From positions 1-36,721 of IMG/VR virus record IMGVR_UViG_3300017605_000293: a stretch of 36,721 nucleotides of DNA. The stretch is one strand, 5' to 3'. Every line of letters begins with the position of its first letter. Position 1 is the stretch's first letter. This document shows, piece after piece, positions 1 to 36,721 of this stretch. This DNA comes from a virus. The notes under the pieces are model-generated. The model saw only the letters and a program-made list of their open reading frames with translations, had not been told where the DNA came from and did no database searches. A program made the translations under genes and the position numbers.

Positions 1-1
1 C

Positions 2-415
2 CCGGCGTCCTGTGTCGGGCTCTCGAGTACCGGGCGCCGGCAAGTGATCGTCGACGTCGCGGCCGCGCGCCTGGCGTGGGATGAGAACGCCGCGAAGGTT
101 CCGCCCGGGCCCGCGGTCGACGGCGAGCGGCGATCGCTCAGCGAGGCGTCGCGCCTGGCGACGATGGAGCGACATCGGGCGCTCCGGATCAAAAACGATC
201 TGAGCGAGGGGATCGTCGTCGACGTGCGGGCCGCGAAGCGAGAAGCATTCGAGAGCTACCGTATCATCCGTGAAACCTTGCTCAATCTCCCTGTGAGACT
301 CGCCGCGGAGCTCGCCGGCGAAACCGATCCGGCGAAAGTGTTCGCGCGCCTCGACGACGCGATCCGTGAGGCCCTGGGCGACGCCGCCGATCGCCTCGAG
401 GCCGCCGGCGAATGA
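2..415 (+). CDS. terS: Terminase small subunit, 5'-truncated by window edge
   Basis: This is probably the DNA-recognition subunit of the packaging terminase. The reading frame is open to the left edge, so the true start and the N-terminal DNA-binding domain lie outside the window; the GTG at 44 is only the first in-frame start codon visible. What remains looks like the C-terminal half of Nu1-type small subunits: a VDVAAARLAW segment of the kind that follows the HTH domain, then a helix ending in a stretch around AAELAGETDPAKVFARLDD that family members carry before the oligomerisation/large-subunit contact region. The position directly before a GpA-type large subunit supports the call. The stop codon overlaps the ATG of the next small ORF (ATGA). 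Family assignment rests on pattern memory of the C-terminus only. Confidence 0.7.
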   Translation, partial: PASCVGLSSTGRRQVIVDVAAARLAWDENAAKVPPGPAVDGERRSLSEASRLATMERHRALRIKNDLSEGIVVDVRAAKREAFESYRIIRETLLNLPVRLAAELAGETDPAKVFARLDDAIREALGDAADRLEAAGE

Positions 416-552
416 CGCGTCATCACGCGCGGATCGCGCAATCCTGGGCGAGCTCGATCCGCCGCGCGATCGAGCTCGGCGACGGCGACGCCGCCAGGCG
501 GATCACGATCGGCCTCGTGTGGCGACTCCGCGAATTGTGGGCGCTCCTGTGA
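412..552 (+). CDS. 46-residue basic protein between the terminase subunits
   Basis: This small ORF begins MTRHHARIAQSWAS and ends in a leucine/tryptophan-rich helix (RLRELWALL). Its ATG overlaps the small-subunit stop and its TGA overlaps the GTG of the large subunit. That double overlap matches the stop/start coupling used throughout this genome and suggests it is translated, passing ribosomes from one terminase gene to the next. It contains arginine-rich and acidic stretches and no domain I recognise. It might act only as a translational bridge, or it might be a small packaging accessory. I infer expression from the overlaps alone. Confidence 0.5.
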   Translation: MTRHHARIAQSWASSIRRAIELGDGDAARRITIGLVWRLRELWALL

Positions 553-2597
553 ACGGCGACGCCGCCGGCATTCGCGAGATCCGCCGGGCGCGCGCCGCCG
601 GCATCCGTCCCGATGCCGTGCTCACCGTGAGCGAGTGGGCCGACAAGCATCGCAGGCTCCCGAAAAAATCGAGCGCGGAACCTGGGCCCTGGCGCACCGA
701 TCGCGCGCCGTACCTCCGCGAAATCATGGATTCGTTTTCCTCGAGGAGCGACGTCGAGGAAATCGTATTCATGAAGGCCGCGCAGATCGGCGGAACCGAA
801 GTACTCCTCAACGCGCTCGGCTACATCATCGATCACGCGCCCGGGCCCGTGATGCTCGTGTGGCCGACGGTCGACACGGCGAAGCGGGGATCCCGTCAAC
901 GCGTCGGCCCGCTCACGACGGACACGCCGGCGATCGCAGAGAAGATCGCGCCGGCGAAGTCGCGCGACGCCGCGAACACTGTTCTGGAAAAAACCTTTCC
1001 GGGCGGGCACCTCGTCATCACCGGCGCCAATTCCGCCGTCGGACTGCGATCGATGCCGGCTCAGTACGTCCTGATGGACGAGATCGACGGCTGGCCGATC
1101 GACGTCGACGAGGAGGGCTCCCCGATCGCGCTCCTCGAGGTTCGGCAGCGAACGTTCTCGAGGCGGAAGCGACTCAAGATCTCGACGCCGACGCTCGCCG
1201 GCCGATCAGCGATCGAGGCCGCGCACGATCGCGGCGACGCGCGCCGGTACTTCGTTCCCTGTCCGACGTGCGGCGAATTTCAAGAGCTCGAGTTCGCGCG
1301 GCTCACGTGGACGAAGCTCGGCCTCCCGCCGGCGGCCGCCGTCTATGAGTGTGCGGCGTGCGGCGATTACATCCGCAATCATCAAAAGACAGGGATGCTC
1401 GCGCGCGGCGAGTGGCGCGCGACGCATCCGGGCCGCGGCGGCGGAAAGATCCGGAGCTATCACCTCAACGCCTTGTACTCCCCTGTCGGCTGGCTCTCGT
1501 GGGGCGAGATCGCGACGGAGTTCGTCGCCGTCGAAAAAGATCCGGAGAAGCTCCGCGTTTTCATCAATACCGTACTCGGCCAAGTGTGGACGTCCAAGGG
1601 CGAGGCGCCGGAGTGGGAATCGCTCTACAAGCGGCGCGACACGTACGCGATCGGCACCGTCCCGATCGGCGTCGGCGTGCTCACGTGCGGCGTCGACGTG
1701 CAGAAGGATCGCCTCGTGTACGAGGTCGTCGGATGGGGCCGCGGAAAGCGATCGTGGTCGATCGACGCCGGCGAGATCGCGGGCGATCCGGCGAACCTCG
1801 AGCGCGGGCCCTGGGGCGAGCTCGAGAACCTAACCGCGCGGATGTTCCCGCACGCCGGCGGGATCGAGATGCCGATCCGATTGCTCGCGATCGATTCCGG
1901 GTACGAGACGCAGCACGTACACGCCTGGGTTCGTCGGCCGCATTCGACGCAAGTGATCGCCGTCAAGGGCAATGATCACGGCGGCGCGATCATCGGCACG
2001 CCTCAACCCGTCGAGATCTCGATCAGCGGAAAGAAACGGAAGCGGGGCGGCCGCGTGTGGCCTGTCGCCGTCGGCATCGCGAAAACAGAATTCTACGGAT
2101 TCCTTCGGCTCGAGATCGAACCTGGCAAACCGGATCCCGCCGGCTACGTGCGATATCCGGAGTACGGCGAGGAGTGGTTCCGCCAGATCACCGCGGAGCA
2201 ACTCACGGCGACGAAAACCCGCCGCGGGTACGTCAAGCTCGAATGGTCGATCCTCCCGGGCCGCCAGAATCACGCGCTCGACTGTCGGGTCTACGCGCGC
2301 GCGGCCGCGGCGCTCGCCGGCCTCGATCGCATGAACGAGCGCGATTGGGACGCGCGCGAAAAGTTCCTGGGCGTCGGCGCGACGCCGGCGGCCGCGGCCG
2401 CTCGAGCGCCCGCCTCGAGCTCCTCGCCGGCGCCCGCCTCGAGCTCGCCGCCGGCCTCGAGCACGCCGGCGCCGCTCCGCCCTGGCCTCGTGCCGCGGCC
2501 GGCGCCCTCGAGCTCGCCGACGCCGCCGGCGCCAGGCGGCCGGCCCGGCAAGCCGGCCTGGGTTCCGCCGCGGCCCGGCTGGCTGAAACCCCGCTGA
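549..2597 (+). CDS. terL: Terminase large subunit, GpA family
   Basis: This is the ATPase/nuclease motor that packages DNA into the prohead and cuts it. I chose the GTG at 549, which overlaps the preceding stop; the same frame is open further upstream, but that part reads like a shadow of the small subunit. The 682-residue product has the deviant Walker A of the GpA family (KAAQIGGTE, residues 76-84) and a Walker B at LMDEID (D177, E178). Two CxxC pairs (C238/C241 and C268/C271) form a zinc-ribbon-like insert. The nuclease half includes AIDSGYET and a closing motif near GRQNHALDCRVYA. The final 90 or so residues are an Ala/Pro/Ser tail made by short DNA repeats of the CTCGAGCTC type, which is likely disordered. 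Lambda gpA is somewhat shorter, about 640 residues. Confidence 0.95.
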   Translation: MNGDAAGIREIRRARAAGIRPDAVLTVSEWADKHRRLPKKSSAEPGPWRTDRAPYLREIMDSFSSRSDVEEIVFMKAAQIGGTEVLLNALGYIIDHAPGPVMLVWPTVDTAKRGSRQRVGPLTTDTPAIAEKIAPAKSRDAANTVLEKTFPGGHLVITGANSAVGLRSMPAQYVLMDEIDGWPIDVDEEGSPIALLEVRQRTFSRRKRLKISTPTLAGRSAIEAAHDRGDARRYFVPCPTCGEFQELEFARLTWTKLGLPPAAAVYECAACGDYIRNHQKTGMLARGEWRATHPGRGGGKIRSYHLNALYSPVGWLSWGEIATEFVAVEKDPEKLRVFINTVLGQVWTSKGEAPEWESLYKRRDTYAIGTVPIGVGVLTCGVDVQKDRLVYEVVGWGRGKRSWSIDAGEIAGDPANLERGPWGELENLTARMFPHAGGIEMPIRLLAIDSGYETQHVHAWVRRPHSTQVIAVKGNDHGGAIIGTPQPVEISISGKKRKRGGRVWPVAVGIAKTEFYGFLRLEIEPGKPDPAGYVRYPEYGEEWFRQITAEQLTATKTRRGYVKLEWSILPGRQNHALDCRVYARAAAALAGLDRMNERDWDAREKFLGVGATPAAAAARAPASSSSPAPASSSPPASSTPAPLRPGLVPRPAPSSSPTPPAPGGRPGKPAWVPPRPGWLKPR

Positions 2598-2637
2598 GAG
2601 TGGAGCAAAGTGGAGCGGGAGGCCCGGATTACAAAAC

Positions 2638-2653
2638 TGTTCCACGTGGAACA
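2638..2653. promoter_or_regulatory. parS: parS-like centromere site (TGTTCCACGTGGAACA)
   Basis: This is a perfect 16-bp palindrome that fits the chromosomal ParB-binding consensus TGTTNCACGTGNAACA with no mismatch. Host ParB proteins nucleate on such sites and spread along the flanking DNA. No ParA or ParB gene occurs in the window, and I found no second copy or near-match around the other CACGTG cores. The sequence match is direct observation; binding by host ParB is inference. Confidence 0.75.
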
Positions 2654-2791
2654 CCGGCCGCCGGCCTCGAGCTCGTCGAAACCGGCCGGCTCTCGCGCCA
2701 GGCGGCCCGCCTGTAGGCGCGCCGGCGCCTGGCCGCACTCCCGGGCCTCCGGCCGCCGGCGCCGTTTCTGAGGGCCGCCAGGCCGGCCGGC

Positions 2792-2802
2792 GTGCTATCC
2801 TG
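2792..2802 (+). promoter_or_regulatory. Extended -10 element before gpW gene
   Basis: GTGCTATCCTG reads as TG-N-TATCCT, an extended -10 that ends 14 bases before the ATG. No -35 hexamer sits at the expected distance. A closely similar element (GTGATACCCTG) precedes the methyltransferase gene at 25788, and nine of eleven bases are shared. A transcript would have a leader of only a few bases. Confidence 0.4.
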
Positions 2803-2815
2803 CCGGGCAAAGCTC

Positions 2816-3025
2816 ATGCCGTTTACCCAAACAGACCGCGAGAACCTGGCTCGAGCGATCGCGGAGGGCCGCGGCGCGCGATCGATGACGTTCGACAATC
2901 AAACCGTCGTGTTCAACTCGATCGACGACATGCTCAAGCTACTCGCGCGGATGGACGAGCAGATCGGGATCGCGAACGGAACACGCCGCGGGTACCGCGT
3001 CGCGACGACGCGGAAGGGCGTCTGA
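2816..3025 (+). CDS. Head-tail joining protein, gpW-like
   Basis: This 69-residue protein resembles lambda gpW (68 residues) in length, position and pattern: an N-terminal helix (TQTDRENLARAIAEG), a two-strand segment (RSMTFDNQTVVFNS) and a second helix (IDDMLKLLARMDEQI), followed by a basic tail (RRGYRVATTRKGV). gpW seals the portal channel after packaging. I prefer the ATG at 2816 over the in-frame GTG at 2792 because the latter lies inside the -10-like element and would add eight unrelated residues. The stop overlaps the next ATG (TGATG), so the methyltransferase is translationally coupled. In lambda the portal gene comes next; here a four-gene insert intervenes. Confidence 0.8.
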   Translation: MPFTQTDRENLARAIAEGRGARSMTFDNQTVVFNSIDDMLKLLARMDEQIGIANGTRRGYRVATTRKGV

Positions 3026-3615
3026 TGGCGGAGGCAACCTCCCGCGACGCGTGCATCGATCGACACCGGGCATACACGATCGACATTGCGACGCGCCTCA
3101 ATCCGAAACAGGTCGCGCGCCTCGAGGCGATGCTGGCGCCGGTTCGCGCCGGCGAGGCCGTGCTCGACGCCGGCTGTAACTCCGGATTCGTCGTCGATTT
3201 CCTCCCGCCGACGTGTACCGTCTCCGGCGTCGACGTCGCCGAACACCTCGTCGCGATCGCGCGCGGCCGCCTGGCGCGCGCCGACGTCGCGCCCGTCGAG
3301 GAGCTCCCGTACGCGGATCGTTCCGTCGACATCATCATCTACGGCGAGATCCTCGAGCACGTGTACGATCCCGTCGCCGTGCTCCTCGAGGGGCGGCGCG
3401 TCGCGCGTCGACTCCTGATCGGCTCCGTCCCGAACGAGCAGAGCAAGTGGGGCCCGACGGGCAAACACAAACCGGACGGGCACCCGTACCACGTCCGCGC
3501 GTTCACGGCGCGCACGCTGCAGGCGACACTTCGCCGCGCCGGCCTCCGGCCGATCAGTGTCAGACCGTTCGCGGATTTCTACCTATTCACGGCGGGCGTA
3601 CCGTGCGGGTCGTAA
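3025..3615 (+). CDS. Class I SAM-dependent methyltransferase (type 11-like)
   Basis: This 196-residue protein is predicted to transfer a methyl group from SAM to a small-molecule or sugar acceptor. It shows motif I VLDAGCNSG (residues 46-54), the acidic end of strand 2 at GVDVAE, and the motif IV/post-IV region SVDIIIYGEILEHVYDP. It lacks a DPPY-type tetrad, so it does not look like a DNA amino-methyltransferase; the pattern is that of UbiE/type 11 enzymes common in glycan and lipid pathways. It leads a run of three glycosyltransferases, so O-methylation of a glycan is the simplest guess. The last 13 bases overlap the next gene. The acceptor is unknown. Confidence 0.8.
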   Translation: MAEATSRDACIDRHRAYTIDIATRLNPKQVARLEAMLAPVRAGEAVLDAGCNSGFVVDFLPPTCTVSGVDVAEHLVAIARGRLARADVAPVEELPYADRSVDIIIYGEILEHVYDPVAVLLEGRRVARRLLIGSVPNEQSKWGPTGKHKPDGHPYHVRAFTARTLQATLRRAGLRPISVRPFADFYLFTAGVPCGS

Positions 3616-4235
3616 TTCCATCCGTCGACTACGCCGACATGATCGGCGTTACGCTCCCGGCCTGGCGCGCACTATTCCCCGCGGCGACGATCGTCGTCGT
3701 GACGGCCCGCCACGATCGCGCGTCGCTCGACGTCGCTCGAGCTCGAGGCGCGTCGGTTCTCGTGACGGATGCCTGGTACCGGAAGGGCCGCGCATTCGAC
3801 AAGGCGGCCGCGCTCGACGAGGCGTTTGATTTCCCCGCGCGCGAGCTCGGCGAGCTCTGCATCGCGATCGACGCCGACGTCTACCCGTTCGGCGCGTTCA
3901 ATCTCGAGGCGCTCGCCGTCGGCGTGCTCTACTCCGTCGATCGGTTCTACGTCGACACGCCGGCGACGCTCGCGCGCCAGGTCGCGCGGCCCGACGTCGC
4001 CGCGCTCGATCGCATGACACGCGGCGCCCGCGGCCCGGGATACTTCCAGGCGTTCCGCGCGCGGCCCGATCTGACGTTCGGGAGTTTCCCCGACGCCGGG
4101 TTCTACGATCTCGAGTTCCTTCGGCAGTTCGCCGGCGGCGTCGACGTGCTCCCCGCGTCGTACGTGGTTCACCTCGGACGCAAGAGCGGGAAGAATTGGC
4201 GAGGGCGCACGCTCCCGCGATGGGGCGCCGCGTGA
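3603..4235 (+). CDS. GT-A-type glycosyltransferase
   Basis: This product has 210 residues from the GTG at 3603, which starts RVVIPSVDYADM. The sequence has the features of a GT-A nucleotide-sugar fold: an N-terminal strand, a switch to VVVTARHD and VLVTDAWY strands, and a DxD metal/nucleotide motif in AIDADVYPFG (D90, D92). The C-terminal half contains GYFQAFRA and a late HLGRKSGKNWRGRT segment. The frame is open well upstream, but that part overlaps the methyltransferase and has shadow-like composition. The sugar donor and acceptor cannot be read from the sequence. Its stop overlaps the GTG of the next glycosyltransferase. Confidence 0.7.
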   Translation: MRVVIPSVDYADMIGVTLPAWRALFPAATIVVVTARHDRASLDVARARGASVLVTDAWYRKGRAFDKAAALDEAFDFPARELGELCIAIDADVYPFGAFNLEALAVGVLYSVDRFYVDTPATLARQVARPDVAALDRMTRGARGPGYFQAFRARPDLTFGSFPDAGFYDLEFLRQFAGGVDVLPASYVVHLGRKSGKNWRGRTLPRWGAA

Positions 4236-4990
4236 GCTCGAGGCCGCCGGTTCTCGCCGCGGCGTACTTCGGGAGCGGCAACGCCGGCGATCAGTATTCC
4301 CGCCTGGCGCGCGTGCTCGAGTACACGGCCGGCGTTCACTGTCCCGACTGGACGATCCGCGTCGAGCGCCTGGCGGCGCCGCCGGCGTATACCTCACACC
4401 TCGGCGTCCATTCTCACGTGACGAATTCTCAGAAGCTCGAGTGGTGGCGCTCCGTGATCGTCGACGCGGAGGACGGCGATCGCGTGCTCCTGATCGATGC
4501 CGACATGATGATCACGCGTCCGCTCGAGGCCGCCTGGGCGACGCCGTTCGATCTCGCCTACACGTACCGCGAGGAGGGCCGGCTCCCGCTCAACGGCGGC
4601 GTCGTGTTCGTCCGCGTGTCGCCGGCGTCGCGCCGGTTCGTCGATCGATGGTTCGCGATCAACCAGCTATTTCTCGGCGACGCGATCAAGCACAGGCAAT
4701 GGAGGACGAAGTACGCCGGGATCAATCAGGCCTCGTTCGGCTACATGCTCGAGCGCGAACGCGATCCCGCGCTCACGATCGCGCGGTTCACCTGTCACGA
4801 GTGGAACGCGGAGAACACGGCGTGGGCGAAGTTCGATCCGAACATCACGCGGATCGTTCACCTGAAAAGCGGGCTCCGTCGCGCTCTGTTCGGGATGCCG
4901 GCGCGTCCGGAATTTAAGAAACTGATCGCGCTCTGGCATTCCCTCGAGGCGGAAGCGAACGCGGCCGCGGCCGCCAGGCGGGCCGGATAG
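4232..4990 (+). CDS. GT-A-type glycosyltransferase (GT8-like)
   Basis: This 252-residue protein starts at a GTG that overlaps the previous stop (GTGA); in-frame ATGs at 4196 and 4220 would extend it back into the previous gene. The DxD motif is clear in LLIDADMMITRPL (D89, D91), followed by LPLNGGVVFVRVS, a pattern of GT8-like retaining enzymes in which the Asn-Gly-Gly loop binds the donor sugar. Later segments include NQASFGY and IVHLKSGLR, the latter resembling the metal-binding histidine region near the C-terminus of such enzymes. It ends with an Ala-rich tail. It is the second of three consecutive sugar transferases. Confidence 0.75.
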   Translation: MSSRPPVLAAAYFGSGNAGDQYSRLARVLEYTAGVHCPDWTIRVERLAAPPAYTSHLGVHSHVTNSQKLEWWRSVIVDAEDGDRVLLIDADMMITRPLEAAWATPFDLAYTYREEGRLPLNGGVVFVRVSPASRRFVDRWFAINQLFLGDAIKHRQWRTKYAGINQASFGYMLERERDPALTIARFTCHEWNAENTAWAKFDPNITRIVHLKSGLRRALFGMPARPEFKKLIALWHSLEAEANAAAAARRAG

Positions 4991-5787
4991 TGCGGATCAA
5001 CATCGTCACGAAACCCGGCTGGATCCTCGAGCGCCTGGCGCGCGAGCTCGTCGATCGAGTCGAGGGCGTCACGCTCAACGCCGGCGCAATCGTTCCGGGC
5101 GAACGCGCGATCTCACTCCTGGCTGATTACAACTATTACCTCCCGGCGAAAGACTTCCGGAAGTACCCGACGGGCGGCGCCGCGATCGGTTTCTACACGC
5201 ACGGCGAGAACGCGCTCGATCTGATCCCGCGGTTCTCCGCCTGTATCGCCATGAATCGGACGATGGCCGCGCGCCTCGAGGAGCACGGGGCGGAGAACGT
5301 CTCGATCATTCGGCCCGGCACCGACGCGCCGCCGCGGCCGATCGTGTTCGGCGTGATCGGCCGCACGTACAACGACGGGCGGAAGGGCGAGGAGCTCGTC
5401 GCGCGCGCCGTCGCCGACGGGTTCCGGTTCGTCGCCTGTGGCACCGACGGCGGCCGCCGCGCTCGAGCCATGACGCGCCGGCAATGGCCGTGCTCAACGC
5501 CGTACACGATCGCGACGCGTGACGCGTTCTATGAGGCGATCGACTATCTCGTCGTCACCTCGAGGGAGGAGGGCGGGCCAATGCCGGTACTCGAGGCGAT
5601 CGCGCGCGGCGTTCCCGTGATCGCGCCGAACGTCGGATGGTGTTGGGAGTTTCCGGTTCTTCGGTACGCCGTCGGCGAGTACTCCTCTCTCCGCCAGGTG
5701 CTCGAGCAACTGACGGCGCCGCCGTCCTGGGAACAATGGGGCCAGGCGCACGCGCGCCTGTTCGCCGCTCTCCGAAAGGTCGCCTAG
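4990..5787 (+). CDS. GT-B-type glycosyltransferase (GT4-like)
   Basis: This 265-residue protein begins at a GTG that shares one base with the previous stop. The C-terminal half has the GT4 signature: VVTSREEGGPMPVLEAIARGVPVIAPNVG, with the paired glutamates E194 and E202 of the EX7E motif that holds the nucleotide sugar. The N-terminal domain is short for the family (typical members exceed 350 residues), with IGFYTHGEN and CIAMNRTMAARLEEHG segments typical of the acceptor domain. A basic loop (GRTYNDGRKG) sits where the donor phosphate-binding loop is expected. It ends directly before the portal ATG, so it is transcribed with the head genes. Confidence 0.8.
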   Translation: MRINIVTKPGWILERLARELVDRVEGVTLNAGAIVPGERAISLLADYNYYLPAKDFRKYPTGGAAIGFYTHGENALDLIPRFSACIAMNRTMAARLEEHGAENVSIIRPGTDAPPRPIVFGVIGRTYNDGRKGEELVARAVADGFRFVACGTDGGRRARAMTRRQWPCSTPYTIATRDAFYEAIDYLVVTSREEGGPMPVLEAIARGVPVIAPNVGWCWEFPVLRYAVGEYSSLRQVLEQLTAPPSWEQWGQAHARLFAALRKVA

Positions 5788-7368
5788 ATGCGAGGGGTAC
5801 TGAGTCGCGAAGATCCGGCGCCGACGCGGGTTCGTCGCCATTGGCTCGATCAGATGACGGCGACGGTCGCGCCGCGATGGACGCTCCGCCGGCAACGCGC
5901 GCGCTACGCCGGCGAGATCCTCGCGCGTCATTACGAGGGCGCCGCGACGACGGCGCGCACGTCGGGATGGCGCCGGCCTGGCACCGATCCGAACGCGGCC
6001 GTCGGGCCCGCGGCCGCGAACCTCCGGAACGTGGTTCGCGATCTCGTGCGAAACAATCCGTACGCGACGGCGGCGCTCGCCTCGATCGTGAACGAGACGA
6101 TCGGATGGGGCATCGTCGCCGACTCGCCGAACGCGCGCGCCCTGGCGCTCTGGCGCAAGTGGGCCGAAACGAAAGCCTGCGACGCCGACGGGATCCACGA
6201 TTTCTACGGCCTCGAGAAGCTCGCGCTCCGCACGTGCGCGCAGGATGGCGAGGTGCTCGTACGCCGACGGTTCCGGCTCCCCGGCGACGTCGACACAAAC
6301 GGGCGGCCGCTCCCGATCCCGCTACAGCTACAGGTGCTCGAGTCGGATTTCCTCGACACGGCGAAAGACATTCCGATCCTTCCGAACGGCGGGAAGATCG
6401 TTCAGGGGATCGAGTTCTCGCCGATCGGTCAACGCGTCGCGTACTGGCTGTTTCGCGAACACCCGGGCAGTATTCAAGGATCGTACGCGCCCTCGCAGCG
6501 GATCCCGGCCGAAGGGGTTCTGCATCTATTCCGCGGCGATCGGCCCGGGCAATTTCGCGCCGTCTCATGGTTCGCGCCGTCGGTTCTCGGATGGAAGGAT
6601 CTCGACGATTACGACGACGCGACGCTCGTAAAGCAGAAGATCGCCGCGTGCCTGGCCGTGTTCGTCCGCGACGATCTCGACGGCAGCGGCGCGCCGCTCG
6701 GCGAACCGAACGACACGCGCACGCCGGCGATCGACGCGCTCACGCCGGGCATGATCGAGAACCTCCCGGCCGGCCGCCAGATCTCCGTCGTCGAGCCTCC
6801 GCGCGTGAACGATTTCGGCGATTACATGGATCGCAAGCTCCGCGGACTCGCGAGCGGGCTCCGCGTGCTGTTCTCGAGCATGACCGGAGACTTTCGCGAT
6901 CTCTCGTTCTCCGCCGCGCGGATGGAGCGGATCGCGCATCAGCCCGACGTCGACGACAATCGATGGAGACTCCTGATCCCTGGGTTCTGTGATCCGGCCT
7001 GGGCCTGGGCGATGGAGGCCGCGGCGATCGCCGGGCTCCTGAATTCGGCCGACGCGCCGGAGGTTACTTGGACTCCTCCGCCGCTCGCGTTTATCGATCC
7101 GTCATCGGAGGGCCTCGCGATCGCGCGCAACGTGCGATCGGGGATCTCGACGATGCCGGAGGAGCTCCGCGCGCGCGGGCTCAACCCGTCGCGCGTGCTC
7201 GCGGAGGTCAAGGCGTGGAACGCGGCGATGGACAAGGCCGGCGTCGTATTCGACAGCGATCCGCGGAAGATGACGCAAGCGGGTATGGTGCAATCGGCGA
7301 CGCCGATCGCGCCGACGGAACCCGCGCCGCCGACGGAACCCGCGGCGCCGGCGGAGGAGGACACGTAA
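5788..7368 (+). CDS. Portal protein, lambda gpB family
   Basis: This 526-residue protein forms the dodecameric ring at the DNA-entry vertex. Family features include an N-terminal RYAGEILARHYEGAATTARTSGW segment and NLRNVVRDLVRNNPYATAALASIVNETIGWGI, which is the conserved opening of lambda-type portals. The core contains AQDGEVLVRRRFR and LQVLESDFLD, and a late GLASGLRVLFSSMTGDFRDLSFSAAR matches the channel/crown region. The C-terminal 30 residues are Pro/Glu/Ala-rich (PTEPAPPTEPAAPAEE) and probably disordered. The ATG follows the upstream stop directly, with little ribosome-binding sequence of its own, so coupling to the glycosyltransferase gene is likely. Confidence 0.95.
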   Translation: MRGVLSREDPAPTRVRRHWLDQMTATVAPRWTLRRQRARYAGEILARHYEGAATTARTSGWRRPGTDPNAAVGPAAANLRNVVRDLVRNNPYATAALASIVNETIGWGIVADSPNARALALWRKWAETKACDADGIHDFYGLEKLALRTCAQDGEVLVRRRFRLPGDVDTNGRPLPIPLQLQVLESDFLDTAKDIPILPNGGKIVQGIEFSPIGQRVAYWLFREHPGSIQGSYAPSQRIPAEGVLHLFRGDRPGQFRAVSWFAPSVLGWKDLDDYDDATLVKQKIAACLAVFVRDDLDGSGAPLGEPNDTRTPAIDALTPGMIENLPAGRQISVVEPPRVNDFGDYMDRKLRGLASGLRVLFSSMTGDFRDLSFSAARMERIAHQPDVDDNRWRLLIPGFCDPAWAWAMEAAAIAGLLNSADAPEVTWTPPPLAFIDPSSEGLAIARNVRSGISTMPEELRARGLNPSRVLAEVKAWNAAMDKAGVVFDSDPRKMTQAGMVQSATPIAPTEPAPPTEPAAPAEEDT

Positions 7369-7372
7369 GATC

Positions 7373-7606
7373 ATGGCCGGCGAGCCTCCGACGACACACT
7401 GGCCTGACGATCGGCCGCGGCGCCGCGGCGGCCCGTATCTCGAGGCGGCGATCTCGCCGGCGGCCCTCGCCGCGAAGTGGGGCGTCGGCGTGCAAACGAT
7501 CTACCGCGACATCCGAAAAGGCGCGCTCCCCGCGTACCGGCTCCCTGGCGGCGATCTCCGGATCCGCATCCGCGACGCGCGCCGCTATGGAAAACCCGTC
7601 GAGTAA
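7373..7606 (+). CDS. Small HTH protein, excisionase/MerR-type
   Basis: This 77-residue protein carries an HTH of the excisionase (HTH_17) type: AISPAALAAKWGVGVQTIYRDIRKGALPAYRLPGGDLRIRIRDARRYG, where AAKWGVGVQTIYRDI is the helix-turn-helix and PAYRLPGGDLRIR is the wing. The first 25 residues are basic and proline-rich. It sits four bases after the portal stop and before the capsid gene, an unusual site for a DNA-binding regulator. It could be a regulator of late genes, an architectural factor, or a DNA-binding part of the head. Domain assignment is fairly sure; its job is not. Confidence 0.7.
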   Translation: MAGEPPTTHWPDDRPRRRGGPYLEAAISPAALAAKWGVGVQTIYRDIRKGALPAYRLPGGDLRIRIRDARRYGKPVE

Positions 7607-7680
7607 ATAGGCTTTTCGTGATCGCTCGCGGCGCTAGTCTCTTGCGACCGGCGCCGGCGCTCGCGCATCCTGGCGACATC

Positions 7681-9684
7681 ATGAAGTCGGGCGCGTCCGC
7701 AACGATCGACGTACCGCCGCTCTCACTCCTCGCGCGCGCGAACATCGCGACCGCGAATCAAGAGGATCGCTCCGTCGAGCTCGTGTTCTCGACTGGCGCG
7801 CCCGTCGAGCGGTACGACTGGATGGCCGATACCCGGTATCTCGAGCAACTCGAGATCTCGAAAAAGGCGATCCGCGTCGCGCGCCTGAATACGGCGCCGC
7901 TCCTCAATGCTCACTCCGCATGGTCGATCGAGGATCAGATCGGAACCGTCGTCGGCGGCTCGTTCCGGATCGACGGCGGGAACGCGATCGTCCGCGTGCG
8001 GTTCTCCTCGCGCGAGTCGGTCGCCGGGATCTGGCGCGACGTGCTCGACGGGATCGTCCAGAACGTCAGCGTCGGATATCGCGTTCACAAATTCGAGGAG
8101 GACGCGACCGGCGCGATCCCGGTTCGGACGGCCGTCGATTGGGAACCGTACGAAGTGAGCATGGTTCCGATGCCGGCCGACGTCGGCGCCCGCGTCCGTA
8201 ATCACGAAGTCGAAACGAATTCCTGTCTCATCATCCGCAAGGAGAATGCCGTGGCCGATCCCGCTCGCCGTTCCGAAACGATCGCCGAAGATCCCGCCGT
8301 CGCCGCGCTCCGTCTCACCGACGGCGCGCCCGGCTCGAGGCCCGCGGCGCCGGCCGCGACCGAACCGACGGACGTCGATCGCGCCGTCGCCGCCGAAACC
8401 GCGCGCGTCGAGGGCATCATGACGGCCGCGCGCGCCGGCCGGATGCCGCAGACGTTCATCGATCAGCACATCAAGGCGCGGACGCCGCTCGAGGAGGTTT
8501 CCCGCCTCGTGTTCGTCGAGCTCCAGGGGCGCAACGCACAGGACCGCGGCCCGCAGCCCGGCGCCGTATCCGTCACGCTCGGCGACGATCCGCTCGTTCA
8601 CGTGCGGGCCGGCATCGAGGCCGCGCTCTGTCATCGCGTCGCGCCGCAGTACTTCAAGCTCGACGACAAGAGCAAGCACTATCGCGGGCTCACGCTCCTC
8701 GACACGGCGCGCGCGTATCTCAACGCCGCCGGCGTGCGAACGTCGGGCCTGTCGAAGATGGAGCTCGCGGCCGCGGCCCTGGGCCTCAATCAGCGAGGCG
8801 GGCACGGCTACCACACGACGAGCGATTTCGCGTTCCTCCTGGCCGACGTCGCGAACAAAACGGTTCGCCGCGCGTACGAGGAGGCGCCGCAGACGTTCAA
8901 GACGATCGCGCGCCAGGTCAACCTCCCCGATTTCAAGCCGGTTTACCGGAATCAGATGGGAGACGCGCCGGCGCTCCTCGAGGTCAAGGAGCACGGCGAG
9001 TTCAAGCGGGGCACGATCGGCGAGGGCCGCGAGACGTACCAGCTTGCGACGTACGGCCGCGTGTTCGCGATCACGCGGAAGGCCCTCGTCAACGACGACG
9101 CCGACGCGTTCGGCCGCGTCCCGACGATGTTCGGGCGCGCCGCGCGGAACCTCGAAAGCGATCTCGTGTGGGATCAGATCACGAGCAACCCGACGATGGG
9201 CGACGGGGAGCTCCTGTTCTCCGCGGCTCACCTGAATTACGACGCGTCGGGCGACGTGATCGACGTCGATTCCCTGGGCGCCGCGCGCGCCGCGATGCGT
9301 CAGCAGGTATCGCTCGACGGCGAGCGGCTCAACATCGCGCCGAAGTACCTGATCGTGGGCTCCGCCCTCGAGACGCGGGCCGATGCCGTCGTCACGCCGA
9401 TCACGCCGGCGACGTTCGGCGCCGTCAATCCGTTCTCCGGCAAGCTCACGGTCATCGCGGAACCGCGGCTCGACGGCGAACCGCTGGCCTGGTACCTGTC
9501 GGCGGATCCCGCGCAGATCGACATCATCGAATACGGATTTCTCGAGGGCGAGGAAGGCCCGACGATCGAGACGAGGATCGGATTCGACGTCGACGGGATC
9601 GAGATCAAGTGTCGCGAGGACTTCGCGGCGAAGGTGCTCGACTGGCGCGGGCTCTACAAGAACGCCGGCGACGAGAACACGTAG
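7681..9684 (+). CDS. Fused prohead protease and major capsid protein
   Basis: One 667-residue product combines a U35-type prohead protease with the major capsid protein. The protease half (about residues 1-190) has the catalytic histidine in LLNAHSAWSIEDQIG, the catalytic serine in IVQNVSVGYRV and the closing EVSMVPMPADVGARVR typical of these enzymes. A low-complexity linker follows. The capsid half (about residue 300 on) includes ALCHRVAPQYFKLDD, FAITRKALVNDDADAFGRVP and a C-terminal EGPTIETRIGFDVDGIEIKCREDFAAKVLDWRG, a pattern of fused capsid proteins. I chose the ATG at 7681; the frame is open upstream but overlaps the HTH gene. The AT-richer stretch before it holds a weak -10-like TAGTCT (7635-7640). 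Self-cleavage would release the shell protein. Confidence 0.85.
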   Translation: MKSGASATIDVPPLSLLARANIATANQEDRSVELVFSTGAPVERYDWMADTRYLEQLEISKKAIRVARLNTAPLLNAHSAWSIEDQIGTVVGGSFRIDGGNAIVRVRFSSRESVAGIWRDVLDGIVQNVSVGYRVHKFEEDATGAIPVRTAVDWEPYEVSMVPMPADVGARVRNHEVETNSCLIIRKENAVADPARRSETIAEDPAVAALRLTDGAPGSRPAAPAATEPTDVDRAVAAETARVEGIMTAARAGRMPQTFIDQHIKARTPLEEVSRLVFVELQGRNAQDRGPQPGAVSVTLGDDPLVHVRAGIEAALCHRVAPQYFKLDDKSKHYRGLTLLDTARAYLNAAGVRTSGLSKMELAAAALGLNQRGGHGYHTTSDFAFLLADVANKTVRRAYEEAPQTFKTIARQVNLPDFKPVYRNQMGDAPALLEVKEHGEFKRGTIGEGRETYQLATYGRVFAITRKALVNDDADAFGRVPTMFGRAARNLESDLVWDQITSNPTMGDGELLFSAAHLNYDASGDVIDVDSLGAARAAMRQQVSLDGERLNIAPKYLIVGSALETRADAVVTPITPATFGAVNPFSGKLTVIAEPRLDGEPLAWYLSADPAQIDIIEYGFLEGEEGPTIETRIGFDVDGIEIKCREDFAAKVLDWRGLYKNAGDENT

Positions 9685-9700
9685 AGCGCCCGCGGCGCTC
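9684..9700 (+). terminator. Hairpin directly after the capsid stop
   Basis: GAGCGCC and GGCGCTC form a perfect 7-bp stem around a three-base loop, starting at the last base of the TAG stop codon. There is no T-run after it, so it is more likely a 3' stabiliser or partial terminator that sets capsid mRNA level than a full terminator. Confidence 0.5.
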
Positions 9701-9755
9701 GACGAGCAGGCGGGAGTCTCGAGGGGCCAGGTAGCAGCATAGGAGAAAACGCGTC

Positions 9756-10124
9756 ATGAAGAATTTCGTACAGCCCGGCGAATCGATCGAGCTCACGGCG
9801 CCCGCCGGCGGCGTCGTGTCGGGCGTCGGCGTGCAGATCGGCGATCTCCTCGTGATCGCGACGGTCACGAAAACGCCGGCGCAAGTGACGGCCGGCGACG
9901 ATCGGTTCAACGGCCTCGTGGAAGGCGTCATCACGCACGCGAAGGCGCCGTCGCAGGCGTGGGCCGAAGGGGCCCGCGTGTACTGGGACGAGGGGAACAA
10001 GCGGTTCACGACGAGCGCCGGCGGGAACCTCCCGGCCGGCTACGCTGTCGCGGCCGTCGGCGCCGGCGCCGACGAGACGACGGGAACCGTTCTCCTCAAA
10101 CCGGACTCCGGCGAAGGAACCTAG
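9756..10124 (+). CDS. DUF2190 capsid decoration (cement) protein
   Basis: This 122-residue protein begins MKNFVQPGESIELTAPAGG, the hallmark opening of DUF2190 proteins, followed by VVSGVGVQIGDLLVIA and a mid-region EGVITHAKAPSQAWAEGARVYWDE that matches the small beta-barrel fold. Members bind the outside of the capsid and stabilise it, in the role of lambda gpD. It has a good ribosome binding site (AGGAGAAAA) a few bases before the ATG, stronger than most neighbours, which suits a highly made structural protein. It follows the capsid gene after a 71-base spacer that carries a hairpin. Confidence 0.85.
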   Translation: MKNFVQPGESIELTAPAGGVVSGVGVQIGDLLVIATVTKTPAQVTAGDDRFNGLVEGVITHAKAPSQAWAEGARVYWDEGNKRFTTSAGGNLPAGYAVAAVGAGADETTGTVLLKPDSGEGT

Positions 10125-10142
10125 TACCGGGCGGCTCGACTC

Positions 10143-10508
10143 ATGGATCTGTCGTCGCTCCGCGCGCTCGTTCGGAATCTCAATTTCGGGGCGTTCGGAG
10201 TCGACGCGGTTCTCGAGGCGGATCCCGCCAACATCGCGACGCGCGGAATTTGGCTCACGCCGGAAACGGACGATTACCCGGCGGGAACCGATCTCCGGCG
10301 TCGCGAACGTTCGTACGTGCTCGCCGTTCCGCTCGCCGACGTTCCGCACGGCGCGATCATCCTCGCGCCGCTCCCGCCGTTCGCCGCCGATCTCGTCAAC
10401 CCGCCGGCGCCTGGCGCGATGCTCCGCTGGCAGGTCGACGGGTTCGCCGGCGTCGAGAGCGACCATACGCGGCTCCGGCTCATAGCGGCGCCGCTCGAGG
10501 AAACCTAA
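10143..10508 (+). CDS. Probable head-tail connector protein (gpFII position)
   Basis: This 121-residue protein lies between the decoration protein and the tail terminator, where lambda has FI/FII and where head-closure proteins of similar size are found. It shows an N-terminal helix (DLSSLRALVRNLNFG) and then beta-rich sequence: DAVLEADPANIATRGIWLTPETDD, RRRERSYVLAVPLADVPHGAIILAPLP and a C-terminal GVESDHTRLRLIAAPLEE. The strand-rich pattern suits a small barrel adaptor. I do not recognise a specific family motif, so the function rests on position and size. Confidence 0.45.
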   Translation: MDLSSLRALVRNLNFGAFGVDAVLEADPANIATRGIWLTPETDDYPAGTDLRRRERSYVLAVPLADVPHGAIILAPLPPFAADLVNPPAPGAMLRWQVDGFAGVESDHTRLRLIAAPLEET

Positions 10509-10515
10509 GCGGGCC

Positions 10516-11892
10516 ATGGCTTACGAGTGGACGGAAATCAACGGGACGAACGTTCCGCACGCCGAACACACGGCCGCGAACCTGGGCGGGTTCTGGTGGA
10601 CGTGCGGCGCCTCGCAGGACGATCTGTTCGCCGTCTCACTCGAGCGCGCGAACGAGCTCGCGATCGCGTGGACGGCTCAGAACCTCCCGCAGGCCCTCGT
10701 CGATCATGGCGGCGCCGTCTACCGCGGCCGCGTGTACGTGTTCGGCGGGCTCGTCAAAAACGGGTTCGCCGGCGTCCAGGCGAGCGCATGGAGATCGCTC
10801 GACGGCGATAGCTGGAACGTCCTGGCGGATATGCCGCTCGCCGTCGGGCTCCCGGCCGTCGGCGTGTGGCAGGACAACATCGTCGCGATCGGCGGGTTCA
10901 CGGCCGCGGGCCCGAACACGCAACGGATCCAGATCTTCAACGCCGACGTAAACGACTGGACGGATCTCGGCGATCTGTTTCCGCTCCCGCTGTACGCCGC
11001 GTGCTGTGGCGTGATCGACGAGTGGATCTATGTGTGGGGCGGATTTAACGACGTCGCCGTCGCGCAATCGCGAAAGGTGTTCCGGAGCAACGATCTCGCG
11101 ACGTGGACGGAGGTCGGATCCGACGCGCTCCCCTACGGCGTCGAGGGCGCCGCGGGCCTCGTGTTCGACGGGAAGCTCTGGACGATCGGCGGGTTCGACG
11201 GATCGAACGGACGGGCGGAGTCGTGGTACTCGAGCAATGGCGGGCTCACGTGGACGGCGGGCCCGTCGCTCCCGCAACCGATCGACTACGGCGCCGCGGC
11301 GGCGAACGCGACGCAGATCGTACACTCCGGCGGATACGAAACCGTCGGCGGGCTCCCGATCACGAACGTCTATCGCCTCGAGGCGATCGCGCCGCCTCCG
11401 CCTCCGCCGGTTCCGACGATCCCGAAGCGGCTCGTCATCCTCGAGCGCCTGGCGCTCCTGGCGTCGACGATCCGGATCGCGAACGGGTTCCGCAGCGACG
11501 CCGGCCTCCGCGTGTATCTCGGCGCCGCTCCGGAGCTCGGCCCGAACGATCCGCCCGACGCGATCGCGATCGTGCCGCGCGACGATCTCGCACAGGAGCA
11601 AGGGCGGATCTCCGTCGTGTTCCCCGTCGAGGTGCAGGCGATCGGGAACGCGTCGCTCGAGGCGCCCTGGCGCGCGGTCGAATTCCTGATCGCCGATCTC
11701 AAGATCGCGATCGAGCTCGAGGATCGCACGCTCGGATCGCTCCTCAAGGGCGTCATGTCACGAGGGCCGACGCGCACGCTAGAGCGGGTTCCGGGCGTTA
11801 CGACGATGGGCGTCGGGATCGTTTACTTCTGTCCGTTTATCGAGGAGTGGGGCAACCCGGCGTACGGTTCGCCGATCGAGGAGGAGACGTAA
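10516..11892 (+). CDS. Kelch beta-propeller fused to tail terminator protein
   Basis: One uninterrupted frame of 458 residues joins two unrelated parts. Residues about 20-290 carry Kelch repeats: Gly-Gly doublets at 77-78, 126-127, 175-176, 225-226 and 272-273, spaced 47-50 residues apart, each preceded by hydrophobic strands (RVYVFGG, NIVAIGG, WIYVWGG, KLWTIGG) and usually followed by a tryptophan. With a possible sixth blade from the N-terminus (WWTCGASQDDLF) a closed propeller is plausible. After a six-proline linker (293-298), residues 302-458 look like a tail terminator (gpU-like): helix, RISVVFPVEVQAIG, a helix AVEFLIADLKIAIEL, and GVTTMGVGIVYFCPF. The terminator hexamer sits at the head-tail joint. 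Position before gpZ-like and tube genes fits. The fusion is unlike any tail terminator I know. Confidence 0.8.
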   Translation: MAYEWTEINGTNVPHAEHTAANLGGFWWTCGASQDDLFAVSLERANELAIAWTAQNLPQALVDHGGAVYRGRVYVFGGLVKNGFAGVQASAWRSLDGDSWNVLADMPLAVGLPAVGVWQDNIVAIGGFTAAGPNTQRIQIFNADVNDWTDLGDLFPLPLYAACCGVIDEWIYVWGGFNDVAVAQSRKVFRSNDLATWTEVGSDALPYGVEGAAGLVFDGKLWTIGGFDGSNGRAESWYSSNGGLTWTAGPSLPQPIDYGAAAANATQIVHSGGYETVGGLPITNVYRLEAIAPPPPPPVPTIPKRLVILERLALLASTIRIANGFRSDAGLRVYLGAAPELGPNDPPDAIAIVPRDDLAQEQGRISVVFPVEVQAIGNASLEAPWRAVEFLIADLKIAIELEDRTLGSLLKGVMSRGPTRTLERVPGVTTMGVGIVYFCPFIEEWGNPAYGSPIEEET

Positions 11893-11896
11893 GCAC

Positions 11897-12484
11897 GTGG
11901 GGATGACTGTTCGGTTCACGACGACGACGCCGGCGGCCGTCGCGAAGCTCCGCGCGAGAGCGGTTCCCGCGCAGGTTCGCGCGCTCAACCGGGCGATCGG
12001 CTCGTCGAATACGGCTATGGTCCGCGTGATCGCCGGCGATCTCGGCGTCAAACAGGGCGTCGTGAAAGAACGGATCCGCGTCGAGCTCGCGACGCCGGCC
12101 AGGCTCCGCGCCAGGCTCTACGCGAACGCGAAGCGGATCCCGCTGATCGATCTCGGCGCGAAGGGCCCGGAACCGTCTCGCGGCCGCGGCCGCGGCGTCA
12201 CCGTCAAGGGCGCGAGCGGCCGCCGCACGATCCCGAACGCGTTTATCGCGACGATGAGGAGCGGGCATCGCGGCGTATTCGAGCGGGCCGCCGGCTCGAG
12301 CGGCCGCCGCGGGCCGGCGCCGATGCGATCGCAGCTTCCGATCCGCGAGCTATTCGGCCCGTCGATCTGGAAGGTGTTCACGAAATTCGAGAGTGTCGGC
12401 CTCGCGCGGGGCCGCGAGCAACTGATCAAAAACTTGCAAAGCGAATTCCGCTTTGCTCTGGCCGCTCGTGACGCGGCCGCATAA
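11897..12484 (+). CDS. Minor tail protein Z-like (tail completion)
   Basis: This 195-residue basic protein resembles the lambda gpZ/prophage minor tail Z family, which acts in tail maturation near the head-tail joint. Features are an N-terminal helix pair (AVAKLRARAVPAQVRALNRAIGSSNTAMVRVIAGDLGV), the segment VVKERIRVELATPARLRARLYA and IPLIDLGAKG, and a late FIATMRSGHRGVFERAAG that recurs in the family, then RSQLPIRELFGPSIWKVF. I use the GTG at 11897, well placed after GGAGGAG; the ATG two codons later is an alternative. In lambda Z precedes U; here the terminator part comes first. Confidence 0.7.
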   Translation: MGMTVRFTTTTPAAVAKLRARAVPAQVRALNRAIGSSNTAMVRVIAGDLGVKQGVVKERIRVELATPARLRARLYANAKRIPLIDLGAKGPEPSRGRGRGVTVKGASGRRTIPNAFIATMRSGHRGVFERAAGSSGRRGPAPMRSQLPIRELFGPSIWKVFTKFESVGLARGREQLIKNLQSEFRFALAARDAAA

Positions 12485-12498
12485 GAGGAGCAGCAACC

Positions 12499-13110
12499 AT
12501 GAGGAATGCCGTACCGCTCGAGGTTCTCGCCGCACCGTTTACGATGTACGTCGCGCCCGTCGGAACCCCGTTCCCTGAGGTCGATCAGGAACCGGATTCG
12601 ACGGACTGGACGCTCGTCGGCGCCGCCGGCCCGCTCAATTACGACGAGGCCGGCGTGAACGTCGAGCACTCGCAATCGATGGCGTTCTGGCGCTCCCTGG
12701 GCGACGCCGGTTCGCGGAAGGTGTTCCGCTCGAGCGAGGATCTCAAGATCGGGCTCATGCTCGTCGACGTGACGCTCGAGCAGTATTCCTTCGCGCTCAA
12801 CGGAAACACCGTCACGCCGACGGCCGCGGCGCCGGGCACGCCGGGCACGAAGAAGATCGGCCTGTCGCGCGGGTTCGTCGTCGACACGCGCGCCGTTCTC
12901 CTCCGCGGCCCGTCGCCGGAGATGGAGGACGGCGTGATGCAATACGAATGTCCGCGCGCCGCGCAGACCGGCGAACCGAAGCCGGTTTTCACGAAGGACA
13001 AGCCGGCGATGCTCGCGATCGAGTGGACGGCGCTCGTCGATCCGTCGGCGACCGATCCCTCGGAGTACTTCGGGCGGATCGTGACGCAGACCGCGATCGC
13101 GGAGTCGTAG
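12499..13110 (+). CDS. Tail tube protein
   Basis: This 203-residue protein is probably the major tail tube subunit that stacks in rings below the terminator. It is beta-rich, with an N-terminal VLAAPFTMYVAPVGTPFPE and DWTLVGAAGPLNYDEAGVNVEHSQ typical of tube proteins related to gpV, then SSEDLKIGLMLVDVTLEQYSFALNG, and a C-terminal FTKDKPAMLAIEWTALVDPSA strand region. Size and order (after terminator and Z, before chaperones and tape measure) agree. It has a strong ribosome binding site (AGAGGAG) nine bases before the ATG, suiting high expression. No extra Ig-like domain is attached at its C-terminus. Confidence 0.8.
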   Translation: MRNAVPLEVLAAPFTMYVAPVGTPFPEVDQEPDSTDWTLVGAAGPLNYDEAGVNVEHSQSMAFWRSLGDAGSRKVFRSSEDLKIGLMLVDVTLEQYSFALNGNTVTPTAAAPGTPGTKKIGLSRGFVVDTRAVLLRGPSPEMEDGVMQYECPRAAQTGEPKPVFTKDKPAMLAIEWTALVDPSATDPSEYFGRIVTQTAIAES

Positions 13111-13113
13111 ACC

Positions 13114-13356
13114 ATGGCGGCGACGTCGACGCGTTCGGTTCCGGAGCTCCTCACGGAGATCAGGGCCGCCCGCGTCCGCGTCGCCGCTCTCAAGCGAACC
13201 CTGAAAGAAACGCGCCAGGCGATCGGCGACGCCGCCGCGGCGCTCCTCGAGCTCGAGGCCGAATGTCGGCGCCGCGGGCTCAACGTCGTCAACCAACAAA
13301 CCGCAGGCGTAGGAGCAATCCATGGCCGACCAGAACATTCTCGATCTCACCACTGA
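13114..13356 (+). CDS. Small coiled-coil protein of the tail operon
   Basis: This 80-residue protein is mostly one long helix, with heptad-like spacing in VPELLTEIRAARVRVAALKRTLKETRQAIGDAAAALLELEAECRRRG, so a coiled-coil dimer is likely. The last 15 residues are read from sequence that overlaps the start of the next gene by 35 bases and look less constrained. It lies between the tail tube and tail chaperone genes, so a role in tail assembly is probable, but I recognise no family. Confidence 0.55.
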   Translation: MAATSTRSVPELLTEIRAARVRVAALKRTLKETRQAIGDAAAALLELEAECRRRGLNVVNQQTAGVGAIHGRPEHSRSHH

Positions 13357-13789
13357 AACCGATCGGCCCGTCGTGACGATCGACGGCATCGCGTACCCGC
13401 TCCGCACGGCGCGCGATCTCACCTTGCAGGATTTCAAGAACCTCGAGCGGCTCTCGATCCGAACGTCGGATCTGATGACGCGCGCCCGCACGCTCACGAA
13501 GGCCGAAAACGGCGAGCTCAAGATCCGCCTGAAAGACGTCGCGCGGATCGCGCTCGAGGCGCCGCCGTCGGTCCTGGCGAAGCTCTCCGACGTGCAACGC
13601 GTGATGGTGTTCAAGGTTTTCACGGAGCTCTTAACGCCGACGCTGATCCTGGCGGTAAGGGCGATCGGGACGGATCAGACGGCGGAGGCGATCGCGCGCC
13701 GATCACCTGGGCGGAGGCAGTCCCCCGGCTCGTACGCTTCTACGGCGGGACTCCTGAAACCTGGCTCGCGCAAACGCCGCAGGGGATAG
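13322..13789 (+). CDS. Tail assembly chaperone (gpG-like, upstream frame)
   Basis: This is the first of two overlapping chaperone frames that coat the tape measure protein before tube assembly. The reliable part runs from MADQNILDLTTETDRPVVTIDGIAYPLRT to about residue 125, with helices around LQDFKNLERLSIRTSDLM and SVLAKLSDVQRVMVFKVFTELL. The final 30 residues (rich in Arg, Gly, Ser and Pro) look like out-of-frame reading, because in this interval the -1 frame carries a much better protein sequence. The short product and a -1 extended product are both expected, as in lambda G/GT. Confidence 0.7.
   Translation: MADQNILDLTTETDRPVVTIDGIAYPLRTARDLTLQDFKNLERLSIRTSDLMTRARTLTKAENGELKIRLKDVARIALEAPPSVLAKLSDVQRVMVFKVFTELLTPTLILAVRAIGTDQTAEAIARRSPGRRQSPGSYASTAGLLKPGSRKRRRG
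13640..13702 (+). other. Probable -1 programmed frameshift zone
   Basis: The upstream chaperone frame and the downstream frame differ by -1, the direction used by lambda G/GT. The -1 frame is open across the whole overlap and begins to look protein-like at ITWAEAVPRLVRFYGG (13702 on), so the shift should occur before that. I see no classical X-XXY-YYZ heptamer in the right phase here. A run of five C (13722-13726) allows partial re-pairing but lies downstream of the first good codons. Confidence 0.55.
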
Positions 13790-14034
13790 TCGCCGCGTGT
13801 CTCCGGATGATCCCGCGTCTCGAGGCGGAGGAATCGATCCGGCGCGCGAACGAGATCGCGGTCGGTACCGGCGCCCTGGCAAACCCGCGCGCCGTGTCGG
13901 ATCAATGGGAGCGGACGGCGCGCCTCGAGGCGCCGGCCGCGCCGCCCTCGCGCACGCGTAAGCCGGCTCTGTTCTCCGACGAGGTGCTCGCGCGCCTCCC
14001 GGTTCGCCGCGTTCTGAAAACGCGGAAGGGGTAA
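13702..14034 (+). CDS. Tail assembly chaperone, downstream (T-like) part reached by frameshift
   Basis: This frame encodes ITWAEAVPRLVRFYGGTPETWLAQ and continues through MIPRLEAEESIRRANEIAVGTGAL to a basic C-terminus ending VRRVLKTRKG. The pattern of a tryptophan-led helix, a YGG turn and a following helix is what T-type extensions in G/T pairs show. It has no good start of its own near the 5' end: the first ATG is at 13807 and would discard the best-conserved part. Translation as a -1 extension of the upstream chaperone is therefore the better model. The stop lies just before the tape measure ATG, as expected for this gene order. Confidence 0.65.
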   Translation: MTWAEAVPRLVRFYGGTPETWLAQTPQGIVAACLRMIPRLEAEESIRRANEIAVGTGALANPRAVSDQWERTARLEAPAAPPSRTRKPALFSDEVLARLPVRRVLKTRKG

Positions 14035-14037
14035 GCG

Positions 14038-16803
14038 ATGGCAGGCGAAGCGGCCCTGGGGCGCGCAGTACTCGAGCTCTCAACCGACGGAAAGCAACTC
14101 GACGCCGGCCTGGCCGACGTTCCGAAAAAGGTTCAAAAGGTCGGCGAGTCGGTCAAGGGTCTATCCGGATCGCTCGGCCAGGTGAACGGGCTCCTCGAGA
14201 CGTTCGGCGTCGGACTCTCGATCGGCGCCGTCGTCGCGTTCGGGAAGTCGGTTCTCGATCTCGCCGATAACATCGTCAAGGTTCACGACAAAACCGGCCT
14301 CGCGACCGACGACGTTCAACGGCTCCAGTACATCGCGGAGCAATCCGGCAACTCGATCGACGATCTCAGCGGCGCGATCTCGAAACTACAGGTACGGCTC
14401 GCCGACGGGAAAGCGAAAGCCGGGATCGAGGCCCTGGGCCTCAACTTCAAAAAGATCCGCGAGGAGTCGCCGTACGACGCTCTATCCGACGTCGCGGAGG
14501 CGATCGGCAAGATCGAGAACCCGACGCTCCGCGCGCAACGCGCCGTCGAGGTGTTCGGCAAGGCCGGAACGGAAATCCTCCCGACGCTCGTCTCGAATTT
14601 CAAAGAGCTCGGCGCCGCGGCGCCCGTGATGAGCGAGGAAACCGTCCAGGCCCTCGACGCCGCCGGCGACGCGATCGGCCGGTTCGGATCGACGCTCAAG
14701 GTATGGGCCGCGGAGTCGTACAACTACGCGCGCGGATTTTTCGACAAGCTCGTCGCCGAAACCTATCGCATGGTTCAACGGCTGTACGAGAACGCCGCCG
14801 GCCTGGCCGCGCTCGCGGCGAAGCTCCCCGGCGCGAGCAAGCTCGGGATCGATCAGAAGCTCGTCGACGGGCTCAAGGAATCGGCGATCTGGTACGGCAA
14901 CGTCGCAAAGGCGATGGATACGACGACGGTCGCGGCGACGAAAAACAAGCCGGCGATCGCGGCGCTCCCGCCGGTTCACGAGAAGCTAAGCGCGGAAGCG
15001 AAAAAGGCCGCGGAGGCGCTCCAATCGCTCACTGACAAATTGAGCGGCGCCGACACGGCGAAACAGGTCGCGCTCCTCGATACCGCGCTCCGGGCCCTCG
15101 AGAAAACCGGGAAGCTCACCGGCGCGCAAATGAAGGCGATCGGCGACGCGGCGAAATCGCTCCGCGACGAGGGCGCGATCCTAACGCCGCGCCTGGCGGA
15201 GCTCGCGCGCATTCAGGATCTCGTCGCGATGGCGACGAAAAACGCCGCGGCCGCCGCGAAGGAACAGGAGGACGCGTACAAGCGATCGAACGCGGCCGCC
15301 GGCGTGTATATCGCGAACCTCCCGACGGCGATCTTCAAGACGCGATCGTTCGCCGGCGCCGTCGCTCAGGTGTCCGCGGAGGCGGCGACGTACCAGGGCA
15401 ACCTGGCAAACTCGAGGCGCGCGACCGTCGATTGGGGCGCCGCGCTCGAGAACGTTTCTCGCATCCTGGCGCAAGGGTTCACCGGCGGCGGGATCATGGG
15501 CGCCGCGATCTCCGCGCTCTCGTCGATCTCGAAAGCGATCGACGTCGCGGCCGCGTCGACAAAGCAATGGGGCAACTCCGCCGGCGTCGCGGCGCCTCTG
15601 TTCTCGAGCACGGCGACGGGCGCGCAAAAGGCCGCGGCCGCGGTCGCGACGGGCGCGACGATCGCGTCGGGCGCGATGGAGGTGTGGAGCGCCACGAGCG
15701 AGAAAACGGGAAAGGCCGTCGGCGCCCTACACGGCGCCGTCGCCGGCGCGAAAGCCGGCGCCGCGTTCGGGCCCTACGGCGTCGCGATCGGCGCCGTCGC
15801 CGGCGCGCTCGTCGGCCTGATCCGGAACCTCAACGCCGGCCGCGATGCCGTCGTCAAATTCGCGAATTCATTCGACACGGCGGCCGCGGGTTCCGGATTC
15901 GACGAGCTCCACGCGAAGCTCCTCAAGGTCGCCGGCGGCGAGCAGCTATGGATCGATCTCACTCAAAAAGTCGCGAAGGGCGACACGAAAGCGGCCGCGA
16001 AAGCGATCGAGGCGATCAACGCGGCGCTCGCCGATCAGGACAATTGGTTACAGCGGCTCCCCGGCGTGCTCGAGAAGTACGGGATCGCCTGGGAGCAGGC
16101 CGGCCAGGCCGTCAACCAGGCGCGCCTCGACGAAGTAGCGAAGCAACTGATCCAAGACTTCGCCGATCTCTCGAGGGCCGGCGTCGACGTCGACGTCATC
16201 ACGACGAAGATGAGCGACTCCGTAAACGCCTACATACAGGACGCGATCCGCACCGGCACGGAGATCCCGCCGGCTATGCGGCCGCTCCTGCAAAAAATGA
16301 TCGAGCTCGGCACGCTCACCGACGCGAACGGAAACAAGATCACCGATCTCGAGGGCAGCGGGATCACGTTCGCGCAAACCATGACGGAGGGGTTCCAGTC
16401 CGTCGTCGCGGCGATCAAGGAATTGACGAAGGCGCTCGGCGGCGTCGGCGATGCCGTGAACAAACTTCCGAACGAGAAAACGATCGAGTTCAGGGGAAAG
16501 AAAACCGGCGACTGGCCGACGGGCCGCGAGGGCGACGGCGAGGGCGGCGACAGCGGCGAACCGCCGGCCGTCCCAATGGCGAAGGGCGGATCCGGCCGCG
16601 TGCTCCGGCCGACGCTGTTTTTCTCGAGGGGTAATGAGGACTTCGCATTCTCCGGCGAGGGAAAGCAATTCGGCCTGGGCGCGCTCGCCTCGAGGCCGAT
16701 CGTGATCGAGAACACGACGACGCTCGACGGGCGCGTCGTCGCGCGCAATCAGGCGCGCCACATTCCGAACGAGCTCGCGCGCGTCGGCGTGAGGAGTCGA
16801 TAA
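14038..16803 (+). CDS. Tape measure protein
   Basis: This 921-residue protein sets tail length and occupies the tube lumen. It begins GEAALGRAVLELSTDGKQLDAGLADVPKKVQKVGES, a typical opening with an ALELS-like strand and an amphipathic coil. Long helical stretches follow (LQVRLADGKAKAGIEALGL, AEALQSLTDKLSGADTAKQVALLDTALRALEK). Residues about 561-598 are a Gly/Ala-rich hydrophobic stretch (GAKAGAAFGPYGVAIGAVAGALVG) of the kind thought to insert in or contact the host membrane. The C-terminus (MAKGGSGRVLRPTLFFSRGNEDFAFSGEGKQ) resembles the conserved C-terminal cap of this family. Using about 1.5 angstrom per residue, a tail of roughly 130-140 nm would be expected. Confidence 0.9.
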   Translation: MAGEAALGRAVLELSTDGKQLDAGLADVPKKVQKVGESVKGLSGSLGQVNGLLETFGVGLSIGAVVAFGKSVLDLADNIVKVHDKTGLATDDVQRLQYIAEQSGNSIDDLSGAISKLQVRLADGKAKAGIEALGLNFKKIREESPYDALSDVAEAIGKIENPTLRAQRAVEVFGKAGTEILPTLVSNFKELGAAAPVMSEETVQALDAAGDAIGRFGSTLKVWAAESYNYARGFFDKLVAETYRMVQRLYENAAGLAALAAKLPGASKLGIDQKLVDGLKESAIWYGNVAKAMDTTTVAATKNKPAIAALPPVHEKLSAEAKKAAEALQSLTDKLSGADTAKQVALLDTALRALEKTGKLTGAQMKAIGDAAKSLRDEGAILTPRLAELARIQDLVAMATKNAAAAAKEQEDAYKRSNAAAGVYIANLPTAIFKTRSFAGAVAQVSAEAATYQGNLANSRRATVDWGAALENVSRILAQGFTGGGIMGAAISALSSISKAIDVAAASTKQWGNSAGVAAPLFSSTATGAQKAAAAVATGATIASGAMEVWSATSEKTGKAVGALHGAVAGAKAGAAFGPYGVAIGAVAGALVGLIRNLNAGRDAVVKFANSFDTAAAGSGFDELHAKLLKVAGGEQLWIDLTQKVAKGDTKAAAKAIEAINAALADQDNWLQRLPGVLEKYGIAWEQAGQAVNQARLDEVAKQLIQDFADLSRAGVDVDVITTKMSDSVNAYIQDAIRTGTEIPPAMRPLLQKMIELGTLTDANGNKITDLEGSGITFAQTMTEGFQSVVAAIKELTKALGGVGDAVNKLPNEKTIEFRGKKTGDWPTGREGDGEGGDSGEPPAVPMAKGGSGRVLRPTLFFSRGNEDFAFSGEGKQFGLGALASRPIVIENTTTLDGRVVARNQARHIPNELARVGVRSR

Positions 16804-16804
16804 C

Positions 16805-19800
16805 ATGCCCACACCGCGCGCGGGAACCGTCGGCGTCATCATCAACGGCACCGACTCAGGTACCAGGCTCAACGCGACGTACGCGTGGTACGACGCCGCG
16901 AACGCTGATCTCTCGCCGGATGCGATCGCGGGGCCTCCGCCGATCCCGGCCATCGGCGGCCCTGGCGACGGCCCGAACCTCCTCGAGTGGCGCGAGTCGG
17001 GAATGCCGTTCGGTTCGGAGCAATCAAAGATCTCGTACAGCGGAACGATCCCGCCGGGAATGTACCTCGTTCAAAAAGAGGTACGCGAGGAGGATCCGCC
17101 CGGCTGGAATCCCTGGCCTGTCGGCGTCCTGGCGGAGTGGGGATGGGCCGGCGTTCCGACGACGCCGGGCGTCTACAACGTCACCGTCAACGCGTCATCG
17201 CATTCGGGATCCGCCGGCTACCCGGGCGGCGATTTCACGTGGACGATTAGCCTCGCCGGCGGCTGTCCGCTGATCACGATCGAACCCGACACGATCGATC
17301 TCGAGTTCGTCGGGCAACCGATCGATCTGACGTTCACGGCGGAGGACGGCGTCGCGCCGTACGTGTGGGACGTCGCGTTCGGGGAGCTCCCCGACGGGCT
17401 CGCGCTCTCGAGCGGCGGCGAGCTCACGGGCGCGCCGACGACGGCCGGCGACTATGAATTCACGATCCGCGCGACCGATGACAACGGCTGTGCAGGCGCG
17501 CGCGTGTATTCGCTCTCGATCGTCGAGCCTGATCCGATCGTCGTGCATCCGGACGATCCGACGCTCGCGCCTGGCGCCCGCGGCTGGCTCTATCTGCAAC
17601 TGTTCACGGCGACGGGCGGCGTCGGCGAACCGTACGTATTCACGATCACCGACGAGAGCGACGACACCGGCCTCCCGCCGGGCCTCACGCTCTCGCCTGG
17701 CGGCGTCCTGGCGGGCCTCCCGCAATTCGCCGGCCTGTTCGTGTTCACCGTGCGCGCGACCGACGTCGCCGACAATTTCGGCGAGCGGGAATACACGCTG
17801 CAGATCACCGGCCTCCGGATCGAGATCAGCGACGGCGGCCCGGGCGAACCGATGATCGATCGAACGATCGACGTGTCGGCCGGCGACGTCGAGCTCACGC
17901 TCAATCGCCAGGCGTCGGCGACGCTCGAGCTCGGCGACGTCGACATTCCCGCTCGAGGTGTGGACGTCCTGATCTATCGGCGCGACGGGATCACGCCGAT
18001 GTTCGGCGGCGTCGGCCTCGTGCGGCGCGTCTCCGGCATCGTGCCGCAGAACCCCGGCAACAAGATCGATCTCGATTGCGTCGACTACTCGATTTACTTT
18101 GACGATGCCGTCGTCACGCTCGTATACACGACGACGCAAGATCTCGAGGACGTGATCACGGCGATCGTCGATCAGGCGCTCGCCGTCTACGGGATCACGT
18201 ACACGCCGACGGCCACGGGGAAAACGGTTCCGCCGATCGAGTGGCGCGAGATCACCGTGACCGACGCGTTCAAGCGGATCACCGACGGAACGGGCGTCGT
18301 CTTTCGCGTGCTCCCGCTCAAGGATCTCGACGTGTTCACGCCGCTCGACGACGCGGCGCCCGTCACGATCACCGACGCGGAGATCAACGCGTTCGATCTC
18401 GAGTGGAAGGATCCGCCGAACCTCCCGCGAAACACGGTCGATCTCCTGTGCGGCCCGAACGGCAACGGGATCGCCGATCAGCATTGGGAGGTCGACTCCG
18501 GCGAGGTGTCCTGGGAAGTCGACATCCAGGCCGTTCTCGGCAACGCGGAACCCGCGCACCGGGCGAACGCCTATTTCTCTCCCGTCGACGCGACTAACTT
18601 TTCGGCCGGCGATACCGTCGGCGTCGGGAGCTCGACGTACACGTTCCGCGCGTCGCTCGTCGGCGACGTCGCCGGCGAGGTGCTGATCGGCGCGACCGTC
18701 GAGGACTCGATCGGAAACCTCAACGCGGCGATCAACCTGGCCGGCGGAGGCAACTACGCGCCCTCGACGCCGGCGAATGCCGACTGCTCGAGCTATCTCC
18801 GCGCGCCCGATATCCTCGAGGCCGACGCGCTCACCGTCGGCGCCGCCGGCAATGCGATCGCCGTCACGAGCTCACACGAGGCCGTCGCGTTCTGGTACGG
18901 CGAGGGCTCGATCCCGCGCTCGACGCTGCAACTCGGATCCGACGCGACCGGCGTCGCCGGCTGGACGCAGGGATACGTGCTCGAGGATGGCGCCGTCGCG
19001 CGGACGATCAGCACGCCGGCCGACGGCAACGGCTATTACTTTTGGGACGTCACCGACGGCCGCGGAACGATCTCTGTCGGCATGGGGGCGGCGCCGCTCG
19101 AGGGAACCGATCTCGAGCTCAAGTATCTCGCCGTGTTTCCGTTCCACGCGATCGCGCCGCCCGGAGGCGGCTCGCCGCCGATCGTGTTCCGCGAGAACCA
19201 TCCGGAGATCGTCAGCTACGCCGACGGGATCGCGCTCGCGACTCAGATCCTCGCGCGCGAGAGCGCCGATCGCCGCGAGCTCGAGGCGACGACCGACGTC
19301 GAGGGATTCCTGCCCGGCCAGGCGCTCACCGTCGATACGACGTTCCGCGGCGGGATCGATGCCGTGTTTCTCGTCGCGACCGTGCGCGCGCATATCGTGA
19401 ACGCGGAACTATGGGAGTACTCGCTCACGAATCAGCAAACCGACGAGTACGCCGGCTCGTACGTCGAGCAATGGAAGGCGCTCACGTCGGGCGGCTCGAG
19501 CTCCTCGAGCGCCGCGTCGGGAACGCTCGTCGACGGCGGCGCGAGCGCGAGCGGCGACGTCTACACCGACGGCCGGAACGCGTTCCGCGCCGATCAGTCC
19601 ATGGGCGCTCACAAGCTCCGGTTCGTCGAGGATCCGACCGATGCACAGGACGCGGCGACGAAGGCATACGCCGACGCCGGCGACGCGGCCGCCCTGGCCT
19701 CCGCGCTCGCCGCGGCCGTGCTCGTCGACGGCTCGAATGATTTCACGGCGGATCAATCGATGGGCGGAAACAAGCTCACCGATCTCGACACGCCGACGAG

Positions 19801-20986
19801 CGCCGACGACGCGGCGACGAAGGCATACGTCGACGCGAGCGCCGGCGGAGGTTCCGGCGATCACGGGTTTTTCGCGATGGGCGGCGGATTGTACTCACTC
19901 GCCGCGGGCCCGATCATCCTCCGGCCGACGGGAACGACGCTCACGTTCATCGTCGGGATCGGGTTCGTCAGCACCGGCGATGCGACCGTATACGCGAACG
20001 TGCAGCTTACCGATTGCGATCTCGCCGACGCGCGCGCCGTGATCAATAACTCGCTCGTGTCATTCGGCGGGCAGCATCTATTCGGCCTCGTTCACATAAC
20101 CGGACTTACCGCGGGGAAAGACTACGTCGCGACGCTCCAGTACTCCTCGAGGCGTGCGGCCGCGGCGATCGGCGGCGGCCCTGGGCCCGGGCAACCGTTC
20201 CTAGTCGCGCTCGATTTCATCACGGCGATCGTCGCGGCGTCGCTCGAGACGGCGCAGGCGTCGAGCTCCGGAACGTTCGTCGATCTCGCGACCGCGGGCC
20301 CGTCCGTGACGATCACGCTCGCGAGCGATGGCCTGATCGCCGTGATCGCCGGCGACTCCGAAAACCGCGTCCAGACGGGAACGAGCAACCTCGGGATCGA
20401 CGTGTCGGGCGCGACGACGCTCGCGGCCGCGGCGTTCGTCCAAGAGTCGACGAACGGCGCGCAGAATTGCGTACTTCAGGGCGGGATCATGCTCGCGCGC
20501 CAGGCGAGCGGCTCGACGACGTTCAAGCTCCAGTACTCGAGCGACGGCGGGAGCAATACCCGGTACGCGCGATGGATCGCCGCCATGAAGGGCGTTTTCG
20601 GCGACACGCCGATTACGTTCGGCGTCTCGAAAGTCGAAACGGCGGAGACGACGAATTCGACGACGTACGTCGGGCTCACGACGGCCGACACGATCACGAT
20701 CACCACGGGTACCTCCGTGCTCGTCCTGTTCTCCGTCAACTTCCGCGGGAGCGGCGTTCTCGACGCGTCGGTCGCCGTCGACGTGAGCGGCGCGACGACA
20801 ATCGCGGCCGCGGATGGCACCTCGAATGCGAAGAACATCGGATCGACGACGCAAACCTGGCACGTCGGCCGCGGCGTGGTTCTCACCGTCAACGCCGGAT
20901 CGAATACGTTCAAACTGAAGTACAAAGTAAGCGCGAACACGGGTACGTTCCTGGGCCGCGTGTTCGTCGTGATCCCGCTCAACTGA
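16805..20986 (+). CDS. Large tail hub/fibre protein with Ig-like and collar repeats
   Basis: This 1393-residue protein follows the tape measure gene and seems to replace several separate tail-tip genes. Residues about 154-240 and 246-335 are two putative Ig domains of the bacterial He_PIG type (FTAEDGVAPYVWDVAFGELPDGLALS; TDESDDTGLPPGLTLSPGGVLAGLPQFAG). Residues about 340-880 resemble a baseplate-hub module (QASATLELGDVDIPARG, then TDAFKRITDGTGVVFRV), which would form the tube-closing ring. Residues about 920-1015 hold two copies of the fibre motif (QSMGAHKLRFVEDPTDAQDAATKAYAD; QSMGGNKLTDLDTPTSADDAATKAYVD). The last 260 residues are two related beta-rich modules, each with a VDVSGATT(L/I)AAA core, probably the receptor-binding tip. 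Confidence 0.75.
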   Translation: MPTPRAGTVGVIINGTDSGTRLNATYAWYDAANADLSPDAIAGPPPIPAIGGPGDGPNLLEWRESGMPFGSEQSKISYSGTIPPGMYLVQKEVREEDPPGWNPWPVGVLAEWGWAGVPTTPGVYNVTVNASSHSGSAGYPGGDFTWTISLAGGCPLITIEPDTIDLEFVGQPIDLTFTAEDGVAPYVWDVAFGELPDGLALSSGGELTGAPTTAGDYEFTIRATDDNGCAGARVYSLSIVEPDPIVVHPDDPTLAPGARGWLYLQLFTATGGVGEPYVFTITDESDDTGLPPGLTLSPGGVLAGLPQFAGLFVFTVRATDVADNFGEREYTLQITGLRIEISDGGPGEPMIDRTIDVSAGDVELTLNRQASATLELGDVDIPARGVDVLIYRRDGITPMFGGVGLVRRVSGIVPQNPGNKIDLDCVDYSIYFDDAVVTLVYTTTQDLEDVITAIVDQALAVYGITYTPTATGKTVPPIEWREITVTDAFKRITDGTGVVFRVLPLKDLDVFTPLDDAAPVTITDAEINAFDLEWKDPPNLPRNTVDLLCGPNGNGIADQHWEVDSGEVSWEVDIQAVLGNAEPAHRANAYFSPVDATNFSAGDTVGVGSSTYTFRASLVGDVAGEVLIGATVEDSIGNLNAAINLAGGGNYAPSTPANADCSSYLRAPDILEADALTVGAAGNAIAVTSSHEAVAFWYGEGSIPRSTLQLGSDATGVAGWTQGYVLEDGAVARTISTPADGNGYYFWDVTDGRGTISVGMGAAPLEGTDLELKYLAVFPFHAIAPPGGGSPPIVFRENHPEIVSYADGIALATQILARESADRRELEATTDVEGFLPGQALTVDTTFRGGIDAVFLVATVRAHIVNAELWEYSLTNQQTDEYAGSYVEQWKALTSGGSSSSSAASGTLVDGGASASGDVYTDGRNAFRADQSMGAHKLRFVEDPTDAQDAATKAYADAGDAAALASALAAAVLVDGSNDFTADQSMGGNKLTDLDTPTSADDAATKAYVDASAGGGSGDHGFFAMGGGLYSLAAGPIILRPTGTTLTFIVGIGFVSTGDATVYANVQLTDCDLADARAVINNSLVSFGGQHLFGLVHITGLTAGKDYVATLQYSSRRAAAAIGGGPGPGQPFLVALDFITAIVAASLETAQASSSGTFVDLATAGPSVTITLASDGLIAVIAGDSENRVQTGTSNLGIDVSGATTLAAAAFVQESTNGAQNCVLQGGIMLARQASGSTTFKLQYSSDGGSNTRYARWIAAMKGVFGDTPITFGVSKVETAETTNSTTYVGLTTADTITITTGTSVLVLFSVNFRGSGVLDASVAVDVSGATTIAAADGTSNAKNIGSTTQTWHVGRGVVLTVNAGSNTFKLKYKVSANTGTFLGRVFVVIPLN

Positions 20987-20993
20987 GCGGCCC

Positions 20994-20999
20994 TATAAT
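20994..20999 (+). promoter_or_regulatory. Candidate -10 element (TATAAT) before the lysis genes
   Basis: A perfect TATAAT stands in the 30-base gap between the hub/fibre stop and the ATG at 21017, in otherwise very GC-rich DNA. No recognisable -35 sequence lies 16-18 bases upstream. It may drive a separate transcript for holin and transglycosylase genes. Confidence 0.35.
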
Positions 21000-21016
21000 T
21001 CACGCGAGGGATCCGA

Positions 21017-21343
21017 ATGGGAATCGACGAAGCGGCAAAGATCGCGAACGTGCTCGGCGGCGTCAGCTTCGCGACGCTCCTCGTGATCGTGCTCGTCGGA
21101 AACAAGTTCCGGATCTGGCGATGGGGCCAGGATCTCGTCGAGCTCGAGGCGAGGTGTGCGGCCGACAAGGCCGACTATACCGAACGGATGGAAGCGGAGA
21201 ACCGGCTCCTCAACGAGCAGATCGTGTTCTGGCGCGACGTCGCGCTCCGGAACACGGGGATCCTCGAGACGCAAACGGAGCAACTGATGCACGTCGCGAC
21301 TCAGGTCGGCGCCGTCAATCGAAAGATCCTCGGGTCCAAGTGA
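21017..21343 (+). CDS. Single-span membrane protein, holin candidate
   Basis: This 108-residue protein has one hydrophobic segment near the N-terminus (VLGGVSFATLLVIVLVG, residues about 13-29), a tryptophan/arginine-rich boundary (NKFRIWRWGQ) and a long helical, coiled-coil-like C-terminus (LVELEARCAADKADYTERMEAENRLLNEQIVFWRDVALR). It lies between the tail fibre and the peptidoglycan-cleaving gene, so a holin or holin-partner role is reasonable. Short holins with one membrane span and a coiled tail exist, but so do unrelated tail-tip membrane proteins. The ribosome binding site GCGAGGGAT is moderate. Confidence 0.5.
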   Translation: MGIDEAAKIANVLGGVSFATLLVIVLVGNKFRIWRWGQDLVELEARCAADKADYTERMEAENRLLNEQIVFWRDVALRNTGILETQTEQLMHVATQVGAVNRKILGSK

Positions 21344-21344
21344 G

Positions 21345-21605
21345 ATGCCACCGTTCCCGCGGCTCGTGCCTGGGTTCGCGTACTACCTCGAGGACATTCC
21401 GCCGAAAGTGTGGGATGTCGGACACCCGAAGTACGGAAAACCCCGCGCGCTCGCCGGCCGGTACCTGGGCCCGCCGACGACGCCGGGCCGCCGCGACTGG
21501 CATATATTCGAGATCTACGTCGGCGTCGAGGACGCCGGCGCGATCATTCTCAACCGCCAGGATCTCGAGCAAATGACCGTAAAGAAATTGGTCGATGATC
21601 TATGA
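21345..21605 (+). CDS. Hypothetical 86-residue protein of the lysis region
   Basis: I do not recognise this family. The protein is compact, with aromatic-rich strands (RLVPGFAYYLEDIPPKVWDVG; RDWHIFEIYVGVEDAGAIILNRQDLEQM) and no membrane segment or signal peptide. The pattern is that of a small mixed alpha/beta or SH3-like fold, but this is a guess. It begins one base after the holin candidate's stop and overlaps the next gene by four bases (ATGA), so all three are co-translated. Confidence 0.5.
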   Translation: MPPFPRLVPGFAYYLEDIPPKVWDVGHPKYGKPRALAGRYLGPPTTPGRRDWHIFEIYVGVEDAGAIILNRQDLEQMTVKKLVDDL

Positions 21606-21841
21606 AATCGCTCCTACGCTGGCTCTGTGCGAGGTGTCCATTGCACGAAGATCGGGAACGCTGCGACGATCGTCGGAAGGTGTCACCGGAGGGCCGCGAG
21701 CGGTACGCGGAATTTTCTCGAGAGCGGGCCGACGTCGAGGAGCGGCTCCGGCTCGTCGACGTGCAGACGAAAGTGATCGAGCACGTCACGCGGCGCGAGG
21801 AGCTCGGCGCCGGCAACGGCGAACCGATCACGCATGGCTGA
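21602..21841 (+). CDS. Hypothetical 79-residue protein with cysteine pairs and a helix
   Basis: This is a small protein with an N-terminal cysteine cluster (WLCARCPLHEDRERCDD) that could bind zinc, followed by a charged helix (GRERYAEFSRERADVEERLRLVDVQTKVIEHVTRREE). It lacks a clear signal peptide, although the first residues (MKSLLRWLCARC) vaguely resemble a short lipoprotein leader with a lipobox-like cysteine; a spanin-like lipoprotein cannot be excluded. It overlaps both neighbours, the downstream transglycosylase by eight bases. Confidence 0.45.
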   Translation: MKSLLRWLCARCPLHEDRERCDDRRKVSPEGRERYAEFSRERADVEERLRLVDVQTKVIEHVTRREELGAGNGEPITHG

Positions 21842-22439
21842 TCCCGCGACCGTGATCAAGTTCTACGAATCGATCCGGACGGCGGCCGCCGTGCGGCGGC
21901 TCGATCCGTTTCTCCTGGCCGCGCTCGTCGAGCAGGAATCCGACGGCGAGCAGGACGCGTGGAACCCGGAACCGCGGTACCGCTATTTCTGGAACGTCCG
22001 CACGGGCGCGCCGTTTCGCCGCGTGAGCGATCTCGAGCTCGCGGCGAAGTTCCCGCCGAAAGACTTTCCGACGATCGCCGGCGATCCGGACAACGAATGG
22101 TGGGGTCAGCAGGCGTCGTGGGGCCTCACTCAGATCATGGGCGCCGTCGCGCGCGAGCACGGGTACAAGGGAAAGTACCTCCCGCGGCTCTGTTCGGATC
22201 CCGCGCTCAATCTCGATCTAGGCGCCGCGCACCTGGCCGCGCAGATCACGTGGGCCGCGACGCTCGCCGTCGGGCTCGAGGACGAACGCCAGGCCGCCTC
22301 GACGCGCGCCGGCCTGGCCGCCTACAATGGCGGCCGCACCGGGAACGCGCCGACGGGCCCGCTCCGCAATCGCGAGTACGCCGACGAGGTGCTCGCCAGG
22401 TTCCGCCGGCTCCGCGAATTCTGGACGTCGCAACCCTAA
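21834..22439 (+). CDS. Lytic transglycosylase (SLT-type)
   Basis: This 201-residue enzyme is expected to cleave the glycan strands of peptidoglycan between MurNAc and GlcNAc. The fold signature is present: RRLDPFLLAALVEQESDG with the catalytic glutamate at E35 (ES pair), then QQASWGLTQIMGAVARE, the GLxQIM motif, and AAYNGG near the C-terminus. Two inserts (residues about 45-80) are larger than in the minimal domain. It has no signal peptide, so release through a holin is likely if it is the lysis enzyme; alternatively it could be a virion wall-penetrating enzyme, as it precedes receptor-binding genes. Confidence 0.85.
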   Translation: MADPATVIKFYESIRTAAAVRRLDPFLLAALVEQESDGEQDAWNPEPRYRYFWNVRTGAPFRRVSDLELAAKFPPKDFPTIAGDPDNEWWGQQASWGLTQIMGAVAREHGYKGKYLPRLCSDPALNLDLGAAHLAAQITWAATLAVGLEDERQAASTRAGLAAYNGGRTGNAPTGPLRNREYADEVLARFRRLREFWTSQP

Positions 22440-22453
22440 CAAGGCGGGAGCTC

Positions 22454-24394
22454 ATGCCACGAGAAAACACGCGCGCCGACGTCATCATGGGCGGCGGCGG
22501 AATGCCGGGATCTCTCAATCAACGGCCGTACCCGTTCGCCGCCTACGGCCGCGGCGCGTTCCGCGACGACGGAACGATCCTCGTCGCGCTCGTCTCCGCC
22601 GGCGGCGCCGTTCACGCCTGGCGGCCGCTCGAGGATCCGGACGGAACAAAGCTCGCGCTCGTCGACGCGCGCGGGTTCAACGCGATCGCCGGCGGAGGCG
22701 GCCGGTTCGCGGCGCTCCTCGTTCCGCCTCCGCCTGGCCGGCCGGTTCTGTTCGGATCGCTCGGCGACAAACCGGAGGCCGGCGCCGCCGACGTCGCGCC
22801 CGACGGGACGATCGTTTACAAGACCGCGTACCACGCCGATCGCGGGCTCACGATCGTCGATCCGGCCGGCGGCGTCGTCGAGCTCCCCGGCGCGTACCCT
22901 GTGGACGTCCAGGCGCTCGCCGGCGGCCGCGCCGTGTGGCGAGGCGGCGCATACGGCCGCGCGCCGCTCCGGCCGACGCTCGACGACGCGATGAATACCC
23001 GCGTCGCGGAAAACGTGTCGCCAGGCGTCGACATGATCGCGTACTGGTCGAATGAGGCCGGCGCGCTCGTCGTCGAGGGCGACGGAACGGGCCTCGGGTA
23101 CATGTTCGTGACGGAGAACGGTTTCGATCACGATCTGATCGCGCTCGACGGCGAGGCGATCCTCGTCGCGTCGCGCACGGCCGGCGAGGGCCCGGGCGAT
23201 CTCGTCAAGATCGCGATCTCGAGCGCCGGCCTCCGGTACCTCGTTCCCGCCGACGGCCAGGCGCCGCCATGGTTCCCGGCGCCGACGTTCGGGCCGATCG
23301 AGATCGCGCCGACGCTCAAGTTCCCGACGTTCCGGTTCTCACACCGGATCAGCGTGTACCCGTTCAAGGCCGGCGACTCCGGCCGGCCCGACATTTTCAC
23401 GCTCGGCCACTACACGGAATCGCCGACGCCGCCGGTACCGCTCCCCGTCGGCCTCCGCGTGCTCCTGGCGCATGACGGCGAGAGCGACTGGACGATCCCG
23501 GCCGGATCGCTCCGCTCGTACGATGCCGTCGGATGGGAGCTCTACCGCGTCAAGGGCGAGACGCTCGCGCAATCGTTCGCGCGATGGGAACGCCAGGCGC
23601 TCCGGAACCTCGAGCAATGGCCGCGCGACTGTTTCCTGATCCCGATGTACTACAACCAATTCAACCCGGCGACGGGCGGATGGTTGTGGACGGACGCGGA
23701 GGTGCTCGAGGGCCTCGAGTACCTCGACACGATCGCGAACCTGTCGCCGCGGATCAAGTTTGTCGCGCCGTTCTCGTACGATCGGGCGAACGGCATCAAA
23801 CCGAATCCGAACCTCCGCCGCGCATTCGACGATCTCGTCGCCGCGGCCGCGCTCGCCGGCGAAGCGACGCTGACGCCGGTTCCGACACCTCCGGATCCGA
23901 TCGATCCCTCGCAACCTCGGAAACTCTCGAAAGGACTCAAAATGGAAATCGACGGGAAGATCGTTCAACTCCGCGGCGCCGGCCTCCGGCTGATCGCGCC
24001 CGACGCGCCAGGGACCGGCATATGGGGCACGCTCGACGGGAAACCGTCGCAATGGCGAGGCGTGCTCTACCTCGAGGACGGGAACGCCGCGACGAAGTAC
24101 CGCGCGCGAAAGATTCCCGGCGATCGGTACGTGTTCGTGAACATCGATCACGATTGCCTGGCCGGCGCCGACGGCGGGCAGTACTCGACGGGCCTCGATC
24201 GCCAGGGGTACCACAAACCGACAGGGCAGAGCGCGAACACCGACGCCGGCGATCTCGAGCAGTTCCGCGTATACGAGGGGAACGAGATCGGATCCGTCCA
24301 GGCGCAGATCGAGCAAACCTCCGACGCGAACCACCCGGCCGGCGCCGGGAAAAAGATCGTCGTGTTCCCGCTCACTGTGGAGATCGTCCAGTGA
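22454..24394 (+). CDS. Tail-spike-like protein: propeller, barrel-like and C-terminal domains
   Basis: This 646-residue protein starts at an ATG after GGCGGGAG. Residues about 20-265 look like a beta-propeller made of short strand repeats (RGAFRDDGTILVALVSAGG, DVAPDGTIVYKTAYHADRG, ALAGGRAVWRGGAY, IALDGEAILVASRTAG). Residues about 335-475 resemble a TIM-barrel fragment (LRVLLAHDGESDW, DCFLIPMYYNQFNPATGGWLW, IKFVAPFSYDRANG). After a proline-rich hinge comes a 150-residue beta-rich end beginning MEIDGKIVQLRGAG, preceded by its own ribosome binding site. It is followed directly by a glycoside hydrolase gene, which suggests cooperation in recognising and cutting a surface glycan. No exact family is recognised. 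Confidence 0.6.
   Translation: MPRENTRADVIMGGGGMPGSLNQRPYPFAAYGRGAFRDDGTILVALVSAGGAVHAWRPLEDPDGTKLALVDARGFNAIAGGGGRFAALLVPPPPGRPVLFGSLGDKPEAGAADVAPDGTIVYKTAYHADRGLTIVDPAGGVVELPGAYPVDVQALAGGRAVWRGGAYGRAPLRPTLDDAMNTRVAENVSPGVDMIAYWSNEAGALVVEGDGTGLGYMFVTENGFDHDLIALDGEAILVASRTAGEGPGDLVKIAISSAGLRYLVPADGQAPPWFPAPTFGPIEIAPTLKFPTFRFSHRISVYPFKAGDSGRPDIFTLGHYTESPTPPVPLPVGLRVLLAHDGESDWTIPAGSLRSYDAVGWELYRVKGETLAQSFARWERQALRNLEQWPRDCFLIPMYYNQFNPATGGWLWTDAEVLEGLEYLDTIANLSPRIKFVAPFSYDRANGIKPNPNLRRAFDDLVAAAALAGEATLTPVPTPPDPIDPSQPRKLSKGLKMEIDGKIVQLRGAGLRLIAPDAPGTGIWGTLDGKPSQWRGVLYLEDGNAATKYRARKIPGDRYVFVNIDHDCLAGADGGQYSTGLDRQGYHKPTGQSANTDAGDLEQFRVYEGNEIGSVQAQIEQTSDANHPAGAGKKIVVFPLTVEIVQ
23929..23944 (+). promoter_or_regulatory. 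Internal ribosome binding site and in-frame ATG
   Basis: GAAAGGA stands six bases before an in-frame ATG at 23942, matching the start signals used for this phage's own genes (GAAAGGAC before the ATGs at 29859 and 32009). Initiation here would give the 150-residue C-terminal domain alone (MEIDGKIVQLRGAG to PLTVEIVQ). It lies at a natural domain border after a proline-rich hinge. Confidence 0.55.
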
Positions 24395-25674
24395 GGCGCC
24401 TCCGCAAGATCGCCGGCGGCGGCGGAGGCCCGCGGGCCGGCCTCGTGCGCGCGAGCGGGCGATCCGTCGTCGACGACGCCGGCGAATTCTACCCGCTCGG
24501 CCTGACGTTCATGTGGTCACTACAGGGCGCGCGGAACGAACCCGATCGGTACCGCGCGAACCTCGAGTGGGCCGCGGGAAAAGGGTTCCACTACAAGCGG
24601 CCGCTCTATGAGGTCGCCTGGGCGCCGCCGCTCGAGATCAATCCGGCGACGTTCCCCGATCACCTGGGCGCCGTCGCGCGCGATATCGATCAGGCGTGGG
24701 CGCTCGGCATCCGCAGCGGGATCACGCTCTCCGGCAAGGGCACCGGGTACGATCTCCGGCGCCTGGCGCGCAACGTCGCCGACGAGATCCGCGGCGAACG
24801 CGAGGCCGCCGTGCTCCTCGTCGAGATGCAGAACGAATACAGCAACGGCGGCGATCCGCTCGAGACGCTCGAGGCGATGGCCGTCGAAGTCGGCGCGCGG
24901 ATCCCGAACCTCCGCGGGCTCTCGACGCCGGGCAGCGAAACCGAAGTCGAGCAACTCAAGGCCGCGGCCGCGCGCCACGGGATCACCGTGTTCATTCGAC
25001 ACACGGAACGCAACGACGGCGATCACGACTGGCGGAAGGTCCGACAGTCGAAAGACTTCGCCGACGATCGCGGGTACGTCGGCGCCGATTGGGAGGGCCC
25101 GGGCCCGGGCTCGAGTGTCGCGACTCTGACGGATCCGCTCCGCCTCGCCATGAAACGCGCCGTCGCGATCATGTGCGGCGCGCCGATCTTCACACTCCAC
25201 ACGGGAACCGGCGTCTACGGCGACGGCAAGCCGGGATCGACGGGCCCGCGGCCGCCGAATTTTTGGGAGATCCCGAACATCGACGCGATCGTCGCGGCCG
25301 TCGTCGGCGTCGTCGAGCTCCTCCCGGCCGGCCTCCCGAATTGGCAGTTCGCGAACACGCAATGGAACCCGCCGCTCCCCATCGCGCCGTTCCAACCGCA
25401 TAACCATTGGGAGGGCGACACGGGCGACGGCGTAAATAAAGCCTATTCGGCGCTCGCCGGCGACGGCCGCGTGATCCAAATGCCGTGCGGCGTCCGCGGC
25501 CGCGTGCGGCTCAAGGCGTCGTACCCGCTCACCGGCGTTACTGTGTTCGATCCGCTCACCCGGGCGCCGCTCCCCGATTTCACCGATCGGAGCTACGGCG
25601 CCGGCGAGGTGCTCGAGCTCCCCGGCGGCGATCTCGAGGCCAACGTCGCGTACATCATCCACGGGCACCGCTGA
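24391..25674 (+). CDS. Glycoside hydrolase, GH-A clan-like (tail depolymerase)
   Basis: This 427-residue protein begins at a GTG that overlaps the previous stop. It has a TIM-barrel cellulase-like plan: an N-terminal DDAGEFYPLGLTFMWSL strand, FHYKRPLYEVAW, a catalytic Asn-Glu pair in LLVEMQNEYSNGG (N148, E149, probable acid/base) and a second conserved acid in GADWEGPGPGSS (E236 or nearby, possible nucleophile). The C-terminal 90 residues form a beta-rich domain (VRLKASYPLTGVTVFDPLTRAPLP). No signal peptide is seen. It is likely a virion or secreted depolymerase acting on host surface polysaccharide. The substrate cannot be deduced. Confidence 0.7.
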   Translation: MRRLRKIAGGGGGPRAGLVRASGRSVVDDAGEFYPLGLTFMWSLQGARNEPDRYRANLEWAAGKGFHYKRPLYEVAWAPPLEINPATFPDHLGAVARDIDQAWALGIRSGITLSGKGTGYDLRRLARNVADEIRGEREAAVLLVEMQNEYSNGGDPLETLEAMAVEVGARIPNLRGLSTPGSETEVEQLKAAAARHGITVFIRHTERNDGDHDWRKVRQSKDFADDRGYVGADWEGPGPGSSVATLTDPLRLAMKRAVAIMCGAPIFTLHTGTGVYGDGKPGSTGPRPPNFWEIPNIDAIVAAVVGVVELLPAGLPNWQFANTQWNPPLPIAPFQPHNHWEGDTGDGVNKAYSALAGDGRVIQMPCGVRGRVRLKASYPLTGVTVFDPLTRAPLPDFTDRSYGAGEVLELPGGDLEANVAYIIHGHR

Positions 25675-25683
25675 GGCCCGCCA

Positions 25684-25719
25684 GGCCGGCCAGGCGCCGC
25701 GGGGCGCTCCTGGCCGGCC
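25684..25719 (+). terminator. Strong GC-rich hairpin after the structural/lysis block
   Basis: GGCCGGCCAGG and CCTGGCCGGCC are perfect 11-bp arms around a 14-base loop whose ends can pair further (CGCC with GGCG). No T-run follows. It begins ten bases after the hydrolase stop and is well placed to end late transcription. Confidence 0.6.
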
Positions 25720-25731
25720 GGTTCTGTCGCC

Positions 25732-25767
25732 GGCGCCGGCGGGCCCGTCCTGGGGCCGCCTGGCGCC
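25732..25767 (+). terminator. Second GC-rich hairpin, just upstream of a promoter-like site
   Basis: GGCGCCGGCGGGCCC pairs with GGGGCCGCCTGGCGCC through about 14 base pairs with two single-base bulges and a six-base loop. With the hairpin 13 bases upstream it makes a double barrier before the methyltransferase gene. No U-tract is present. Confidence 0.5.
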
Positions 25768-25768
25768 C

Positions 25769-25779
25769 GTGATACCCTG
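25769..25779 (+). promoter_or_regulatory. Extended -10 element before the DNA methyltransferase
   Basis: GTGATACCCTG reads as TG-N-TACCCT and shares nine of eleven bases with the element before the gpW gene. Its hexamer ends nine bases before the ATG at 25788, so transcription would begin at or within a few bases of the start codon. No -35 hexamer or ribosome binding site is visible. Confidence 0.45.
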
Positions 25780-25787
25780 TTCCGGCC

Positions 25788-26639
25788 ATGCTCCCCGCTC
25801 CCTACTACGATCACGACGGGATCACGATCTACCGGGCCGACTGTTTCGAGGTGCTACACGAGCTCGAGGGCGTCGGCGCGTACGTGACGGATGTTCCGTA
25901 CTCGAGCGGCGGCGCGTTCCGCGGCGATCGGATGTTCTCGACGCTCAGCAAGTACGCGAGCTCCGATAGTTCACAGCAAGCCGGGATCGGGTTCACCGGC
26001 GACAATCGGGATCAGCGGGCGTTCGCCGCATGGTGCGCGCTCTGGATGACGGCGGCCCGCGGCGCCGCGGTCGAGGGCGCGACGTTCGCGACGTTCATCG
26101 ACTGGCGGCAACTCCCGACGATCACCGACGCGATCCAGGCCGGCGGATGGGTATGGAGGGGCGTCGGCGTCTGGTCGAAGAAATTCGGCCGGCCGCGCGA
26201 CGGCGGGTTCTCCGGCGCGTGCGAGTTTCTCCCGTGGGCCTCGCACGGCCCGCTCGCGGAAAACGGCGCGTATCCGTCCGGAGGTTTCGAGTACTCGCCG
26301 CCTCCCGTCTCGAGGCGTCATCACCTGGCGGAGAAACCGCTCGCCGTGATGGAGTGGGCAATGGCGAACGTTCCCGCCGGCGCCCTCGTCGTCGATCCGT
26401 TCATGGGCTCCGGCTCGACGCTCGTCGTCGCCAGGCGCCGCGGGCTCCGCGCGATCGGGATCGACGTCGACGAGCGGCAATGTCGGATCGCCGTCGGCCG
26501 ACTCTCACAGGGGATGCTCCCGGGCCTGGCGCTCGAGGCCCTCGAGGAATTCGAGGACGTCGACGCCGGCGAGCTCGAGGCGCCCGCGGTCGAGCTCACT
26601 CCGGACGTCGGCGCGCCGCTCCGGCTCCCGCTGGCGTAG
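25788..26639 (+). CDS. DNA amino-methyltransferase, beta-class order, DVPY motif
   Basis: This 283-residue protein has the layout of N6-adenine/N4-cytosine DNA methyltransferases of the beta class. The catalytic tetrad comes first (TDVPYSSGG, residues 34-42), then HHLAEKPLAVMEW, and the SAM-binding motif I near the C-terminus (VVDPFMGSGSTLVVARRRGLRAIGIDVDE, D203 to about E229). The tetrad reads DVPY instead of the usual DPPY; the catalytic Asp and stacking Tyr remain. A long acidic tail follows the domain. There is no partner endonuclease, so it is an orphan enzyme that probably shields phage DNA or marks it for other modification. Translation may be leaderless. Confidence 0.85.
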   Translation: MLPAPYYDHDGITIYRADCFEVLHELEGVGAYVTDVPYSSGGAFRGDRMFSTLSKYASSDSSQQAGIGFTGDNRDQRAFAAWCALWMTAARGAAVEGATFATFIDWRQLPTITDAIQAGGWVWRGVGVWSKKFGRPRDGGFSGACEFLPWASHGPLAENGAYPSGGFEYSPPPVSRRHHLAEKPLAVMEWAMANVPAGALVVDPFMGSGSTLVVARRRGLRAIGIDVDERQCRIAVGRLSQGMLPGLALEALEEFEDVDAGELEAPAVELTPDVGAPLRLPLA

Positions 26640-26663
26640 AATGCGGCCGGAGGTTACTGAGTC

Positions 26664-27029
26664 ATGAAATTCGATCTACACGCGTTTCTCTCCGTGGTTC
26701 GCCAGGTCGGGCCGATCATCCTCGCCGCGACGCCGGCCGGCCACAAGATCCCGCCGGATCTCGTTCCGAAGATCGTCGACGCAATCGGCGAGGCGCAGGC
26801 GATCAAGGGCGCGACCGGCGAGGAGAAGAAGGCGCACGTGCTCAACGTGCTCGGAACGGCCGTCGACGTCGCGAACACGACAGGGAAGGTCAAGCTCGAC
26901 GCCGACGAGATCAAAGGCGTCGCGAGCGCCGGGATCGATAACGTCGTCGCGACCGTCAAGATCATCCAGGGATCGAAGGTCGCGGTCGACGCGCCGGCCG
27001 CGGCGCATCCGCCGGCCGCCGGCGACTGA
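26664..27029 (+). CDS. Hypothetical 121-residue helical protein
   Basis: The product is Ala/Val/Ile-rich: LHAFLSVVRQVGPIILAATPAGHKIP, then PKIVDAIGEAQAIKGATGEEKKAHVLNVLGTAVDVANTTGKVKLD, and ADEIKGVASAGIDNVVATVKIIQG, with a Pro/Ala tail. The GATGEEKKAHV segment is one I associate with small phage proteins of unknown role that have been compared with the soluble part of LL-H-type holins; this link is weak. The hydrophobic N-terminal stretch is moderate and not a clear membrane span. The ribosome binding site GGAGGT nine bases before the ATG is one of the best in the window. Confidence 0.5.
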   Translation: MKFDLHAFLSVVRQVGPIILAATPAGHKIPPDLVPKIVDAIGEAQAIKGATGEEKKAHVLNVLGTAVDVANTTGKVKLDADEIKGVASAGIDNVVATVKIIQGSKVAVDAPAAAHPPAAGD

Positions 27030-27045
27030 GCTCGAGCGACACTCA

Positions 27046-27086
27046 CCGGCGCCGGCGGAGCTCCTCGAGGGCCTCGCCGGCGCCGG
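27046..27086 (+). terminator. 12-bp perfect GC hairpin upstream of early promoter
   Basis: CCGGCGCCGGCG and CGCCGGCGCCGG form perfect arms around a 17-base loop, starting 17 bases after the upstream stop. There is no T-run. It probably ends the short methyltransferase transcript and isolates the following promoter. Confidence 0.55.
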
Positions 27087-27126
27087 CCCGCCTCCCACCT
27101 GGCGCGCCCTCAATCCGGAGGGGTCT

Positions 27127-27146
27127 ATCGCGCGCGATCTATATAG
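27127..27146. promoter_or_regulatory. Adjacent palindromes upstream of promoter (operator candidate)
   Basis: ATCGCGCGCGAT (12-bp perfect palindrome) is followed at once by the palindrome CTATATAG, leading into an unusually AT-rich stretch with two CGATCG sites about 24 bases apart. The block lies 44-63 bases upstream of the -35 hexamer. It could bind a repressor or activator; no matching copies were found elsewhere. Confidence 0.3.
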
Positions 27147-27189
27147 GCGATCGAAAAAGTAGCATTTTCATTGGTCCGATCGAGGGCTC

Positions 27190-27218
27190 TTGACACGTGT
27201 TCGCGGATTTGCTAATCT
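27190..27218 (+). promoter_or_regulatory. Strong sigma70-type promoter P1
   Basis: TTGACA, a 17-base spacer and TAATCT give a near-consensus promoter that stands out sharply from the GC-rich background. Transcription should begin about 27225 and give a leader of roughly 45 bases with a small hairpin (CGGC pairing with GCCG around 27230-27250) before the GAAAGG ribosome binding site. Eleven of 17 spacer bases are shared with the promoter at 28552. Confidence 0.85.
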
Positions 27219-27268
27219 GATTCCTGTCGACGGCAATTCCGCCGGCCGACACTCGAAAGGCAGACACC

Positions 27269-27457
27269 GTGAACGACGCCGCCCTCGCCGCCTTCCGCCA
27301 GATTTTCGACGCGACGCAGACCGCGCCGCAGGACTGGCAATGGATCGGGCCGCATATGTCGCAGCGGATGTTCGGGATCACGCGCGAGCGCGCGGAGGCG
27401 TTCGCGGCCCGGCACGGCGGCGAGGCCCGCGAGATGACGAAGGACGGCGGCCGCTAA
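27269..27457 (+). CDS. Small protein leading the Mom operon
   Basis: This 62-residue product begins at a GTG that follows GAAAGGCAGACACC, a ribosome binding site of the same style as those at 29859 and 32009. The sequence is helical, with aromatic residues (LAAFRQIFDATQTAPQDWQWIGPHMSQRMFGITRERAEAFAARHGG). RMFGITRERAEAFAARHGG looks like a helix-turn-helix-like pair, but this is uncertain. It overlaps the next ATG (TAATG). As the first gene after promoter P1 it may be a regulatory or Com-like companion to the downstream modification gene, though it has no zinc finger. Confidence 0.55.
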   Translation: MNDAALAAFRQIFDATQTAPQDWQWIGPHMSQRMFGITRERAEAFAARHGGEAREMTKDGGR

Positions 27458-27723
27458 TGGCCGCCCTCCTCCTCCCCGTGATCGCGCGGCTCGTCGGCCG
27501 ATGCGCGAACGGCGCCGAACGCGCCGGCGGGATCCGCTCTCACGTGATCATGGCGGAGGGCCTCGGCCTCTCGTCGCCGTGTTACGCGACGGCGATCTGT
27601 GGCGCGAAACCCGGCCGGCTCTCGAATGGATGGGAGGAGCTCGACGGCGCCGAACGGCCGACGTGTTCCCGATGCGATCGGATCGCGGCGCGCCAGGGGC
27701 GCGAGCTCGAGGCCGCGCGATGA
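27457..27723 (+). CDS. Zinc-finger-like 88-residue protein
   Basis: This small protein has a C-terminal CxxC pair (PTCSRC) and an upstream cysteine pair (CYATAICGAKPG), a four-cysteine arrangement that fits a zinc ribbon. The spacing HVIM..CYATAICGAKPGRLSNGWEEL..PTCSRC resembles many small phage proteins of unknown role. Phage Mu mom is activated in translation by the zinc-finger protein Com, encoded just upstream and overlapping mom; here a zinc-ribbon protein also overlaps the Mom-like gene by four bases. The parallel is suggestive but I see no sequence identity to Com. Confidence 0.6.
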   Translation: MAALLLPVIARLVGRCANGAERAGGIRSHVIMAEGLGLSSPCYATAICGAKPGRLSNGWEELDGAERPTCSRCDRIAARQGRELEAAR

Positions 27724-28520
27724 CGCCGACGGTTCAACGCTGGCGCGAGCGCCGGGCCTCGTATCGGCCCGCCGGCGAGACGATCAACCCGCGCGAGTAC
27801 GAGGTCGCGCCGATCGAGTCGGACACGATCGCGAAGGGGTTCGTCCTGGCGCATCACTACGCCGGCACGTATCCGGCCGCGCGGGTCCGCGTCGGACTCT
27901 ACCGCGGCGGCGAGCTCGCCGGCGTCGCCGTGTTCTCGCATCCGTGCAACGATGCCGTCTTGACGAACGTATTCGAGGCGCCGGCGCTCGAGACGATCGA
28001 GCTCGGTCGATTCGTGCTCCTCGACGACGTTCGCGGGAACGGCGAGACGTGGTTTCTCGCGCGATGTTTCGAGGAGCTCCGCGGCCGCGGGTTCCGCGGC
28101 GTCGTCTCGTTCAGCGATCCGATCGCGCGCGTCGACGGCGCCGGCCGCCGCGTGTTCCCCGGGCACCTCGGAACGATCTACCAGGCGCACAACGGCCGGT
28201 ACTTGGGCCGCTCGTCGGCGATCTCTATGCTCCTCCTCGCGAACGGCCAGGTGCTCAGCAAACGGGCGATCTCGAAAATTCGCGCCGGCGAGCGCGGCTG
28301 GCACTACGCCGCGGCGCTCCTCGAGGCCGCAGGCGCGACGCCGGCGCCGCTCGAGGGCGAGGCCCGGGCCGCCTGGCTGGCCGCCTGGCTCCCGCGCGTG
28401 ACGCGTCCTGTGAGGCATCCTGGCAACCATCGGTACGCCTGGCCGCTCGAGCGCCGCACGCGGATCCTCCTCGAGTCGCTCCCGTATCCGAAGCTCGCCG
28501 CGGCGCCGGCGGCCGCCTGA
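27720..28520 (+). CDS. mom: Mom-family DNA modification protein (adenine carbamoylmethylation)
   Basis: This 266-residue protein matches the phage Mu Mom family, GNAT-fold enzymes that convert adenine in DNA to N6-carbamoylmethyl-adenine and so block many restriction enzymes. Key parts are AKGFVLAHHYAGTYPAARVRVGLYRGGELAGVAVFSHP, a helix-strand unit ELGRFVLLDDVRGNGETWFLARCFEEL, GVVSFSDP (residues 128-134), and the signature GHLGTIYQAHNGRYLGRSS (148-166). It is longer than Mu Mom (about 230 residues) by a C-terminal arginine-rich segment. Its ATG overlaps the zinc-ribbon gene stop. Expression from the strong promoter P1 without obvious methylation control would differ from the tight Dam/OxyR control in Mu. 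Confidence 0.75.
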   Translation: MTPTVQRWRERRASYRPAGETINPREYEVAPIESDTIAKGFVLAHHYAGTYPAARVRVGLYRGGELAGVAVFSHPCNDAVLTNVFEAPALETIELGRFVLLDDVRGNGETWFLARCFEELRGRGFRGVVSFSDPIARVDGAGRRVFPGHLGTIYQAHNGRYLGRSSAISMLLLANGQVLSKRAISKIRAGERGWHYAAALLEAAGATPAPLEGEARAAWLAAWLPRVTRPVRHPGNHRYAWPLERRTRILLESLPYPKLAAAPAAA

Positions 28521-28551
28521 AATCCTCGAAATTGCTCCGGATTCGGCCCGC

Positions 28552-28580
28552 TTGACATGCGTTCGCTAATCCGCTAATAT
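28552..28580 (+). promoter_or_regulatory. Strong sigma70-type promoter P2, leaderless
   Basis: TTGACA, a 17-base spacer and TAATAT form an almost perfect promoter. Only seven bases (CTCTCTC) separate the -10 from the ATG at 28588, so transcription should begin at or within a base or two of the start codon and no ribosome binding site can exist. The sequence CGCTAAT occurs twice, once in the spacer and once entering the -10, a possible operator. Confidence 0.85.
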
Positions 28581-28587
28581 CTCTCTC

Positions 28588-28848
28588 ATGACGACGCGCG
28601 AGACGCTCCAGGCCGAATTCGACGCCGCCGACGCGGCCGTCGCGATCGCGGCCCGCAATCACCGCAACGCCGAAACCCGTCGCCGCCAGAACCCGGCCGG
28701 CTACCTCGCCGCCGGCGTCGAGCTCGAGGCCGCCGGCGCGCGCCTCGAGGCCGCGGAGGCCGCGCTCGTCGCCGCCCTCGAGCTCGAGGCGGCCGCCGCG
28801 GCCGCGGCCCTCGAGGCGCCCGATTTCGTCAACCTGTCACTGTTCTAG
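28588..28848 (+). CDS. Small coiled-coil protein made from a leaderless transcript
   Basis: This 86-residue protein is almost wholly helical and very rich in Ala and Glu (TLQAEFDAADAAVAIAARNHRNAETRRRQ; ELEAAGARLEAAEAALVAALELEAAAAAAAL), ending APDFVNLSLF. The heptad-like pattern predicts a coiled coil. No family is recognised. It is the first gene behind the strongest promoter in the window and has no ribosome binding site of its own. The HTH gene follows after 15 bases. Low-complexity composition means part of the predicted structure could simply reflect GC-rich codon choice. Confidence 0.6.
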   Translation: MTTRETLQAEFDAADAAVAIAARNHRNAETRRRQNPAGYLAAGVELEAAGARLEAAEAALVAALELEAAAAAAALEAPDFVNLSLF

Positions 28849-28863
28849 GAGAAGGGGCAAACC

Positions 28864-29049
28864 ATGAAGGAGATCGATCCGCTCGACGCGCTCAAGCGAT
28901 TCGTCGCGAAACACAAAACGCAGGCGGCGGCCGCGGAGGCGCTCGGAGTGTCGCGGCCGTACCTGTCCGACATCATCAACGGCCGGCGCGATTTCTCCGA
29001 TCCCGTGCTCGAGCGCCTGGGCCTCCGTCGTGTCGTCGTCGCCGCGTAG
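28864..29049 (+). CDS. Cro/C1-type HTH regulator
   Basis: This is a 61-residue DNA-binding protein with a classical lambda-repressor-type HTH: LKRFVAKHKTQAAAAEALGVSRPYLSDIINGRRDFSDPVLERLGLRR, where TQAAAAEALGVSRPYLSDII spans helices 2 and 3. It has no dimerisation domain, like Cro-type or YdaS-type proteins. The ribosome binding site (AGGAGAAGGGG) is strong. Being second in the P2 transcript, it may repress P1 and P2, whose spacers are similar; this is inference. No divergent CI-type repressor gene is seen nearby. Confidence 0.8.
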   Translation: MKEIDPLDALKRFVAKHKTQAAAAEALGVSRPYLSDIINGRRDFSDPVLERLGLRRVVVAA

Positions 29050-29062
29050 GGGAGTACCGATC

Positions 29063-29293
29063 ATGATGAGCAACGATCCGATCGTCGACGCCGCCGGCCG
29101 GTTCATCGCGCCGCCGCAGACCGCGTTCGCGCCGCGCGCCGCCGTCTACACGGAGGACGGTTCCGGCGAGCACGTCTCATGGTGTCCGTGTGAGCGATGC
29201 GAGGGCGAACGCGACGAGGCCCGCCGCGAACGCCGCGGCGCCGACGTCCGCGAGGCCCTCGCCGGCGAGCGACCGATCGCGAGGCGCTCATGA
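29063..29293 (+). CDS. Small CxxC protein
   Basis: This 76-residue protein has one zinc-knuckle-like cluster (SWCPCERCEGERDE) in the middle, preceded by DAAGRFIAPPQTAFAPRAAVYTEDGSGE and followed by a charged, arginine-rich end. No family is recognised. The first of two adjacent ATGs (29063 and 29066) is used here; either fits the GGGGAG ribosome binding site. It overlaps the next ORF by four bases. Confidence 0.5.
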   Translation: MMSNDPIVDAAGRFIAPPQTAFAPRAAVYTEDGSGEHVSWCPCERCEGERDEARRERRGADVREALAGERPIARRS

Positions 29294-29430
29294 CCGAATA
29301 CACGATCCGGCATCGCACGTTCGGCGATTGCGGCGGGTTCTCGAGCATGACGGAGGCGACGCTGGTCGCGCTCGAGCTCGGATGGCCGCTCGCCGACTGG
29401 ACGATCGAACCCGTCGAGGCGCGATCATGA
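29290..29430 (+). CDS. Hypothetical 46-residue protein
   Basis: This tiny ORF (begins MTEYTIRHRTFGDCGGF, ends WTIEPVEARS) is placed by ATGA overlaps at both ends. The sequence has a beta-strand start, a helix (SMTEATLVALELGW) and a closing strand, so a small folded domain is possible. Function is unknown. Confidence 0.5.
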   Translation: MTEYTIRHRTFGDCGGFSSMTEATLVALELGWPLADWTIEPVEARS

Positions 29431-29534
29431 TCGGCCGGCGCGTGCGGCTGATCGTCGGGCTCCCGCTGATCCTCCTGGCCGGCCTCGTCGCCGGCGTCGT
29501 CGGGATGCTCACGAGCGGACGGGGCCGATCATGA
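29427..29534 (+). CDS. 35-residue single-span membrane peptide
   Basis: The peptide is a basic N-terminus (MIGRRVRL) and one hydrophobic segment (IVGLPLILLAGLVAGVVGML) followed by SGRGRS. Orientation with the N-terminus inside is likely. Both ends overlap neighbouring genes. Its role is unknown; superinfection immunity or host takeover factors are often this small. Confidence 0.5.
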   Translation: MIGRRVRLIVGLPLILLAGLVAGVVGMLTSGRGRS

Positions 29535-29785
29535 GCTACCTCGAGACGCTCGCGATCCTGTCGGCCGCCGAACGTCGCGAACGCGGGAGGGCGCCGGCGG
29601 GCCCTCGAGGCGTGCGGGAGTTCCGGTACGAGGGCCGGTACATCCTGGCCGACGGCCGCCCGCGCGCGTTCGTCGTGTACTCGAGCAACCGATCCGACGC
29701 GGCCGCGGCGATCGAGCGCCAGGCCCGCGAGGAGCTCGGCGCCGAATTCGCCGGCGCCAGGTGCCACGGAACGGAGCGCGCATAG
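29531..29785 (+). CDS. Hypothetical 84-residue protein
   Basis: This is a small alpha/beta protein: an N-terminal helix (SYLETLAILSAAERRERGR), a strand pair (REFRYEGRYILADGRPRAFVVYSSNRSD) and a helix (AAAAIERQAREELGAEF). I know no family. It ends the first run of overlapping early genes; a 73-base spacer with short GC-rich repeats follows. Confidence 0.5.
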   Translation: MSYLETLAILSAAERRERGRAPAGPRGVREFRYEGRYILADGRPRAFVVYSSNRSDAAAAIERQAREELGAEFAGARCHGTERA

Positions 29786-29838
29786 ATCACCGATCACCGG
29801 ACGGCCGCCTGAGCAACGGCCGCCCTCGTCTGCAACCC

Positions 29839-29858
29839 GAACACGAAAGGACCGAACC
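29839..29858 (+). repeat. Leader repeat copy 1 (GAACACGAAAGGACCGAACC)
   Basis: These 20 bases, containing the ribosome binding site AAAGGA, recur exactly at 31987-32006; in both places an ATGAGC start follows, directly here and after CG there. The sequence just upstream contains CGGCCG twice and may fold. Confidence 0.7.
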
Positions 29859-30245
29859 ATGAGCAACCCGTCCGAAGTACTGCCGCGCGACGAATTTTCG
29901 ACGCGGCTCCGCGAGCTCGGAAACAATCCTGCTGCCATCCGCTCGAGCTCGACGATCACGATCGCCGACGCGTACGGTAACTCCTCGACGTGGGTCGTCG
30001 ACGGCTACCGTTACGACGGGAAAGACGAGATCCTGCTGCAGCGGATCACGGGCGACGAGCGCGCGATCCGCCTGGCGATCCCGCCGCGCGTCATGGCCGC
30101 GATCGTCGGTCAGCGGGAACGCGCGAACACGAAGATCCGCCGGCGTGCGGCGACGAAGGGCCTCGAGACGAAGCGCGAGCGGGGCATCGATCCCGCCGCG
30201 GCGATCCGCGGCCGCGGCGGCCGGCGCAAGGGCGGCCGCTCGTGA
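29859..30245 (+). CDS. Hypothetical 128-residue basic protein
   Basis: The N-terminal part has a beta-rich segment (SSSTITIADAYGNSSTWVVDGYRYDGKDEILLQRITGDERAIRLAIPPRVMAAIVGQRE), while the last 35 residues are very basic (RRRAATKGLETKRERG; RGRGGRRKGGRS) and could bind nucleic acid. No domain is recognised. It has a strong ribosome binding site and opens a second run of coupled genes. Confidence 0.6.
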   Translation: MSNPSEVLPRDEFSTRLRELGNNPAAIRSSSTITIADAYGNSSTWVVDGYRYDGKDEILLQRITGDERAIRLAIPPRVMAAIVGQRERANTKIRRRAATKGLETKRERGIDPAAAIRGRGGRRKGGRS

Positions 30246-30637
30246 ACACGCGGGAGGCGAACGCCGTCGCGGAGGTGCTCCGCCAGATCGACGCCGGGCC
30301 CGGCTCCGGCGGCTGGCGCGAGCTCCTCGCCGGCGACGACGGAAAGGGCCTCGAGCTCCGGCTCGCCGATTTCACGCTCTGGCGCGACACGTGGATCAGG
30401 CCGGCGCTCGTCGCCGTCGTCGGCCGCTACTTCAAACCGAACCGACGCCGCGGCGCCCTGGGGGCGCCCGGCGCGTCGAAAGCCGGCGCCAGGCTCCGCG
30501 CGACGCTCCGCGAGGGCGAGGCGCGCGAGGCCCGCGGCGTCGAGGAGGCGCCGTACTGGATCGGGTACTACAAGGCGATCGCGATGCAGGCGATCGAACG
30601 GCTCGAGGAGCTCGAGTCCGCGGAGGTGCGATCATGA
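30242..30637 (+). CDS. Hypothetical 131-residue protein
   Basis: This protein starts at a GTG overlapping the previous stop. Visible features are an N-terminal helix (REANAVAEVLRQIDAG), a tryptophan-bearing core (LRLADFTLWRDTWIRPALVAVVGRYF), a basic Ala/Gly hinge and a C-terminal helix (APYWIGYYKAIAMQAIERLEELE). No motif points to an activity. Confidence 0.5.
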   Translation: MNTREANAVAEVLRQIDAGPGSGGWRELLAGDDGKGLELRLADFTLWRDTWIRPALVAVVGRYFKPNRRRGALGAPGASKAGARLRATLREGEAREARGVEEAPYWIGYYKAIAMQAIERLEELESAEVRS

Positions 30638-30903
30638 GAAATCTCGCCATGAAGCGGAAGCTCGAAAAGGGCGAGGCCCTCGACGTCGAGCGTATGCTCG
30701 CGCTCGCGGCGCCGGAGGCCGGCGAGCTCTATCGCGGAACGTTCCGCCTCGATCGGTTCGTCGACGATTGCGACTATTGCGTCGGCTCGACAGAGCAGTG
30801 GATTTGGTCGATCGGTCGACGGCTCACCGACGGCGCGATCTTCGCGGCCCTCGATACTCGGTTCTACGCGAACCCGGAGTTTCATTGTCTATGGTTACGC
30901 TGA
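30634..30903 (+). CDS. Hypothetical 89-residue protein with a CxxC pair
   Basis: The protein has a helical N-terminus (MKRKLEKGEALDVERMLALAAPEAGELY) and an aromatic core with one close cysteine pair (RFVDDCDYCVGSTEQWIWSIGRR), ending FYANPEFHCLWLR. The three cysteines and a histidine could bind a metal. The 3' end overlaps the next membrane-protein ORF by 13 bases. Confidence 0.5.
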   Translation: MRNLAMKRKLEKGEALDVERMLALAAPEAGELYRGTFRLDRFVDDCDYCVGSTEQWIWSIGRRLTDGAIFAALDTRFYANPEFHCLWLR

Positions 30904-31046
30904 TCGTGTGGCTCGCCGGCGGGTTCGCGCTCGCCGGCGGGTTCCTTGTCATTCGTACGATCGTACGCCGGCGCCGCGGCGGGCTCGAGCGCCGGCGCCT
31001 CGCCGGCCTGGGCACCGTCGACGAACATCGGGAGCGGTACCGATGA
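30891..31046 (+). CDS. 51-residue single-span membrane protein
   Basis: The N-terminal membrane span (LIVWLAGGFALAGGFLVIRTIV) is followed by a strongly basic stop-transfer sequence (RRRRGGLERRRLAG) and a short charged tail. That charge pattern places the C-terminus in the cytoplasm. Function is unknown. Confidence 0.5.
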   Translation: MVTLIVWLAGGFALAGGFLVIRTIVRRRRGGLERRRLAGLGTVDEHRERYR

Positions 31047-31300
31047 CGCGCCGGCTCTGTCCGTCGCCGTGCGGTTCCTACACCGTGCGGATCGAGAACG
31101 ATCGGATCGTCGTCAACTGTGCCATGTGCGGCGACTCCGGCAAGTACGCGCCCGCCGGCGCGCGGCGCCTGGCCGCGGAGCTCGAGGGCCCGCTCGGCCG
31201 ATTTCAGACGACGGCGCCGCGGCCCGAACGGCTCCGCCTGGCGAAGCTCCTCCGCGCGTCCGCGCTCGAGCTCGAGGCGAAACGCGGGAGGCGACGATGA
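31043..31300 (+). CDS. Zinc-ribbon-like 85-residue protein
   Basis: Four cysteines in two groups (LCPSPC and CAMC), with a beta-hairpin between them (YTVRIENDRIVVN), make a likely zinc ribbon. A C-terminal helix follows (RLAKLLRASALELEAKRGRRR). It is directly coupled to the Dam-type methyltransferase gene by a four-base overlap. It may be a nucleic-acid-binding adaptor. Confidence 0.6.
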   Translation: MTRRLCPSPCGSYTVRIENDRIVVNCAMCGDSGKYAPAGARRLAAELEGPLGRFQTTAPRPERLRLAKLLRASALELEAKRGRRR

Positions 31301-31890
31301 CGCGCACGGCCGCGCGCCATTCGTGCGACTCGCCGGAATGGTTCACGCCGCTCGAGTACGTCGAGGCCGCGCGCGAGGTGCTCGGCTCGATCACGCTCGA
31401 TCCGGCGTCGCATCCGGAGGCGAACCGGATCGTTCGCGCGCGTCGGATTTTCACGGAGAAGCAGAACGGGCTCCGGCGATCCTGGGGCCGACGTCAACGC
31501 GTCCTGCTCAACCCGCCAGGCGGGAACGTTCCGGCGTTCTGGCATCGGCTGATCTACGCCTGGCGCGCCGGCGAGCTCGAGGCCGCGATCTGGATCGGCT
31601 ATTCGCTCGAGCAGCTTCAAACGCTGCAAGGGTACGACGTGCCGAACCCGCTCGCGTTCCCGATCTGTATTCCCTCGAGGCGGATCGCGTTCGTCGAGAG
31701 CACGGCGAAACGGGCCGCCAGGTTCAAGGCGATCGACGAGGAGAACCGCGTCCGCCGGCGCGAGGGCCTCGAGCTCCGGCCGCGGAAGGACGCCGCGCAA
31801 CCGTCGCACGCGAATTACATCACGTACATAGGGCGCGCGCCGGCCAGGTTCGCGCGGGTATTCGGCGCGTTCGGCGACGTGCGACGATGA
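31297..31890 (+). CDS. Phage Dam-type N6-adenine methyltransferase with NPPG motif
   Basis: This 197-residue protein matches the short phage Dam family: DSPEWFTPLEYVEAAREVLGSITLDPASHPEANRIVRARRIFTE, where the EWFTP and LDPAS elements are diagnostic, then the catalytic region VLLNPPGGNVPAFW (N72-G75) and a later QPSHANYITYIG strand. The usual fourth residue of the tetrad is aromatic (NPPY or DPPY); here it is glycine. The aromatic ring normally stacks on the flipped base, so activity may be weak or altered. With Mom and the beta-class enzyme this is the third DNA-modification candidate. The target sequence is unknown, though GATC is very common in this genome. Confidence 0.8.
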   Translation: MTRTAARHSCDSPEWFTPLEYVEAAREVLGSITLDPASHPEANRIVRARRIFTEKQNGLRRSWGRRQRVLLNPPGGNVPAFWHRLIYAWRAGELEAAIWIGYSLEQLQTLQGYDVPNPLAFPICIPSRRIAFVESTAKRAARFKAIDEENRVRRREGLELRPRKDAAQPSHANYITYIGRAPARFARVFGAFGDVRR

Positions 31891-31944
31891 GGAGTAGACT
31901 CGGCGAGCGCCAGGAGGGCGCCGCCGCGATCGGCTGAGACACGA

Positions 31945-31981
31945 ACGCCGCCGGATCCTGGCGAGGGAAACCCGGCGGCGT
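31945..31981 (+). promoter_or_regulatory. Leader hairpin before the AAAGGA ribosome binding site
   Basis: ACGCCGCCGG and CCGGCGGCGT are perfect 10-bp arms with a 17-base loop; the stem continues by three pairs past a single bulged A. It ends 12 bases before the AAAGGA of the leader repeat. No T-run follows, so a role in mRNA processing or protection is more likely than termination. A TAGACT hexamer about 50 bases upstream of the hairpin is a weak -10 candidate. Confidence 0.55.
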
Positions 31982-31986
31982 CGTAT

Positions 31987-32006
31987 GAACACGAAAGGAC
32001 CGAACC
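31987..32006 (+). repeat. Leader repeat copy 2 (GAACACGAAAGGACCGAACC)
   Basis: This copy is identical over 20 bases to 29839-29858 and likewise supplies the ribosome binding site of the gene that follows. An exact repeat of a start region in a genome with few repeats suggests duplication or selection on the whole element. Confidence 0.7.
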
Positions 32007-32008
32007 CG

Positions 32009-32317
32009 ATGAGCGATTGCCATTCTACACGATCCCGTTTTCCCGCCGGAAATCCACACTACCGGGAGCACGCCAGGGCCGCGATCGCGATCGCGCGCGC
32101 CGGCGAGGGCCCGACGCTCGAGCAGACGGTCGCGCTCGAGCGGATCCGCGTCCGGATGCACGGGCGCGCGAACCGTCACGAGCTCGGCGCCTGGCGCCAG
32201 GATCCCGCCGCGGCCGCCGGCGAGCTCGTCGCCTGTGTCCATTGCGGGGCCCGCGGCAGGATCGAGCGCGCGACCGGCGTCGCCGACGTCGCGGAGCTCC
32301 TCGAGGCGTGCAAGTGA
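32009..32317 (+). CDS. Hypothetical 102-residue CxxC protein
   Basis: The start is the ATG after AAAGGA; an in-frame ATG 24 bases upstream lies inside the leader repeat and is less likely. The N-terminal half is helical (HYREHARAAIAIARAGEGPTLEQTVALERIRVRMHGRANRHELGAWRQD), and a single zinc-knuckle-like motif (CVHCGARGRIE) occurs near the end. No family is known to me. Confidence 0.55.
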   Translation: MSDCHSTRSRFPAGNPHYREHARAAIAIARAGEGPTLEQTVALERIRVRMHGRANRHELGAWRQDPAAAAGELVACVHCGARGRIERATGVADVAELLEACK

Positions 32318-32736
32318 GGCCGCGATTCCGCTCGACGTTCGGCGCGTTCCGGGCCTCGAGCTCGAGCGAGCGCCGGCCGCTCCCGTCGTGTTTCAAACAT
32401 TACGATCGCGTGCTCGTCGGCGCCGATCGCGTGAAGGGCCGGCTCCTGAAATGCGAGAAAAAGGACGGGAGCGGCGCGACGTACTTCAAGGTGAAAACCG
32501 ACGGCGGCGAGTGGCGATGGCCTGACGTCCTGATCCTCGACGGGCCCGGGCCGCACGTCGGCACGTGCGAGGCCGGCGAGGGCCGGTTCATGACGGATCA
32601 GACCGGCGACGGGCTCCTCTGTCCGCGTCACGCCGGCGAGATCTACGGCACGCCGGAAGATCACGCGCTCGACGCGGCCGCCGATCGGTTCCGGCCTCGA
32701 GGAAACACGACGCGATGGAAGCGGGGCCGACGATGA
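32314..32736 (+). CDS. Hypothetical 140-residue protein
   Basis: It starts at a GTG overlapping the previous stop. After a Ser/Arg-rich leader comes a beta-rich core (HYDRVLVGADRVKGRLLKCEKKDGSGATYFKVKTDGGEWRWPDVLILDG) that resembles a small barrel, and then a cysteine-containing segment (VGTCEAGEGRFMTDQTGDGLLCPRHAGEIYG). Five cysteines in total hint at metal binding. Function is unknown. Confidence 0.5.
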   Translation: MRPRFRSTFGAFRASSSSERRPLPSCFKHYDRVLVGADRVKGRLLKCEKKDGSGATYFKVKTDGGEWRWPDVLILDGPGPHVGTCEAGEGRFMTDQTGDGLLCPRHAGEIYGTPEDHALDAAADRFRPRGNTTRWKRGRR

Positions 32737-32951
32737 TCGCGATCGGAACCATGGCGCGCGAATTCCAGGGCCTCGCCGCGGCCGCGGAGGCCGGCCTGGT
32801 ATCGGCGCGACGGTTCGCGCGCGCCCTCGAGGAGCTCGGCCCGCTCACCCGGCCGGCGCGAGAGCGGCGCCGCGCACGATACGAAATCCGCGAGGCGATC
32901 CTGGCGCGCCGCCTGGGCATCGCGCCCGAACCATGGAGGGGCCGATCATGA
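32733..32951 (+). CDS. Hypothetical 72-residue helical protein
   Basis: The sequence is a helix-rich, arginine-rich product (REFQGLAAAAEAGLVSARRFARALEELGPLTRPARERRRARYEIREAILARRLGI). A winged or simple helical DNA-binding fold is possible but not shown. It is coupled to both neighbours by four-base overlaps. Confidence 0.5.
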   Translation: MIAIGTMAREFQGLAAAAEAGLVSARRFARALEELGPLTRPARERRRARYEIREAILARRLGIAPEPWRGRS

Positions 32952-33160
32952 AGTCAGTAGTCGAGCGGTACCAGACCGATCCGGAATTCCGCGCGCTCGT
33001 CGACGTGCTCGCGTCGCAGATCTACGCCGCGCGCTACACGCCGACGGAGATCCGCGAGGCGGCGATCATGGCCTCGACGATCGTCGAGGCGCATACGATC
33101 CGGCCGGCAATGATCCCGCTCCGCGATTTCGACGATCTCCGCCCGCGGGGCGGCCGATGA
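32948..33160 (+). CDS. Hypothetical 70-residue protein
   Basis: This is a compact helical protein (VVERYQTDPEFRALVDVLASQIYAARYTPTEIREAAIMASTIVEAHTIRP) with no cysteine. The TPTEIREAAIMASTIVEAH segment resembles a short helix-turn-helix-like region, seen in many small phage proteins. No further assignment is possible. Confidence 0.5.
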   Translation: MKSVVERYQTDPEFRALVDVLASQIYAARYTPTEIREAAIMASTIVEAHTIRPAMIPLRDFDDLRPRGGR

Positions 33161-33507
33161 TCACGATCGAACGCTCCGATCTCGCCGCGCTCGTCGCCGC
33201 GCTCGCGCGGGAACATTTCAGCTACAACGGGCAAGGGGCCTCCGCGCTCCGCGCCTATCGCGTGCTCGAGGAGGCCGTCGAGACGGACGCCGCGCGGATC
33301 CTCCTCACGCCGGCGGCCGCGCCGGCGACGTCGGGCGATGCCTGGGCCCTGGCGCGCGAGATCGTCGGCGATCTGACGGAACGCCGCGAGGATCTCGAGG
33401 CGCTCCCGATCGAGATCTCGATCGGCCTCGTCGCGCAATCGATCGAAGAATTCGCCGCTCATTCACCAAACCACCAAACCACCAAACCACAAAGGACGGA
33501 ACCATGA
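33157..33507 (+). CDS. Hypothetical 116-residue protein ending in a repeat-encoded tail
   Basis: The first 100 residues form a helical domain (LAALVAALAREHFSYNGQGASALRAYRVLEEAVETDAARILL; LAREIVGDLTERREDLEALP). The last 15 residues (HSPNHQTTKPQRTEP) are translated from the ACCAAACC tandem repeat and the ribosome binding site of the next gene, so that tail may not be under protein-level selection. The stop overlaps the next ATG by four bases. Confidence 0.55.
   Translation: MITIERSDLAALVAALAREHFSYNGQGASALRAYRVLEEAVETDAARILLTPAAAPATSGDAWALAREIVGDLTERREDLEALPIEISIGLVAQSIEEFAAHSPNHQTTKPQRTEP
33465..33488 (+). repeat. Three exact tandem copies of ACCAAACC
   Basis: This is a 24-base low-GC tract in a GC-rich genome, immediately followed by ACAAAGGACGGAACC and the ATG of the annealing-protein gene. 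Unstructured CA-rich tracts next to a ribosome binding site usually raise translation; here that is inference. The tract also encodes the tail of the upstream protein. Confidence 0.75.
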
Positions 33508-34574
33508 CGAACGAACGCGAACCCGAACCCGGCGCCGCCGAAGTGATCGACGCCGAACCGCATCACCTGATCCGCTCGCCGACGACGCCGACGACGATCA
33601 ACGAGCTCGCCGCGCTCAAGGGCGAGGCCCTCGAGGTTATCGAGGCCCGCGTGCTCGTGATCGAGACGCTCCGCCGCGCGTCGATCCGCGCGACGTCGCC
33701 GGCCGACTGGCTCCTGTTCAAGTCGCCGGAGGAGCAAGGCGGGCAGATCGTTGGATACCTACAGGACGCCGGCGCCGATCGCGTGCGGGATCTGTGGGGG
33801 ATCGAAGTGTTCAATGTCGGCAAGCCGGAGAAAGTCGCCGGCCTCGATCCGTCGGCGTTTACGTACCTGATCACCGGCTCCGGACGCTGCAAGATCACGC
33901 GCCAGGTTCTCGAGGAGGTCGAGGGCGGCCGCTCGAGTACTGACGATTTCTGTCGCGGGAAAACCGGCGCCGATCTCGAGCTCTCCGTCCGGAAAGCGGC
34001 GCGCGCGAACCTCGACGGCGGGATTACGCGCGAGCTCGCCGGAATGAAATCCGTTCCGATCGCGGAGATCGAGGCCGCCTGGGTCGGGACGACGAAAAAG
34101 ATCGCCGACTGTCGCCGCGGCCGCGGGTTCGGGACGGCGGAGGAGCGGCTCGGCGCCAGGACGGCTCGAGGCGACGCGCCCGACGTCGATCCGCCGATCT
34201 GTCCGCATTGCAAAACCCCGGGCGTCTACCGGGCCGGCAAGGGCGACAGGGCCGCGTTCTACGGCTGTCCGAAGTACACGACTCACCCGGATAAGAAATT
34301 CATCGTCAACGCGAAGGAATGGCAGGAGGGCGCCGCGCAGCGGGCCGCACAGGCCGCGCCGCCGGCCGGCGGGGCCTCGAGCTCGACGCCGGCGGCCGCG
34401 GCGCCTGGCGGCCCTGTGGAGGGCGCGACGACGCGCCAGGCGCCGCCGGCCGGCGCCGTCACGCCGGATCCCGCCGACGCGATCTTCGGGCCGGCGCACG
34501 GCACGGCCAGGCGCCCGGGCACCGGCGGCGGGAATGCCGGCGGCCGCAACCGCGAACCCGGCGAGGAGGGCTGA
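33504..34574 (+). CDS. Probable phage recombination (annealing-type) protein with zinc motif
   Basis: This 356-residue protein has the layout of a phage protein group I associate with recombination modules: RATSPADWLLFKSPEEQGGQIVGYLQDAGADRVRDLWGIEVFN, a strand region AFTYLITGSGRCKI, TDDFC, and VRKAARANLDGGITRELAGMK. A topoisomerase-like zinc motif follows (CPHCKTPGVYRAG...FYGCPKYTTHPDKKF, C233-C236 to about C256), then a long Ala/Pro/Gly tail of about 80 residues. A Cas4-like nuclease lies two genes downstream, as in SSAP/exonuclease pairs. I cannot assign a named SSAP family such as RecT, Erf or Rad52-like by eye. Its start signal is one of the strongest in the window. Confidence 0.55.
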   Translation: MTNEREPEPGAAEVIDAEPHHLIRSPTTPTTINELAALKGEALEVIEARVLVIETLRRASIRATSPADWLLFKSPEEQGGQIVGYLQDAGADRVRDLWGIEVFNVGKPEKVAGLDPSAFTYLITGSGRCKITRQVLEEVEGGRSSTDDFCRGKTGADLELSVRKAARANLDGGITRELAGMKSVPIAEIEAAWVGTTKKIADCRRGRGFGTAEERLGARTARGDAPDVDPPICPHCKTPGVYRAGKGDRAAFYGCPKYTTHPDKKFIVNAKEWQEGAAQRAAQAAPPAGGASSSTPAAAAPGGPVEGATTRQAPPAGAVTPDPADAIFGPAHGTARRPGTGGGNAGGRNREPGEEG

Positions 34575-34578
34575 GCTC

Positions 34579-35067
34579 ATGGACTATCAGCGGATGTTCT
34601 CTGAGCTCATGATCGGCGCCCGGTTCACGTTCGATCACGATGCCGACTCCGGGCCCGTGTGGACGAAAACCGGGCGCCGCGAGTACTCGAGGATCCTCAC
34701 GAAGCGAGTCGGATCGACGACGGCGCCGGTAACACCGACGGCCGCCGTACCCGACGAGGAGGGCGACGCCGTCGTGATGCTCCGGAACCTGGCCGGCCTC
34801 GTCGAGAAGCTCCGCCGGCTCGAGCGGATCAAGCGAGACGGAAACGACGTCATCACCGCGAGCGATCTCGACGGGCTCCTGGCGGAGTTCACGAACCCGA
34901 CGCCGGATCAGGTACTCGAGCGCGAACGTGTCGAGGAGATCCGGAACGCGGTTCGCGCCGCCAGGCTCCCGACGGAAGTCGGCGAGCGGCTGATCCGTGA
35001 GGGCGTCGAGCTCGACGAGGCCCGCCGGATCCTGTTCGCGACGCTCGCGGCGAAGGGGGAACAATGA
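34579..35067 (+). CDS. Hypothetical 162-residue protein of the recombination module
   Basis: The start is the ATG at 34579, after GGAGGG. N-terminal FSELMIGARFTFDHDADSGPVWTKTGRREYSRIL is a beta-rich start that resembles small single-strand-binding or DUF-type phage domains (an input residue block followed by a KxGxRxY motif), followed by a helical C-terminus (VVMLRNLAGLVEKLRRLERIKRD; EEIRNAVRAARLPTEVGERLIREGVELDEARRIL). It stands between the annealing-type protein and the nuclease and overlaps the nuclease start by four bases, so a role in the same reaction is plausible. Confidence 0.5.
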   Translation: MDYQRMFSELMIGARFTFDHDADSGPVWTKTGRREYSRILTKRVGSTTAPVTPTAAVPDEEGDAVVMLRNLAGLVEKLRRLERIKRDGNDVITASDLDGLLAEFTNPTPDQVLERERVEEIRNAVRAARLPTEVGERLIREGVELDEARRILFATLAAKGEQ

Positions 35068-36086
35068 CGCCGGCGGAAATCGCGAAGGGGATCGAGGGCG
35101 CCTGGGGCGCTCACCTGGCGCGCTCCGCCAGGCCGCAAACGCCACACCCGTACGCCTACGCGTCGGCGTATCGCGTGTGTCTCCGGCGGATGGTGTACGA
35201 GATGACGACGCCGCAAACGCTCCCGCCCTGGCCGCCGGAGGTGCTCGCGCGGTTCCGTCGCGGCGACGATCGCGAGCGGGATCTCCTGGCGGATCTCTCG
35301 AGGATCGGCCGCGACGCGGATCCGCCGTTCACGCTGATCGGTCAGCAGGAATCGTTCAAGCTCCGCGATCACAAGGGGCGGATCGCGATCTCCGGCAAAG
35401 TCGACGCGCGGATCGAGATCAACGGCGCGCGGCCGCCGCTCGAGGTCAAGGCGTGGTCGCCGATGATGGTCGATCGGATCGAGAAGTTCTCCGATCTATT
35501 CGATTCCCCGTGGACACGATCGGGCGCCCATCAGTTGCTCTCGTACCTCTACGGCGCCGGCGAACCGTTCGGATTCCTCCTCCTCGATCGGAGCGGGATC
35601 CCGCGGCTCCTCCCTGTGGAGCTCGAGCCTCACCTCGATCACATGGAGGATTTTCTCGCGCGCGCCGAAACCGCGATCGATCACGTCGAGGCGGAGACGC
35701 TCCCTGATTTCCTCGAGGGCGATCCGGCGGAGTGTAAGAGGTGCGCGTGGTACGGCCACACGTGCAACCCGCCGCTCGCGGCCGCCGGCGCCGTCATCCT
35801 CACCGATCCCGATCTTCATGCCGATCTCGCGCGCCGCGACGAGCTCGAGGCCGGCGCGAAGGAATTCGAGAAACTCGACAAAAAGATCAAGGGGCAACTC
35901 CGCGGCGTCGAGGACGGCATCGCGGGCCCGTTTGTGATCTCGGGACGCTGGCAAAAGAAAACCGGCGTCGAGCTCCCGGCCGACGTCAAGGCGAAGTACA
36001 CGAAAACCGATCCGAAAGGTTCCTTCCGGATCGAGATCGTTCGCGTCGACTCACCGGCGGCGCCGCTCGAGGTGCAGCAACCGTGA
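35064..36086 (+). CDS. Cas4/RecB-like PD-(D/E)XK exonuclease with Fe-S cysteines
   Basis: This 340-residue protein is predicted to resect DNA ends for recombination. The nuclease core is visible as GKVDARIEI (D115), LEVKAW (E128, K130) and HQLLSYLYG, the Q158-x3-Y162 motif of RecB-type nucleases. Four cysteines fit a Cas4/AddB-type 4Fe-4S cluster: C39 in the N-terminal helix and C225, C228 and C235 near the end of the core (CKRCAWYGHTC). The C-terminal 90 residues add a coiled segment (ELEAGAKEFEKLDKKIKGQLRGVEDG) and a beta end. Not linked to any CRISPR locus. Neighbouring annealing-type protein makes an exonuclease/SSAP pair likely. Confidence 0.85.
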   Translation: MTPAEIAKGIEGAWGAHLARSARPQTPHPYAYASAYRVCLRRMVYEMTTPQTLPPWPPEVLARFRRGDDRERDLLADLSRIGRDADPPFTLIGQQESFKLRDHKGRIAISGKVDARIEINGARPPLEVKAWSPMMVDRIEKFSDLFDSPWTRSGAHQLLSYLYGAGEPFGFLLLDRSGIPRLLPVELEPHLDHMEDFLARAETAIDHVEAETLPDFLEGDPAECKRCAWYGHTCNPPLAAAGAVILTDPDLHADLARRDELEAGAKEFEKLDKKIKGQLRGVEDGIAGPFVISGRWQKKTGVELPADVKAKYTKTDPKGSFRIEIVRVDSPAAPLEVQQP

Positions 36087-36328
36087 GCGGCCCGATCAAG
36101 CGGATCAAGGGCGACGACGCGCCGCTCCCGCGGCCGCTCCCGTGGATCGTGCGCGTGCTCGAGGCCGTTCGCGACGCCGGCGACGAGCTCGTCGACGCGG
36201 CGATCATCGGCCTCCGCGCCGACGCGTGGTTCGCGATCGTGCTCGTCGGGTTCGGGCTCTCGTTCCTGGCGATCGGCGTCGCCGTCTACGCCGGCCTGGC
36301 GTGGATCGTCTCGAGGTTCGCGCGATGA
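36083..36328 (+). CDS. 81-residue membrane protein
   Basis: It begins at a GTG overlapping the nuclease stop. Residues 1-40 are soluble and partly amphipathic (PWIVRVLEAVRDAGDELVDAAIIG), and residues about 46-78 form one long or two short membrane spans (DAWFAIVLVGFGLSFLAIGVAVYAGLAWIVSRFA). A role is unknown; membrane proteins beside recombination genes may act in superinfection exclusion. Confidence 0.55.
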   Translation: MSGPIKRIKGDDAPLPRPLPWIVRVLEAVRDAGDELVDAAIIGLRADAWFAIVLVGFGLSFLAIGVAVYAGLAWIVSRFAR

Positions 36329-36675
36329 CGGTCGACGAGCTCGTCGAGCGCGTTCGCGAGGCGATCAGGACTGGCACGGATCCGACGACGGGCCGGCGCC
36401 TCGAGGGATGCGCGTTCGGCCCGTGTCGCGCCTCGAGGGAACGCGGCGGCGCCGGCTGTCACCTGTGCGACGTGATCGCGAAGCTCCCGCAACCGGGCAG
36501 CGATCGCGCCGCGCGCCGCCTGGCCGACGCCGCGGCCGTCGACGCCGACGTTCACGAGCGGGAACACCGGAACGCCGCGCGCGACGGCGATCCGAAACTC
36601 GCCGGCGCGAAAGCTCGCCGGCATCCGATGTTTGAAAAACGGCGGCGCCAGGGGCCGCACAGGGGGAACGTATGA
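36325..36675 (+). CDS. Hypothetical 116-residue cysteine-containing protein
   Basis: Four cysteines in two groups (CAFGPC; CHLC) within LEGCAFGPCRASRERGGAGCHLCDVIAKL suggest a zinc-binding domain. A basic, helical C-terminus follows (RRLADAAAVDADVHEREHRNAARDGDPKLAGAKARRHPMFEKRRRQ). It is coupled to both neighbours. No family is recognised. Confidence 0.5.
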   Translation: MTVDELVERVREAIRTGTDPTTGRRLEGCAFGPCRASRERGGAGCHLCDVIAKLPQPGSDRAARRLADAAAVDADVHEREHRNAARDGDPKLAGAKARRHPMFEKRRRQGPHRGNV

Positions 36676-36721
36676 GAGTGGAGCTCGAAAGCACGTCGAA
36701 GATCGTTCGGCTCGTCGTCGA
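36672..36721 (+). CDS. Start of a further phage protein, cut by window edge
   Basis: Sixteen codons are visible (MRVELESTSKIVRLVV). A start of the type M-V-LESTSKIV-L is one I recognise from small phage proteins of unknown role that occur beside replication and recombination genes. The ATG overlaps the previous stop. The reading frame is open to the right edge. Confidence 0.55.
   Translation, partial: MRVELESTSKIVRLVV

Follow-up and report, generated by a model that had tools for sequence, protein, structure and literature searches.

Tail terminators are regarded as small, constrained ring proteins. The gene at positions 10516..11892 (+ strand) of the window analyzed here, the whole 36,721-base record of an uncultured virus, raises the question of whether such a protein can carry a Kelch beta-propeller, and what the propeller might be doing there. 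As originally predicted, the gene is a single open frame with exactly these coordinates: 458 codons (458 aa) run uninterrupted from ATG to TAA with no internal stop, and GC3 and codon use are like those of the neighboring structural genes. GC3 is equal (0.88) on either side of the junction between the Kelch and terminator portions and matches that of the neighbors, and codon preference, also in line with theirs, is 0.704 vs 0.703 across it. This continuity argues against a chimaera and makes a frame error unlikely; of the frameshift that had been named as fatal to the prediction, these measures give no sign. We consider the fusion real and confirmed at the level of the one contig sequence from which it is known.

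The N-terminal portion (residues 1-291; 10516..11388, +) is a Kelch beta-propeller by Pfam, Kelch chains in the PDB, AlphaFold strands and phage Kelch proteins in BFVD. The Pfam matches for residues 1-291 are well beyond chance (PF24681, 2.6e-15; Kelch_6, 1.1e-8), and four families lie above their curated cut-offs in the fusion protein (PF24681, PF13964, PF01344 and PF07646). The propeller half matched PDB Kelch chains, including a KLHL3 structure at 3.6e-11, and among the viral models in BFVD Foldseek matched it to phage Kelch proteins (4e-14), several of which are named as virion structural proteins. Known phage Kelch domains do occur in virion proteins, after gpI in phiERICV and in virion proteins of PhiPA3 and Noxifer. 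The Kelch domain gave no matches as a query against viral_contigs and genome_contigs, and the Kelch of phage D6, used as a query, found no loci.

The GG doublets typical of Kelch repeats lie at residues 77, 126, 175, 225 and 272 (spacing 49, 49, 50 and 47), just as in the original prediction, which had counted five blades from them. The positions and the 47-50 residue spacing stand, but the count does not: the strands predicted by AlphaFold fit six four-stranded blades if the strand at residues 2-8 (10519..10539, +) closes the last one, and a degenerate blade 1 (about residues 19-56; 10570..10683, +), with four predicted strands, had been overlooked. Blades 2 (residues 64-105, GG 77; 10705..10830, +), 3 (114-152, GG 126; 10855..10971, +), 4 (163-200, GG 175; 11002..11115, +) and 5 (213-248, GG 225; 11152..11259, +) are each marked by Pfam, AlphaFold strands and the GG motif, and blade 6 (260-291, GG 272; 11293..11388, +) by the strands and the motif. 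A W-T motif at residue 5 is the counterpart of the W found at the ends of the other blades. The propeller is thus best read, with modest confidence, as six-bladed, the N-terminal strand serving as the fourth strand of blade 6. The full-length AlphaFold model was built from a single distant Kelch sequence and a single terminator sequence; a large MAFFT alignment, in which Kelch rows had been placed over the terminator, was left out of folding. In this model pLDDT was mostly 52-87 per 10-residue block in the Kelch half and below 50 in the C-terminal half, so the model does not predict how the two domains are arranged. Between them lies a proline-rich linker, APPPPPPVP (residues 292-300; 11389..11415, +), whose hexaproline, noted from the start, occupies residues 293-298, exactly at the join.

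The C-terminal portion (residues 301-458; 11416..11889, +) is a tail terminator (gpU-like) domain, as identified by its relatives, synteny and fold. On its own it had no match in Pfam, aligned weakly with PHROG terminators (E 0.16-0.5) and, as a query against viral_contigs and genome_contigs, gave no matches; a match to a Microbacterium phage 'SprT-like protease' (E 0.04) was set aside as chance. Relatives were reached through the neighboring Neck1 gene (22 related loci) and then by alignments. Many of these loci encode, immediately upstream of Neck1, a stand-alone protein of ~150-160 aa that can be aligned to residues 301-458; the closest of these homologs are 156-158 aa long, 54-65% identical to the domain and in the same gene position, and distant relatives match phrog_4204 (tail terminator) at 5e-7 and 2.2e-6. 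Modeled by itself, as had been suggested, the domain was predicted with a pLDDT of 81 to form a sheet flanked by two helices (H4-16 and H84-102), which is the terminator fold, and the top PDB matches of this model in Foldseek were the neck terminator of phage Chi (8vhx_C, 7e-6), lambda gpU (2.4e-5) and T5 p142 (1e-4). The original assignment of a terminator is therefore borne out by the family match of the relatives, by position and by fold, the direct family match being weak.

The surrounding genes place the fusion where a siphophage terminator is expected, in a neck-tail cluster with stopper, gpZ-like and tube genes as neighbors. Upstream are the large terminase (phrog_15, 4e-241), a lambda-type portal, a head protease and major capsid protein joined in one 735-codon frame (7477-9684; phrog_4523, 1e-216), a head decoration gene (from 9756) and a 121-aa stopper/head-completion-like gene (10143..10508, +), which is the conserved upstream neighbor in 52 junctions and is FII/stopper-like by position only. 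Downstream follow the tail completion/Neck1 (gpZ-like) gene (11897..12484, +; phrog_27, 3.2e-30; Pfam Minor_tail_Z, 5.9e-19), the tail tube protein (12499..13110, +; phrog_117, 8e-4; PF25681, 6e-4) and the tape measure protein (14038..16803, +; phrog_9483, 2.6e-15). No sheath gene was seen in the interval from terminator to tape measure, which makes a siphophage most likely. The window also encodes a 1393-aa tail protein (16805-20986) that has putative Ig (He_PIG) domains and matches a minor tail protein; glycosyltransferase-like (4990-5787, 4e-8) and methyltransferase-like (3025-3615, 5e-6) genes between terminase and portal; and, close together at 25788-26639 and 27501-28520, a DNA methyltransferase and a Mom-like DNA modification protein (6.5e-27).

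At the DNA level, the terminator has lost its own start. Alignment places an ACG (11416..11418, +) at the native start position, which reads ATGATC in relatives and ACGATC here (native gene start in relatives, ATGATCACG; aligned bases in the fusion gene, ACGATCCCG). There is no in-frame ATG, GTG or TTG between codons 216 and 333, and just upstream of the ACG, where the stretch is C-rich, there is no purine-rich ribosome-binding site. Because the ATG has become ACG and that interval holds no in-frame start, the fusion is obligatory: the terminator has no start of its own. We rejected an internal re-start at GTG 11512 (codon 333), which would cost the domain its first helix (modeled at residues 304-316).

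Among 54 distinct terminators (the fusion plus 53 more; one cut off by a contig end was left out), all 53 others start at or near the native place, so the N-terminal fusion occurs in one of 54, and the search of other phage genomes that had been proposed found it in none of these related terminators. Nor did Kelch turn up in any of 21 related records, a set that includes fragments. The tree nests the fusion's terminator among the stand-alone ones with support of 0.80-0.995, and Kelch was thus gained in one lineage. One relative departs from the usual form in a different way: the 233-aa terminator of locus L023 (L023:598-1296) has ~75-100 extra beta-rich residues inside, between model positions 108 and 126.

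The place at which Kelch entered has received other genes. In 48 of 52 distinct loci the stopper-like gene and the terminator are butt-joined (-17 to +16 bases apart), and the remaining four have an insert: the Kelch of the fusion (907 bases); 966 bases in L006/L007, encoding a 248-aa protein (L007:4543-5286) with a weak tail-fiber match (1.8e-4); 2512 bases in L009, encoding a 588-aa protein (L009:3008-4771) that is fiber-like by motif only, its family matches being marginal; and 634 bases in L052, whose product (L052:683-1303) matches PF23140, 'Podophage GP4 fiber I protein gp80', at 8e-35, and also phrog_240 'head protein' (4.9e-17) and, weakly, CBM_5_12 (0.011). Since these four loci lie in separate tree branches and their inserts are mostly of fiber or surface type, accessory virion genes, mostly of these types, seem to have been acquired repeatedly in this slot, a pattern drawn from four cases in which two assignments are weak. 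The neck may be where some related phages add surface-binding parts. The stopper-like protein of L009 (L009:2433-3005) is itself unusual, at 191 aa vs about 122 in the others; the extra C-terminal stretch is similar to part of gp359 of Bacillus phage G (45% over 67 residues), so that this, too, is a neck ring protein bearing an added domain.

The explanation that we favor, and consider probable as a whole, starts from this slot. A gene of virion-surface type would have entered between stopper and terminator and lost its own stop, and the terminator its start codon, leaving a terminator subunit whose N-terminus bears a six-bladed Kelch propeller. Six such subunits would cap the tail tube and link it to the stopper ring, as lambda gpU does, with each propeller held on a stiff proline linker so that up to six of them would collar the neck. 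The hexamer, the outward display and a binding role would together make the propellers an accessory, low-affinity, multivalent adhesin for a glycan or host surface, like the carbohydrate-binding modules (CBMs) found at other necks. As the role of the propellers we would prefer weak multivalent attachment to a glycan or surface of the host, at about an even bet, because the CBMs of lactococcal neck passage structures bind host cells (PMC6669499) and the head-tail adaptor of phage DEV has an outward lectin-like insert (PMC10925440). A point against this role is that the CBM of the A-1(L) neck fiber did not bind its host (PMC10966104). We put forward more tentatively the broader view that the slot is a recurrent site of adhesin acquisition in this phage group, with a covalent outcome here: a receptor- or glycan-binding collar of six propellers, fixed in stoichiometry, on a long-tailed phage.

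Kelch domains also bind proteins, often, and the proline linker spans only about 9 residues. Both facts suit the main rival, a structural brace for the neck: packed against the stopper or against the first ring of the tube, the propeller would in effect be a covalent terminator decoration protein. In phage 812, decoration proteins of the stopper and of the terminator exist separately and are thought to reinforce the joints (PMC12886913). We nevertheless regard a brace as rather unlikely, since relatives with 60% identical terminators lack the propeller and the other inserts in the slot look like fiber or surface proteins, unlike braces. An improbable alternative is that the propeller regulates assembly, either by holding the terminator as a monomer up to its encounter with the tail tube or by being cleaved off during maturation. 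It draws on the T5 terminator, which stays monomeric with an N-terminal His tag and forms fibers when tagged at the C-terminus, and whose N-terminus is at the subunit interface (PMC11784142); that an N-terminal domain could thus hinder ring formation also speaks against the collar that we favor. Against regulation, none of the 53 other terminators examined has such a domain, neither a partner nor a protease site is evident, and the Pro6 linker would not be a typical cleavage site.

That the fusion occurs in only one contig would also fit an assembly chimaera or a sequence error that joined a separate Kelch gene to a terminator gene, but we think this very improbable: besides the unbroken GC3 and codon use, the upstream gene is intact, the proline linker sits exactly at the join, and the loss of a stop alone would have left the terminator its ATG, whereas there is an ACG and no other start. 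Least likely is that the propellers gate the DNA channel in the manner of the podophage T7 nozzle gp12, a hexamer whose six beta-propellers close the channel (PMC6702177), because those propellers are seven-bladed, form the channel wall of a short tail and are unrelated to the six-bladed Kelch found here on a long-tail terminator with a tape measure present, because the terminator sheet lines the lumen with its helices flanking, so that a domain added at the N-terminus would not have to reach the channel, and because relatives manage without a propeller.

The C-terminal domain shares fold, neck-tail gene position and length with the siphophage terminators lambda gpU, T5 p142 and that of phage Chi (8vhx_C), but these are about 130-167 aa long and have no propeller, whereas the fusion has 300 residues before the domain. 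Terminators with additional domains are also known from myophages, PVCs and related machines (PMC11784142), although in T4 gp15 and the PVC cap the additions are for sheath termination or are duplicated terminator folds rather than a Kelch propeller. The neck passage structures or neck fibers of the 936 group and TP901-1 and of A-1(L) likewise put binding-type domains at the neck; they do so as separate proteins attached to it, unlike the terminator-borne Kelch. In place of the parts of the 936/TP901-1 structures (a BppU-like N-terminal ring domain, a coiled coil and a C-terminal CBM, from a separate gene), we find Kelch plus terminator, and at most the fusion works like a neck passage structure. 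The adaptor of phage DEV, gp83, is a neck ring protein with a covalent domain of sugar-binding type, the outward-facing lectin-like insertion being 101 residues long (PMC10925440), but the ring (adaptor) and the domain are different and the insertion is internal.

The Kelch propeller is shared with phage proteins from phiERICV (a structural protein), PhiPA3, Noxifer, CBB and EL, several of them annotated as structural; those examined lie in a tail fiber context or are separate proteins, and none is joined to a terminator. One uncultured phage protein in BFVD (A0A6J7WP33, 404 aa) has a model that matches the terminator fold (Foldseek 3.2e-5, with a loose superposition, rmsd 9.4) and carries not Kelch but DUF1566, a domain discussed in papers on diversity-generating retroelements; this protein may likewise join a terminator to a binding domain, possibly a hypervariable one. 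In the open-access papers searched we found no description of a Kelch-terminator fusion (in texts with both 'kelch' and 'tail terminator', the former is throughout the cited author B. A. Kelch), and within that literature the original claim that no terminator with a propeller had been described holds. The novelty is nonetheless narrower than that claim implied: terminators and other neck rings with extra domains, and adhesion modules at the neck, were already known, and what is new is Kelch joined to a terminator.

That a terminator tolerates a 300-residue domain suggests that the head-tail joint can serve as a display platform, and the fusion would be a natural display design, predicted to be present in six copies. 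The slot in its relatives offers a simple handle for finding neck adhesins in genomes. If the propellers do bind the host surface, contact between phage and host would extend beyond the tail tip.

Follow-up and report, generated by a model that had tools for sequence, protein, structure and literature searches.

Introduction

The closest described counterpart of the locus analyzed here is the com-mom operon of phage Mu, in which the gene for the Mom enzyme (Mup55; PDB 8bv8; Pfam PF25680) is the downstream member of an overlapping pair; its overlap with com (PF10122) measures 50 or 80 bases, according to which start is chosen. According to PMC4461284, the Mu mom promoter has non-consensus elements and needs the C protein, and PMC6483171 places the action of Com at a hairpin before the mom start. 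Expression of Mu Mom is described as toxic in PMC4461284 and PMC12707154, which is the reason given for its tight restraint. Two other descriptions bear on the arrangement. P2-like phages and P4-like satellites possess antiviral hotspots, where variable accessory genes occupy a fixed place in related phages (PMC9122126). Of 14 overlapping gene pairs tested in other organisms, 13 were reported to be strictly coupled, with ATGA pairs coupled by termination-reinitiation (PMC6728339).

The window, meaning the whole stretch of DNA analyzed, is a complete IMG/VR virus record of 36,721 bases. It contains a mom gene that closes a group of three between two promoter-like copies, in the order P1 (27190), 62-aa gene, 88-aa zinc-ribbon-like gene, mom, P2 (28552), 86-aa gene, and 61-aa helix-turn-helix (HTH) gene (Table 1). 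As in com-mom, a small ORF of predicted zinc-binding type directly precedes and overlaps mom. The overlap is only four bases, however, and the ORF shows no homology to Com and is not kept together with mom elsewhere. P1, judged from its sequence alone, is near consensus (TTGACA, 17 bases, TAATCT), in contrast to the Mu promoter, which is reported to depend on C (PMC4461284). The locus also recalls the P2/P4 hotspots in that related phages hold different genes at this place; unlike the hotspots as presented in PMC9122126, it is framed by two promoter-like copies, and mom is its only recognizable anti-restriction cargo.

Table 1. Features of the mom slot and its flanks (window coordinates)
Feature	Position	Strand	Basis or remarks
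N4/N6 DNA methyltransferase, left of slot	25788..26639	+	Pfam/PHROG scans; matches in L092 (part of the L007 contig) and L097
121-aa gene, left flank of slot, conserved	26664..27029	+	
P1, promoter-like TTGACA-17-TAATCT, 5′ of the 62-aa gene	27190..27218	+	pattern scan
62-aa gene, GTG start, first in slot	27269..27457	+	relatives 84% in L007, 80% in L097
88-aa zinc-ribbon-like gene, best start ATG 27457	27457..27723	+	22 relatives
ATGA stop/start overlap, zinc-ribbon-like gene to mom	27720..27723	+	
mom, predicted Mom-family GNAT-fold DNA-modification enzyme, 266 aa	27720..28520	+	ATG 27720, stop 28520
P2, second promoter-like copy, directly 3′ of mom	28552..28580	+	
86-aa gene, right flank of slot, conserved	28588..28848	+	
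61-aa helix-turn-helix protein (HTH_3), right flank, conserved	28864..29049	+	Pfam

The 62-aa and 88-aa ORFs are joined by one base (27457). The 62-aa protein has no Pfam match above the cut-off and no PHROG match of note. Elsewhere in the window, two genes, one for a SAM methyltransferase and one glycosyltransferase-like (3025-5787), are located between the terminase and portal genes.

The Mom enzyme

Family models, conserved residues, and predicted fold all agree with the earlier note, which had assigned 27720-28520 to the Mom family. Sequence and structural model together mark the protein as a genuine, ordinary member. It scores 82.7 bits against Pfam Mom PF25680 (cut-off 27.1, E = 3.6e-23), with residues 27-258 placed on profile positions 2-202, and matches the PHROG Mom family phrog_1384 at 2.6e-27. 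The segments by which it had been recognized, GHLGTIYQAHNGRYLGRSS and FSDP, are residues 148-166 and 131-134. In the scans, virus contigs yielded 37 relatives and genomes 17, and a profile of 41 aligned Moms (A2) has Mu Mom 8bv8 as its sole match in the PDB (E = 2.5e-13). H46, Y47, R97, D133, and Y154 show no variation across the 41 relatives or across a set of 10 diverse Moms to which that of Mu belongs; position 110 is Thr or Ser throughout the same two sets (41/41 and 10/10). Read by hand from the alignment, T110 is equivalent to S124 of Mu Mom, a site that matters in Mu because 8bv8 is titled as the inactive mutant S124A.

The AlphaFold2 model (pLDDT 93.2) has 8bv8 as its top structural match (Foldseek 5.6e-12; Z = 18.5, rmsd 2.5, 176 residues aligned), and the next GNAT follows about 7 Z units lower, at Z = 11.7. 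The GNAT fold is common, and the protein might be a GNAT acyltransferase of another function, acylating proteins or small molecules, that is Mom by resemblance only. Significant matches to generic GNATs (Z about 11) and the annotation of some Mom relatives as plain "acetyltransferase" speak for such an assignment. The Mu enzyme nevertheless tops the profile, Foldseek, and Z rankings, so that the better match to an unrelated GNAT contemplated in the earlier note is not what the comparison returned, and every position held in common with Mu Mom is present. In seven related loci, furthermore, the gene before mom is part of a cluster with a C5 cytosine methyltransferase among its members, which is a DNA-modification context. 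We regard a different GNAT function as extremely unlikely.

The window and Mu enzymes thus have family, fold, and invariant residues in common, and each is encoded downstream in an overlapping gene pair. They are only 25% identical. The window protein has a QRW..R..SYRPAGE stretch at its N terminus, and an insert separates D133 from G148; Mu lacks both. The gene preceding mom is unrelated to com. By analogy with Mu, the protein would carry out Mom catalysis and yield the same modified adenine, N6-carbamoylmethyl-adenine.

The 88-aa gene and the question of a Com analogue

The four-base overlap of a zinc-ribbon-like ORF with mom is present as described in the earlier note (ATGA, 27720-27723). 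The accompanying suggestion of a Com analogue is not supported; neither homology, nor co-occurrence, nor CxxC enrichment backs it, and in the nearest syntenic phage other genes take the middle positions.

The 88-aa ORF is a member of a genuine gene family, with 22 relatives and a dN of 0.32 vs a dS of 0.93 against the closest. The relatives were collected with a two-sequence alignment that included an ORF of Stenotrophomonas phage S1; a scan with the single protein gave none. In S1 the relative is an unannotated ORF (L044:3310-3573; NC_011589.1, about 36715-36978), over which gp40 and gp41 are annotated in NC_011589.1, both on the other strand. Over 20 aligned members, the invariant residues are G14, R15, G19, G25, H29, C48, G53, G58, W59, C70, and C73, of which H29, C48, C70, and C73 make a plausible zinc site. 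The ORF has no Pfam, PHROG, or NCBIfam match, and its structural model (pLDDT 79) has no PDB match with E of 0.001 or Z of 2; the absence of a nameable fold is no evidence of a new one.

Homology to Com was considered and rejected. The Com model (PF10122) gives no match to the 88-aa ORF even with E allowed to reach 1 (2.7e-9 for the Mu Com control), and the alignments from BLASTP and profile comparisons with Mu Com were confined to a short segment with CxxC (6 and 12 positions; hhalign probability 19%). The same model finds Com in Mu and in none of 36 mom-bearing virus records, comprising 35 of the 37 virus-contig loci and the window. Co-occurrence gives a similar picture: mom is absent from all 22 records with a relative of the 88-aa gene, no such relative is found in the 54 mom loci, and when the proteins called in 119 loci (116 of them having a mom match) were searched with an HMM, the family turned up in the window only. 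The relatives often overlap their next gene by ATGA, and that next gene varies among phages.

What precedes mom elsewhere was assessed by a junction census with our own gene caller, in which the gene before mom was compared with all other same-strand junctions of the same loci. A CxxC gene precedes mom in 10/54 cases vs 90/647 controls (p = 0.32). The proportions do not differ after the window and its near-copies are removed (8/49 vs 87/595; L050, L053, L036, L029, and the window left out), nor is CxxC commoner at mom in a larger set (18/112 vs 212/1099). The larger census omits L050, L053, L036, L028, and 16 loci on contigs already in the set, and has four moms with no same-strand upstream neighbor. 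A post hoc subset of small overlapping genes appeared enriched in CxxC (9/22 vs 36/207), an effect that disappeared when the window and its near-copies were taken out (7/20 vs 35/198, p = 0.075). The corresponding values in the larger set are 10/56 at mom vs 77/359 for controls (p = 0.60), or 11/57 at mom if the 94-aa GTG ORF before mom in L007, which the gene caller missed and counted as a gap, is added by hand.

The ATGA junction occurs at mom in 22/54 loci vs 203/647 controls in the first census (p = 0.17), and in the larger set it is commoner before related loci are collapsed (55/112 vs 330/1099; p = 0.000 to three decimals), which counts against the reading preferred here. Grouping the Moms at 70% identity gives 34/71 vs 245/728 (p = 0.019), and joining loci with related upstream genes as well gives 26/63 vs 215/659 (p = 0.17). 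With related loci collapsed, ATGA is a generic junction. There are 16 such junctions in the window itself. Its Dam-like adenine methyltransferase gene (31297-31890, Pfam Dam just above the cut-off) is overlapped by ATGA with a Cys-rich 85-aa ORF (31043-31300), another sign that these pairs are routine in this phage.

The census also uncovered recurrent neighbors of other kinds. At 7 of the 112 mom loci (L016, L020, L027, L038, L117, L129, L135), the preceding genes fall into one cluster and are listed as overlapping mom by ATGA; the L016 member, the sole one run against Pfam, is a C5 cytosine methyltransferase. At 21 distant loci (L130, L153-L155, L157-L162, L165, L167-L170, L172-L177), mom is immediately preceded by a related small gene, which overlaps it by ATGA in at least five of them; by eye this gene resembles a DNA-binding protein (HNH or HTH-like).

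The proposal that the 88-aa protein is a non-homologous Com analogue, binding zinc and RNA, opening the mom start, and so switching on translation, draws on the ATGA overlap and on an invariant His/Cys set typical of a zinc site. It also draws on two neighboring cases, as the gene before mom in L007 is zinc-ribbon-like too (Zn_ribbon_IS1595, E = 0.0016, below the cut-off) and a CxxC gene precedes mom in L008. The three closest moms (window, L007, and L008; at least 83% identical) are thus each overlapped by a small CxxC gene through ATGA, as diverse Com analogues would show. This trio was noticed after the fact and could be due to chance, since roughly one small overlapping control gene in five also has CxxC; the genes of the window and L007, the pair compared, are dissimilar. 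Against the proposal, relatives of the 88-aa gene reside in 22 phage records that have no mom, where ATGA often joins them to other genes; CxxC is no more frequent in the small overlapping genes that precede mom than in controls; and the zinc-ribbon gene of L097 ends its slot with no mom at all. RNA folding adds little: burial of the mom start is unexceptional (rank 9 of 51, and 6 of 16 among the ATGA junctions), in what is a weak test, uninformative on a hidden start because the known controlled GTG start of Mu is not singled out either (7 of 37). We consider the Com-analogue proposal very unlikely. Judging from its family, the 88-aa protein is most likely an independent small phage protein, unrelated to Com and adjacent to mom by chance.

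Twin promoters and the variable slot

The earlier note had described a strong, constitutive-looking mom promoter with no obvious Dam-dependent control. The hexamers are indeed near consensus. P1 is found about 500 bp upstream of mom, outside the 27720-28520 interval then considered; it directly precedes the 62-aa gene and hence belongs to this gene and its followers, as a promoter of the operon rather than of mom. It also has a second copy, P2, and the conserved spacer of the pair points to a shared regulator rather than to constitutive expression. The exact TTGACA-17-TAATCT pattern occurs twice in the window vs no control matches, and an extended 29-base pattern has two matches vs a mean of 0.00 in 100 shuffles. 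We note that only seven bases separate the −10 element of P2 from the start codon of the 86-aa gene, whose transcript may therefore be almost without a leader; in L093, the 80-aa gene follows P1 at a similarly short distance.

As to Dam, three GATC sites do lie shortly upstream of the −35 element of P1 (27136, 27149, 27178), and at least three are also present in 8.5% of the 60-base stretches of this genome. GATC is so dense in the window (694 sites, 18.9 per kb) that these three carry no weight either way; as a sign of Dam control of P1 they are indistinguishable from background. The density is 6.5 times the base-composition expectation and only 1.2 times the Markov expectation; relatives (L007, L093, L097) have 17 to 19 sites per kb, Mu 2.1.

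A promoter scan over viral contigs identified four other records, each with two copies around a gene slot. The records may be fragments, with complete slots. In all four the flanks are kept, with a homologue of the gene at 26664 on the left and of those at 28588 and 28864 on the right, while the contents vary. L007, the closest phage by synteny, has P1, the first gene, and mom (92%) in common with the window, and its middle genes are unrelated to those of the window; its slot consists of a 64-aa gene (84% to the window 62-aa gene), then one of 152 aa, a 94-aa zinc-ribbon-like gene, and mom. In the L097 slot, a 60-aa relative of the window 62-aa gene is accompanied by genes of 73 and 71 aa, the latter a zinc-ribbon gene, and the L093 and L094/L096 slots have an 80-aa gene, a 153-aa gene, and a further uncertain ORF. 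A Mom profile search over the whole records located mom in L007 only, leaving three slots with no mom. The records are related and the slot ends of L093 and L094/L096 are identical in the stretches compared, so the variation amounts to about four independent states. The N4/N6 methyltransferase left of the slot has no match within the stretches of L093 and L094 analyzed.

Between P1 and P2 of the same record, 11 to 17 of the 17 spacer bases match, vs 11 to 21 of 60 in the upstream flanks. The spacers are identical in L007 and L097 (17/17). Such conservation beyond the hexamers suggests a shared regulator or operator, or repeated conversion, and together with the neighboring HTH gene it argues for control rather than constitutive expression. 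The 61-aa HTH protein would be the candidate regulator of P1 and P2. P1 and P2 might instead be plain vegetative promoters with no regulator in common, their spacers alike through duplication or gene conversion and the slot enlarged by chance gain; the identical spacers of L007 and L097 are what a recent event of this kind would leave. The copies in the window and in L093 have diverged, yet their spacers match far above their flanks (11/17 vs 17/60 and 14/17 vs 11/60, respectively), and both copies are retained in all four other records. This reading is doubtful, although it deserves more weight than the alternatives raised above for the enzyme and for the 88-aa protein. On the sequence evidence, mom is best read as counter-restriction cargo in an exchangeable twin-promoter slot. 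The slot is the modestly new part of the locus, and the Mom enzyme is ordinary.

Proposed mechanism and implications

We think it probable that the locus encodes a Mom enzyme shielding the phage DNA, translated by re-initiation as the last product of a three-gene operon driven by P1, with the 88-aa protein independent and the P1/P2 slot variable. P1 would transcribe the 62-aa gene, the 88-aa gene, and mom as one operon. Ribosomes ending the 88-aa gene would then re-initiate at the overlapping ATGA of mom, aided by a GAGG seven bases upstream of the mom start, and no dedicated activator would be needed. The four-base stop/start junction is identical to that of the ATGA pairs treated in PMC6728339, and we infer coupling here from this likeness. 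Mom would modify phage adenines and so provide a shield against host restriction, its expression standing outside the Com and C-protein control of Mu. The operon would fill the variable slot between P1 and P2, which in related phages bears other genes, with or without mom.

A more ambitious reading is that a small phage lineage uses a dedicated twin-promoter/operator slot for exchanging counter-restriction cargo, and that its own HTH protein, acting on the spacer, sets the timing of Mom, unlike the late C/Com/Dam scheme of Mu. We offer this tentatively, as a possibility on the unlikely side. The open literature covered by our search holds no description of the slot or of the Mom relative of this lineage; the main papers on Mom chemistry lie outside that coverage, and we do not claim absence from print.

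For the Mom family, these results ground the Mom call firmly in a high-GC phage lineage and remove the tempting parallel with Mu Com as unsupported. A near-consensus promoter pair and a mom that is sometimes replaced offer a simple natural setting in which to ask how phages can afford this enzyme in the absence of Com. The twin-promoter slot, moreover, marks where further nameless cargo genes of the lineage may be sought.
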